From Bolinopsis microptera (Eukaryota; Ctenophora; Tentaculata; Lobata; Bolinopsidae): 64,000 bases of DNA. Shown piece by piece: positions 1 through 64,000 of this stretch (positions are counted from its first letter, which is position 1; each line of letters begins with the position of its first letter). The stretch covers positions 1,488,001 through 1,552,000 of the forward strand of contig NC_087077.1 in assembly GCF_026151205.1 (NCBI RefSeq). The letters are read 5' to 3'. The translations under genes were made by a program, and so were the position numbers. The notes below the pieces were generated by a model, which ran no database searches, was not told the origin of the DNA, and saw nothing but the letters and a program-made list of their open reading frames with translations.

Positions 1-1900
1 GGGCCTTTTCACAAGAATTTTCTTGAAATTTGGGCGAGCGATTTAGTGGGAGTGGTTTTATACCCTATGTGTGACTTTTAGAAACGAACAGTGTAGCTTT
101 AAAAGAGCAAGACCACAATCTTAACTGAACTGTATCAAATATCTCACCTCCATATTGGGATCTAATACGAGTTTTAGATACAATCCACGCTTAATTTACA
201 CTTTGAAATTGCCGTCTACAGCTCCCTGCCAAGTGAGCGACAGATTTATGATAATGTTAAATTGCAGTTTATCGAGATCTACGTTGCTGTGTATACGAAC
301 AAATAAACCTTCTTGATAATGAATCACGAACCTTATGCCTACCCAGTACCCACCCTATAATTCATAACTAATAACTCCCCGGACCACCAGAAACTCATTT
401 GTTTTTCAATTATAAACCGACTGCTCTTCCCCGAGGTTTTAAATTTCAAATAACCAGGCTGCTGGGTATCGCTGTCACGAGCTGATCACGTGGTAGTAAC
501 CGTCACCTTTTGTTCTGATAAGACCTTGTTAAATTGTGCAAATCTTTAATTCAAACGTTGCCAATGCCGGGTACTGCCAGTATCAGGGTGGGCTCCGTGG
601 AGTTTCCTCAGTATGTATGGGGCCATTTAACCGGCCAGAGCATGGCTCTGATGGTGTTTAACACTTCGCGCTACGTTGATCTGTACTTTGACATGATATA
701 ATGTCCCATTGTACTCAAGTCGCTAACGATCAGAGATATTACAATGTTTGACGGTATTGATGATTGATCGATTTGGTGATTCAACTCACCAACTCAGTTT
801 AGATTTCTCTTTGTGTTGTGTCTTCTTTGTCATTTTGAACAGATTAAAAAAAAGTTAAATTAAAATTTGACCTGTTTATTACGTCGTTTAACTTGTTAAC
901 TCTCGATTAGGATGTTACGATATAAATCGATTTAAATGAATAAAACGCCCGTTTTGTCGGAAAGTTATATTTAGTGGAAACTGACTTAAGTTGGCACTTT
1001 GTTTTACTTCCTGTGGAAGCTGTAAATCTTAAATTAGTAAACTTGAGTCATGGTCTATTTATTGTAATGCCCCGTTTTCTGCTTCACTTTTTTGTTTTCG
1101 TCAGACTTTTGTGTACGGGTTTTCTCCAGACTTACTTAATTTCATCAGACGTATGTGTTTTCAACAGTCGCACGCGTTTGCATATTATTAATTATCTTTC
1201 CTTTGCCTTTTAATAATAATTACACAAGCCGGGTTCCTTTTCGATAGCTAGAGACAGAGTTTCACAATACTCACAAATCGGAAGGGCTATTGTAATTGAT
1301 TATTATATTCGTTTAAAAAACTAAATACTTTTCAAATTTTACAGATTACAGCAATGAATTAATAAAATGAATTTTATAAAAATCGAAATGCATTTTAATT
1401 TTCGAAATGCACAATTAATTTTCTGCTTCAATTTTGTGTTTTCGTCAGAGTCAGACTTTCGTAATACTAATATTTCTCCAGACGTATTTTTTGCATCTGT
1501 CGTACTCTTATATGTTTTCAACAGTCGCATGCGTTTTTTTATTAACATTTTATGATTTCATCCGACCAAAGCAATGATCTTTCCTCTGCCTTTTAATAAT
1601 AATTACATCAACCAGAATTCTTTTCAATCAAGTTGTTCATCATACGCGAATCAGAACCTATATAAGTCGGAGGGGTATAATTGATTATGGAGTCCTTACA
1701 TTAACTTATATAAGTATAACTAATCAACGTCACACTGATATAGTATTCAGAAAAGTAAATTGTTGGATTTACATACCATTTGCCATGCCAAATACCTTCA
1801 GTTTTCGATTACTGAACCAACATAATGTCCAGTTGAGACTGACAATAATTCACTGATCTACTTGTAGACTCAAGACTACACAGTCTACATCTGTCTTCTC
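1..1900. other. Intergenic, no confident gene
   Basis: AT-rich sequence with no convincing splice-bounded coding exon except the weak candidate at 564-701. Two stretches, roughly 1060-1270 and 1405-1680, are diverged direct copies of each other: both carry a CAGACTT..TCTCCAGAC block, a TTTTCAACAGTCGCA block and a CCTTTTAATAATAATTACA block in the same order. A CACGTG E-box lies near 495. The short ORFs here look random in base composition. Confidence 0.5.
564..701 (+). CDS. Possible short ORF or exon, unknown
   Basis: An ATG-initiated 45-codon reading frame ends in TAA. It is clearly richer in G+C than the surrounding AT-rich DNA and reads like protein (for example VEFPQYVWGHLTGQ). No domain is recognised and no clear acceptor or donor frames it, so it may be a terminal exon, a decayed element or chance. 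An E-box lies about 65 bases upstream. Confidence is low. Confidence 0.2.
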   Translation: MPGTASIRVGSVEFPQYVWGHLTGQSMALMVFNTSRYVDLYFDMI

Positions 1901-1928
1901 TCGGAATACCGGGATTACCAAAACTACT

Positions 1929-2120
1929 GGCCAATCCCAGCTCAGTATTACAATATTTTGGTCACGTGCTCAGCAACGCTAGCCAATCCCAGCTCAGTAT
2001 TACAATATTTTGGTCACGTGCTCAGCAACGCTAGCCAATCCCAGCTCAGTATTACAATATTTTGGTCACGTGCTGAGCAACGCTAGCCAATCACAGCTTA
2101 GCGTGGTGCCCACGTGCAGA
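1929..2120. repeat. 52-bp tandem repeat of CCAAT + E-box module
   Basis: Three near-identical 52-bp units begin with CCAATCCCAG at 1931, 1983 and 2035, and a diverged fourth begins at 2087. Each unit has a CCAAT pentamer followed 32 bases later by a CACGTG E-box (1963, 2015, 2067; in the fourth copy the E-box is at about 2111). Both motifs are classic promoter elements (NF-Y and bHLH-type sites), so the array looks like a multimerised regulatory module. No adjacent exon could be assigned. Confidence 0.75.
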
Positions 2121-3950
2121 CCAAACAATAAACATGTTAGTCGAGCTCCGCGGGCCGGTGTTAGCAATAGTGTTTGTTAACAGCTGATTGCTATAATCAC
2201 AGTTTCCTACAGCAAATAATCACAGCTTCCCCAAAAATAATATCACACTTCATTATTTTTGACTGTATATGCGGCAAACTTTCTACGATTAAACTATTTT
2301 TACTTTTTACTTTATATATGTTTACTTCATTGTTCGCATGTGATTTGCTTAGTCAGGTAAGACTAAGTGTAGCTCCCATCGGTCCCCCAATTCCTGCTTA
2401 TCACAATGCGTATGTAGTATATTTTATGCTAATTACTACAAATCTATTGCAATTATGATCAGGGGACCTTGATCTCCACAGTAACGTGCGCCGACCAGAA
2501 CTGACACAACTCTAGAACTGCATTTGAAACCCTATTTGGGCAAACAGACCGTTGATAGTTGATAATTGATATGCAAACCATGCAAAACCAGTTACCTGAT
2601 TTACCTGATTCACTGAAGCTATAAATACCTGAAAGCTTATTTGTGTGACCATCATGGCTTTTAACGACTTGAATATTAAACAGATAATGGATTTAGAATA
2701 CGCAACTATAATATTTCGCATTTGATGATCTGAGAAGTGGTCGTATATTGGTCAGCCACGGAAAAGCCAAATCTCAACCTGGTACAATAGCTGGCAATTA
2801 TCCGTCTCAGATTTAGTCACAACCACGATCAGTAGTCTGAGCAACAGTGGGGAGCATGCTTGTTATTACACGTGACAGTTCTTCTGGGACTTGATTGGAC
2901 AATGGTACTGGAAACTGATTTTCGCTGACACGTGTCAGAAAAATAAAACATGATTAAACTCCCACATGTATGAGTATCCACAGTCCACACCTATTTAGTG
3001 AAATGCCCATCTCAACCTCAAACCTGAATATGGGTCTTGTAATGTTAAATGTTACCACGTTTTTAGTTTACACTTAAACATCTTTCAATGACTAACAATG
3101 TTATGTAAAAGCCAAAACAGTTAGTTCTTTGTACATTGCATAAATTGTAAATATGTGGGATGACAGATCATCAGATCATGCGTTATATAGATTTTCTTCT
3201 ATTATATACGAAACCCCGGAAAGCTGTTGTACGTCGTACAGTTTTCCTGGTCTCGGTTATTTCTTTCGAATTCATGTTTATGATCTATATATCTACAATC
3301 TAGATATGTCAGAATCAACTGTTTAACGAGATACTATTGCGCTTGCCTCAGCTGGTCATTAACTGTCCAACTATCAAATTTTAAACTGCCAAAAGGCAAA
3401 AACATGCAATATGACGTGCAGATGAAGCTCCGTATAGTCTCGGTTCATGAATTGTTCACATCGGGTAACCTTTAAACGATATGGTTGCCACAGGCTCCCC
3501 AAGTTCTAATGGCAGGGTTTAATCTTAGAACTCACGACATATCTGTCATTACGTCGTATCTATAAAGTTCAGTGCTATCTTAGCATCATTAATGTGAATT
3601 TAAACAGCAATCGTCATGCTACTTCTAAAACTGCAACTGTAATTACCAAGATAAAATCCATACTTAACAGAAAGCCGGCACTCGGTCCAGACTTTCATGT
3701 CTAGCAATGAACCCCTGTTCAGACTGTTCAGCAAAGTGAATCTCGGTATAGATATTTATTTACCAACTTAGAATTCCATGCTGACTATCGAGCAGTGTTT
3801 CTCTGTGCTAAGATTATTATTGCACACATACAAGGCCACATATCTGTTTTATATCCTCTTTCCAATGATAGAACATGATCAAATGATTAAAAAATCTCAC
3901 TTGCATTGCATACCCACCATCAGCGGCTCCGTCGTGGCCATTGACCAAAC
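2120..3950. other. Intergenic, no gene seen
   Basis: AT-rich sequence with short random ORFs only. It holds one paired E-box module (2869 and 2929, with GATTGG at 2893), described separately. Nothing else could be supported. Confidence 0.5.
2860..2945. promoter_or_regulatory. Paired E-box / ATTGG module, copy 1
   Basis: CACGTG occurs at 2869-2874 and 2929-2934, bracketing an inverted CCAAT box (GATTGG, 2893-2898). The block is clearly homologous to 51110-51195: the shared order is ACGTGACAGT, a TTCTGGG-type block, TTTGATTGG and a second CACGTG. Either a dispersed regulatory cassette or a small inverted-end element would explain it. Confidence 0.5.
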
Positions 3951-3954
3951 TTAC

Positions 3955-4240
3955 CTGCACCACGTGCCAAAATTTGTAAACTCTACACAGTTTATCAAAT
4001 TGTCGCGATTTTCACCGAAACACCACACACACACTTCCACGATCACGAGATCAAAACATCCCTCCTCCCTGATAGTGATTGGCTAGTGGTACCCACGTGG
4101 TTCCACCCGGCCCTGCTGTTGGTCCGTGCCACCTCCGTTTCTTCTGTCGATCCGGAAGTCGTCTTCACATTTACTAATGTGTTGTGACAGTGAATTTGTT
4201 GCCAGGGTAACGTAGCAGTAGGTGCACGTGTTAGAATCAT
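3955..4240. promoter_or_regulatory. Candidate bidirectional promoter
   Basis: An inverted CCAAT box (GATTGG near 4077-4082) and an E-box (CACGTG 4094-4099) lie between two possible 5' exons pointing apart. On the minus strand a strong donor (CAG|GTAAGT) ends a possible non-coding exon at 3955. On the plus strand an ATG exon starts at 4239. Further E-boxes occur at about 3962 and 4226. The promoter assignment is an inference from motif layout only. Confidence 0.35.
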
Positions 4241-4310
4241 GACAAATGGGAGTAGGAAGGTGCACTTTGGTTGGGAGTTCGACCAAGCCCCCACGGCTAA
4301 CTTGCAGCTG
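4239..4310 (+). CDS. Possible first coding exon, unknown gene
   Basis: The ATG at 4239 opens 24 codons reading as plausible protein (MTNGSRKVHFGWEFDQAPTA and on) up to a GTACGG donor at 4311. Read through, the frame runs on to a stop near 4392. It lies about 140 bases downstream of the CCAAT/E-box cluster. It could be the 5' exon of the gene at 9570, but no phase-compatible join was established. Confidence 0.25.
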
Positions 4311-4439
4311 GTACGGTGTCATATTCCTTGCCCTACTTCTAGAGTACCTATTACAGTTCGCCGCAGTTTTTGTAGCCTGAATATCTCTTGAAATCAACCA
4401 CTTAAGACCAAGACTTCTGAAATGTGCCCATGCCATTCT

Positions 4440-5243
4440 GTTTTGTGACAGTTTTTCTTACATTTATTCTTGTCATTTGGAAAAATTGTCTCTAACTAAT
4501 CTGTTGTAACTAAAGATGTGATTTTACACCCACTCCAAATTTAACCTGTTTTTCATAACAGGAAGGTTCTAATACCACCCACGTGAAAAGAAAACCTGCA
4601 TTTCTCACCTCTTTTATCTGGCTGACAAGTCAATCCATTGTTGCTCTTCCTGCTTCGACAGCAAAGTGAGTTACTGTTATATCAAGCCCTGATTCTACTC
4701 TCTCTCTCTCTTTATCTCTCTCTCTACCTTCACAGTCCACACATACATTTTATTTAATGCTTTACTGTGATCTCTTTCTGGCTGTTACAGAAATTCTACC
4801 GTTTGTATTACATATTATGTGATTTGCAGCGATCCAATTTGTTGCACCAGAAACGTGTTCATCTGCATCATAACAATTAACAATTACAACTATTTTGACT
4901 TCTCAACGCTCGACGTTGAATACTTGCTCGCAGGTTGTCAGTGAGATCTAATGAATTGAGGGACATATTTCTGTTGTTCATACATGTTTCATATAAGGTG
5001 TCGTCGCTCCCTACGATTAACAATATATTGTGGTAGATTGTGGTAGATTGCCAGGATGCGTGTGCACCTTAACTATTGTGACATGGGAGTGGAAGATGTC
5101 GTCAAATCAAACTTTACTTAGGTCATTGACTCCTCCTCTTGTCTTTTTGTTCTATATTTTCTACTTTAATCCTCGTGAACCCTCGTTGTGTTTTACGACC
5201 TATCCCGTGTTATTTTATTAGACACAATGCTCGGTCCCTTTTA
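4440..5243. other. Intergenic with (CT)n microsatellite
   Basis: No coding exon is supported. A CT-rich microsatellite (CTCTCTCTC) lies at about 4699-4730 and an E-box at 4581. The remainder is unremarkable AT-rich DNA. Confidence 0.5.
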
Positions 5244-5483
5244 CCTTACAAGACATATTTATGGCGGCCTAATTTGCGACGACAGAAATTTTGGCGGTCC
5301 GAAAATATGGCGAAATTGAACAAAAAGCGTCAAATTTCGGACGTCACAGAAAATAAGGGTATTTTTCATCATTTTTTGTGACAGTAAGCAGTAAGGAAAT
5401 TTCTGAAATTCGGTAAAATCATGTTCAAACTTAGTCTGTATTAAGACTTTCATGTTAGCACATACATGTATTTTAATGCAAAT

Positions 5484-5520
<37 letters not shown>

Positions 5521-6457
5521 ACCATATTAAAGTATATTAAAGTATATCCCCGGGTCAAAATCGGAAAAAATCCTACATTTTAATATACTTTAATATACCT
5601 ACAATTAGAAGATTTATATTCTTCGTTAAGATTTACATGATGAACTATATTTTTCACTCAGATCCGCAAGATAAGCCTGTTTTAGGACTAGTACATGAAT
5701 TTCCATCCAGATTGGTAAAAAATTGGCTGAGCTATGAGCTTTAAAAAATATGCCCATATTTGGGCATACGCTTTTGCCCAAATTCGCTTTTGACAAAATT
5801 CGATAAAATTTCAATATTTTTTAATGAGACTAACTCTATGTGAAAGATATAACTCAGTGTTTGTTGAATATAGTGGATACTAAGTAAAAAGACCTCCATG
5901 AACAAAATTGGGAAAATTGCACATAATATCTCGGTTCGGAATACTAGCCAAAATGACTTCATTAAAATTGAAATAACTCCATCAGTTTTCAATATTTTTT
6001 CAAGAACTTTTTGGAATAGATTAAGAATTGCATTTCAAGCTTATTTTGGGCAACAATTTTTGAAGTAGGCCTCCAAGGAGATAGGGATATATTAAAGTAT
6101 ATTGTAGGTATATCAAAGTATATCCCCGGGTCAAAATCGGGAAAAATCCTACATTTTAATATACTTTAATATGGTTGCCCCCCCCCCCCCCTCCCAAATT
6201 TAAACTGTATTGCTTGACATTCAATTCGTCATTGGTGTGGTGATAATTTGTCCCAAGATGCCAGAATTTATTTATTTATTTTACTTGATATTACTTTTTA
6301 GAAACAAAATAAAGCAGTGAAGGCACAGTCATTGAAATAAGCTAAAAGATAATGCGACGGATTCTAGTACGACGACCGAAATTTTGGCGGTCCGAAAATA
6401 TGGCGAAATTTTCGGAAAACCGCCACATTTCGTACGTTATAAATATGTCTTGTAAGG
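5244..6457. mobile_element. TIR element with TA target site (mariner-like MITE)
   Basis: The ends are an 18-bp perfect inverted repeat (CCTTACAAGACATATTTA at 5244 and its reverse complement ending at 6457), flanked on both sides by TA (5242-5243 and 6458-6459). That is the footprint of Tc1/mariner-type elements. Just inside each end a block containing GAAATTTTGGCGGTCCGA is repeated in direct orientation (from about 5284 and 6378). No transposase ORF is present, so it is non-autonomous. A second inverted element is nested inside (5481-6205). Confidence 0.6.
5481..6205. mobile_element. Nested poly-G/poly-C bounded inverted element
   Basis: The left end is AAATTT followed by a G run (5486-5518) and GCAACCATATTAAAGTATAT. 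The right end is the inverse: ATATGGTTGC, a C run (about 6178-6191) and CCCAAATTT. A second block containing TATCCCCGGGTCAAAATCGG recurs in direct orientation near both ends (about 5545 and 6120). The interior is non-coding. The arrangement suggests an insertion or terminal rearrangement inside the larger TA-flanked element. Confidence 0.5.
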
Positions 6458-6569
6458 TATAGGACAAGTCAACATGTTTTGATTAAAATTAAGATAGAGC
6501 AAGTAACTTTTATTTACAGCATCTTATATTTAATATCATATATTCGGACACGAAGGGAAACATACAATG

Positions 6570-7060
6570 TTAGGCTTGAATCTTTTGTAAATATATATTC
6601 AAACAATGATAGTAGTCTAATTCGGAGACATTGCCAGTTTTAAGCTCAGATAAACTTCTCAGAAAGTGTGAGTCAAGCTGATTCAAACAGTATTCAACGA
6701 ACTTGTTATCTCTTGTCCCAAACTTTTGTGCGAACTTGAAAAGATCTACAAAGTTATCCACCGTTATGATCTCACCGAACATTAGCTGAGCATAGTTCTG
6801 CAACCACTTCACTAGATAGCGTGTAGCAAAGTTGTAAGTTTCAATTCCTTAATGTTCCCACTTGATTTCACCGCAATATAAACTCCTAACGATCTTTCTC
6901 AGGGTGTTCGTCAAAATCAGGTGACAATTTGATATTGGTAGTAGTGTTTCGATCGGTTTCTGGCACCCAGACCTCCTCCACCTCTAAAATGTCGCTGGTC
7001 AAGGCAAGAATCAATCCATGGCAATATATAATTGCGCATTTTCAGATTGCACTGACTTAT
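6570..7060 (-). pseudogene. Decayed BTB-BACK domain gene
   Basis: The longest open piece (6570-6812) reads like the end of a BTB domain plus a BACK domain: LQNYAQLMFGEI, then FVDLFKFAQKFG and YCLNQLDSHF. Upstream on the minus strand, BTB-like segments continue in shifting frames: ENAQLYIA, HGLILALTSDILE (about 7020), TLRKIVRSLYCGEIKW (about 6890) and IKELKLTTLLHAI. At least three frame changes and a stop separate these pieces with no room for introns, so I call it a pseudogene; assembly indels are the alternative. BTB-BACK proteins are usually cullin-3 ubiquitin ligase adaptors. The assignment is by pattern only. Confidence 0.45.
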
Positions 7061-7077
7061 TATTAGTGGTAATCTTA

Positions 7078-7260
7078 TTGGTTCAGTTGGATAACCGCCC
7101 TTCCATTGGTCCAGGGGTAACGGATCCGAATCCCAGTGCAGGGGTAAGATCTAAAGGTCAGCTGTCACTCACTAAACCACGCTGTGAGTGGTAGAGGGCT
7201 CTCATTAGACCTTCGAAAATAGCACGAGTAGATAGCAGAGTTGTGTTTCATTTAAATCTG
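7078..7260 (+). mobile_element. SINE copy 1 (tRNA-like B box)
   Basis: It contains a tRNA-type B-box-like stretch (GATCCGAATCCC near 7122). A body follows that matches the minus-strand SINE at 23211-23477 block for block: GTCACTCAC, AAACCA, GTGAGTGGTA, GCTCTCATTA, GAAAATAGCACGAGT. The 5' part and the tail are less clear than in the other copy, so the ends are approximate. Confidence 0.6.
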
Positions 7261-7321
7261 TACCAAAAGGACTATGCCGTTATGTTTTGGAAAAGGAGAC
7301 AGCACCTCGACCTCTAGAAAT

Positions 7322-7905
7322 TAGCACGCAAGGGTTGCTGAGCATTCATTCCTTCACTGAGCACGCAAGGGTTGCTGAGCATTCATTCCTTCACTGAGCA
7401 TGGAAGGATGTAGGAGTTTTAGCACGCAAGGGTTGCTGAGCATTCATTCCTTCACTGAGCATGGAAGGATGTAGGAGTTTTAGCACGCAAGGGTTGCTGA
7501 GCATTCATTCCTTCACTGAGCATGGAAGGATGTAGGAGTTTTAGCACGCAAGGGTTGCTGAGCATTCATTCCTTCACTGAGCATGGAAGGATGTAGGAGT
7601 TTTAGCACGCAAGGGTTGCTGAGCATTCATTCCTTCACTGAGCATGGAAGGATGTAGGAGGGTCGCTGAGCATTCATTCCTTCACTGAGCATGGTAGGGT
7701 GTAGGAGATAAGCACGCAAGGGTTGCTGAACATTCATTCCTTCACTGAGCATGGTAGGATGTAGGAGTTTTAACCTTCACTAAGGGTTGCTGAGTATTCA
7801 TTCCTTCACTGAGCATGGTAGGATGTAGGAGACATTAGCACGCAAGGGTTGCTGAGCATTCATTCCTTCACTGAGCATGGAAGGATGTAGGAGTTTTAAC
7901 CTTCA
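7322..7905. repeat. About 61-bp tandem repeat
   Basis: Nine or so units of AGCACGCAAGGGTTGC, CATTCATTCCTTCACTGAGC and ATGGAAGGATGTAGGAG. Some units are internally shortened and the later ones carry ATGGTAGG. Non-coding. Confidence 0.85.
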
Positions 7906-7944
7906 CTATATCAAGTTAATTGATCAATATTTATTGGCATTTAC

Positions 7945-7989
7945 CTGCAACCTGCTGAACAGCTTTGTTCCAGTCTCACGAACTAATCG
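7945..7989 (-). CDS. Candidate 45-bp internal exon
   Basis: On the minus strand ATATTTTACAG precedes 15 codons (RLVRETGTKLFSRLQ), followed by CAG|GTAAAT. Both splice sites match consensus and the phase is 0/0. It lies upstream of the BTB-BACK remnant on the same strand and resembles the lead-in to a BTB domain, so it may be a surviving exon of the same gene. Evidence is limited to one short exon. Confidence 0.35.
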
Positions 7990-8104
7990 CTGTAAAATAT
8001 CGTGACTGGATACAAAAAAAGAGATTTATTCCCGAGCCGCGTGTCACTATTTGACACATGCTATTGTCACTCCAAGAACCGACACATCCAACCAGCTAAT
8101 CAGC

Positions 8105-8195
8105 CATCAGTCACGTGACCACAGGACAATCCCACATGATGTTGCCTGGGTGACGGCTGCCCAATAGGAGGTCGAGGTTTTGTGCACGTGCATCT
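8105..8195. promoter_or_regulatory. Paired E-box / CCAAT module
   Basis: CACGTG at 8112-8117 and 8185-8190 bracket a CCAAT at about 8161. It has the same layout as the modules at 2860 and 51110. It sits upstream of the minus-strand candidate exon at 7945-7989, which would fit a promoter for that gene. Confidence 0.4.
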
Positions 8196-8265
8196 GAAAA
8201 CAGCGTATCTAGATGTGTTTTAGTGTGAACCCGCACGCGCCGTTTCTCCCGCCGCTTGACATGCT

Positions 8266-8517
8266 GCCTGACCGATCCCATAAGTTTTATTCTAAAATTT
8301 GAACCTCTACCCTTACCCAGTTGAGCTCGAACCACACAGTTGTATTCCGCTGACCGATCTCATAAGTTTTATTCTAAAATTTGAACCTCTACCCTTACCC
8401 AGTTGAGCTCGAACCACACAGTTGTATTCCGCTGACCGATCTCATAAGTTTTATTCTAAAATGTGAACCTCTACCCTTACCCAGTTGAGCTGGAACCACA
8501 GAGTTGTATTCCGCTGA
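8266..8517. repeat. Three-copy ~79-bp tandem repeat
   Basis: Three near-identical units begin CTGACCGAT(C)TCATAAG and end GAACCACA..GTTGTATTC. The last unit differs at a few sites (AAAATGTGAACC, GAGCTGGAACC). It lies beside the E-box module at 8105-8195. Confidence 0.85.
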
Positions 8518-8519
8518 CG

Positions 8520-9569
8520 TTTAACTACTGTTTTAGACCGGATAAGTAGGTCTAGTCAGGTTAAAGACTCCCTCCGTTGCTAAGTGAGGGAGGCGTTGCT
8601 AAGTGAGGGAGCCGTGCTCACGTGTGATGATCACAGCTTTTATGATGTCCAAGCTCATGGTTTTCTGGTTAAACCATGCCTGGACTCCTAACTGAAATAA
8701 TGCTTGGTTCTTGTTAAAGTGGATTTTCCGTTTTCCTGCAGCACCCGCCTCTAACTAGCTCTAATCTATTGGAGATTAGGCTGGTGCTAGGGCCTTACTA
8801 TTTAAGTACTTCGTACTCCTTGTTACACTTAGTTAAAAGCTTCATTTTTATTATTGAGATATTTTCAGCCTGAACACCAGTGAATTTGTTTTAGGGCGGT
8901 CCTGTTTATTTTTGTACTTGAGTTTCTACTTTCTTCCACTTGTTTAAACGATTAAATATCCATCCACCATTTGGTGTAAACTACTCTGGCATCGCATCCT
9001 GTGACGTATCTGGTTCGAGCAGAGAGATGCATTTTTGTGGGCCTGGTAGTGTGGCACACTAAAGTGGTACAGTAACTGAAGTTAGGCAGCACTATAGTTT
9101 AGGTGTGCTCTTCTCGAAAAAGGCTCTACTGACAATGGATACATTATGAACCATTAACTGTATCTTACCAGTTATTAAAGTACCTTACAGTTGTGCTATT
9201 GCTAAAAGTTGCCAATAAATACAATCTTGCTTTAAACTTGAAAGTATAATTATTCCTTACGTTAACATTAAATAGTCTTATATTTTCTTCAATCTGTTTT
9301 TTAAGGAATCGTACTTATTTTTGGAACATAGACCGCTGGACGCCCGAAGTAATTTTATCTCGATCTTCAATTATAAATCCATTTTAAAACTGACAATCTG
9401 CCCACCTTATCGCACATTTTCACCCGGTGTAATGCATGAATGATGCGACCGTACCTGTTGAAACCTATGCTGTTCAATACCTCGCGGTTACTGCATTATA
9501 ATTCATATGTTAAATTCATTATCTTTCTAACGGAATGTTCCAGCAGTTGATGTTCACATAACCCGGGTG
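8520..9569. other. Upstream region of the 9570 gene
   Basis: No coding exon is supported. An E-box is embedded in TCACGTGTGATGATCA (about 8620), preceded by a short direct repeat of GTTGCTAAGTGAGGGAG (about 8576 and 8596). It could be the promoter or 5' untranslated region of the plus-strand gene at 9570. A possible acceptor (TTCCAGCAG) ends at about 9546, just before the first recognised coding exon. Confidence 0.4.
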
Positions 9570-12500
9570 ATGGCCGCCACCAGTTCGATAATACAGTTCC
9601 CTCTGCCTGCCCTCTATCCCGACCAGTTTACCAAAAATAACATTCCTCACTACCCGCCTACAGACACCTTCCAGACCAGCCAGGTTTGTTGTTTGATTTG
9701 CTTTAGATCGCTATGTTTTGTTGGGCATTTTAGCAGGGACGTAGCCAGGATTTTTCTTTGAGGGGGGCTGTCGGCGAGCGTAGCGAGCCGACGCGTCCAA
9801 TCAAGCTGCGCAGCGAGCGAAGCGAGCAAGCTGTGGCAGGGGTCTGGGGGCGCAGCCCCCAGCGGGGTCCAGGGGCGGAGCCCCTTGGCGGGGGCTAGGG
9901 GGGCGCAGCCCCCCCGGAAATTTTTTGCGAAACAGGGTGTTTTAGACGACATTTGGCATTAAAGAAATTTGTAGGACAGCAATAAACTGGGATTGAAAAG
10001 AATCAAGTACTCACGTAAATTTGGTAACTTCACAACAGCAATCTGCATTCTTCAATCAGAATTTACGACTTACTCAGGCCTCATCGTCTTAAGATTTTTA
10101 CATTTCCTACGGTCTAGGGGACACTATTGACTATAATTATAGAAGTCTTCTAGAATGTTTGCTTGGATTTAATGACATATATTTACTAATCCACAGTTCA
10201 AATCTTTGACTGACTGCAGTCATAAACACAGCCCAGTTACCAGGCGACCATGGGGACTAGGGGGCTTATCTTTTTTCTGGGGCTCGATTTTTTCCGGGGG
10301 GGGGGGGGGGCTGCCGCCCCCCTAGCCCCCCCTGGCTACGTGCCTGCATTTTAGTATTTCATCGACGAATAGTTAACGAAATAACCAGGTTAAGAGTCAT
10401 GTTTATCGCTGTTTTCTCATGTTGTACTATAATCAGGAGTTGTGCAGCGAATACACAGATTATTGGTTATCAACCTGGTATCTTATCTCCCCTAAATAGG
10501 GTCTGATAAAATGAAGAATTGTATCTAAAATTTAAAATTTACAGTTACCGGCCATTAATATTTCCTTTGATACGTTCAATACTATAAACATAATGACATA
10601 ATTACATAATTACAGGTACCGTTCCAATTTAAAGAGCCCCCTCCTCCCGGAGGAATGGGACACCACCCTTACCAGTACCAGTTTGGGGGCATGCCGGGGT
10701 ACCCGGTTGAGCAGCAAGCAATGTCACATTGGAACTTTGGGGCTGCAATCCAGGTTAGGAATCAGTCTATCTATTAGTTTAGTATTTTTCTGACATTATT
10801 CTAAAGTACCGTGAAACATTGTGAATATACTGAGAGGTATACAAGTTGTTGACTTCATGCTTCTGAAGCTGATGGGTAATGTTTGTACCTGGGGTGGACA
10901 CTTGGTACAGGGATTTTAAAACTCCGTTCGAGTGAAATATTAGACTAGCGCTGTGACAGAATGTCACAAAATAGGTGCGACCATCGGAATTTTACTTTGA
11001 CTGCGAAAATGTTTAAATTTTAGCCCTTTTATGAAATTAAATTTACAAAGGGCCATGAATATGATGGCATGATATAATGTGCAGTCGGCTGTCTATAATT
11101 TTAACATGAATGTAGCTAAATATACATAGACATAAGTCTAAAGTCTTTGAACGTTAAAGCTGAAGCCGTTACTGTAATTGTTTTCACTCCTTCCAGGGTT
11201 TCCTTCCATTAATCAACTAACTTAAAACTTGATTAGTCGTAAAAATGTTGATGACTGAAGTGCTCAGCATCCAGTCCGTGGTCATCAGAGTATGAATAAT
11301 ATTAATACTTTGCCTAAACTTGCTGTTTAGCTACTAAAAAGCAAGTTTAGGCATGTTAACCATCAAGATTCAAGCTGTATGTGATTCCTTTTCATAATAT
11401 TTATTTACTCGCTGTTTTCAATTTGTCATGCAACCCGATAATGGGAACCGAGATCATAGTTATTAGCCAGTAGAATGGCAAATCGGTGACATAATGATAA
11501 ACATGAACATATGACGGTGCTTTCATGAAACTGTTGCAACAGGTGGCAGGAATCACTTAGGAGCTTGCAGCTTACTATAATCGAATGATATTGACAAATG
11601 AAACAAGGTGTGCTTCTGTAGAAAGTTCATATGATGGGGCACTACGAACTTCCAGTCAGGTTCATGCTTGTCGCCCTCATTACATAGTAAGATAGTAAGC
11701 TGGCAAATGCATCACATTATGAAATCTGCATCTACAAACCTACACGAACTAACTAACATAACCTCAACAGAGCTAATACTCTATATATTGTATATCACAA
11801 ACACACCTACGATATTTCCGTCCATTGTCCAGCACAGAAGGCCAAGGTGGAACATGTGCCCGGTCCCATAGCACATATAACAGTTTCTGCATTTAAAAAA
11901 CAAGATTGTAACCATTACTCGCTGCAATAAACACTGTTCCAATTGAGGATAATACCGTTTTTCTCAGGGCATAGTACCAGAACCAGAAAGGTTTGGTGAT
12001 CTGTGCGAGAAGGGACTGGTCCCCATAATAACAACAGCAACCCACGAGGTGACAACTAACCAACCAACCCCTGCAGATAACCTGCCTCTTATAAACCCTG
12101 CTAATATTAAGGTTCGTCTACCTGTAACTCTCCCATATTAATACATACGTATACTCGTAATAGAAGCCACTGGCATCTGGCAATACTGGATTTCCTGGGC
12201 TACAAGTCTTCACTCTAGATCCATTCTTCTAAGCTATGTCTATCCCAGTATTTCAGCATTTGATCCAGAATGTTTCCTTTAATTTCTAACCCTAAATCCT
12301 ACACAGAGTGAACCGCTGAAGATCCTGCCACCACTAAGCTGTGAGACAACCTACGTCACGACCTCCCAGCCTCTGATGTGTCACAGCACTGTTGGGCCCT
12401 GTACCAACACCCTGCCTACATCACTGGACTACAACTATACTCCCTGCTCTTCTGATCAGGTGCAGTTAATTAATATTACTAATTACTACTAATTACTACT

Positions 12501-13396
12501 AATTACTACTAATTACTACTAATTACTACTAATTACTACTAATTACTACTAATTACTACTAATTACTACTAATTACTACTAATTACTACTAATTACTACT
12601 AATTACTACTAATTACTACTAATTACTACTAATTACTACTAATTACTACTAATTACTACTAATTACTACTAATTACTACTAATTACTACTAATTACTACT
12701 AATTACTACTAATTACTACTAATTACTACTAATTACTACTAACCACTGCTAATTACTACTAACCACTGCTAATTACTGCTAATTACTACTAATCACTACT
12801 AATTACTGGTAATCACTACTAACCACTACTAATTACTACTAATCACTACTAACCACTACTAATTACTACTAATTACTACTAATTACTACTAATCACTACT
12901 AATTACTGCTAATCACTACTAATTACTGCTAATCACTACTAATTACTGCTAATTACTACTAGCTCTATACAATTAGTGTCCCACCACCTCCCCGCTAACT
13001 AGTAACTACTCACATACTTACCCAAAGCTGCAATTAGATAAACTTTAAGTGCTGAATATTTTGACAACCATAACCTCAGATGGACGGCTACAACCAGGGA
13101 AATATTGGATGGTCTGCTGAGTTGGATCCCTTCTACTCGTCTGACATTCGTTCAACACTATCAGGTCTGACTCGTGGGGATTACTGTATAGTTATACTTC
13201 TTGAATCGTTTTAGTAGTGAACCAATTGTACATCGCACTTTAAAGTAGACTTTTTTAATTATCGTAGATGAGAATTTTTTCATCCGTAAAAGTACCTGCT
13301 TCTGTTTAAAACACACTATTTTCAGGTCACCAATCGAACAGTAATAGTGCCGCTCTCCCGAGCCCATGGGACTTCTACAGACCCTCCAATACATGA
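9570..13396 (+). CDS. Six-exon gene, 234-aa protein of unknown function
   Basis: Exons are 9570-9683, 10616-10753, 11968-12111, 12307-12459, 13080-13164 and 13326-13396 (TGA). All joins are GT-AG. The first four are phase 0 and the last is phase 1, giving one continuous 234-residue frame. No known domain is seen. The protein is Pro/Tyr/Gln/Ser/Thr-rich (a HHPYQYQFGGMPGYP stretch in exon 2), has no signal peptide or membrane segment, and creates an IKSEP sequence (a consensus SUMO site) across the exon 3/4 junction. These are features typical of transcription-factor tails, so a DNA-binding domain may lie in unrecognised upstream exons. The frame stays open a few codons upstream of 9570, so the ATG at 9570 may be internal. 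A candidate AATAAA signal lies at about 13794. Confidence 0.6.
9734..10346. mobile_element. hAT-type non-autonomous element (613 bp)
   Basis: The ends are inverted repeats CAGGGACGTAGCCAGG (left) and CAGGCACGTAGCCAGG (right, reverse complement), with one mismatch in 16. Each end is flanked by the identical 8-bp duplication CATTTTAG (9726-9733 and 10347-10354). An 8-bp duplication and CAGGG ends are characteristic of hAT transposons. The interior has G/C-rich blocks (GGGGGCGCAGCCCCC) and no transposase frame. It lies in intron 1 of the 9570 gene. Confidence 0.85.
12471..12962. repeat. 10-bp (AATTACTACT) tandem array
   Basis: About 49 copies of AATTACTACT. The first half is nearly pure and the second half carries AATCACTACT, AACCACTACT and AATTACTGCT variants. 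It begins 12 bases after the exon 4 donor of the 9570 gene and lies wholly in intron 4. Confidence 0.95.
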
Positions 13397-13399
13397 TGA

Positions 13400-14282
13400 T
13401 CTTCCGTTTCAGGCTCACAACCTCTAACAACTCAGAATATCTTGTCACTCAGATATCGGCGTAATGTATCAGCTTCTCTGCGGTGATGACTGTAATAATG
13501 AAATTTGGAAATCAATCAAGAGTGCTAATTCAGAAGGATTGCTAATTCAGAAAGTGAAGGTTAGCGATCACGTACTGTGTTTTCGTGATCTGGGTAAAGG
13601 TTTATTAATTAATTAATTATTATTAATTAATTAATTAATGAATTAATTAATTATTATTGATTAATTATTATTAATAGATTCCTTCTTCGATTAAATGTTA
13701 TCCGTTGAATGTGTAGCGGAATGGAACAATCCAATGTGAAGGATTAACAGAATTCAATTCATGTTGATGTAGCTAACTAGCAGAAGAATTTGAAATAAAA
13801 ATAGTGAACGGAAATCATTTCTACGGATCTCTGTGATAAGTACTAGTGATTTAATAATCTCTACGGAATGTTGGTGAATATATATTTGCCAATCCTGTTA
13901 TTCAGCACATACAATCGAATAAGCACCATTTCCTTGTTTCCTAACAGTAATACAAACTACAATTACAAACTACAATAGAACAATTCATCGAAAGTGGCAT
14001 AAGATAATTTCTTCAAAAATCAACAAGTCATGCCCATTTCATATTTTACTTTTAGAACCGAGCTTTGCTGTGTTTGTTTTTGCTTTACCTACGACTGATC
14101 TGTAGGTTAATTAAGAAACCTGGATGACATTCAATAGATATTTAGTGATTATATTTGATTATATTAACAAATTGTGTACGCTGTACAGTACTTTTAAATG
14201 ATATTGATATAGTTTTTCAAAAGAGCCTTGTTTACAATTTTGTGCCTCAAGACATTATGAAATTTCTATAGATTTAATAGAT

Positions 14283-14324
<42 letters not shown>

Positions 14325-14600
14325 AATATAGAAATATTTACAAGGAGATGAATGGACTGAAAATAAATGTCTCTAGCACTATTCAAAAAATAAATTCACG
14401 GTCCACCTTTTCAAGTGTGTTCAATAATCATGACTATATCTGCCATGACACGTGACCACAACTCTAGGTGAACAACACAGGAGTTGTGGTCACGTGACAC
14501 AGGGATTCGCTCATTTTAAACGGCGATTAGTAATACTCATCACATAATTGCTCAATGTGGCGAGGAAATTGACAGCGCCTTACCCCGATCTGAGTAACAA
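13400..14600. other. 3' flank of the 9570 gene and intergenic AT-rich DNA
   Basis: It contains a TTAATTAA-rich stretch (about 13600-13680), a candidate AATAAA polyadenylation signal (13794-13799) for the upstream gene, a short ATAGATTTCT repeat (about 14265-14325) and an E-box-bearing inverted repeat (14449-14496). No coding exon is supported. Confidence 0.5.
14449..14496. promoter_or_regulatory. Inverted repeat with an E-box in each arm
   Basis: The left arm CACGTGACCACAACTC (14449-14464) and right arm GAGTTGTGGTCACGTG (14481-14496) are perfect reverse complements, separated by 16 bases. Each arm carries a CACGTG. It could act as paired bHLH binding sites or form a hairpin. Nothing nearby fixes its role. 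Confidence 0.6.
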
Positions 14601-15440
14601 TTTCAGGAGAAGTGTTGAACTAATCATTTGTTTAAAATAGATGTTATAACCTGGTCCATTCCATCAGTATCACTTGTAAAGATTGTGCTATTGTTGTTAG
14701 TTGAACTGTTTTTTAATTTCAGGAGAAGTGTTGAACTAATCATTTGTTTAAAATAGATAACCTGGTCCATTCCATCAGTCTCACTTGTAAAGATTGTGCT
14801 ATTGTTGTTAGTTGAACTGTTTTTTAATTTCAGGAGAAGTGTTGAACTAATCATTTGTTTAAAATAGATAACCTGGTCCATTCCATCAGTCTCACTTGTA
14901 AAGATTGTGCTATTGTTGTTAGTTGAACTGTTTTTTAATTTCAGGAGAAGTGTTGAACTAATCATTTGTTTAAAATAGATGTTATAACCTGGTCCATTCC
15001 ATCAGTCTCACTTGTAAAGATTGTGCTATTGTTGTTAGTTGAACTGTTTTTTAATTTCAGGAGAAGTGTTGAACTAATCATTTGTTTAAAATAGATAACC
15101 TGGTCCATTCCATCAGTCTCACTTGTAAAGATTGTGCTATTGTTGTTAGTTGAACTGTTTTTTAATTTCAGGAGAAGTGTTGAACTAATCATTTGTTTAA
15201 AATAGATAACCTGGTCCATTCCATCAGTCTCACTTGTAAAGATTGTGCTATTGTTGTTAGTTGAACTGTTTTTTAATTTCAGGAGAAGTGTTGAACTAAT
15301 CATTTGTTTAAAATAGATGTTATAACCTGGTCCATTCCATCAGTCTCACTTGTAAAGATTGTGCTATTGTTGTTAGTTGAACTGTTTTTTAATTTCAGGA
15401 GAAGTGTTGAACTAATCATTTGTTTAAAATAGATGTTATA
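14601..15440. repeat. 338-bp higher-order tandem repeat (116+111+111)
   Basis: Units start TTTCAGGAGAAGTG at 14601, 14717, 14828, 14939, 15055 and so on, giving a repeating 116, 111, 111 bp pattern. The longer unit has an extra GTTAT after AAATAGAT. Two and a half copies of the 338-bp trimer are present. The end of each unit (GCTATTGTTGTTAGTTGAAC) is almost identical to the monomer of the adjoining 30-bp array. Confidence 0.9.
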
Positions 15441-15507
15441 ACCTGGTCCATTCCATCAGTCTCACTTGTAAAGATTGTGCTCACTTGTTCTATTGTTATA
15501 TATATAT

Positions 15508-17310
15508 ATGTGCTATTGTTGTTAGTTGAACTGTTTTTTGTGCTAATGTTGTTAGTTGAACTGTTTGTTGTGGTATTGTTGTTAGTTGAACTGTTTGTTG
15601 TGCTATTGTTGTTAGTTGAACTGTTTGTTGTGGTATTATTGTTAGTTGAACTGTTTGTTGTGCTATTGTTGTTAGTTGAACTGTTAGTTGTGCTATTGTT
15701 GTTAGTTCAACTGTTAGTTGTGCTATTGTTGTTAGTTGAACTGTTAGTTGTGCTATTGTTGCTAGTTGAACTGTTTGTTGTGGTATTGTTGTTAGTTGAA
15801 CTGTTTGTTGTGCTATTGTTGTTAGTTGAACTGTTAGTTGTGCTATTGTTGTTAGTTGAACTGTTTGTTGTGCTATTGTTGTTAGTTGAACTGTTTGTTG
15901 TGCTATTGTTGTTAGTTCAACTGTTTGTTGTGGTATTGTTGTTAGTTGAACTGTTTGTTGTGGTATTGTTGTTAGTTGAACTGTTAGTTGTGCTATTGTT
16001 GTTAGTTGAACTGTTTGTTGTGGTATTGTTGTTAGTTGAACTGTTTGTTGTGCTATTGTTGTTAGTTGAACTGTTTGTTGTGCTATTGTTGTTAGTTGAA
16101 CTGTTTGTTGTGGTATTGTTGTTAGTTGAACTGTTTGTTGTGGTATTGTTGTTAGTTGAACTGTTTGTTGTGGTATTGTTGTTAGTTGAACTGTTTGTTG
16201 TGGTATTGTTGTTAGTTGAACTGTTTGTTGTGCTATTGTTGTTAGTTGAACTGTTTGTTGTGCTATTGTTGTTAGTTGAACTGTTTGTTGTGCTATTGTT
16301 GTTAGTTGAACTGTTTGTTGTGCTATTATTGTTAGTTGAACTGTTTGTTGTGCTATTGTTGTTAGTTGAACTGTTAGTTGTGCTATTGTTGTTAGTTGAA
16401 CTGTTTGTTGTGCTATTGTTGTTAGTTGAACTGTTAGTTGTTGTATTGTTGTTAGTTGAACTGTTTGTTGTGCTATTGTTGTTAGTTGAACTGTTTGTTG
16501 TGCTATTGTTGTTAGTTGAACTGTTAGTTGTGCTATTGTTGCTAGTTGAACTGTTTGTTGTGGTATTGTTGTTAGTTGAACTGTTTGTTGTGCTATTGTT
16601 GTTAGTTGAACTGTTAGTTGTGCTATTGTTGTTAGTTGAACTGTTTGTTGTGCTATTGTTGTTAGTTGAACTGTTTGTTGTGCTATTGTTGTTAGTTCAA
16701 CTGTTTGTTGTGGTATTGTTGTTAGTTGAACTGTTTGTTGTGGTATTGTTGTTAGTTGAACTGTTAGTTGTGCTATTGTTGTTAGTTGAACTGTTTGTTG
16801 TGGTATTGTTGTTAGTTGAACTGTTTGTTGTGCTATTGTTGTTAGTTGAACTGTTTGTTGTGGTATTGTTGTTAGTTGAACTGTTTGTTGTGGTATTGTT
16901 GTTAGTTGAACTGTTTGTTGTGGTATTGTTGTTAGTTGAACTGTTTGTTGTGGTATTGTTGTTAGTTGAACTGTTTGTTGTGGTATTGTTGTTAGTTGAA
17001 CTGTTTGTTGTGCTATTGTTGTTAGTTGAACTGTTTGTTGTGCTATTGTTGTTAGTTGAACTGTTTGTTGTGCTATTGTTGTTAGTTGAACTGTTTGTTG
17101 TGCTATTATTGTTAGTTGAACTGTTTGTTGTGCTATTGTTGTTAGTTGAACTGTTAGTTGTGCTATTGTTGTTAGTTGAACTGTTTGTTGTGCTATTGTT
17201 GTTAGTTGAACTGTTAGTTGTTGTATTGTTGTTAGTTGAACTGTTTGTTGTGCTATTGTTGTTAGTTGAACTGTTTGTTGTGCTATTGTTGTTAGTTGAA
17301 CTGTTTTTTA
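15508..17310. repeat. 30-bp minisatellite, about 60 copies
   Basis: The monomer is TGCTATTGTTGTTAGTTGAA followed by CTGTTTGTTG, with recurrent single-base variants (GGTATT, GCTAGTT, GTTCAAC, ATTATT, TTGTATT). Because 30 is divisible by 3, long reading frames run through it on both strands; these are artefacts of the repeat. The block 15721-16500 recurs almost exactly at 16501-17280, a 26-monomer (780-bp) duplication. Confidence 0.95.
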
Positions 17311-17449
17311 ATTTGGGAAATTGGAAGATTGGGTTTTGCCTCAATGTGGCCTCTGCACGGTCTCTATAGAGGCTTATCGTGGCCAAAACTAATTTCCAAA
17401 TTTCCATAAATTTTTGTAGTAAGCCGAAGCGTGAGCCAAAATCATGATG

Positions 17450-17537
17450 ACAGTGTGTTACCTTGAAACCGGCTCCAACAGTGTGTTACCTTGAAATCGG
17501 CTCCAACAGTGTGTTACCTTGAAACCGGCTCCAACAG
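17450..17537. repeat. Three-copy 30-bp tandem repeat
   Basis: Three copies of ACAGTGTGTTACCTTGAAA followed by CCGGCTCCA; the middle copy has ATCGG. Unrelated in sequence to the adjacent 30-bp array. Confidence 0.8.
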
Positions 17538-17609
17538 TTGTGGGTCACTGTTGATTTTTAAAATTGTGGGGCAAATAGTATAATATATACTAAACAGTAA
17601 TGATACAAA

Positions 17610-17725
17610 AGAGGGGGGGGGGGGGGGGGGGGTGTAACCCAAAAAAACCCAACTCCTACCCAAGAAAAGGTAATACTGGGATTGGGTTTTTTTGGGTTTT
17701 TTTGGGTTTTTAAACAAAATTTAAA
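17610..17725. mobile_element. Poly-G palindromic element, copy 1
   Basis: A G run (about 17614-17632) leads into TGTAACCCAAAAAAACCCAA, then CTCCTACCC, a GGTAATACTGGGATTGGG core and GGGTTTTTTTGGGTTTTT. The two flanks of the core are inverted relatives of each other (AACCCAAAAAAACCC against GGGTTTTTTTGGGTT). The same core in the same orientation occurs at 21115-21222, there with the homopolymer at the other end. Confidence 0.5.
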
Positions 17726-18019
17726 CAAAATTCTAGCCATTTCATTAATTGTATTGAATGTGAATTATTTCCCACTGAGTCTTACCTACGTGTTGTTCTC
17801 ATGTCTTAACTTAATAGATAGTTTACATAGTATATAAGTGTGTTTATATTGATAGTATGTTATCATGATAGCAAACAGGATGTCTCGTTCATCGAGATAT
17901 AATCCATGTGAATGTACAAAGTGGAAATGTGCCAAATGTGGCAAATGTGTTCTCCTGTCATGGAAGGAAGCTATGACGAAGGTCAAGGGCAAGTCAAAGC
18001 ACATGACTTAAATTACTTG

Positions 18020-19256
18020 ACTTAAGGCGGCTTCAGAGTCCGAGTCTCGATGATGTGTCTCCAAAGCTTTCTGTCCGCCATTTAAAGCTCCTTAATCTCC
18101 CCAGTGTTCTTGAGTCCAGTGTCACTTATTAGGTTATCGACGAAGGTGAGCGGTGGTCTACCCCTCCCTAGGTTCCCAAAGGAGAAGTTGGTGTGCTGCC
18201 AGGTCATCATGTCGCTGGATGTGCCCAGCCAACCTCATTCTTCTGGCCTGTATCTTCGAAATAACTCTTGGGAGTGATCCAAAGACCTCCTTGTTGGTGC
18301 GATGTCCTCTCCAGTCCACGTTTAGGGCCATCCGAAGCATTCTACTGTAACACCCGTCTATTCTTTTCTTCAAAGATTCTGTTATTTCCACGTTTTCGTT
18401 CCATACAGGAAGATTGACTCAACCGTAGCTTGAACAGACGGATCTTTAAATCTCTGCGCAAATTAGACCTCCATATAGCCTTCATTTTGTGGTAGGCAGC
18501 CCATGCCTTGGCCTTGCGTAACCTAAAGTCGTGCTCCGTTGTACTAAAATCCTCAACTTCTTCTAAGGCATGTCCGTCCTTAGAAATTATTGTGTGTGGC
18601 TCCTCTCCTACTAAATTAACTGTAAGATGCTTGGTTTTAGACAAAAGAGATTTCCTGCCTCCTCATCAGATGAGGCTTCTGTAGGACTGTAGCATGTGAT
18701 GACAGTGAGCCTGGGCTTTCCATTAAGAGACATGGTGAGGATCCTTGCGCTGTAAGATTTTATAACTTTATAAGACTTATAGCCTCATATGCTGTCCTCG
18801 TCAAGATGATTCCTACTCTCCCATTAGAAGCGCCAGCTGCGTTTCTCCACGCAGATGAGATCCCTGGATGAATCCCTTTGTTCATCTTTTCTATTCTGGT
18901 ATTCTCAGCAATCAGCATGCACTACCCGATGTTCGATTCTTGCAGGGCAAGGATGTGCAGCTTGCTTCGAGAAAATAGTTCTGCAAGTTCGATGCGTTTG
19001 TGCTGTTCTCTGGCTGTTCTTATGTTAAATGTGCTAACCTTAGCAGTCCTTTTACATGATACAATACAATTGATGTTCATATTTTTTTGATGTTTTCTCG
19101 TTTGACTTTCTGTAGAAATAGGTTGTCGTGTTGTGGAGACCGAGTCATCAGCTTCTGTAATAGCAGCGTAATTACCCCGGCAACCACTTCCACTAGAAAA
19201 ATAAGGGGCTTTAACCCTTAAGCTGTTGATAAACTTCATCTTGACTTTTCAGTTGG
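18020..19256 (-). mobile_element. Internally deleted non-LTR retrotransposon
   Basis: Reading on the minus strand, an endonuclease-like N-terminal part (about 19239-18655) contains FNIRTAREQHKRIEL and then, after frame shifts, GRVGIILTRTAYEA and CYSPTEASSDEE. It is followed directly by the C-terminal end of a reverse-transcriptase polyprotein (about 18644-18020): LRKAKAWAAYHKMKAIW, RIDGCYSRMLRMALNV, RRMRLAGHIQRHDDLAAHQL and a PLTFVDNLISDTGL tail. The central reverse-transcriptase catalytic region is missing and several frames are broken, so the copy is dead. It resembles the widespread endonuclease/RT elements often annotated as craniofacial development protein 2-like. Confidence 0.75.
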
Positions 19257-19440
19257 CTCACAATCCTGTGCAGTCCCCTGCACATTGGCAGTGGATTGTG
19301 TTCTTAACTCTTGCACCACTAAAAGGTTAAGGGCATCCGCTTGAACAATAGCCATCTTTAACTCTCACCATAATATCTTGGGTATCTTGAGCATGTAATT
19401 GCACGAACATAATATGCTATACAAGACAAATGTGACACTT

Positions 19441-19800
19441 CCTTTTTCTACCCAACAGCATCAGTTGTAATCCTTACCCAATCGTCACCTGCTCCAATGT
19501 GGGACTTTCCGATTTTATCCCAAAGCATAAGGAAGTTAGAGTGAGAACAGAGCTACACTTTAGCGGGGACTAACCCTTCCCCTGACTACCTCGTTACCCG
19601 GTACCCCGGGCATAGGGAGCCGTATCCTGACTACCAGAGTGTGGTCCAGTCTAGCTGGGTCATAGTAGACTAGGTTGAACAGGGTAACAGCCAACACCTC
19701 TTTAGCTACTGTGCAATCCACAGTAAAGATTTACGAGTCTCAAAGCCTCTTGTAGACCAAAAGTTAAGGAGTCAATAGATCAAATTATTGAACTTCCGGG
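19441..19800. other. No gene seen between the LINE and the ORF relic
   Basis: Moderate G+C sequence without a sustained frame. It may be decayed mobile-element DNA. A possible reading frame begins near 19780 and leads into the following pseudogene. Confidence 0.35.
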
Positions 19801-20677
19801 GCTCAATGTCTCCCGTCGACCGTCCTGCCTTTAGCCTGGACCCCCTGTCCAGTATCCAGTCTTCACCACGCGGAGGTAGTGGCTTTCATCATGCTGTCCG
19901 ATGAGTGTCTGGAAGAGGGCACCAGCAGGATACCCCTTTTCAAAGTTCTGGGAGCCTCACATCAGACCAGGGCTTCCACCCAGCTTCTATCCAGCGGTGA
20001 CGCCTTGGGACACCTAAGCTTCACACAACCATTGAAAGACCACCTGCCTACTTGTAAAAATTTTGATGATGCGATTATTACAGTCGAGGGTCTGATGCTG
20101 TACATTCTCAGTGTAACAGCTGACAACAGTTATCAACACTTTATGCCCTGGCTGTTTACATCCGATGCCTGCGAGCAAACTTTATGCTTTCCTGCGCATA
20201 GGCCTCCATGCAGGCATTAGAACTAATCTGTGTTCTAAGGATATGTTGGTTGGCATGGGCAAATCAAACCGTTCCCTCGAGCTTGATGCACTCGGCAAAA
20301 GTTTGATCCCTGTAACAGTTGCCCACTCTCGCAACAAGCTTGTTATACCGCATCCGAAAGCAGAGAAACTATTTAGAGGTAAAGATACTTCAATCCCAAG
20401 ATTGTTACAAGCTATGAAGAAGGGAGTCTCAAGGGGTAGAAGACTCCTTCAAGAACACTGTAACTTTAAAGGAGAGGCTTTCCAAACATCTTCTGACGGA
20501 GCAGAGAGTGACGAAGCGGAAACAGATGATGAAGAAGAGGAAGTGGAGGATATTGACTCATCAGAGGAATGGGCGAAAATAGTAACTGTGTATGGTGATT
20601 CTCTGCATCATGATACGGCTGTTGAGGTTTGCCTAAATGGAGGGCGAGATCGAATGCCATCCCAGTCAAGATTTTAG
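19800..20677 (+). pseudogene. Frameshifted ORF, unrecognised (possibly element-derived)
   Basis: Two overlapping frames (about 19879-20220 and 20165-20677) read as one protein if a single extra base near 20182 is skipped: PWLFTSDACEQ in one frame continues as LYAFLRIGLHAGIRTNL in the other. Upstream, another frame reads RPAFSLDPLSSIQSSPRGG (about 19810-19890), suggesting a second shift. The C-terminal part has an acidic stretch (ESDEAETDDEEEEVED), as in nuclear proteins. Codon use looks genuinely coding. I do not recognise the family. Its position among dead elements suggests a transposon-borne gene, but that is inference. Confidence 0.45.
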
Positions 20678-20689
20678 CGACTCCAGGGC

Positions 20690-21110
20690 CATAAACAAGC
20701 GAAGATATATGTGATCATGCAGCTGATGGTAACTGCAAGATTCTTTCAGTTGGAAATAGAGTATGGTTTCTCGTTAAGCGGATGATCAGGAAAACGGAAA
20801 CAGAGATCGTGAAGGTGAGAAGAAAGGCTTTATTCCTCTCGTACCGGTTGCGGTCAGGGTTGGGGTCATCAGTGAGTTGCGTCCCTACTAACTCAATTTG
20901 CCATGGCCATCGAAGTGAGCATTACATATGGCTGATATCATATCGGGATGGCCAACTTCTTCTGAGCACATCAGTGAATAAAATACTGCTTTTGGGTGAT
21001 ATTTAAGCGATTATATCTATTGTGATGTTGTAGTGATGAACCACAACAGTGATGTTGTACTGATAATTGTTTTGCTAGGTGCCTACATGATTTTATTTCC
21101 TTCAAATGAA
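20690..21110. other. No gene seen
   Basis: Short frames only. Nothing here could be joined to the preceding relic with confidence. Confidence 0.4.
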
Positions 21111-21111
21111 A

Positions 21112-21224
21112 AATTTGTAAAAAAACCAAAAAAACCCAACTCCTACCCTGAAAAAGGTAATACTGGGATTGGGTTTTTTTGGGTTTTTTTGGGTTACACC
21201 CCCCCCCCCCCCCCCCCAAAAGAA
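21112..21224. mobile_element. Poly-C palindromic element, copy 2
   Basis: AAAAAACCAAAAAAACCCAA, then CTCCTACCC, the GGTAATACTGGGATTGGG core, GGGTTTTTTTGGGTTACAC and a C run (about 21198-21217). It shares its core with the element at 17610-17725, but the homopolymer sits at the opposite end. This is as expected if the full-length element is a palindrome with G and C runs at its two ends. Confidence 0.5.
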
Positions 21225-21579
21225 AGAAACGAAATCATGAAGCATTATGAGATTCTGGAGAGGTTCGCACTTCGCTGTTTATCAGACTCATGATAAGATA
21301 ATGATTCCAGGAATAATATCCGGTAGTATAGACTAGGTAGGACAAGTAAAACTACTGTTTAGGAGGAAACGCGAGCTTTCAGTGTGCTAAACTGTCATCA
21401 GGCTAAAATTAAAATTATTGTTAGGATAAATCCTAAGGATTACTGTTAGGATAAATCCTAATATAAGGATTTTCTATATCCATTACGTAGGGTAAAACGT
21501 GTCCTTAAAATACCATATTGTATAAATACAAAATGCATGAGTAAGTGAGTTCCGGAGATATACCTATTAAAAGATCAGT

Positions 21580-22400
21580 GTGCTCGTGTTTCCCCATTAC
21601 ACCTCAACCAAAAGTTGTTGTGTCTGGTCTGTCGCCTTTGGTAACTAATTGTGTAACTATGGTAACTAATTGTGTAACTATGGTAACTAATTGTGTAACT
21701 ATGGTAACTGCTCGTGTTTCCCCATTACACCTCAACCAAAAGTTGTTGTGTCTGGTCTGTCGCCTTTGGTAACTAATTGTGTAACTATGGTAACTAATTG
21801 TGTAACTATGGTAACTAATTGTGTAACTATGGTAACTGCTCGTGTTTCCCCATTACACCTCAACCAAAAGTTGTTGTGTCTGGTCTGTCGCCTTTGGTAA
21901 CTAATTGTGTAACTATAGTAACTAATTGTGTAACTATGGTAACTAATTGTGTAACTATGGTAACTAATTGTGTAACTATGGTAACTGCTCGTGTTTCCCC
22001 ATTACACCTCAACCAAAAGTTGTTGTGTCTGGTCTGTCGCCTTTGGTAACTAATTGTGTAACTATGGTAACTAATTGTGTAACTATGGTAACTGCTCGTG
22101 TTTCCCCATTACACCTCAACCAAAAGTTGTTGTGTCTGGTCTGTCGCCTTTGGTAACTAATTGTGTAACTATAGTAACTAATTGTGTAACTATGGTAACT
22201 AATTGTGTAACTATGGTAACTAATTGTGTAACTATGGTAACTGCTCGTGTTTCCCCATTACACCTCAACCAAAAGTTGTTGTGTCTGGTCTGTCGCCTTT
22301 GGTAACTAATTGTGTAACTATGGTAACTAATTGTGTAACTATGGTAACTGCTCGTGTTTCCCCATTACACCTCAACCAAAAGTTGTTGTGTCTGGTCTGA
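21580..22400. repeat. Composite tandem array (107/128/149 bp)
   Basis: Seven copies of a 59-bp segment (GCTCGTGTTTCCCC to CTGTCGCCTTTG; the last is cut short) alternate with two to four copies of a 21-bp unit (TAACTAATTGTGTAACTATGG). Spacings between successive GCTCGTG starts are 128, 128, 149, 107, 149 and 107, differing by multiples of 21. Open frames here are repeat artefacts. Confidence 0.9.
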
Positions 22401-23165
22401 TATCAGGCATTCGAGATGTATAAATTCATTATGTCTCGACGATCGCGCTTTATGTTGGTACGCAAACTTACTAACTACCCTAACTACCAGCTGGTTAAGC
22501 TGGATGTGATCGGGGTTAAGCAAGTAGGATCATGGGAACTTCAGTACAGATTGATGTACATTGTACATATCTGGTGGAATAATATTAGGTCTGTATATTC
22601 AAACTTCAGCTCCATTGTCATCAGGTCTAGTGCTCTTAACCTAGCCAATTACTCGATGTCATTAATGTAGTGATGATCATGTTCACCAAGGATCCACTTA
22701 ATTGCTCTGTGCTGCTCTTGCAACTTTGTTAATTAAGACAACACTTGTTGGGCGTTGCCTCCAGACAACACTGCAATTTTCAAAACGTCTTCTAGTTAGT
22801 GATAGATAGAATTCCCTCTTTTGTTTACGATTCCTTAATAAACCGTAGAGATCTTTTCATTCAACCTAGACGTGAACTAGCTTCCGTACAGAGGGTGAGT
22901 ATGTTCTCCTCCAACTTTAGGTCTGTTCTAACAAATACCTCACGATCATTTTCACTCTGGACGAAATCTAGTGCCAATCCAGGGTGTAGTCAAAAAGCTG
23001 AAAGGGGAAAACACTAAAAACTCCCTTTCGCTCATTTTGCTAGATCTAGAGAGCACAATTAGCTGTATAGTAGCATTAATTGCGGTAAAACTTCATTTTG
23101 TTTCTTACCGCCCAACATTGCTGTGCATGTAATACATAAGGTTTATTATTTACGTTTTTCATGTC
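22400..23165. other. Intergenic, no gene seen
   Basis: AT-rich DNA with short frames only. A TGTACATTGTACA-type palindrome lies near 22555. No splice-bounded exon is supported. Confidence 0.45.
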
Positions 23166-23210
23166 TAAGATTACTGATTAGGCTTATAACAGAGAGCATG
23201 ACGCATATAC

Positions 23211-23477
23211 AACAACAACAACAAGTACAACACACACACAACAACAATGGCGACCCTAGCAAGCTAGGATCGAGGGGCCGATCTCTTTTGCGGTGCGGCC
23301 ACGGTCCTTTCGGTACAGATTTCGCAACCCCAGGCATATCATGCACTCGTGTTATTTTCGCAGCTTTAATGAAAGCCACTACCATTCACACCATGGTTTG
23401 GTGAGTGACGGCTGCCCATTAATTTTGAAATCTTGGCCCAACTGGGATTCGAACTCGCAACGTCAGGGCCAGTAGAC
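23211..23477 (-). mobile_element. SINE copy 2 with 44-bp flanking duplication
   Basis: On the minus strand it starts with a tRNA-like B box (GAGTTCGAATCCC). A body follows (GCCGTCACTCACCAAACCAT, GAAAATAACACGAGT) homologous to the copy at 7078-7260. It ends in a TTG/TG-rich tail, read as ACAACAACAAC on the plus strand. The 44 bases AAGATTACTG..GACGCATATAC flank it directly at 23167-23210 and 23478-23521 with two mismatches, an unusually long target-site duplication. Confidence 0.8.
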
Positions 23478-23521
23478 AAGATTACTGATTAGGCTTATGA
23501 CTGAGAGCATGACGCATATAC

Positions 23522-25055
23522 AGCGAGTATTTAATGATAATTAAAGCTCGATACGGAGCATAAATGATGTATCCATATATAAAAGTATAAATCAAAATGT
23601 CCATCCATAATGGTACAAAAGATGAGTATCCAAATTCTTTGAGATTACAACTCTAAAATCGTATGGTAACTGGTTCCAAACAAAGATCTACAGTAACTAA
23701 AACTTTGCCATTACGTTTTACGATAATTGAACGTTTATGACGAAACAGTCTATCAGTATATCGGGAGGTCAGATGCAGGTTGGCTCTTCTTAAGCATATA
23801 TGTCATTAAGTTCTGCTTGTTCTATGATAATTCCCATATTTGATGATTATCCATGAATGTTTTAGCTACTAAAAATTATCTACAACTCAGCGGTAAAGTT
23901 AAATACATGGTCAAAATATAAAATTGAAGGTTTTGGTATACTATGAACTTATGTATGATGTACATACTTTTACGTTTCGTCCCTCAATTCTTTTATTTTG
24001 TACAAGCAATTAAATTAGCGAATTTTTCTTTTAACTGGAACCCTAATTCCTGGAAGAATTCTTTTAATTTTTGTTAATGTTTGCATAACATGATATAAGC
24101 ATAAAAAATTGACACTTGCAATTGTAAATTGTTTTGCTATAGTCGAATTAAGCCGTTGGCTGGCTTAAATATTTTTGCTCATATTACTGTTGATTTCGTT
24201 ATCGTTCTACTTTTAATGATCATTGATCATGCAATTATTAGTTATAGCTTGACTATTAAATAGCCATACTCCATAGGCATAATCATGACAAGAATTATAG
24301 CCAATAGTTTCGAACGGTCCTAATTGAAATGCTACGGTTTAAGAATAAGAAATGGGATGCTAATATTAATAATCATTCTACACCTACCTATTGAACCTAT
24401 TGATAGGTTTAGAAGTAGGCATCTTCACGGCCATCACGCAATCCGCGGACCACCTCCTTGACTGCACCAGTCTATTATTGAGTTAGAGTTACTTTGATCC
24501 CATTCCCAACCCATTCCCAACCCAAACAAAATTCGTAACTCCCTATTTACAAGTATAATTAGCGTTTAAAGAGATGATTAAAATTTCATTTTATTCAAAG
24601 TTTACACAATTGTTACCAAATACACACAAATTGTCCTGGTAATAGCTTAGATCTGACGTAAGCTGCTTAGTTATACTGTTATATATTACCATAGCTTCTG
24701 AAGAACAAAGGTCGGTGAAGTTCACAAAGGAACTTTGGCTTTTCTATTTTCTAAATACAACTAAGGAAGTGCCGCATGTTATCGTTATCGCTACAAACTG
24801 TAAGGATGTTATGTTTATTGACTGTACTTTTTTAGTGCGACCTATTAAGCTTTGGATATGCTTTTTATTGACGTTTTATAAAGAAAATATTGTGCAGTCT
24901 GTGGAGAGCTCGTTTCTTTTCAGTAAAAAGATAAAACGAAGTTTGAACCAATATCCACCCAAACTCTCCAATTCAATTTATCACAAAGTGTTATTTTGTT
25001 ACTTTAATAATCGTTGCTGCTTAATACTACAACCACCTTAGTTCACTCAGTGAGG
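23522..25055. other. Upstream region of the GPCR gene
   Basis: AT-rich, no supported exon. A 108-codon frame at 24715-25041 has no recognisable protein features. A possible acceptor (TTCACTCAG) ends at 25050, six bases before the receptor ATG, so the receptor's 5' untranslated region may be spliced. Confidence 0.45.
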
Positions 25056-28000
25056 ATGGAGTTGGTGGATAACAAGACGGACTTGTTATTTACCGGATCA
25101 GGACCTGCTCCAACTGGTATCCCAGGATTGGACTATTTTATTGGAGCTCTTTTAGTCGTCTTCTCACTTGTCATCATCTCAGGTAATGACTATTTAAAAC
25201 AATAAATATTACTAACATTTTAGTAGTTTAAATTCAAAGCAATATTTAAGTTGTGGTCACGATCAAGGACTTTGGTGTAATTTGTGGTCTGCCGAACTTT
25301 CACATATTGTGCTTGGTTAACTTCACTTACCTTGGGCACATCTTCAGAATCTTTTAAAATCAAGATAATTAATTCACGCGAGAACATTAACGTTAAATTT
25401 TAAATAGCATCGAAAGAAGAGTATTCACCGTGCCGTAGCCCGTCTGTCTATACACAAACAAATAGTCGACATGAGCCCGAGAAACTGGATCAGACCGGAG
25501 TGTCCCAAATTCTACACTCATTCTGGCTTAGTTCATTATCCATTCGGCACTATAGTTATAGAACATCCACACATCCTCCCAAACTTCACCATCTCCTCAT
25601 TGCTAACTCCGGCATCCACCATTAAGGATGCCATACCCCAGGGGCAGGCAAAGCATTTTCATGCTATCCTCACTCCCCAGCCTCTCTGAATAATAAAAAA
25701 TAAAACGATGGTCGACGCGATCCAATTTACCCTACTAATTTTCTTTGGTTAATAACAAAAACTTGGTCCTCAGCCATCAACGCATTGATGATCAATGATC
25801 ATAGATAGAACGGACGAACGATCTCCACTGTAAACATCGTTATTCCTGCAATAATATAAATATCAGTAATATAAATACAGTGCATTATTAACGTAATTAT
25901 TATATCATATATTATAACGAAATAAAAGTCGAGTTGTTTTGAGAAACTACCATAAGATTAAGACATGTTCGTCATCCCCCCAGTCTGTTTAGACTTCCCG
26001 CCTCGTCTTCAAAGCATAGGCTACCCATTACTACCCATATTCTCACTCTGGATGAAGACTTCAGTCCTTTCACCCTGCTGAAGCTTCTAATGAAGAAGCT
26101 TCCGATTGAAGATTCGGCGGATCGAGAAAGGCTAGAGCCGTACAGTAAAACAGCTTCGTGTCTTCAAGAAACAGCAAATGGACCGTAATTAATGTTTGAT
26201 GCAATTGAAGGTTTAAAAATAATAAATAATTGGAGGTATGCCAAATTGCATGCTAAATTGTAATTAATATTATTTTCTTAAGACAACTCGTCATTTTAAA
26301 GTTTGTACGTTTCTTGGTACGAATTTGTAACTTGTAATGTATTCGGTTTCCGCTCACATCATATTAAACAAGAGTGGTCACTGACCACTCTGAGTGGTGT
26401 CCAATGGTCCAATCCTAATCATTGTTAAAATAATATTTTTATTTTTGTCTTATTTCATCAAAGTTTTCCACAGGAAATGCCCTAGTCATCCAAGTTATAC
26501 GTTATCAGACAAGAAAGAGTGTTTGTGACTTTATATTCGCGCAGATAAGCTTCGTTCACATTTTTGGTGGTTTCTCTTCTTTTATTTCTGCCTTCATTCT
26601 TCTGTCGGGTATGTCATTTGTTTACAAGAGTTTAATTTTAATAAAATACTGTAATTAATTTCAATATGATACACCATGACCGAACTCCTGTAAATGACCC
26701 ATACTTCACGTTTTCAGATTGTAAATGGTATCCGATTAACCCATTAAATGAACTGCTTTTCCCGAAGTTACCGTTAATTGTTAAGTCAGCACCCCATCTG
26801 AACTGATCACCCCGCAGGACGGACCATGTTTGACTACAGACAAGTAGATAACATAGTGTGTTGGCTAGGCGGGGCGGTGTGGCATCTTGTGGTCCTGTTA
26901 ACTCCAATATTCCTCAGGACGGACCATGTTTGACTACAGACAAGTAGATAACATAGTGTGTTGGCTAGGTGGGGCGGTGTGGCATCTTGTGGTCCTGTTA
27001 ACTCCAATGTTCCTCAGGACGGACCATGTTTGACTACAGACAAGTAGATAACATAGTGTGTTGGCTAGGTGGGGCGGTGTGGCATCTTGTGGTCCTGTTA
27101 ACTCCAATGTTCCTCAGGACGGACCATGTTTGACTACAGACAAGTAGATAACATAGTGTGTTGGCTAGGTGGGGTGGTGTGGCATCTTGTTGTCTTGTTA
27201 ACTCCAATGTTCCGCAGGACGGACCATGTTTGACTACAGACAAGTAGATAACATAGTGTGTTGGCTAGGTGGGGTGGTGTGGTATCTTGTGGTCCTGCTA
27301 ACTCCAATGTTCCTCAGGACGGACCATGTTTGACTACAGACAAGTAGATAACATAGTGTGTTGGCTAGGTGGGGTGGTGTGGCATCTTGTGGTCCTGTTA
27401 ACTCCAATGTTCCTCAGGACGGACCATGTTTGACTACAGACAAGTAGATAACATAGTGTGTTGGCTAGGTGGGGTGGTGTGGCATCTTGTGATCCTGTTA
27501 ACTCCAATGTTCCTCAGGACGGACCATGTTTGACTACAGACAAGTAGATAACATAGTGTGTTGGCTAGGTGGGGTGGTGTGGCATCTTGTAGTCCTGTTA
27601 ACTCCAATGTTCCTCAGGACGGACCATGTTTGACTACAGACAAGTAGATAACATAGTGTGTTGGCTAGGTGGGGTGGTGTGGCATCTTGTGGTCCTGTTA
27701 ACTCCAATGTTCCTCAGGACGGACCATGTTTGACTACAGACAAGTAGATAACATAGTGTGTTGGCTAGGTGGGGTGGTGTGGCATCTTGTGGTCCTGTTA
27801 ACTCCAATGTTCCACAGGACGGACCATGTTTGACTACAGACAAGTAGATAACATAGTGTGTTGGTTAGGTGGGGTGGTGTGGCATCTTGTGGTCTTGTTA
27901 ACTCCAATGTTCCTCAGGACGGACCATGTTTGACTACAGACAAGTAGATAACATAGTGTGTTGGCTAGGTGGGGTGGTGTGGCATCTTGTGGTCCTGTTA

Positions 28001-31000
28001 ACTCCAATGTTCCTCAGGACGGACCATGTTTGACTACAGACAAGTAGATAACATAGTGTGTTGGCTAGGTGGGGCGGTGTGGCATCTTGTGGTCCTGTTA
28101 ACTCCAATGTTCCTCAGGACGGACCATGTTTGACTACAGACAAGTAGATAACATAGTGTGTTGGCTAGGTGGGGTGGTGTGGCATCTTGTGGTCCTGTTA
28201 ACTCCAATGTTCCTCAGGACGGACCATGTTTGACTACAGACAAGTAGATAACATAGTGTGTTGGCTAGGTGGGGCGGTGTGGCATCTTGTGGTCCTGTTA
28301 ACTCCAATGTTCCTCAGAACGGACCATGTTTGACTACAGACAAGTAGATAACATAGTGTGTTGGCTAGGTGGGGCGGTGTGGCATTTTGTGGTCTTGTTA
28401 ACTCCAATGTTCCTCAGGACGGACCATGTTTGACTACAGACAAGTAGATAACATAGTGTGTTGGCTAGGTGGGGTGGTGTGACATCTTGTGGTCTTGTTA
28501 ACTCCAATGTTCCTCAGGACGGACCATGTTTGACTACAGACAAGTAGATAACATAGTGTGTTGGCTAGGTGGGGTGGTGTGGCATCTTGTGGTCCTGTTA
28601 ACTCCAATGTTCCTCAGGACGGACCATGTTTGACTACAGACAAGTAGATAACATAGTGTGTTGGCTAGGTGGGGTGGTGTGGCATCTTGTGGTCCTGCTA
28701 ACTCCAATGTTCCTCAGGACGGACCATGTTCGACTACAGACAAGTAGATAACATAGTGTGTTGGCTAGGTGGGGCGGTGTGGCATCTTGTGGTCTTGTTA
28801 ACTCCAATGTTCCTCAGGACGGACCATGTTTGACTACAGACAAGTAGATAACATAGTGTGTTGGCTAGGTGGGGTGGTGTGGCATCTTGTGGTCCTGTTA
28901 ACTCCAATGTTCCTCAGGACGGACCATGTTTGACTACAGACAAGTAGATAACATAGTGTGTTGGCTAGGTGGGGTGGTGTGGCATCTTGTGGTCCTGTTA
29001 ACTCCAATGTTCCTCAGGACGGACCATGTTTGACTACAGACAAGTAGATAACATAGTGTGTTGGCTAGGTGGGGTGGTGTGGTATCTTGTGGTCCTGTTA
29101 ACTCCAATGTTCCTCAGGACAGACCATGTTTGACTACAGACAAGTAGATAACATAGTGTGTTGGCTAGGTGGGGTGGTGTGGTCTTGTTAACTCCAATGT
29201 TCCTCAGGACGGACCATTTTCGACTACAGACAAGTAGACAACATAGTGTGTTGGCTAGGTGGGGCGGTGTGGCATTTTCTGGTCTTGTTAACTCCAATGT
29301 TCCTCAGGACGGACCATGTTTGACTACAGACAAGTAGATAACATAGTGTGTTGGCTAGGTGGGGTGGTGTGGCATCTTGTGGTCCTGTTAACTCCAATGT
29401 TCCTCAGGACGGACCATGTTTGACTACAGACAAGTAGATAACATAGTGTGTTGGCTAGGTGGGGCGGTGTGGCATCTTGTGGTCCTGTTAACTCCAATGT
29501 TCCTCAGGACGGACCATGTTTGACTACAGACAAGTAGATAACATAGTGTGTTGGCTAGGTGGGGCGGTGTGGCATCTTGTGGTCCTGCTAACTCCAATGT
29601 TCCTCAGGACGGACCATGTTTGACTACAGACAAGTAGATAACATAGTGTGTTGGCTAGGTGGGGTGGTGTGGCATCCTGTGGTCCTGTTAACTCCAATGT
29701 TCCTCAGGACGGACCATGTTTGACTACAGACAAGTAGATAACATAGTGTGTTGGCTAGGCGGGGCGGTGTGGCATCTTGTAGTCTTGTTAACTCCAATGT
29801 TCCTCAGGACGGACCATGTTTGACTACAGACAAGTAGATAACATAGTGTGTTGGCTAGGTGGAGCGGTGTGGCATCTTGTGGTCTTGTTAACTCCAATGT
29901 TCCTCAGGACGGACCATGTTTGACTACAGACAAGTAGATAACATAGTGTGTTGGCTAGGTGGGGCGGTGTGGCATCTTGTGGTCCTGCTAACTCCAATGT
30001 TCCTCAGGACGGACCATGTTTGACTACAGACAAGTAGATAACATAGTGTGTTGGCTAGGTGGGGAGGTGTGGCATCTTGTAGTCTTGTTAACTCCAATGT
30101 TCCTCAGGACGGACCATGTTTGACTACAGACAAGTAGATAACATAGTGTGTTGGCTAGGTGGGGCGGTGTGGCATCTTGTGGTCCTGCTAACTCCAATGT
30201 TCCTCAGGACGGACCATGTTTGACTACAGACAAGTAGATAACATAGTGTGTTGGCTAGGTGGGGCGGTGTGGCATCTTGTGGTCCTGCTAACTCCAATGT
30301 TCCTCAGGACGGACCATGTTTGACTACAGACAAGTAGATAACATAGTGTGTTGGCTAGGTGGGGCGGTGTGGCATCTTGTGGTCCTGTTAACTCCAATGT
30401 TCCTCAGGACGGACCATGTTTGACTACAGACAAGTAGATAACATAGTGTGTTGGCTAGGTGGGGCGGTGTGGCACCTTGTAGTCTTGTTAACTCCAATGT
30501 TCCTCAGGACGGACCATGTTTGACTACAGACAAGTAGATAACATAGTGTGTTGGCTAGGTGGGGTGGTGTGGCATCTTGTAGTCTTGTTAACTCCAATGT
30601 TCCTCAGGACGGACCATGTTTGACTACAGACAAGTAGATAACATAGTGTGTTGGCTAGGTGGGGCGGTGTGGCATCTTGTAGTCTTGTTAACTCCAATGT
30701 TCCTCAGGACGGACCATGTTTGACTACAGACAAGTAGATAACATAGTGTGTTGGCTAGGTGGGGTGGTGTGGCATCTTGTGGTCCTGCTAACTCCAATGT
30801 TCCTCAGGACGGACCATGTTTGACTACAGACAAGTAGATAACATAGTGTGTTGGCTAGGTGGGGTGGTGTGGCATCTTGTGGTCCTGCTAACTCCAATGT
30901 TCCTCAGGACGGACCATGTTTGACTACAGACAAGTAGATAACATAGTGTGTTGGCTAGGTGGGGCGGTGTGGCATCTTGTGGTCCTGCTAACTCCAATGT

Positions 31001-34000
31001 TCCTCAGGACAGACCATGTTTGACTACAGACAAGTAGATAACATAGTGTGTTGGCTAGGTGGGGTGGTGTGGCATCTTGTGGTCCTGCTAACTCCAATGT
31101 TCCTCAGGACAGACCATGTTTGACTACAGACAAGTAGATAACATAGTGTGTTGGCTAGGTGGGGTGGTGTGGCATCTTGTGGTCCTGTTAACTCCAATGT
31201 TCCACAGGACGGACCATGTTTGACTACAGACAAGTAGATAACATAGTGTGTTGGCTAGGTGGGGCGGTGTGGCATCTTGTGGTCTTGTTAACTCCAATGT
31301 TCCTCAGGACGGACCATGTTTGACTACAGACAAGTAGATAACATAGTGTGTTGGCTAGGTGGGGTGGTGTGGCATCTTGTGGTCCTGTTAACTCCAATGT
31401 TCCTCAGGACGGACCATGTTTGACTACAGACAAGTAGATAACATAGTGTGTTGGCTAGGTGGGGTGGTGTGGCATCTTGTGGTCCTGCTAACTCCAATGT
31501 TCCTCAGGACGGACCATGTTTGACTACAGACAAGTAGATAACATAGTGTGTTGGCTAGGTGGGGTGGTGTGGCATCTTGTGGTCCTGCTAACTCCAATGT
31601 TCCTCAGGACGGACCATGTTTGACTACAGACAAGTAGATAACATAGTGTGTTGGCTAGGTGGGGCGGTGTGGTATCTTGTGGTCCTGTTAACTCCAATGT
31701 TCCTCAGGACGGACCATGTTTGACTACAGACAAGTAGATAACATAGTGTGTTGGCTAGGTGGGGCGGTGTGGCATCTTGTGGTCCTGCTAACTCCAATGT
31801 TCCTCAGGACGGACCATGTTTGACTACAGACAAGTAGATAACATAGTGTGTTGGCTAGGTGGGGTGGTGTGGCATCTTGTGGTCCTGCTAACTCCAATGT
31901 TCCTCAGGACGGACCATGTTTGACTACAGAGAAGTAGATAACATAGTGTGTTGGCTAGGTGGGGTGGTGTGACATCTTGTGGTCCTGTTAACTCCAATGT
32001 TCCTCAGGACGGACCATGTTTGACTACAGACAAGTAGATAACATAGTGTGTTGGCTAGGTGGGGTGGTGTGACATCTTGTGGTCTTGTTAACTCCAATGT
32101 TCCTCAGGACGGACCATGTTTGACTACAGATAAGTAGATAACATAGTGTGTTGGCTAGGTGGGGTGGTGTGACATCTTGTGGTCTTGTTAACTCCAATGT
32201 TCCTCAGGACGGACCATGTTTGACTACAGACAAGTAGATAACATAGTATGTTGGCTAGGTGGGGTGGTGTGGCATCTTGTGGTCCTGTTAACTCCCATGT
32301 TCCTCAGGACGGACCATGTTTGACTACAGACAAGTAGATAACATAGTATGTTGGCTAGGTGGGGCGGTGTGGCATCTTGTGGTCCTGTTAACTCCAATGT
32401 TCCTCAGGACGGACCATGTTTGACTACAGACAAGTAGATAACATAGTGTGTTGGCTAGGTGGGGCGGTGTGGCATCTTGTGGTCCTGTTAACTCCAATGT
32501 TCCTCAGGACGGACCATGTTTGACTACAGACAAGTAGATAACATAGTGTGTTGGCTAGGTGGGGTGGTGTGGCATCTTGTGGTCTTGTTAACTCCCATGT
32601 TCCTCAGGACGGACCATGTTCGACTACAGACAAGTAGATAACATAGTGTGTTGGCTAGGTGGGGCGGTGTGGCATCTTGTGGTCCTGTTAACTCCAATGT
32701 TCCACAGGACGGACCATGTTTGACTACAGACAAGTAGATAACATAGTGTGTTGGCTAGGTGGGGCGGTGTGGCATCTTGTGGTCCTGCTAACTCCAATGT
32801 TCCTCAGGACGGACCATGTTTGACTACAGACAAGTAGATAACATAGTGTGTTGGCTAGGTGGGGCGGTGTGGCATCTTGTGGTCTTGTTAACTCCAATGT
32901 TCCTCAGGACGGACCATGTTTGACTACAGACAAGTAGATAACATAGTGTGTTGGCTAGGTGGGGCGGTGTGGCATCTTGTGGTCCTGCTAACTCCAATGT
33001 TCCTCAGGACGGACCATGTTTGACTACAGACAAGTAGATAACATAGTGTGTTGGCTAGGTGGGGTGGTGTGGCATCTTGTGGTCCTGTTAACTCCAATGT
33101 TCCTCAGGACGGACCATGTTTGACTACAGACAAGTAGATAACATAGTGTGTTGGCTAGGTGGGGCGGTGTGGCATCTTGTAGTCCTGTTAACTCCAATGT
33201 TCCTCAGGACGGACCATGTTTGACTACAGACAAGTAGATAACATAGTGTGTTGGCTAGGCGGGGCGGTGTGGCATCTTGTGGTCCTGTTAACTCCAATGT
33301 TCCTCAGGACGGACCATGTTTGACTACAGACAAGTAGATAACATAGTGTGTTGGCTAGGTGGGGCGGTGTGGCATCTTGTGGTCCTGTTAACTCCAATGT
33401 TCCACAGGACAGACCATGTTTGACTACAGACAAGTAGATAACATAGTGTGTTGGCTAGGTGGGGCGGTGTGGCATCTTGTGGTCCTGTTAACTCCAATGT
33501 TCCTCAGGACGGACCATGTTTGACTACAGACAAGTAGATAACATAGTGTGTTGGCTAGGTGGGGCGGTGTGGCATCTTGTGGTCCTGTTAACTCCAATGT
33601 TCCTCAGGACGGACCATGTTTGACTACAGACAAGTAGATAACATAGTATGTTGGCTAGGTGGGGCGGTGTGGCATCTTGTGGTCCTGTTAACTCCAATGT
33701 TCCTCAGGACGGACCATGTTTGACTACAGACAAGTAGATAACATAGTGTGTTGGCTAGGTGGGGCGGTGTGGCATCTTGTGGTCCTGTTAACTCCAATGT
33801 TCCTCAGGACGGACCATGTTTGACTACAGACAAGTAGATAACATAGTGTGTTGGCTAGGTGGGGTGGTGTGGCATCTTGTGGTCCTATTAACTCCAATGT
33901 TCCTCTGTCTTGTCGTTACTGGCAGGTTCATCATTCACTTCGCTCCTCTAAGGTAACCGATCACCCCCATTTGTTTTAATAGTTACCCTCCAAGTTCAAC

Positions 34001-37000
34001 TGATTTTACAATTGATAAGAGTTTTTATCCTGAATTAAGATTAGGCTCCCGTCTCCTACTCTCTTAGTTAAAGGTACTGTCTTGCAGGTACGAAAGTATC
34101 GTCAACATGACATACGTTGTCTCTGGTTCCAGTCTCTCCTGGGCGTGGAGTTCTGCTGTCCTAGCTCCCTTTATCGTTAGAGGTATGCTATACTTTACAA
34201 TTAACTGGGTTCGACAAAAGTTGCTTTCTAAAAATAATCGGACCCTTCAATATTTCCTGCTCTGAGGATGGTACGACAAAAAACTTTCAGTTTTAATATA
34301 ATCGAGAAGTGAATATGGTAGGCTGTTCGATGCTATTTGCGGTGCGAGTTACCGTCTGGTTAAGAATCAATTATTTTGTTAAATATATGTAGCTAAACCG
34401 TTAAACTTACCATATAAGGAAGCGTGATATAATTAGAATTAATCCCGCGTGTTAAACGGATATGTCTCTTAATTAAGTAATGACAGATGTTGGCAACTTT
34501 TCTCGTTCCAGTACAGTTCCAGTACAGGGTTCCGGTTATATCAACATCAAGTTCTGGTTTATTTTTTGTAACTAAACAATTTTTATGATTTAACAATTTT
34601 TGTGATTAAACAATCTCTAATATTGAGCAGTCAATTTGCCGAGCTCTAAGTTTAGAAAATTGTAACAGTTCTGGTTATTAACACAATGTAAATTTGCTGG
34701 GTGGCTAGTCGGCGACATAAAGATTCGGAGTTAGAACTGATAACTTAACCTTGTCACCAGTCCAAACATAAGTATTAATAATAAATTAATTAATGATAAT
34801 TAATAAAAGTATCGATTCCAGAGGATTCAATAGGGTTAAATAAAGAACGAGTTCACGACTGTTCGCTCGAATCGTTTAAATAATATAAAAATTCAGGATT
34901 TAATATTGGTGTTGAAGAAAGCTGGGCATATCCACATTTCAAGATTCCTCCGAGCGGTGTTGAAAGGTAACGTCTACAATCTACATTTAAATTTAAAATA
35001 AATATAATTATACGTTTATCAAACTTCTTCTTTTGTTTGAGTGTTATATTTATAAATAAATATACTATAATCGTACTTCAATCATGAAATGTTAAAAACT
35101 TGGCCCCTCAGATATTTGATGATAGGCTGTTTTGCTGGACCACTCCTTTTGTTGGAACTTATTCTCATTATCCTGATCCTCTCTATACTGGTCGACTTTA
35201 AGGTCTTCACCAAGAAAAAGAAGAAACAGCCTAAGAGTTTCATACAGGCGGGGCTCAGGAAGATGCTGGCTCAGACCATGGTACCTTTACCTACCGGTAC
35301 GAGTTTACAATTACATGGGGACCCCACACTATTATATAAATAGAGATTCGGCGGAATGACTGGCTGAGCGCCGCCCAGTAATTATAAAAGCCAGAGACTT
35401 TTAGGGTGATTTAATGTTAATGCGGGGAAATGTAAATTTATTTGTAAAAGAATGAAAGTCATGTCTGATCTCAATTCCCTCCCTCACTCCGCAGTATTTG
35501 AGGGATCGGAGCAGGAGCCAGTACAGAGTGCCGGACTGAACCAGGCTTCTTTCTTTACCACTAACACTGCCACACGCTCGCAGACTTCTTATCACGACCT
35601 CGAACATAACAAGGAGATTTTCAGGTTTGTTATGATTTGTTTACTAGTTCTTCTGTTTAAAGTTTCTTCCGAAGAAATTATTGATTATTGTAATCTCGTG
35701 CTTTTAATAGAATTTCTGAAGCCAAATCTTAAACGCCGTTATGGTTTTTTTTTGCTAAAAACAAGGTTTTAAAATTATTAGTTATTACATATTAAAATAG
35801 AATTCAAGAAAAATTATTCTGAAAATGTGTAGTCACCTTTAGAAAACTTTAAAAACAATAAATATGCCAGGCGAAAGCGTAGAATCCGTAATCACTAACA
35901 TGATTTATGTTTGATTGCCGATAGCATGGTAAAGTCGAAGATTCGATTTCTGTCTGTTTTGCAAGTGCACCTTTTTACGGGAGGATGAAACAAGTTTTAT
36001 GCATTAAGACAAAAATTAATACCGGCACTAGCTAAATATAGCTAAAAGACATGGATTATATAAATATCTGCACTGCAGATTCGGACAGTAGAAAATTGAG
36101 TTTAAGAGTCAACATGACTATTCATACGTGTGAATATTAACTGAAGCTCTTATGTTCGTATATGTATCATGGGTGGGCGACAATTGACCCCCCGACAATT
36201 GACCCCCGACAATTGACCCCCCGAAAATATAATTTAATACAATTAACCCTGACCCTGACCCTGACCCTGACCCTGACCCTGACCCTGACCCTGACCCTGA
36301 CCCTGACCCTGACCCTGACCCTGACCCTGACCCTGACCCTGACCCTGACCCTGACCCTGACCCTGACCCTGACCCTGACCCTGACCCTGACCCTGACCCT
36401 GACCCTGACCCTGACCCTGACCCTGACCCTGACCCTGACCCTGACCCTGACCCTGACCCTGACCCTGACCCTGACCCTGACCCTGACCCTGACCCTGACC
36501 CTGACCCTGACCCTGACCCTGACCCTGACCCTGACCCTGACCATGACACTGACCCTGACCCTGACCCTGACCCTGACCCTGACCCTGACCCTGACCCTGA
36601 CCCTGACCCTGACCCTGACCCTGACCCTGACCCTGACCCTGACCCTGACCCTGACCCTGACCCTGACCCTGACCCTGACCCTGACCCTGACCCTGACCCT
36701 GACCCTGACCCTGACCCTGACCCTGACCCTGACCCTGACCCTGACCCAATTGTCGGGGGGTCAATTGTCGGGGGTCAATTGTCGGGGGGTCAATTGTCGG
36801 GGGGTCAATTGTCGGGGGGTCAATTGTCGCGGTACCATGTATCATGTCGTATGAATATAATTTTGACAAGGGTAATATAATTATAAAATCACCATTGGGG
36901 GTAATGATAATCTTCTGAACTACTAAATTAGTATCGGCCTATCCGGCTGATATATGATGAATGGTTCACCTTAAGATCAGAGATATTCTCTTCAGATGGA

Positions 37001-38293
37001 TGGAGGACAGTGCCCGGGTGATAGCCACCAGTACCCACAACATATTCCAATCTCGCTCCGACTCCTGCCTTTCCTGGTATGTTTTCTAGCCTCGTGCATG
37101 TTGGTGTGTTTTCGCTCTTAAGTCTTGGTGTTTTCTCTGCGAATCTTGTTTAAAAAAACCAAAATATGGTCGCTGACCGCTGTTTAAATTCATAGCACTG
37201 AGCATAAACAAGTAATAGTAATCGGATGATAATTGGAATACTCGCGGATATTAATCTACGCTGGTAAAACATATGGCGCGAGTTAAAGTTGGATATCTGC
37301 GACCTGCATAGATTCTATTTAGTCGCTCGGATAACAATTAACATGAACACCCATCTAAATTGCATTGAAATTGACTGGTTGAGGAGGCTGAAACGTTGAC
37401 AGTTGAGCGACTACTGTAGGAAATGACTTACAAGACATCGATCTATTTAAAGATAAATATAAATTTGATTTATGAAGCACTAAAATTTGATGCAATTTAA
37501 AAGTCAGCTAGACAGTGTCTAGTAGACACAGATTCTGTCGCATTTATAAATAAAATCAAAAAACTTATATTGACAAATTACAAAGACTCTTTAGTCTTAG
37601 AATCTATATGATTTCATTTTGTTTTGATCGTGTGTAAAAGCACCTCAAACTCAAAGCACCTTTGTACGTGGCTTGCTAGTCTGCCCGCTGTCATATCATT
37701 TGGGCGGAAACCCCTATAATATAATAATACGGGCTGTAACCATGGTAACAGCTACAAGGACTCCTCCTCCCAGGTCTGCTGTTAGCACCCCCGTGTCTAT
37801 ACGAGCCGGCCAGTCTGCCCAGAAGCTGCACTGCGGCAGTTTTCAGTCATCCACCCACTCGCTCAGTCACATACGGTCAGAGATAAGGTCTGTGTTTGAT
37901 AGCATGGTATCGAGGATATCCAGCCCAGGTCGGGTAACAACAGAGCTGGGAGGTACCGGAGCGAGGAGCAGGAACAAGGAGCAGCAAACCAAGATAGTAG
38001 CTCTACATCTCTCCTATAGTTTCCTTCTTACACACTTCATGGTTAGCGTCTACACGGTCTCCTGCCTGACGGATCCTCAGCTGGGTCCCTTCGACCAGTC
38101 CAGGAGAGACGGATCCCAGCTCCAGGTGTATCTAAAGGGGTGTTATTATGCTGCTGTTTTTATTAACTCTGGCATGACGCCAGTCGTTTATTGGACCTTC
38201 CATCAAAAGTACCGGCAGAGGGTCTCGTTTTATTTTTACAGGTTGAAAATTATTCTTGTTAAAATCAGGAACAGACTCTGCAGTTGCTGTTGA
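25056..38293 (+). CDS. Rhodopsin-like 7TM receptor (GPCR), 500 aa, 9 exons
   Basis: Exons are 25056-25182, 26474-26608, 33808-33952, 34088-34182, 34897-34966, 35112-35296, 35495-35624, 36996-37076 and 37759-38293. Every intron is GT-AG and the phases join into one 500-residue frame. The short N-terminus has an NKT glycosylation site. TM1 (about 28-51) contains the GN motif, TM2 is about 57-87, TM3 about 100-126 ends in GRF in place of DRY, followed by PLRYESI, TM4 is about 145-164, TM5 about 193-218 and TM6 about 401-425. TM7 (about 451-468) has NSGMTPVVY in place of NPxxY. The third intracellular loop is long (about 180 residues, Ser/Thr-rich, KKKKK start) and the tail ends in CSCC, possibly palmitoylated. 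There is no FxxCWxP in TM6 and no cysteine in loop 2, so this is a divergent orphan-like receptor. The exon 9 acceptor (AAG|G at 37758) is the weakest join. Confidence 0.85.
26818..33807. repeat. 100-bp minisatellite derived from GPCR exon 3
   Basis: Seventy tandem units run from the first GACGGACCATG (26818) to the last before the true exon (33808). All are 100 bp except one of 90 bp (29118-29207), which lacks about 10 bases. Each unit is the start of GPCR exon 3 (encoding RTMFDYRQVDNIVCW and on to LLTPMFL) followed by AG, so every junction recreates TTCCTCAG|GAC, a 3' splice site. Variation between units is mostly C/T at a few sites. The array makes up nearly all of intron 2 (26609-33807). 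The 69-89 residue minus-strand frames are artefacts. Confidence 0.95.
33808..33952 (+). CDS. GPCR exon 3: functional last copy of the array unit
   Basis: 145 bp, phase 1 in and phase 2 out. The first 95 or so bases equal the array unit (with CTATTA for the usual CTGTTA, synonymous). Where array units turn back to AG|GAC, this copy continues TTCCTC|TGTCTTGTCG through TM3 (CLVVTGRFIIHFAPL) to AAG|GTAACC. It is the only copy followed by the rest of TM3 and a usable donor, so it must be the exon that makes the receptor. Confidence 0.9.
36180..36832. repeat. Hexanucleotide (CCTGAC)n array with inverted flanks
   Basis: About 84 copies of CCTGAC (36246-36747) with one interrupted spot near 36541 (CATGACACTGA). 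The left flank has three copies of GACAATTGACCCCC; the right flank has about six copies of its reverse complement (CAATTGTCGGGGG). The whole block lies in intron 7 of the GPCR gene. Frames coding GSGS, VRVR, GQGQ and TLTL are artefacts of the hexamer. Confidence 0.9.
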
Positions 38294-40042
38294 TTTGTTT
38301 GAGGTGATAGTTACAATTAAATTGTTAGCAATATTGACAGTATGATGATCAATCTTAGTGTTTGGAGGGCATAAGTATAACACGTGAAGCCCCATACTCA
38401 AGTTAAGTATGAACATGTCACCTAGCTGACATACTTTATATATAATATATGCGTGTAAAATCTCGATATCTTATCTTGAAAAGCTGTGTTTTTATAACCT
38501 GTTAAAATCAAAAAGTGGGAATTTTCCTTTTCGGGCTTGTTTTGACAAAAACACCCTCCAGGGTATCCGTATATCGGATTGTTTTAATACTTGACACGAA
38601 ATTGTTCTCAGAATTTTAGCGCAGTTTTTGATGCCCTAAAAAATGTACTCAGCCAACTGAAAAGTTAATTTTTTGAACCTCAAAAAGATTCCTAGCTCAA
38701 AATACCACATATGTCGGTATTTTTTCACTTTCTCATTCTGCGAAGCCAAATATCCAACTTTTAACCATAACTTTAAAAGGAAGTATTTTAAGGTATATGT
38801 TTCAGTTTCTTCGTAACTCATATATAAATATGCAAGTTGACGTTGTTTTACATTTATCCAGACGTCATTAGCACATTCCTTATAGAAAATTCTGCCGAGA
38901 TATATGCTAATATTTGTTTTGCGACTTTCAGGTCCAAAAATCTACTTTCCAGTTGACTGAGCACATTTCACAAAACTGCACCAGAATTTTGCGAACAATT
39001 TCATGTCAAGTATCAAAACAATTTGATATTCCCTGGCGGACTTCTCGGTCAAAAGAGCCTGAAAAGGAAAATTATTATTTTTTGACTTTAAAATTACACA
39101 GCCTTTTTAGATACAATATCTAGTTTATGGATTGGATTTTTGCATGGAGTTTGGAGTGAATTTATCTGAATAATACAAATAAATAAACAAATGGTTGATT
39201 GGGGAGTTGTACCCGAAGACAAAACTCGGCACTAACACCTTGAAAGTTTATTTACAACAATAGATAAGTAATACATAATAAAATAATCTGCATTCACGCA
39301 CTCATAAAACGTAAACTTTGAAACGAAAGGACGATATATCGCTAGGGGTTCTGTATAAAGCTGACAAGTGATTTTAAAACAATTTGTGCGAAAGAATGTA
39401 TAGATTTTCTTTGAATAAAGATTGAAAAGCACGACCAATTGTTAACAAATTTCAATGCTGATAAGTTTTAAATTATATCAACTAATGTGGACAGTTCAGT
39501 TTGTTATCGTTATCAATCATGGTTTGATATTGCTCATTTTGTGGCACTTATTATTCCTCAGATACAGATCTATCAACATTTTGGTACAAAAAAACTAACT
39601 AATTAATTTAGTTTCGTTGTTAAATTTTCACAAATAATTAATTTCATATTATATCATCATAAATTCAAACGATAACAAATACCTTACAATCTATGACTAT
39701 AGATTACAACCTATGACAATAGATTAAATCGCACTCAGATTAAGCGATGAAATGCAAATATCAATTGTACTCCAATACTAAATACATGCAATGCACTTGT
39801 AATCTATATTTATAATCTATGCACTCAGCACTGTCTTCAGTCAATGAGATGATTGTTAAATGTGTGTCTGGGGCTCGTTACCTTAATCGCTCTGCAATGA
39901 CCAGTGCTGAGTGCTGATAGTGCTAAGTAAATGCTGACCAGCCTAACCTTAAAGCACGTCCTGTCACAACAGCACACAGCGATCAAATACTAAAATAATG
40001 AGAATAGCACCTAGAAAGTGCGTCTAAACAACTAAAGTCTCC
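38294..40042. other. Shared 3' region of two convergent genes
   Basis: The GPCR stop (38293, plus) and the Ig/vWD gene stop (40043, minus) face each other across about 1.75 kb. Candidate polyadenylation signals are AATAAA near 39179 on the plus strand and TTTATT near 39246 (AATAAA on the minus strand), so the 3' ends may approach or overlap. A foldback element occupies 38521-39080, and short ATAGATTA-type repeats lie near 39690-39730. Confidence 0.45.
38521..39080. mobile_element. Foldback element with ~160-bp inverted ends
   Basis: The left part (TTTTCCTTTTCGGGCT, ATTGTTTTAATACTTGACA, GAAATTGTTCTCA, TGTACTCAGCCAACTG) recurs inverted at about 38915-39080, with scattered differences. The central 200 or so bases are unique. 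No coding capacity is seen. It resembles a long-TIR MITE; the target duplication is unclear. Confidence 0.6.
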
Positions 40043-43000
40043 TCACAGGGTTGGTCCACAACCCCTGAATGGGAGGGTATCAGCACAATGCGATCCAACC
40101 AACACATTCTTCACGTTGCACTCCTTGTGGATGCACTCGGACACGTCGAACCCGGCCACGGCGCACATCTCGTTAAAGGCGGCGGTGGCGCGGCAGGGAG
40201 AGGGGTAGGCACTGAGGTACTCCTTGCTGCAGGAGTCCTGGATACAAGTGGACATGTACCAGCCCATGTCTACTACCTGTTTGCAGGAACGGAACCCGGG
40301 ACAGTTGAAGATGTCTTTGCACATGGCAGTGGCTTGGGATCGCGAAGAGGCAGAACACTGGTACGTCTGAAATTAACAGTTTTGTTATTATGTAGTTCTC
40401 AACAGTACAGAACTGTATTTAATCTCATTATAAGAGGTAATCTGAACCTTCCTTCCTTTAAATTTCAATACTTTTGTCTCTTCTTAAAAATTGATTGCCG
40501 CCGTTATGAGTTATATCATCCACTTCCTCGAATGATTCAAGAACAATAGAAAGAGAAAAGAGAAATACATCACTTTTTTATTATTCCCATATGCCAACTG
40601 ACCTGCAAGTAACTTGGTTCACACTGTCTGTAATAGTCCAGTCTGCTATCCACCACCAACTTCAATGCCTCATCCTGTCCCAGCATGCTGCTCCTGTACG
40701 AGTTCTCTCCGTAGTTTCCTCCGCAGATTCCGCACGTAGATGTGTCCTTGTGTCCCTCCTGAAGGACCACGTGCGCTGTGGTTACTCCGTCCCAGATCAC
40801 TTTAATTTCAGGGAGGTCCGCGTGAAGATGAGTACCGTTCATTCTGAAGGTTAGCTCGTCTTCAACATACGTCCGTTCTTCGTTCTCCTTCATGACAAAG
40901 TTTTCGTGGCCCATGTTTACGTACCATCCTCTCCCAATCTGAAAAAAGATCAAAGTACTAGAAAGTAATTTAGAACGCGGTCCTTTTTGTTAATTTGCAG
41001 ATAGACATATTTTAAAATTAGTTCGGATACTTAGACATTTATTCCGATAGTAATCGACAAAACTGACTGATGATCTTGGCGAAACCGAAAATTTCCATTC
41101 CATAAAAAACCGAAACACTAGAAGTTAAGACTCGGCAAACCTCAAAGAAGACATTTTTATGATACACAGTGATGGCCTCTAGACAAGTGGCGCCGACCTG
41201 GCATCCTCCGAACCTGTTGTAAACGTACCAGTCACTGTTGTGGCAATTCCGCGCCATCAGGTACGAACATTGTCCCCTGGAGGAAAAGTAACGTTAGCAT
41301 CAAAATTACTATAAATAATAATTATCTAGCCAAGTTACCTATATTTATATAAGGGGACCAAAAACCAATTCTTTTCCAGACTACAATAATATTTCGTTCA
41401 ATGCCTTAAGGTTTGCAAAACCAATTTGAGTTAATTAAATGTGACTTAGTGCACAAAAGGACTAGTAAACCCGGTTTCAATGCCCCCTGGCACAGGGCGA
41501 AACGAGATTATTTCATTCGGTAGTTTTATTGTGTCGTAAGTAAACTTTGTCTACTACTTTAGTGCGAACATCATAATCTGAGACGGCAATAAATACTAAT
41601 AATCCCAAAATGTGTGCGCATGTGCGCGTGTAATTTCCGAACGGCTTAATCAAGAAAATGGTTAGAGTTAGGTGACTGGTTTTTTTCGGTATAGTTTTGA
41701 AAAAATTCTGACGAAGCCAATAAACAAATGTTTTTTAAATCGGCCGTTGGTAAGTGGTTAAATTGATGGTTTTGTGCCCCAAATATGATATTAAAGTGTC
41801 TCGCTTTTTATCCCCCTCTCACTGTCTCTCCCCATTTACAGCTCCCCAAATTACAGCTTTGTATATAATTAGGTAATTTACATAATCTTATCTATATCTA
41901 CTATTCAATTATTAGGAATATTCAGTCTGAGAAACGTCATCTGAAAGCCATCAAATTCTTGGAATTTCGTATTATCGTTCCTCATATTTATATTTAGAGT
42001 AATAACTAATACCTTAATTAATATTATACCGGATAGGAAGCTTTTGCAACGGAGGAAGCTTTTGCAACGGAGACAAATGCCTGAAAATGGCCCAACATGT
42101 TTCAGTTAGAGGCCATCTCATCGATCTTTTTTATTACAGAGATTATTTCTAATGACTCGCAAGAAATCCAAATATCTCTAACGCAATAAAATCTTCATAA
42201 TCACTGTTTCACTTTTGAATTGATCCATAACAAAATAGTTTAAAAATATATTTTAGAGCATTGGTTCATTCACTTAAAATGCGACAAGCGGACAAGGGCC
42301 TTTGCGTTTGGTTTGTGAAATTTATGTGTAGCTAAAAACAGATTATTATATATAATAATAATGGGACGTATTTATAAATACGTCCCATTTTTTCCGAAAT
42401 TATAAGTCTTCAAGTAAAAAAATTCATAAATAGACCTGTCTCCTCGAAAAAGAAAAAGGAGACAGGTCCAACGTGAAATACTCTCCAGAATATTTATCCA
42501 GGTCCTGACACTGACTCTTATTCTCTAGTGAAATACTCTCCAGAACACATATCCAGGTCCTGACACTGACTCTTATTCTCTAGTGAAATACTCTCCAGAA
42601 TACATATCCAGGTCCTGACACTGACTCTTATTCTCTAGTGAAATACTCTCCAGAATACATATCCAGGTCCTGACACTGACTCTTATTCTCTAGTGAAATA
42701 CTCTCCAGAATACATATCCAGGTCCTGACACTGACTCTTATTCTCTAGTGAAATACTCTCCAGAATACTTATCCAGGTCCTGACACTGACTCTTATTCTC
42801 TAGTGAAATACTCTCCAGAACACATATCCAGGTCCTGACTCTTATTCTCTAGTGAAATACTCTCCAGAATATTTATCCAGGTCCTGACACTGACTCTTAT
42901 TCTCCAGTCCTGATCTCAATGCTGGGGTGAGAGTGTCAACATTTTAAGGTTTATCAACGTCAAAAATTTGGTGTATAACAGTGCCAGCCCCTTCACTTTT

Positions 43001-46000
43001 TGAGGAGCGATTGAAATTCCACAGTCAAACGTAAATAGCACGGAAAGCAGGCAAAGTTTGGTTTGGCTGCTGATAATGCTACCCCTCAGGGTGGAAATCT
43101 ATACGTTATCTTACCGGCACAATCAGCATCCTGATCAACAGATCAGATTTATCGCAAGAGATATTATTGAATACTATTTTTCAGTGACGAATTAGATCTA
43201 GGTATACAAATAGAAATTATAATGAAATAACTCAAAATAATATTTCTGTCGAACAACTAATAGTAATAACTCGTTTAAATTTTGAATGGCACCGGTATTA
43301 ATAATTCATTTGGCATATTTTAAATTTTACATCAGACTTGCCAGTGATGCCAGTGATCCTGAATCCTCACCATAGAAAACAATTGAAAGGATCTGTAGCC
43401 TGATTATATTTACTTCAAAAGTATCATGGATCCAAATTCAATGAGTTGTTGACAATCTGTCGAAGTCGAATTATGTAAATCGTGAGTTTCATGACCCTAT
43501 AAAAAACTTTCCTAATGACCAGTGTTTTCATTTCTAATAGTACAGACAGATCCGTCTGAAAAAATCGATTTGCTGACACACGAACTTTTCAGAGGATTTT
43601 TGACGTTTTTGAGTCCCATTAGGTGCCCTTTATGGCTGACCAACTTTTCCAAACTTTTCCACTTGTCTTAAGGCCACTTTTTGCCACTTTACCACTTTTT
43701 ACCACCTTTCTTGTTTGTCGAATATCTTTAGTTGTGAACATCGTAAAAGGTTGCGGATCAATCGAGTGTGTTCATATTATCAGGAAGAAAAACTTTTGTT
43801 CAAACAATTTTTACGTCAGATAATAAGTTAATTGGATAATTATCAATTAACTAATTAGCAAAATTCTAAAAATTTTTTATTGGCTCAAAAAGATCGGAAT
43901 AGCTTAAAACACGGAGAAAAGTAGTTTTTAGAAAAAATTTGAAAATTTTTCACTTACATTTTTTTTCGTGACTTGGAAAAAATTTCGAAAATTCAAAATA
44001 TTTTTTCCGCCAAAAGTGATCAAACCGCATGAAACACGGAGAAAAATGCCTTTCAAAAAAACTTAGTGAATTTTTCGTTTCAAGAATACTTAAATAGCCA
44101 ATATTTGTAGTTGGAGTTCAGTAAATCTCGGCAGATTTTAGTAATCAGGAATTACTAAGTGAAGAGGTCTGAAACTGAAAAACGTTAACCATACGATCGC
44201 GCGGCGATATAAGAGTTTCATAAACTAATTTTCGCAGAAACTGCACCAATGGCACAGTCAAGATCGAAACGATAGCCTGCTGTACTGTCATTTTATTGAT
44301 TTCAATGATGAATCAGTGGGGTTAAGATAATCACATTTGTAATAAATAAACATCTCTGTACCGTCAATTGTGCTAATCTAAACCAGCCTACCTGTATTAC
44401 CAGACCTCTTCTTTTCCTCGACAATCAAACCAAGTTGTTCATATCGCATTTGGTGGGTGATGTATGTAGTAATGCGCTTAGTCAATAAAGACACCGTTAT
44501 TTTTATTAAGAGGAGATGATGAAGCAAGTATTCATGACACAAAGAAGAATGGTCGGTGGGGATTGGGACCCACTTAAATCACCTTAACACAGTGCCCTCA
44601 GTAATCCATCTTGTCATTCAAATTATTTGTTATATAGTAGTGTTGAAAGTATTGAAACTAATACATATATCGAGCTGTATTCAATCAGACTACGACACAA
44701 TACGTGTATATTATATGGCTCTTAATGACTAATGAGGTTTATGTAACGCTTTATACCGTGAGAAACCGGTATAGAGACGTTTTAAAGTTTATCACGAAAA
44801 TGTATACTTGACCTCATGGCTCATTTACAGTTCGAAGAAGGCAAGAACAGATCAGGGAAACTAAGGAACAGCCAGGTCCAGGAAGCAAGTGTAAATACAC
44901 CTTCCAACATCAACTGTGACTTGTTTTGTATTGTTCTGCATACCGCTTCATTTACTATGCTGGATCGGTGGTTACCTCAAATCACCCCCATATGTTATCG
45001 TCAGGGTCGGCTAAACGTAAAATCAGCAAGAGTAACATACTGGCAAGGGTAAGATGTAGATACGAGTGACGGGCAAGGGGTCCGGGTAGTAAAGAACCGG
45101 TAATAATTAATTCAGTGAAATGCTCCACGAGAGTCAGGATATTTTGGAAATTGCTAATAGAGACAGATTCTGATCAGGAAGGATTGTTAATGTTATTGAG
45201 GGTGTTAATTTGAAATCCGGACGTCGTGAGGTAAAAATACAGGTTCTTCCCGTAGGATATTCGGGGCCATGATGATCAGCTCAGGGTTAATGTGGGACAG
45301 ATCGAAGAGCATTGAAAAGAGCGAGTTGAAATTTTAGGCTTTCTGGTCTTTTCTTGCCTTCTTTGAGCTGTCAAAGAGCCATGAGGCCAAGTAGACGTTT
45401 TCGTGCTAAACTGTAAAACCTCTCCATACTGGGCCTCTCACAGGAGAAACGAGAAGTGTACGGTATAGAACGTTTCATATACCTCATTAAGGGCCATAAT
45501 ATAATATACACGTATTGCATTGTGTCGTATTGTTATTGAATACAATCACGATATGTATTACTACTTACATCACCCACCAAATGCGATATGAACAACTTGG
45601 TTTGATTGTCGAGGAAAAGAAGAGGTCTGGTAATACAGGTAGGCTGGTTTAGATTAGCACAATTGACGGTACAGAGATGTTTATTTATTACAAATGTGAT
45701 TATCTTAACCCCACTGATTCATCATTGAAATCAATAAAATGACAGTACAGCAGGCTATCGTTTCGATCTTGACTGTGCCATTGGTGCAGTTTCTGCGAAA
45801 ATTAGTTTATGAAACTCTTATATCGCCGCGCGATCGTATGGTTAACGTTTTTCAGTTTCAGACCTCTTCACTTAGTAATTCCTGATTACTAAAATCTGCC
45901 GAGATTTACTGAACTCCAACTACAAATATTGGCTATTTAAGTATTCTTGAAACGAAAAATTCACTAAGTTTTTTTGAAAGGCATTTTTCTCCGTGTTTCA

Positions 46001-49000
46001 TGCGGTTTGATCACTTTTGGCGGAAAAAATATTTTGAATTTTCGAAATTATTTCCTAGTCTCGAAAAAAAATGTAAGTGAAAAATTTTCAAATTTTTTCT
46101 AAAAACTACTTTTCTCCGTGTTTTAAGCTATTCCGATCTTTTTGAGCTAATAAAAAATTTTTAGAATTTTGCTAATTAGTTAATTGATAATTATCCAATT
46201 AACTTATTATCTGACGTAAAAATTGTTTGAACAAAAGTTTTTCTTCCTGATAATATAAACACACTCGATTGATCCGCAACCTTTTACGATGTTCACAACT
46301 AAAGATATTCGACAAACAAGAAAGGTGGTAAAAAGTGGTAAAGTGGCAAAAAGTGGCCTTAAGACAAGTGGAAAAGTTTGGAAAAGTTGGTCAGCCATAA
46401 AGGGCACCTAATCGGACTCAAAAACGTCAAAAATCCTCTGAAAAGTTCGTGTGTCAGCAAATCGATTTTTTCAGACGGATCTGTCTGTACTATAAGGTGT
46501 GCCTTGACTAATGAGTTATGATAGGAATGGGCGACAATATAACCTATAAATATCTGACCTTTACTCTAGGAACTTAGAACTTAAGTTAAAGAAATGTTAC
46601 AAATTTGGCTTAAGAACTGGCGGAATTCTTTCTATCGTATTTATTTACTTAATTATTTACTTAATTATTTACTTTATTTACTTAATGCTAGAGCAGAATT
46701 AGTTTATTATTTTACATAATATCTATAACAGTATATATTTAATCTACTTAAATATTCCAGTATATATACTTAAATTAATATTTATAAGAATAAGAAATGA
46801 AAAAACGGGTTACGCCAAACATAATATGTTTTAATAGATAATTCAGCATAATCTCTTCAGTGAACGCAGACAAAGCCAAAGTATTTATAAGAATGTTTTT
46901 ATTTAATCTACTTATTTATAAGTATTTATTAGTATTTGTAAGTATTTGTAAGTATTTGTAAGTATTTGTAAGTATTTATAAGTATTTATAAGTATTTATA
47001 AGTATTTATAAGTATTTATAAGTATTTGTTAGTATTTATAAGCATTTATTAGTATTTATAAGCATTTATAAGCATCTTCAACATACCCGAATGAGTAAGA
47101 CTGACTGTCGAATGTCCTGACATGACCGTTTCCAGCTACGACACAAGTTGGGAGAACAGGAGGGGTCTCCACTTTAACTTTGAACACGTTACTCTGAGCA
47201 ATCAAGTCACCACAAGTTTGAGCTTGACAGAAGTAGAGTCCTGTGGGAAATTGTATCAGTAATAGTGCAGCTTGGGAATTATCGGTTCCCTACCCGACCC
47301 TCAAGTAAAGGTCATCCTGTTTAGCTGCTAGGAGGCGTGGGATTAAACAGAGCTGAGCAGGGGCATGGCATCGTGCGATGTCTGCAGGGATTTGTATGGT
47401 TTGGTATGGACACTAGTCAGCGGTAAAAATAGAGTCCTAGTGATGCTAATATGTGAGATTATCAAGGTTTGCCCTGCAGATCTAACACCTCACTTGCCGC
47501 TCTCTCAACTTGTTGCTTTATCTCTATTACATGATATATGTCGATATTCCCGCATCAAACAGACGCGAATTCACTTTAAACAGGCGGTACATCTTTGACC
47601 CGTTTCCTACATATATCAGTAAGTACAGTAACAAGCTCCGGCCGTGTGTGACGGGCTGTTAGACGCATAGTCTAGTAGTCTTCACACTGTAACACTACAC
47701 AGTACATCATAGTCTAGTAGTCTTCACACTGTAACACTACACAGTACATGAGTACATCATTATATCTCAGGCTATGACAGTCGACCCTGAACACCCCTTA
47801 TCAGTGTTACAGATAATCTACTAAGATTTTTTCAAGATCCTGATCACTAAGTACAGTAACTAACTGGCCAGGTTGTTGGACGCATTATAGTCTAGTAGTC
47901 TTCACTGTTCACACTGTAACACTACACAGTACATTATAGTCTAGTAGTCTTCACACTGTTACACTACACACTTACACAGTACGCCTCAGGCTATGACAGT
48001 CGACCCTGAACACCCTTATCAGTGTTACAGATAATCTACCAAGGTCACTAAGATTGTTTCGATTTCTTATGTACCTTATGGCATCTTATATCGAAACATT
48101 CGCCTAATAGTTATAGGACGTTATAGGACGAATTTGTGAATAACACCGATTTTAAATCGACACAATATTTTGGAACAAATCAGTGCTCTATTTGCGGGGG
48201 TGACGTGGCTTTTGCAAGTCTGCAAAAATTTGTGAAATACAGAAACGAGGAAAAGCATAGATCACCAGTCACGAATTAGCCCGAATATTACCTCAGCGAT
48301 TTGCAGGCAAAAAGTTGACGGGTTCAAGACATTAATATGCAGTGCTCCAAAAAATAGAGGGCACTTTGTAAAGCATCGCATCTCTGTTGATTATACTAAT
48401 GGCCAATGAATCCGAAAAGATTTATAAAATGATAAGTTTTGAGTTCCTCACCGTTATCCAGAACTTGAGCAGAAGGTATGTAGAGAGTATCATGGTCAGA
48501 TACTAATACTGGGTCTTCATCCCTAAGTTCGTGGTACCAGTTCACTGTTGGCATCGGGGACCCTTTAGCGTTACACTGCAGCTCTATTGGCATTCCCATC
48601 GCCACTGTCACGTTAGTTTGCCTGGGGAAAGGAACTATGTTAGAGTCCACATCAAGAAACAGTGCAGATTGGCAGATAATCTTAGAGGAAATTTTGGATT
48701 TTTGAGGAAATTTTGTGCCCAAGAGGACATATTTAGAATACCTGACCTTTTCATAGGGCATAAGAACATTTTAAGTGTACGTGGGGTTTAGAATTAATCC
48801 GAGTTACCGGCTAAGGTGCGGTTATTAACGGATAATTAAGGGTCGGTTCAAGTTCTCTCATATTTGTCGAATGAGAAAACGAATTTCGGGTGGGATATAA
48901 ATAACCGTAAATTAAAAAGTGGGGTTGATGCCGGTGTTCAATTGAATGGCGACAATGAAACACGGAATAAATTCATTACCTGGAAGCTACCTAGTATGTT

Positions 49001-52000
49001 ACCGTGGTTTTAACACGGTGTTATAATGAAAGTTTATTACTTGAGGTAAGCTGGCGCTGATTCAATTCATTCTTGTGTTAATTAAGTAATTCTTCCCATG
49101 CGGTCGTTAGTCTAATGAAGTAATGAAGCTGTTCTGATCGAGCATTAAGGAACAATGCTGTATTGTGTCTGTAACGTAACCATCAATAATCCAGATTACT
49201 TCTTGACCAATTTAATTGTAAAATCGCAGTAAAGTCTGTCAAACGAATACAGATACTCGTGCTTCTTCATTGTATTAGATAAATGAAATATGTTGAGTTT
49301 ACGAGCCATAGATAAACAGGGAGCCCTTATATACGCTTGGTAAATCTTAAAAGTCACATTGACAGAGTAAATTTCATGTCGTATTTCGACAGGGAAAAAT
49401 CAGACCTTTCCCAAGAATAAAATTCTTAACAAATATCGATATGAATCGTATAAAATCTCGCTTTTCTAAACAACGTGAATTTCATTATTTCTGCATTGAA
49501 TGACCTGCATTTTAAAAGCCTATTGATAACAATAACATTAAGTTATAGCATCATTAAATATAATCCCAGTTATATTTATATAACTGTCTAGTCTTTATAA
49601 AGACTAGACCGGATAAAGAGATTTAAGTTTAAGAAATCCTGTGTCTAAAAGAGGAAGTAACAGGTAGAATCTACAGGTAGAATCAACCTGGTAGAGCCAG
49701 TGTTACTGGTCTCTTGTTATATCAGTTAGTGGTGTAAGAAAACCACTATCAAATTGTCACTTGCTGCTTTGAAGTAGGTGGGCAGCTGGGTGTTAACTCG
49801 TTACTAACAGTTCCCTGTAACTAAGTTGTTTCCTGTAGTCCCAGGAACCACAAAAAACGTCTAGTTCTTTCTAAAAGGCACAACTAGCAATTGTAATTTT
49901 TCTGCAGCCGCTTTCTATCGGTCTGAGGCAAATCATAATAAATGCAGGGTATCTTCAAAGGGTGGAAATTACCGAATTTGTCAACTTAAATTTGTCACTT
50001 TATCACTTTGGTTTATGGCATGCGCATTAGGGTCCCTCCCAACCGTCAAATTTTTCTGAAAATTCGATCAGGTATTGAGATATTTTAGTATTTAGACTCT
50101 AAATTTTAGAGAAAATCACAAAAATACTGCCTTCATCGTTCAATTCTTGATGAAAAATGTGTTAATTAGGTAAAGTTGTCGGCATATTCTGAATTCGGCA
50201 CTCGTACATTTCTATAGAAATTTCCCTTCCGACATTTATATTGTTGTGATTTTCCAAGTAAATATTTCAATACTCTATTGTCGGAGCAATTTGGAACTCC
50301 TACACGCCTACCCAAACAAGATAATGTGACAATTGCGGTTATTTTGCATCTCGTATAAAGCTCCTGTCTCCTGATATAGAGGTCCTAGCTGATATAGAGG
50401 TCCTGTATGTATGTCCTGTATGTATGTCCTGTATGTATGTCCTGTATGTATGTCCTGTATGTATGTCCTGTATGTATGCATTCCCTTGAGAGTTATGTTA
50501 GTTACTCAAGTTATTTAAGTAATGCAACAGTAGGAAGGTACTGGGTGTAGACAGATTTTATCAGCAGATTTTTCCCAAAAATTTGGACCTGCAAAATTTG
50601 TTGATGATTTCTATAGACAACTCCGATCAACACATTTTTACAGAGAAATGTTTTTTACAGATTTATTTAAAGATGCAGGCCATACAATATTTTTCTTCCA
50701 GGTTAATGTGCTCCTAGAAATAATATTGAAGAAGGTTTCATCCTCTGTGCGAAGGTATAATACCTAATTTTCTACCATCTAAATTTTATGGACTAAGGAT
50801 ACGGGCATTTTTCTGCAGAAAATCCCAAAAGAATGTACATTTTCGCACTTTCGACTTTTCAGGCCTTTTAAAAAGTAGAATCTAGGATATTTATAACTTA
50901 GTCTATTCTTAGGCATTTATATTTGACACTGTCTGTATTTATTCAGATTTCAACACAAAAGCTGACGAATATTGATATTATAATAGATATATGGAAAGTT
51001 ATGAAATATATTACTTTGTCGTTAGATGGAAATATTTTTACGAAGACTTATAATCCTATAAGTATAACTATCCGAATAATAGTTGCAGATTCTGGTGGGG
51101 CGGCATATTATTTTGACACGTGACAGTGATTCTGGGGTTTGATTGGTCAATAGTGGATGCTGATTGGTTTATAACTGGCACGTGCCAAAAAACATAGTCT
51201 CACCGCTAGAATTCAGTATTCACATAATATATAAACTTATTTTTAAACTCATCATTGAAATGTTTACTAGCCAATACCTACCTAACTAACTAATTCCGGA
51301 TAGGCGTGATATTACCACGGTCCACGCCTATCCCCGCCCTATCCTTAATTTTAAAAGTTTGTAGCTGAAGACCTTAGCTACAAACCCTCTAACTAGGATC
51401 ACTGTCCAATTCTATAAATAGCATCAAACTTTGCAGAGGAGGTTATGAGTGAAAGTAGTCGGCACTTGACCGTTATTCATGATCAATGATCATGCTAGTG
51501 CGCGATTTCAGATAAACCTAGCCATCAATTTTATAATAATTTATAACATAATATGTGTTTATGTATAACTTAAAGAAGTTTATGCTAGAAATGTTGAGCT
51601 ATAACCGCATCCCGCTGATATAATTTTTCTTTTATGAATAATTAGATTATTAATCAGATATCGTGAAAATTCTATTAGATTTGTGCCCCGATGCAGAAAT
51701 ACCATTTATTTTAAAATTCAGCAAATGTGAATTTATTTAAATAAAATTAACTTTCTCCTACAAAACGGATCCACTAACTTTGAACCTATTTTACTCATTA
51801 GTAGCTCCTCCCTATAGGACACCCGAAAACCCCCAACACATCCATCTACCTGATTTGGAGTAATATTTACGATATTTACAATAGTAATATTTATGAAAGT
51901 TTAAAAATCAGCAGTATTGCTTACCAGTAGTCGACGACAGGGGGGGAAGGAATACTGCAGAAACCTCTGTGTTTTATCGTCACGTTCTTGTCCATTTCAC

Positions 52001-55000
52001 AGTTCTGTGCCTGTAATTATTATTGGTAATTAATGTCAACAAATTCCACTTAATCGTTAGTAAATTTCCGTCTGTGATACTGTTGTATAATGTAACAAAT
52101 CACTTAATCGTTAATAATTAAAGCGGAGTTTCTCTTGTGTCTAATTAAATGTCTGATGTTTCATATCAGGGATTAATGGTAATAATGATATAGATAATTT
52201 CTATTTATATCATCGTCTGGTTTATAGTATTTCCTGACTCCTGATGTCTGGTTAAGTCGTCTGTTTCGTCAACAAACTTATTGATCTTTATGCGGAACGG
52301 CAAGTGTAGAAGGTACACGCAGTCGTAAAATTGAATACTTAATCTGGCAATGATGACTGATGATGTTCAATGCCCCTGGAATTAGATCTCTTGTGGAGAT
52401 CCTGCACAGCAATCCTATCCGCTCCAACTGTATGAACCTTAAAAGTGACAATTGGTGGGCCGGTCTTTGCTCGGTAACGCTCCGCCCTTGAATTATGCCG
52501 GCATTACCATTGTAGTCTGAATACCGGCACTTCTAGCTCTGCTACTTAATCTACTCTTCACTACTTGCACTCTGCTACTTCATCTACTCTTCACTACTTG
52601 CACTCTGCTACATCATCTACTCTTCACTACTTGCACTCTGCTACCTCATCTACTCTTCACTACTTGCACTCTGCTACTTCATCTACTATTCACTACTTGC
52701 ACTCTGCTACTTCATCTATTCTTCACTACTTGCACTCTGCTACTTCATCTACTCTTCACTACTTGCACTCTGCTACTTCATCTACTATTCACTACTTGCA
52801 CTCTGCTACTTCATCTACTATTCACTACTTGCACTCTGCTACTTCATCTATTCTTCACTACTTGCACTCTGCTACTTCATCTACTCTTCACTACTTGCAC
52901 TCTGCTACTTAATCTACTCTTCACTACTTGCACTCTGCTACTTCATCTACTATTCACTACTTGCACTCTGCTACTTCATCTACTGTTCACTACTTGCACT
53001 CTGCTACTTCATCTATTCTTCACTACTTGCACTCTGCTACTTCATCTACTCTTCACTACTTGCACTCTGCTACTTAATCTACTCTTCACTACTTGCACTC
53101 TGCTACTTCATCTACTATTCACTACTTGCACTCTGCTACTTCATCTACTCTTCACTACTTGCACTCTGCTACTTAATCTACTCTTCACTACTTGCACTCT
53201 GCTACTTCATCTACTATTCACTACTTGCACTCTGCTACTTAATCTACTCTTCACTACTTGCACTCTGCTACTTCATCTACTATTCACTACTTGCACTCTG
53301 CTACTTCATCTATTCTTCACTACTTGCACTCTGCTACTTCATCTACTCTTCACTACTTGCACTCTGCTACTTAATCTACTCTTCACTACTTGCACTCTGC
53401 TACTTCATCTACTCTTCACTACTTGCACTCTGCTACTTCATCTACTCTTCACTACTTGCACGGGTTCAGCCTTGTCCGGCATTGTCTGCATTCTACAGTG
53501 CTAGGGGTTCTCCCGAAGCTAAAACTGTTGCGACTTTGCAGCAGATATTAAGTAAAGTATCTTAGGTACCCTGTCAGCCTCATTTTAATGCCACTTCTGG
53601 AGGTGCAATGATTTCATAATATGAAGCTCTCAGATTTTAAGCCGGTCCATAGTGGCAACTCTCCAGGAGATCATGTTCTACTATAAAATGTACTTTTGGA
53701 ATTTGTTCACTCCGTGTGGCTGGTGATCTTATTATGACCACCTTGCATGTGTGCTCATTCTGAGTTGAAACCTGCTTTGATATCGTTCATATCAAGTTAT
53801 CATCCAAAACAACCATGTCATATGTGTTGAAGGAACAAGTTCATGTGCACAAAGAAAATTAGCCTATGTTGAGGTTAGACGGATGCCCATAAACCAGCTT
53901 AACACAGAGATTTAATTGATCTAGATATTGTGAAGTGACCATGATGACGCTTCTCTGGTCAGACATTTTTCTGAATATTCGATAGCATATGCTCGCTAAT
54001 AATGACTGTTACTGTTAAAGAAAACCATACTTGAAATCGATAGTTTCTAGAAGAGTCGTTTTAAAAAGTCGTTTTAAAGGTTTTTTCGAGAATATTTTAA
54101 TTTAATTAAATTCTGTCCGAGTTGAGAAATATGAGCTGTTTGAAAATGTCGCTGTTCGGTCGGGCTGTAACCACCGATTAGTCTGAATATTGCGGCAACT
54201 TTATTTATAAAATATAAACTATGTTGGATAATTCAATCGTAGTGATTAGTGCCATTCAACAAATCATAGACTGATACATTTTTGGCATATTATTGTTAAT
54301 AATGATATGCCAAAAGTGAGCTATTTCCTGTAGATCCTTGGTATATAAGCAACATTTGACAGAGCATAGTGTGGAGTGAGCTATGTGCTCATCCTTGGAG
54401 AACCCGGTGGATGGCCTTGCTGTACGGCAGTGTTAAACAAGGAACTGAAACCGAGGGGTTCCGTTCAGGCCCTTCACACTTTGTTTCTGTCTAGTTCTAA
54501 TGTACCGTCACAATAGTGACTTTAATATAACTAAAGACAAAATTATTGATTTCCTGCTTTGTATTTTGGCAATTTCTCTGTTAATTTTCTGTAGCAGCTA
54601 CACTATGTACTAGTTATATTGGAATATGATATGGACTTTGCAGAAAAACATGGTAGAATAAATCAAATCTGAGACTAATACCATTAATAAGGGCGGGATT
54701 GGAAATGTTATTACAAACCGATAATTCTTTGAAGTTTTATTGAGTAGGGGACACTGAATGATCATTGCACCAAGCTTCAAACGTCGTAATTTTTAAACGA
54801 AAGTCTGTGGTCAAATTATTGGGGTGTGATGTAAGCGATTATAATGCTCCCTAAAAGTGTTCTTAAGAACTCACGTCAAGGAAACACTTGCTGAAGTAGG
54901 TGTTGCAGTCTGTTCCACAAACAGCATCAAAATCGTTACAGGCTCGAACCGGGCACCTGGCGGGTTCAGGTTCAGTATTACCTTTATGTTACAGCATTTA

Positions 55001-56138
55001 AAATAGTATTAGGAAAACCTAAGAGATCGGAAAAAAAATCGATGATACTAGATAAGGTGGTTCAGAAATAAAATCAATGGAATTTTATCGGGTCGAATAA
55101 ACTTCATTCTTTAAGTGTACAATATCATAATATCCAAAACAAGAATGATGTAATTCACATATCCCACCTTCACGTATCACACATTGATAATACCGTTATA
55201 GTTAGTGTTAATTACCTGCACACAGGCTCATTGGTGAAGGTATTAATCTCGCAGACTTTGTGACTTGGACAGTGTATTGTTGAACATCCTCGGTTAATCC
55301 TGATGTAGGCTCTTGTAATCTATGGAAACAATTGAGTTATAAGTTAGAAACTGAGTTAGAACTAAGCTAGAACTAAGCTAGAACTAAGTTAGAACTAAGT
55401 TAGAACTAAGCTAGAACTAAGCTAGAACTAAACTAGAACTAAGCTAGAAATAAGCTAGAAATAAGCTTAAAATAAGCTCTCACCTGGACACCAATCTTAT
55501 TCTTTGCCCTGCAGTAGTACCACCCTTCGTCGTCGACTGTAGTTTCTCTGATCACTTTAAAGGCGTTTCCAGTCTGGAATTTGTCTGAGTTATTTTAGGA
55601 ATTCTGGTAGAGTAGGGTTTCCGGCAATAAACCATATTTGAAACAAACAAAAGTCAGGTACAAAGTTTTAAAAGTCTAATCAGCCATAAGCAAATCGGTT
55701 AACAGCTTGAGACCGATAATTTAAAGTTAAGCTGGAACTAAGCTTACCTCGAGAGGAGTTCCGATTTTACTTAAATCCACGTCAATATGTTTGGTGGAAC
55801 CCTTGATTCTCTTCAGGATTTTAACCTTAGGTTTAGGGAACCCAATTGCTTCACAGAATAGCTGAAATGTTGTTAAAAGTAAAATTTAAAATTATGTCAT
55901 GGTAGTTAATTTTGAAAGGAAGTGGTTTCACTACGTCAGATATAATCATCTCTGAGCGGGGAATGAAAATAAGAAAATAAAACTGTGTTAGTGACGTTGT
56001 ATGTACCTGGGCCCGTTGTCCTTGAGACACGGTAATGTTGGAGAGTCCGATAGTAATGATAGGGGAGGTGGGGTCAGGGCCGGCCCGTACATAATCACCA
56101 AGGAAGAGGAATACCGCGATCACTAAAATCGTCATCAT
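40043..56138 (-). CDS. Secreted Ig-follistatin-Ig-vWD-C8 protein, 575 aa, 11 exons
   Basis: Exons in transcription order are 56138-56007, 55861-55748, 55573-55484, 55319-55216, 54956-54875, 52010-51925, 48621-48452, 47240-47087, 41276-41141, 40938-40603 and 40366-40043 (stop). All joins are GT-AG and phases are consistent. Domains: signal peptide (1-19, MTILVIAVFLFLG), Ig (cysteines 47 and 103, DEGWYYC), follistatin module with Kazal part (about 124-193, AVCGTDCNTYFSKC), Ig (cysteines 219 and 264), vWD (about 291-460, GNGH, TFD and CGICGGNYG) and a cysteine-rich C8-like end (469-575). It is likely an extracellular matrix or mucus-type protein. CGIC is the CxxC type linked to disulfide exchange in vWD proteins. 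Follistatin/Kazal plus Ig is known from follistatin-like and IGFBP-related proteins; adding vWD-C8 is unusual. Confidence 0.85.
42360..42389. repeat. Perfect 30-nt palindrome
   Basis: AATGGGACGTATT, TATA, AATACGTCCCATT reads identically on both strands across 30 bases. It lies in intron 8 of the minus-strand gene, preceded by an ATAATAATA stretch. It could be a cruciform, a paired binding site or a small element end. Confidence 0.85.
42433..42468. repeat. 12-bp stem hairpin
   Basis: GACCTGTCTCCT (42433-42444) and AGGAGACAGGTC (42457-42468) pair perfectly around a 12-base A-rich loop. It sits between the 30-nt palindrome and the 55-bp tandem array. Confidence 0.8.
42473..42905. repeat. 55-bp tandem repeat, eight copies
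   Basis: Units start GTGAAATACTCTCCAGAA and end CTGACTCTTATTCTCTA. One unit is shortened (missing ACACTG) near 42835. In intron 8 of the minus-strand gene. Confidence 0.9.
42920..43535. other. Intron 8 unique sequence
   Basis: No repeat or exon is recognised between the 55-bp array and the large foldback element. Confidence 0.5.
43540..46490. mobile_element. 2.95-kb foldback transposon with ~1-kb inverted arms
   Basis: The termini are GTACAGACAGATCCGTCTG (left) and nearly its reverse complement (right, one mismatch: CAGACGGATCTGTCTGTAC), flanked by TA on both sides (43538-43539 and 46491-46492). The arms match almost base for base from 43540 to about 44480 against 45560 to 46490. With more differences they extend inward to about 44880 and 45330 (shared TCATGGCTC and AAGAAGGCAAGAA). 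No transposase is recognised; identical 66-codon frames in the two arms are repeat artefacts. It sits in intron 8 of the minus-strand gene. Confidence 0.85.
46500..46915. other. Intron 8 AT-rich sequence
   Basis: Contains a short (TTATTTAC)n-like patch (about 46638-46690). No exon is seen. Confidence 0.5.
46918..47078. repeat. 10-bp (AAGTATTTAT) tandem repeat
   Basis: About sixteen copies with TTTGT/TTTAT variation and AGCATTTAT derivatives. It ends only a few bases before the exon 8 donor (47086) of the minus-strand gene. Confidence 0.85.
47620..48043. repeat. Two-copy ~220-bp duplication
   Basis: Both halves contain AGTACAGTAAC, TAGTCTAGTAGTCTTCAC, ACACTGTAACACTACACAGT and GCTATGACAGTCGACCCTGA in that order. 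Smaller internal repeats of the TAGTCTAGTAG block are also present. In intron 7 of the minus-strand gene. Confidence 0.75.
48625..51115. other. Intron 6 of the minus-strand gene, left part
   Basis: Mostly unremarkable AT-rich sequence between exon 7 (48452-48621) and exon 6 (51925-52010). A 13-bp tandem repeat of TGTATGTATGTCC lies at about 50397-50478. No further exon is seen. Confidence 0.5.
50397..50478. repeat. 13-bp tandem repeat
   Basis: About six copies of TGTATGTATGTCC in intron 6 of the minus-strand gene. Confidence 0.9.
51110..51195. promoter_or_regulatory. Paired E-box / ATTGG module, copy 2
   Basis: CACGTG at 51117-51122 and 51179-51184 bracket two GATTGG motifs (about 51141 and 51162). 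It is clearly homologous to 2860-2945. It lies in intron 6 of the minus-strand gene, where it could be an intronic promoter or enhancer, or a small dispersed element. Confidence 0.5.
52540..53461. repeat. 33-bp tandem repeat, about 28 copies
   Basis: The unit is CTACTTCATCTACTC followed by TTCACTACTTGCACTCTG. Three variants (CATCTACTC, CATCTACTATTC or CATCTATTC, and TAATCTACTC) recur in ordered runs, suggesting multi-unit duplications. It lies in intron 5 of the minus-strand gene. The HSATSST frame is an artefact of a period divisible by 3. Confidence 0.95.
53465..54870. other. Intron 5 unique sequence
   Basis: No exon is recognised. It contains a 44-base segment (about 54482-54525) that reappears inverted at about 57575-57618. 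Confidence 0.5.
55343..55470. repeat. 11-bp (TAGAACTAAGC) tandem repeat
   Basis: About eleven imperfect copies (TAGAACTAAGC, TAGAACTAAGT, TAGAAATAAGC) in intron 3 of the minus-strand gene, next to the exon 3 donor. Confidence 0.85.
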
Positions 56139-56139
56139 A

Positions 56140-59100
56140 GCTGCAAGTTTTATGGGTATTATTGATACGACTATTGGTGGACTTATTCGATGGCCTGATA
56201 GAGGATTCTATGAAGCCCAACAAGGTAACAAAGTAAGTAACGATAAACTCACGACAAACAGAAGAAATGCACCGTCCATAGATTTCAACAAAAATAATAA
56301 TTTCTGGTCATCAAATTTTATAGCCGCATCGATATTAAGTTTGTTTTTTAAATTCGATTTAGAAGACAAACTTATTACCTAAATCATAGTTTAGAGTTTG
56401 TAGATCATTAGATCAGTTGCAAAGTAACCGAGCTGAAGCAGTTGTAGTCTATGTAACCTAGTTGAGATAGGTTACTGTACCCGATATTTATTATCAACTA
56501 ATCAAAGTTCACCAAAATTTAAAGTATTTAGTACCCGATATTTATTGTCAACTAATCAAAGTTCACCAAAATTTGAAGTATTTAGTAATAAACAGTTGAA
56601 AGATTTGATAAGTTGACTACAAAAATCAGGTACAATAAACTTTTTTGATTTTTATCAATGAACTTTCAAATTGTTACACAAAGGAGGTATTATATAATTT
56701 TATTACAAAGAAAATTTGCCGAAAGACCTGTACATGCCTTGACAAGTGACAGAGTGTTTACGAAATTTGGGATACCGAAACACCAGATGACTAAAACTGG
56801 TCATAGTACTTACATAAAATTAGTAAACATTAAATTACTGTAAATAAAACTGATATAAAATAAGACTGGAGGTTATTGTTTTAGTTCTGTCAAGTCTTCC
56901 ACATTGTGCAAATAAATTTTTCGTTTATACTGTCGCATACAATAGGTTCGAAAAAAAAATGTTTTATGTCTGCCGCTTCTTTACTTTAAATTTAGCTATT
57001 AACAGCAAAACTAAGTGTTAACTATACTTGGAGTGTTACTATCACTTTTGAAGTGTCCATCCGGAATTCCTCCATAAAGTTACATAAACTGACTGTGAAG
57101 GGAAATAAAGCTTAAAAAAAATCACTATTCGATATCAGAAACGCATAAAATATTTATAGATAATATTAATAACCAGGTACATCACAGACATAAGTAATAT
57201 CACCTGATATGAAGTATTTTAAAACCAGGATACAGCAAGGAACGTGACTTAGTACGTGACTAAAAGGGCGGAACAAAATAATCGCGTCAACTCAAAGTCT
57301 AGCGCTTTAAGAACTTTATTTACCTTTCGGTAACGATAGAGAAAGCCTTAGAATTAAAATGACAGTCCGTGGCCAACGTCAATTTCAACGTCAATATGAA
57401 TATGTCAGGCAAGAAACTTCTTGTCCACAAAAACATCAGACCCTATTTACCATCGGCTACAAATACCAATATTGAGTACCTGGGTACCCCGTACAAATGA
57501 GCCCCAAACAAATATCACAGACACGACTATTCTAAATTTGCACAAAAAGCACTACTGAGCACTACAGAGCAAAACAAGTCACTATCGTGACGGTACATTA
57601 GAACTAGACAGAAACAAAATATAATGCTGGGGGAGTCTGGTGCTATCAATATCACTGTTTTCTCTTTGCTATCATTATACTAATAGAATGACCGTTGAAA
57701 CGTTCAGCCAGGGTGATTATCACTGGATGATCCTCTAGCTTTTCCAACTGTAACTTATTTGACAACATTCTAGGGTCAAAAGTTACAAAAATTGCATAAT
57801 AGAATTATTAATTGCGGTCGTTCAGAGAGTGCACCAATTTAGCGATTCCGTAAGGCCGAATGTCATCAAGAAAGGCGAAATGCTATCAATAAGGACGGGG
57901 TCAAAAATGTTAAAGATTGGTGCTCCTGCTTGGAAAACCGAGCATCAACTAATTATTAGTTTAAAGATTATTCATATAAACGACACGCTTGGTGTAACAC
58001 TATTAAACGTATTATTCCCACACAAAAAAAAACTGTGCCATAGAATAACGAAGACCGAAAAGCTCTAGTACTGGTGACAGTTGAAACGAGCAGTGCAGAA
58101 ACAAGAATCTGCAATGACTTGCGCGAATCTGCAAGGATGCAGAATACGACTTTGTTATTAGGTCACTGTATTCCAGTCACTGATATATCTATAACGGCTG
58201 GCATATCGTTGTCTCACTTCTCCAATCAGACGCTTACCTAATATAACTTTGATGTGAAGGTGGTAATCGGTTTGGAAGCAAGGGAGCACGTTTTCCTGAC
58301 AATACCCAAACACCCCCTGAATTCAGACTACATAATCTCCACGCTTTTTTAACTTCCTGGTTAAAATGGCATGCAATGGTTACGTCATTAGCTTATTTTA
58401 TGGAAATTAATAACACTAACAGATAAAATCGAATAAACTCCGGCTTTTTGTCCAGTTTTTATAGAAGGTTGATTTTAAAAGAGGCTGTCTGCTGAGGACC
58501 TATTTACAAAAGATTGATGATGATTTACGGGAACATAAAGCGTATGTTTTGTAGTACCAGTCGGTAACAACCCAACGAACTTCAAGTTAAATTGCGCCAA
58601 AGTCCAAACCAAATTAGAGACTAGCTAGCGGACTCTTCAGAACAACATTACTGGTCATTAGTAAAGAGTATCATTAGCCAATAATAGGCAATGAGCAACA
58701 AGATACTACCCTGTACACTAACTCGGACACAATTAAATATTTTAAATCACTGACAATCAACAATTAAATGTAGCATGACAACATTTTCTACACAGGCCCA
58801 TTCCTGCAAACAATTCGCTGCAGCAACAATGCAAAACTTTAAAGTCACGAATTAAATACTTCCCAACTTAAACTTGACGTGTTACGGCGACCCCGCGGAA
58901 CAATGAAACTGCAAACGTGCCAATCTTTGTGCAGGTCTTCCAGGACAGGATCAAGTTAAGCGAATTATTTGATTATGATTTTGATTTTTGGAGCTAGAAG
59001 TTCCTTGATGATCAAATGTTGCAGCACTGATCTTCGTCTGAATATTGCAGTTATGTGTTAGATTTCACACTGGAGAGTGTATTGATAATCTTGTCAGAGT

Positions 59101-60059
59101 CAGTACACAGATTATATGCTGATATAGGTACACGGAGTACATGATTTGAATTCGATTAACCTGGCTAACGTTATAGAAGGAGGAGACAGGTCACTGATCA
59201 AATAAGCATCGAGTTGGGTCTGCATAAGACTTAGGGGATCCTACGTAAACTTGGAAAGATATATATAATAACGTTGGCCATTAAACTGTGATTTTATCAA
59301 TCTTATTTAGTTCGTCAATTTGCGGTAGCAGATCGTTGGTCAGAGTTGCCCAGCTTGAATACTACTTATTAAATTTTAAAGATAAAACGAGAAATCACGG
59401 ACAGGCAAGTTGCAAGCCAAGTGGGCTACGGTGGGTGGCTCTCTAATTGAGTTCACTTCGAAAGTTCACAAACCACAAAGTGTAAATTTCAATTTAATGA
59501 CCGGTCATATATCCCAAATATTATGAAATCGGTCACTAAATCTTAATCTTACTCTTAGTCAAGTGGAAATTGAGAAAATAAAATTATGTTCTTGAAGAAT
59601 TGAAGAATTTTCCAGAGCTCTCCACATAGTTTGGACACGCCCCCTGTTTCAACCCACCTTGTCATAAACAGGGTGACTACTGACTGAGCTCACCTTTTTA
59701 AAAATCTGGCAGCCCCATTGGTTAAGATGATAGATATGAACTTTTATAGGGCTTGATTTTCTCTCGGGAGCTTCAGCAATGAAATTATTGGTCCAGTCAA
59801 TTATTAGCGCTGTGTGTTCCGAAAGACCCCGCTACAATATAGGAATCATATAGAAATCAGGAATGTTTCCATATTTTGAAGCTCTAGTTTTGTTAAATTG
59901 ACATGATGCGTCCAAGGAATGCTAGTCAGTGTCATGCAGATTCCGGAGAAAACCCTCAAAGTGTGATAGAATTAAATCATATCTGCAAGCGGTGCAGTAT
60001 CAGTGTTATCCAGAGAAGTAAATTGAAATGATTTAATCACAAACCCTTAAACTCAAATC
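56140..60059. other. Upstream of the Ig/vWD gene; intergenic
   Basis: Holds the presumed promoter of the minus-strand gene (its ATG is at 56138) and a two-copy 53-bp repeat at 56477-56585 (GTACCCGATATTTATT, AAAGTTCACCAAAATTT). An inverted relative of 54482-54525 lies at about 57575-57618. No splice-bounded coding exon was found; the frames at 56152, 56658 and 57829 show no protein features. Confidence 0.45.
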
Positions 60060-60362
60060 ATGGGAGAAACCAAAACCATAGTAAGGGACAACAACCACAA
60101 AAAGAAGGAGGACGAGCTAAACTTGAGGAAGGGGTTTAATGAGGATATGATGTCTGGTGATCTGGTCAGGTTCTCCACTCCTTTTTCCGCCCTAATCGAC
60201 CACATGACGGCTGACGCACCCTGGCATATTCAGAATCCCTACCAATCTCTCCTGTGGGGGACAAGTCGTGCTGCATTTTGCAAGACGGAGTCTTGGCTGC
60301 ACAGCATGGCTTCATTGCCGCACTTATATATTGGGATTCCACCGGGGTATTTCATAGATTAG
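60060..60362 (+). CDS. Hypothetical 100-aa ORF
   Basis: The ATG at 60060 opens 100 codons to TAG. Base composition is clearly higher in G+C than the flanks. The N-terminus is hydrophilic and Lys-rich (NNHKKKEDELN); the C-terminus is hydrophobic and aromatic (WHIQNPYQSLLWGT, PHLYIGIPPGYF). No signal peptide or known domain is recognised. It could be a one-exon small gene, a first exon, or part of a decayed element; no donor is evident inside. Confidence 0.35.
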   Translation: MGETKTIVRDNNHKKKEDELNLRKGFNEDMMSGDLVRFSTPFSALIDHMTADAPWHIQNPYQSLLWGTSRAAFCKTESWLHSMASLPHLYIGIPPGYFID

Positions 60363-62716
60363 AAATATCATCGAATATTCCTGGATTCCGATTATCACGG
60401 AGGGTACCTATGATATGAAGTAGCCAACTTCTTGAGTCTTTTATGAGTTAAGAAGCAGTCTAGATGGCTGACTATCGATATCCGCCGCTTATCACAGTAG
60501 ACTCAAATCGGATTGGGTAGTGGGCGTACTGTTGTACGTGGATATTATCTTGAAGCCGCTAGATATAGCACAATACACTACAATGTGAAGCCGTGCAGTC
60601 ATAAATTATCTCTCATGGAGCCGGCCTGGCTGGATTCTCCCAATCAAGTTTCCAAGTTTTGTAGGTCTTGCAGAGAAATTGAAAAACCCTCTGTCACAGT
60701 TTAACATCTACTCGATTTTGTGCATCCATACTGTGCAGAGTGCCGGGTTGAATGGCACAATGACATGTGTAACTGCAATGCGTGACAGCTCTATGACTCT
60801 TTGTCATAATGTCATAGTGTAGTACTGCATGAACATAGTGTAGTACTAGTACTGCATGAATACTACAATTTGTAACGCTCGGTTTTATTAAGACTTCTGT
60901 ATATCCCAAAATAATTATAAGACTCATCTTATTTGGTAGACAAGTCTGGTAAAAGAGTCTACCTCCTCGTCTCTTCATCCTCCCGCTCTTCTTACACCTC
61001 CTCCCCCACCCTCCTGTTAAAAGTAGTGCAGATATTGGTTAATTGTCAAGGTTTAACACCTAATTCATAGCATGTTATCCCACTCCCATCTTCTCTCCTG
61101 ATTCGTAGCATGTTATCCCACTCCCATCTTCTCTCCTCTGCCTCGTTCGTATTCGAAGAATTTTCACACAACCGAAAACCTGGAAACGTACAAATCATCA
61201 ACTAGAGAAGCCTTTCCTGACCTTTCGGAATTGTCAACCTCTTCAAGGAATTCCGTTCTAAATTTACGTTTAATTAGAACCGAAACCTTTAGATTGACCA
61301 GAAAATACCACCTCAATCTAAGAGAGAACGCTATGTTTATCGTCGTACGGTATAATCTGGTGCCAAGCTAAAAAAGCTAACCTAATTTCCCCCCTGATAC
61401 GCACTCACCACTCTTGAAATGCTTCGTTGACCTTTTGCCCGATGTAAGAATCAAGACTATATTCGGACTCCTGACTCTCATTTCAAGTAGAAATTCGGAT
61501 AAAAATAAAAGTAGAGTATATTCAGTTGACATGATATTTATAGCCGGCTTTAGTCCCGTGTAGAAGAAGAAAAGGAAAGATAAAATTCCGATCGATCGGT
61601 TGAAATAACTTAGCAACAAACCAAAGCAGCGCCATGAATAAGTAATAATCATATGTTTAACGGTTGATACGGTCTAAATTTCTTCGAAATCGACCGCAGG
61701 CAAACCGCAAAGTTTTGCGAAGTAGCGATAGCGGGTCAGACCATTAATTAATATGTTAGCTCGCGGGTTAGACCATTAATTAATATGTTAGCAATTAAAT
61801 CGTTAAAATAAGCTGCTCAAAAGGATGTTAATACTTGAAGCTCGTACGGCAAATCTACTTCTGGAAATCTACTTCTGCAAAATCAAGCTGTGACCGGCTC
61901 CGTTCGCCTGCTTTTGTGGACTCGAAACAAAAATTAAATATTATGATATGCAAACTTCAGAGCTCTATACTCTATAGTCGATATATTTTTTAGTTCAGTA
62001 ATGATTTTTATTACTGCTACTAATTATAAATACAGAAAGGAGTTAAATCATCTTCACAAAAATTCAAAATATCTTAAATCTAAGGTTCTCCCACCCGATT
62101 ATAAGACAAGTACATGTTAACTATTCTAGCGGAAAGGTTCTGCATCAAATTAATCTCTAGTGAATTCGCCCCCGGTCTGAAACCTTTTAAAATCTAACTT
62201 GCGCCTGGCCAAACACGTACTGAAATACTTTTTCAGCTATGGGGATTTATAGTCTCATACTTTTGAGACCAAAAGTATTTGACATGACTCCAAGATGGTA
62301 AAATTTGGAGTCTAACTCTTTTTAGGACCCTGATGAAACGCACAACATTAACGGTCATCGAGTACCCTTTGATCGTCTAAAGTTGCTGAAATAGAATTAG
62401 ACAAGCTAGTTATATCGTCTAAAATAGTTCAAGCCACTCATTATCATATTGTTTAACCCCACCTCTGTGACCGATTTTCGGGTGCTCACTCAAATTGTGT
62501 TTTGTTGCCATTCTAAAATTTTCTAGCACACGATCGTCGATCATGGTGATCTATTAGGAACAAGTACAAACGAAAGAATTGGAGCCAAAATTTAGAGGTA
62601 AAATATGTAACATTGTTGTTTAATTAAGTACTTTGATGAGCCATTCATAACTTAAGATATCGGATTTTAAAACGGTAAAATGGAGATGAGAAGAATTTGA
62701 TTGATAATGTCACCAA
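60363..62716. other. Intergenic, no gene seen
   Basis: AT-rich with small direct duplications: a CATGTTATCCCACTCCCATC repeat at about 61070-61138, and an AGACCATTAATTAATATGTT repeat at about 61738-61793. No supported exon. Confidence 0.5.
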
Positions 62717-62718
62717 TA

Positions 62719-63015
62719 GTACAGAGAAATCCGTCTGAAAAAATCGATCTGCCGACACAAGAAGTTTCCTAAGGATTTTTGACGTTTTTGAATCAGAAAA
62801 AAAATTAATTTGTGGAGAAAATTTTTACCTCAGATAATCAATTATTTGGATAATTATCAATTAGCTAATTAGCAAAAATTCGAATTTTTTTATTGGCTCA
62901 AAATGATTGGAATAGCTTAAAACACGGAAAAAAGTAGTTGTTAGAAAAACATCGAAATTTTTCACTTACATTTTTTTCAAGACTTGCATGAAACGTGGAG
63001 ATAGCCTGCTGTACT
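62719..63015. mobile_element. Truncated relative of the 43.5-kb foldback element
   Basis: It starts at a TA (62717-62718) with GTACAGAGAAATCCGTCTG and then follows the left arm of the 43540 element (AAAAAATCGATCTGC, TTTTTGACGTTTTT, TTAAAACACGGA) in the same order, with deletions, to GATAGCCTGCTGTACT (about 63000-63015). There the match stops and the palindromic repeat field begins. Confidence 0.7.
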
Positions 63016-63044
63016 ACTACTATCGGTTCTTTTGCGATAGTCAA

Positions 63045-64000
63045 AACGCGACAACTAGCGCTGGATGGCGACAACTAGCGCTATCCAGCGCTAGTTGTCG
63101 CCATCCAGCGCTAGTTGTCGCTATCCAGCGCTGGATAACGCTGGCCAGCGCAAAATATATTTGTTCGATAATTGTCGCTATCCAGCGCTAGTTGTCGCCA
63201 TCCAGCGCTAGTTGTCGCCATCCAGCGCTGGTTGTCGCTATCCAGCGCTAGTTGTCGCTGGCTATGCGACACTGTCGCACGCGATAGTTTGCGATGGCCA
63301 GCGCTGGCTAGCGACAACTAGCGCTGGATGGCGACAACTAGCGCTGGCCAGCGCTTGTTGTCGCTATCCAGCGCTAGCCAGCGCTAGCCAGCGCTAGCCA
63401 GCGCTGGCCAGCGCTATCCAGCGCTAACCAGCGCAAAGTATCAATTTTTGATAAATTTTCGATAAATTTTCGATAATTTTCGCGACAAATAGCGCTGGAT
63501 AGCGACAACTAGCGCTGGCCAGCGCTGGCCAGCGCTAAGCGATAGCCAGCGCTGGCCAGCGCTGGCCATCGATAGCCAGCGCAACATTTTTGCGATATTA
63601 TTCGTCAGCTAGCGCTGGCCAGCGCTATCCAGCGCTATCCAGCGCTAACCAGCGCTAACCAGCGCTGGCCAGCGCTGGCCAGCGCAATGTATCAAAATCA
63701 TATAGTTATAATTGCGATATTACTCGTCAGCCAGCGCTGGCCAGCGCTGGCCATCGATAGCGGACGATAGCCAGCGCAAAATGTTTGCGATATTACTCGT
63801 CAGCTAGCGCTGGCCAGCGCAATGTATCAAAATCATATAATTGCGATATTACTCGTCAGCCAGCGCTAGCCAGCGCTGGCCATCGATAGCCAGCGCAAAA
63901 TATTACTCGTCAGCTAGCGTTGGCCAGCGCTAGCTAGCGCTAGCCAGCGCAATGCATCAAAATCATATACTTGCAATATTACTCGTCAACCACAAACCAG
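63045..64000. repeat. GC-rich palindromic repeat field (AGCGCT/CCAGCG)
   Basis: Dense copies of self-complementary words such as AGCGCTGGCCAGCGCT and CCAGCGCTGG are linked by TAGTTGTCGC, GCGACAACTAGCGC and ATATTACTCGTCAGC. Longer modules recur (GCGATATTACTCGTCAGC followed by CAGCGCAATGTATCAAAATC, three times from about 63660 onward). It runs off the right edge. Frames rich in SAG/RYPAL are artefacts. Confidence 0.9.

Follow-up and report, generated by a model that had tools for sequence, protein, structure and literature searches.

A mirage-like minisatellite derived from the TM3 exon of a receptor gene in the ctenophore Bolinopsis microptera

Intron 2 of a divergent receptor gene of the ctenophore Bolinopsis microptera contains 70 tandem copies of the beginning of the following exon. 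The array is very probably a 'mirage', a minisatellite that would have arisen from a tandem duplication over the 3′ splice site, expanded later, and exchanged sequence with the functional exon. Mirages of lancelets (Branchiostoma) are described, in excerpts of the published reports, as minisatellite-like tandem duplications of an intron-exon boundary located beside the authentic one, in the genes of Adh3, troponin C, the globins BflGb6 and BflGb9, and PGBD5 (PMC3087553, PMC3902484). Positions given below refer to the window, the whole 64,000-nucleotide stretch of DNA that was analyzed, and the features of the receptor gene are on its plus strand. Slashes mark splice borders.

Structure of the array

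TRF delimits the array to positions 26815–33905 of the window, with a period of 100, 71.0 copies, and 97% matches. An anchored count yields 71 copies, composed of 70 intronic ones (26818–33807, 6990 bp) and the start of the real exon 3 at 33808, which agrees with the scale of about 70 copies in the original prediction. The spacing is 100 bp for 69 of the 70 copies; the remaining one, at 29118–29207, measures 90 bp owing to an internal deletion of 10 bp. The unit is formed by nt 1–98 of exon 3 and the acceptor AG, so that 98 of its 100 nt are exonic. The unit had been described as the first 90 or so bases of the exon with its acceptor; the exonic derivation and the acceptor hold, and the length is corrected here.

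The array is positioned, as predicted, in the intron ahead of the true exon (33808–33952) and ends directly against it, with the exon serving as terminal copy 71. The repeat unit spans the intron-exon boundary, and the authentic boundary adjoins the array as its last copy; both are defining features of a mirage. The real exon 3 matches the unit consensus to nt 98, apart from differences at nt 58 and nt 80, and diverges from nt 99. Copy 1 retains the old intron flank, and the original 3′ end of intron 2, ctgaactgatcaccccgcag, is located upstream of it at 26798–26817, at the left edge of the array. Copy 54 (32108–32207) carries a stop in the receptor frame, caused by a change of CAA to TAA at unit nt 24.

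A search of the 264.65-Mb genome with the unit, as had been proposed, gave at least 71 matches, all of them at a single locus, C6:1514818–1521952. A multi-locus satellite is rejected since the unit occurs at one locus, and 'satellite birth', the term used initially, is too strong for a local minisatellite. Rfam searches of the window gave nothing at gathering scores.

The receptor gene and the identity of exon 3

The coding part of exon 1 (25056–25182) encodes the N-terminus and TM1; it extends in an open frame from the ATG to the GT border of the donor CTCAG/gtaatg, and ends in phase 1. Exon 2 (26474–26608, phase 1 to 1) encodes the end of TM1 and TM2, and aligns without gaps to L017 and L018 over the join of exons 2 and 3. 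The real exon 3 (33808–33952, 145 nt) is entered in phase 1, matching the end of exon 2, and is left in phase 2 towards exon 4 (34088–34182), which encodes TM4 and has GT-AG borders and an open frame. The frame is open throughout exons 1–4 with GT-AG borders, in agreement with the phases predicted for both ends of exon 3. Exons beyond exon 4 are not well supported. A putative exon 5 with TM5 was placed by frame reading at 35126–35202, with a provisional end. An open frame at 37628–38293, with a provisional start and a stop at its end, includes a putative last exon with TM6 and TM7; this frame has no Pfam match, and the putative exon has weak homology to relatives.

In the alignment of TM3 from the window receptor and four relatives from the same genome, the C, W, T-P, and G-R are invariant in all five sequences. 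All five family members match Pfam 7tm_1 at E-values of up to 1 (best 4e-08), the window receptor's own match being weak (0.055) and under the Pfam curated cut-off. Exons 1–4 alone match 7tm_4 at 0.0052 and 7tm_1 at 0.12, below the Pfam cut-off, and a differently joined version matched none. A PDB profile search leads to rhodopsin-like receptors, with a best E-value of 4.1e-05. As judged by these alignments and profiles, exon 3 is the exon encoding TM3 of a divergent rhodopsin-like receptor, as had been proposed. The five-member family qualifies by its sequence as rhodopsin-like (class A) GPCRs, with the window receptor alone under the Pfam cut-off. TM3 is conserved in the four relatives, and their TM3 exons have no adjoining array of a period of 20 or more, which upholds the predicted origin of the repeat from coding sequence. 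No runs with sub-kilobase spacing were found among the genome-wide 7tm_1 matches (147 scored of 1680 candidates). Intron positions differ among the relatives of the receptor.

Variation among copies and exchange with the exon

The 69 full-length copies comprise 37 distinct sequences. Adjacent copies differ less than shuffled ones (2.26 versus 2.61 differences), and none of 500 shuffles was as low. The T at exon nt 58 is common to 33 of the 69 full-length copies, and the A at nt 80 is present in none of them. In a test devised post hoc, with the data already seen, and counting variants present in several copies once, as types, 12 of 28 variant types of the receptor array are synonymous where 8.0 are expected (P 0.052 and 0.067 in two evaluations, not significant at 0.05 alone), as are 6 of 11 at the second locus described below (2.4 expected, P 0.014), and 18 of 39 exonic variant types at both loci joined (10.4 expected, P 0.006).

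The synonymous excess suggests that the arrays exchange sequence with the functional exon. The receptor array probably started from one tandem duplication spanning the 3′ splice site of intron 2, with a junction match of at most 1 nt as read by eye. Unequal exchange or slippage would then have multiplied the copies and kept neighboring ones alike. Sequence exchange between the array and the functional exon, filtered by selection on the exon, would leave an excess of synonymous variants. Because higher-order repeat units were not seen in the array (longest repeated run 2, shuffles 2.2), the support for this exchange model comes solely from the resemblance of neighboring copies and from shared sites. 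Folding of one unit as single-stranded DNA was considered as a driver of expansion and is not supported (z = +1.05).

Splice signals inside the units

In a representative unit, nt 1–51 (33708–33758) constitute a cryptic 51-nt exon of phase 1-1 between CAG/ and /GT. The following nt 52–100 (33759–33807) constitute a cryptic 49-nt intron, extending from GTGGGG to TTAACTCCAATGTTCCTCAG, and composed of former TM3 codons and AG. All 71 copies are preceded by AG. At unit nt 52–53, 67 of the 70 intronic copies have GT and the other 3 have GC. The duplicated segment contains AG/GT (CTAG/GTGGGG, unit nt 48–57), the arrangement that characterizes intron gain by AGGT tandem duplication. Directly upstream of the real exon, TTAACTCCAATGTTCCTCAG consists of ex-TM3 coding sequence (LTPMFL codons) and AG. 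Former TM3 coding sequence appears to provide the present branch point and pyrimidine tract ahead of the real exon, and the acceptor that is used seems to be made of ex-codons.

The expression of the receptor gene and its mode of splicing are assumptions derived from genomic sequence. A normal mature mRNA could form by two routes: exon 2 may be spliced directly to the CAG that precedes copy 71, or first to the CAG of an earlier copy and then from the TAG/GT of that copy to the TAG/GT of copy 71. The mature mRNA would be normal, because either acceptor route yields an identical message. Read-through from the acceptors of copies 70, 69, 68, 67, 66, and 1 directly into exon 3 causes a frameshift, with a stop after 125 residues in all six cases.

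The same layout could instead represent an array of coding micro-exons, in which each unit is a real symmetric exon of 51 nt with an intron of 49 nt, and variable inclusion adds 17 residues each to the loop before TM3. Such an arrangement fits the phase 1-1 of the 51-nt piece, the frame left open by one inclusion (copies 70 and 1 were tried), the TTAAC upstream of AG, the AG retained before 71 of 71 copies, and the GT or GC at 70 of 70. The donor TAG/GTGGGG scores 2.8, compared to 3.4–3.6 for the gene's own four donors, in a textbook donor matrix, and variant types are scarcer in nt 1–51 (9 of 28, P 0.065). However, descent alone preserves splice motifs in recent copies, and synonymous types are also found outside nt 1–51. 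Inclusion of all 70 copies, with the in-frame stop of copy 54, leads to termination after 996 of 1357 codons, and receptor function can be expected to suffer from a tandem insert ahead of TM3. We regard coding micro-exons as an unlikely explanation of the array.

A second array in the genome

A two-pore-channel-like gene on the minus strand at C9:2701229–2703954 (L030) harbors a second mirage-like array. It was found in an arbitrary sample of the genome that contained 22 arrays in 18 samples. The 40 intronic copies are positioned directly before a real exon, in an intron of phase 1. The main unit of 66 bp (copies are of about 66 bp) is composed of the intron's last 23 nt and the exon's first 43 nt, and all 41 of 41 matches to its consensus are at this locus. 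Both arrays have dozens of intronic copies directly ahead of a real exon and a unit that extends across the boundary. In contrast to that of the receptor array, the L030 unit is divisible by three and mostly open, so that read-through could stay in frame, and contains the native 3′ end of the intron; its junction match is 4 nt (ACTA), as read by eye. The flanks of four of the 22 sampled arrays (L027:8577, L028, L030, and L042) were checked by eye for exon borders, and L030 alone was recognized. Pfam recognized nothing in the single flank frame searched for L028 and for L042; L042:1–387 could be a 5′-splice-site mirage, which is unproven. No exon border was recognized by eye in the flanks of the window arrays at 14599–15481 and 42473–42908.

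The existence of this array bears on whether a short true array in the receptor gene was expanded or distorted in assembly. The genome report describes a wtdbg build with pilon polishing, a procedure that may misjudge the number of repeat copies, and RNA reads for the species (PMC10232365). However, the diversity of the full-length copies, the single 90-bp copy, the local clustering of variants, the lack of any N in the window, and the independent array of like kind at another locus make an assembly artefact highly improbable. The capture of exon 3 from an older, pre-existing satellite would account for copies that reach the exon border exactly and for a repeat far longer than the exon, but it is barely conceivable, as the TM3 C, W, T-P, and G-R are common to the four relatives, the G-R lies outside the unit, and the unit was not found elsewhere in the genome.

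Relationship to lancelet mirages and intron gain

The mirage interpretation of the receptor array is consistent with the anatomy that it has in common with the lancelet clusters, in which tandem boundary copies are located beside the authentic boundary. The original prediction held that no family of such repeats was known, which the published mirages and the second array of the same genome contradict. According to the excerpted reports, many lancelet units contain splice signals, the units of a cluster evolve in concert, and the clusters exhibit length and somatic instability with normal splicing (PMC3087553, PMC3902484). BflGb6 has 6 and 3 units of 150–160 bp in two haplotypes, whereas the ctenophore receptor array has 70 intronic units of 100 bp. 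Adh3 mirage units are 10–72 bp long and PGBD5 repeats 60 and 108 bp, compared to 100 bp in the receptor gene.

Intron gain by tandem duplication is represented, in the part of the literature cited here, by the Rogers model, potato RdRp, ATP2A1, and SPOG_01682 of fission yeast, and exonic sequence is able to supply a donor, branch point, and pyrimidine tract (PMC4974935). The duplication in potato RdRp spans the boundary of an intron and an exon, with splicing from a cryptic exonic donor, and the 51/49-nt layout of the receptor unit could act likewise (PMC4974935). These cases involve one to few duplications and a new intron with transcript support, whereas the receptor array has dozens of copies and is known from its sequence.

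The origin of new introns and splice sites is a long-standing question for which few intermediates are known. The receptor array illustrates a route from coding sequence to an intron and its splice signals. In this gene, the spliceosome must choose correctly among 71 acceptors that are nearly identical. The array extends the little-known class described in lancelets to another phylum. The same animal has such structures in two genes that are unrelated, with about 70 and 40 copies versus 3 and 6 in the lancelet globin. We tentatively speculate, with some doubt, that exon-boundary minisatellites form genome-wide and continue to do so in ctenophores. Short duplications across 3′ splice sites may multiply until dozens of copies are present, and trade sequence with the selected functional exon. 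Coding sequence would become functional branch points, pyrimidine tracts, and in-frame exon/intron modules, and such arrays would represent ongoing intermediate stages of intron gain and of the intron-position turnover that the differing positions among the receptor's relatives exemplify.

Structure of the array-bearing receptor gene

The four exons of the array-bearing receptor gene, all on the + strand, are located at positions 25056-25182 (exon 1, coding part), 26474-26608 (exon 2), 33808-33952 (exon 3, encoding TM3) and 34088-34182 (exon 4). Each has a GT donor and an open frame, and exons 2, 3 and 4 have AG acceptors. Exons 1-4 join into an open frame with junction phases 1, 1 and 2, as the original prediction had it for the phase 1 entry into exon 3 and the phase 2 exit from it. 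Putative exons for TM5 and TM6-7 are based on reading frames only.

Judged from its sequence, the gene product is a divergent receptor, since its single-sequence matches are weak: the best E-value in the PDB is 0.02, and exons 1-4 match Pfam 7tm_4 (0.0052) and 7tm_1 (0.12) under the curated cut-offs. An earlier, partly guessed joined version had no Pfam match. The protein finds weak relatives on contig C6 of its own genome (E 7.6e-4 and up). We aligned it with four of these, L017-L020; in this five-sequence alignment, in which two rows are partial, L43, R47, C60, W67, T74, P75, G84, R85, P92 and Y95 (window-receptor numbering) are invariant. The repeated part covers C60 to P75, and G84-R85 fall outside the array unit. 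With an E-value limit of 1, 7tm_1 is matched by all five members (4e-08 for the best), and a PDB search with their joint profile retrieves 155 sequences within the same limit, rhodopsin-like receptors led by GPR183 (4.1e-05). Many of the 147 genome-wide 7tm_1 matches listed (147 scored of 1680 candidates) cover the domain in a single open frame, so intron-bearing receptors are not the sole pattern in this genome.

The intron between TM2 and TM3 (slash) lies at ILLSG/RTMF in the window receptor, at RTFFDFYFI/DDVIC in L017, at DDIICQFTG/ITW in L018, and, by eye, at about the L018 site in L019 and L020; its position thus varies over a span of some 50 codons in a single family. L019 has a further intron within TM2 (by eye). 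A 22-bp array (L019:2404-2915, 23.6 copies) fills most of an intron in this relative; its CACTAACATCTTCTATTAG-like unit resembles a branch point and acceptor with no exon.

Tandem array upstream of exon 3

Tandem Repeats Finder delimits the array to 26815-33905, with a period of 100 and 71.0 copies. Counting by anchor motif also gives 71 copies, composed of 70 intronic ones (26818-33807, 6990 bp) and the exon start at 33808, spaced by 100 bp in 69 of 70 cases and by 90 bp in one. An exon-derived tandem array thus precedes the true exon, as predicted, and its origin from protein-coding sequence stands. The unit, proposed to be the first 90 or so exon bases with the acceptor, is indeed derived from the exon and carries the AG, and its exact extent is nucleotides 1-98 of exon 3 followed by AG. 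Exon 3 departs from the unit at nucleotide 99 (T) and continues as TM3 sequence. The left edge of the array retains a different intron end, gatcaccccgcag. The proposed genome-wide search, with exon 3 as DNA query against 264,652,675 bases in 232 contigs (97.5% of the bases in C1-C13), gave at least 71 matches, all at one locus, C6:1514818-1521952.

AG directly precedes 71/71 copies, and unit nucleotides 52-53 are GT in 67/70 intronic copies and GC in 3/70. A unit can therefore be read as CAG/51 nt/GT...TTAAC...CTCAG/, a predicted phase 1-1 exon plus intron. Under a textbook donor matrix, the score is 2.8 for the unit donor TAG/GTGGGG, compared with 3.4-3.6 for the four donors of the gene itself and 0.2 and 1.1 for two donors from relatives. 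Inclusion of one 51-nt exon (copy 70 or 1) keeps the frame open; inclusion of all 70 would end the frame after 996 codons, owing to a stop in copy 54. Read-through into exon 3 from the acceptor of any of the six copies tried (70, 69, 68, 67, 66 and 1) meets a stop after 125 residues. The sequence immediately upstream of the real exon 3 is former TM3 coding sequence, and therefore the acceptor in use, provided that this is 33808, was probably built from duplicated codons.

Among 69 full-length intronic copies (the 90-bp copy was left out), 37 sequences are distinct. The mean pairwise difference is 2.6 per 100, and the mean difference from exon 3 is 2.7 over 98 nt. Adjacent copies are closer than in shuffled order (2.26 vs 2.61 differences; 0/500 shuffles as low), and the array contains no repeated runs longer than in shuffled order. 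In the receptor frame, 12 of 28 variant types in nucleotides 1-98 are synonymous, against 8.0 expected (P 0.052 and 0.067 in two runs), and nucleotides 1-51 contain nine of the 28 (P 0.065).

A second exon-boundary array and other repeats

Arrays with a period of 20 or more and at least three copies make up 11.0% of 180,000 bases in 18 10-kb stretches (six at round positions chosen without looking, then twelve more), so minisatellites are common in this genome. One stretch, L030, holds a second exon-boundary repeat, about 66 bp x 41, in a two-pore-channel-like gene on the minus strand (L030:1229-3954; C9:2701229-2703954). The upstream exon (4243-4154, minus strand) ends in VVNNWHIIV; the array-bearing intron follows, and then the real exon, from 1271 on the same strand. 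Joined across this intron, the exons read YYTLNFDDFFASIVTLLTLMVVNNWHIIVNAFSYSRGDWWSTYYFISWWIICVLLILNVIIALILD. The real exon matches Pfam Ion_trans at 6.6e-07, and a pore exon further upstream in the gene matches it at 2.4e-14; a query of two joined pieces matches two-pore channel 1 in the PDB (2.8e-07 for the whole sequence). The unit is formed by 23 nt of intron end and 43 nt of exon start, and its consensus has 41 matches, all at this locus.

Variants were counted in 28 of 37 anchor intervals, those of exactly 66 nt; the others (69 nt in five, 132 nt in three, 67 nt in one) were dropped. In the exon part, 6/11 variant types are synonymous (2.4 expected; P 0.014), and in both arrays jointly 18/39 (10.4 expected; P 0.006). 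Three sites distinguish the real exon from the unit, and each of these differences is synonymous. Of the 22 arrays in these 18 samples, four had their flanks inspected, and only the L030 array was recognised as an exon-boundary repeat; because recognition depends on homology, the figure is a minimum and no estimate of frequency.

A 56-bp array in another stretch (L042:1-387) is a candidate repeat of a 5' splice site (ATCACTCCTG/GTTAGT, minus strand; putatively coding). A reverse-transcriptase-like open frame, identified by eye (L028:9174-9998), shares its stretch with a 119-bp x 31 array. In the window, 84 copies of ACCCTG (36178-36829) lie between two short period-15 arrays, CGACAATTGACCCCC and CAATTGTCGGGGGGT, which are near reverse complements; this is perhaps a mobile-element-like unit. 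A 30-bp x 60 array (15509-17306), with several frames open on both strands, adjoins a 111-bp array (14599-15481) with an acceptor-like TTTCAG in its unit. Several arrays at 63079-63952 contain many 10-bp palindrome-like units (AGCGCTAGCC, AGCGCTGGCC). Neighboring genes on the minus strand have open frames for a C8 domain (40043-40372; Pfam E 1.2e-06) and an Ig domain (48396-48770; 1.5e-08). Elsewhere in the genome, the best PDB match of a glutamate-receptor piece (L023) is chain ML032222a iGluR (E 1.1e-36), presumably a Mnemiopsis leidyi protein, to which a further copy (L025) is identical at 87/113 ungapped positions.

Relation to known exon-boundary repeats

The receptor array is of a known kind, and the supposition that it belongs to no routine family does not hold. 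The lancelet literature describes such repeats as "mirages" in globin and Adh3 genes, where they are proposed as a source of introns (PMC3087553), and in troponin C and PGBD5, where aberrant mRNAs are stated not to be generated (PMC3902484). In potato, a new intron is shown to stem from a duplication spanning an intron-exon border, the donor coming from within the exon (PMC4974935), and in Drosophila there is support for exon duplication as a route to new introns (PMC2891723). We found no report of exon-boundary arrays in ctenophores in the open-access literature searched (ctenophore genomes, minisatellites, boundary repeats). Within that literature the phylum is new; also new are the copy number, compared with the lancelet globin case, the recurrence of exon-boundary arrays within one genome, and the predicted self-sufficient exon/intron layout of the unit. 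A further new point, at the level of a hint, is that exon and array exchange sequence with selection as a filter.
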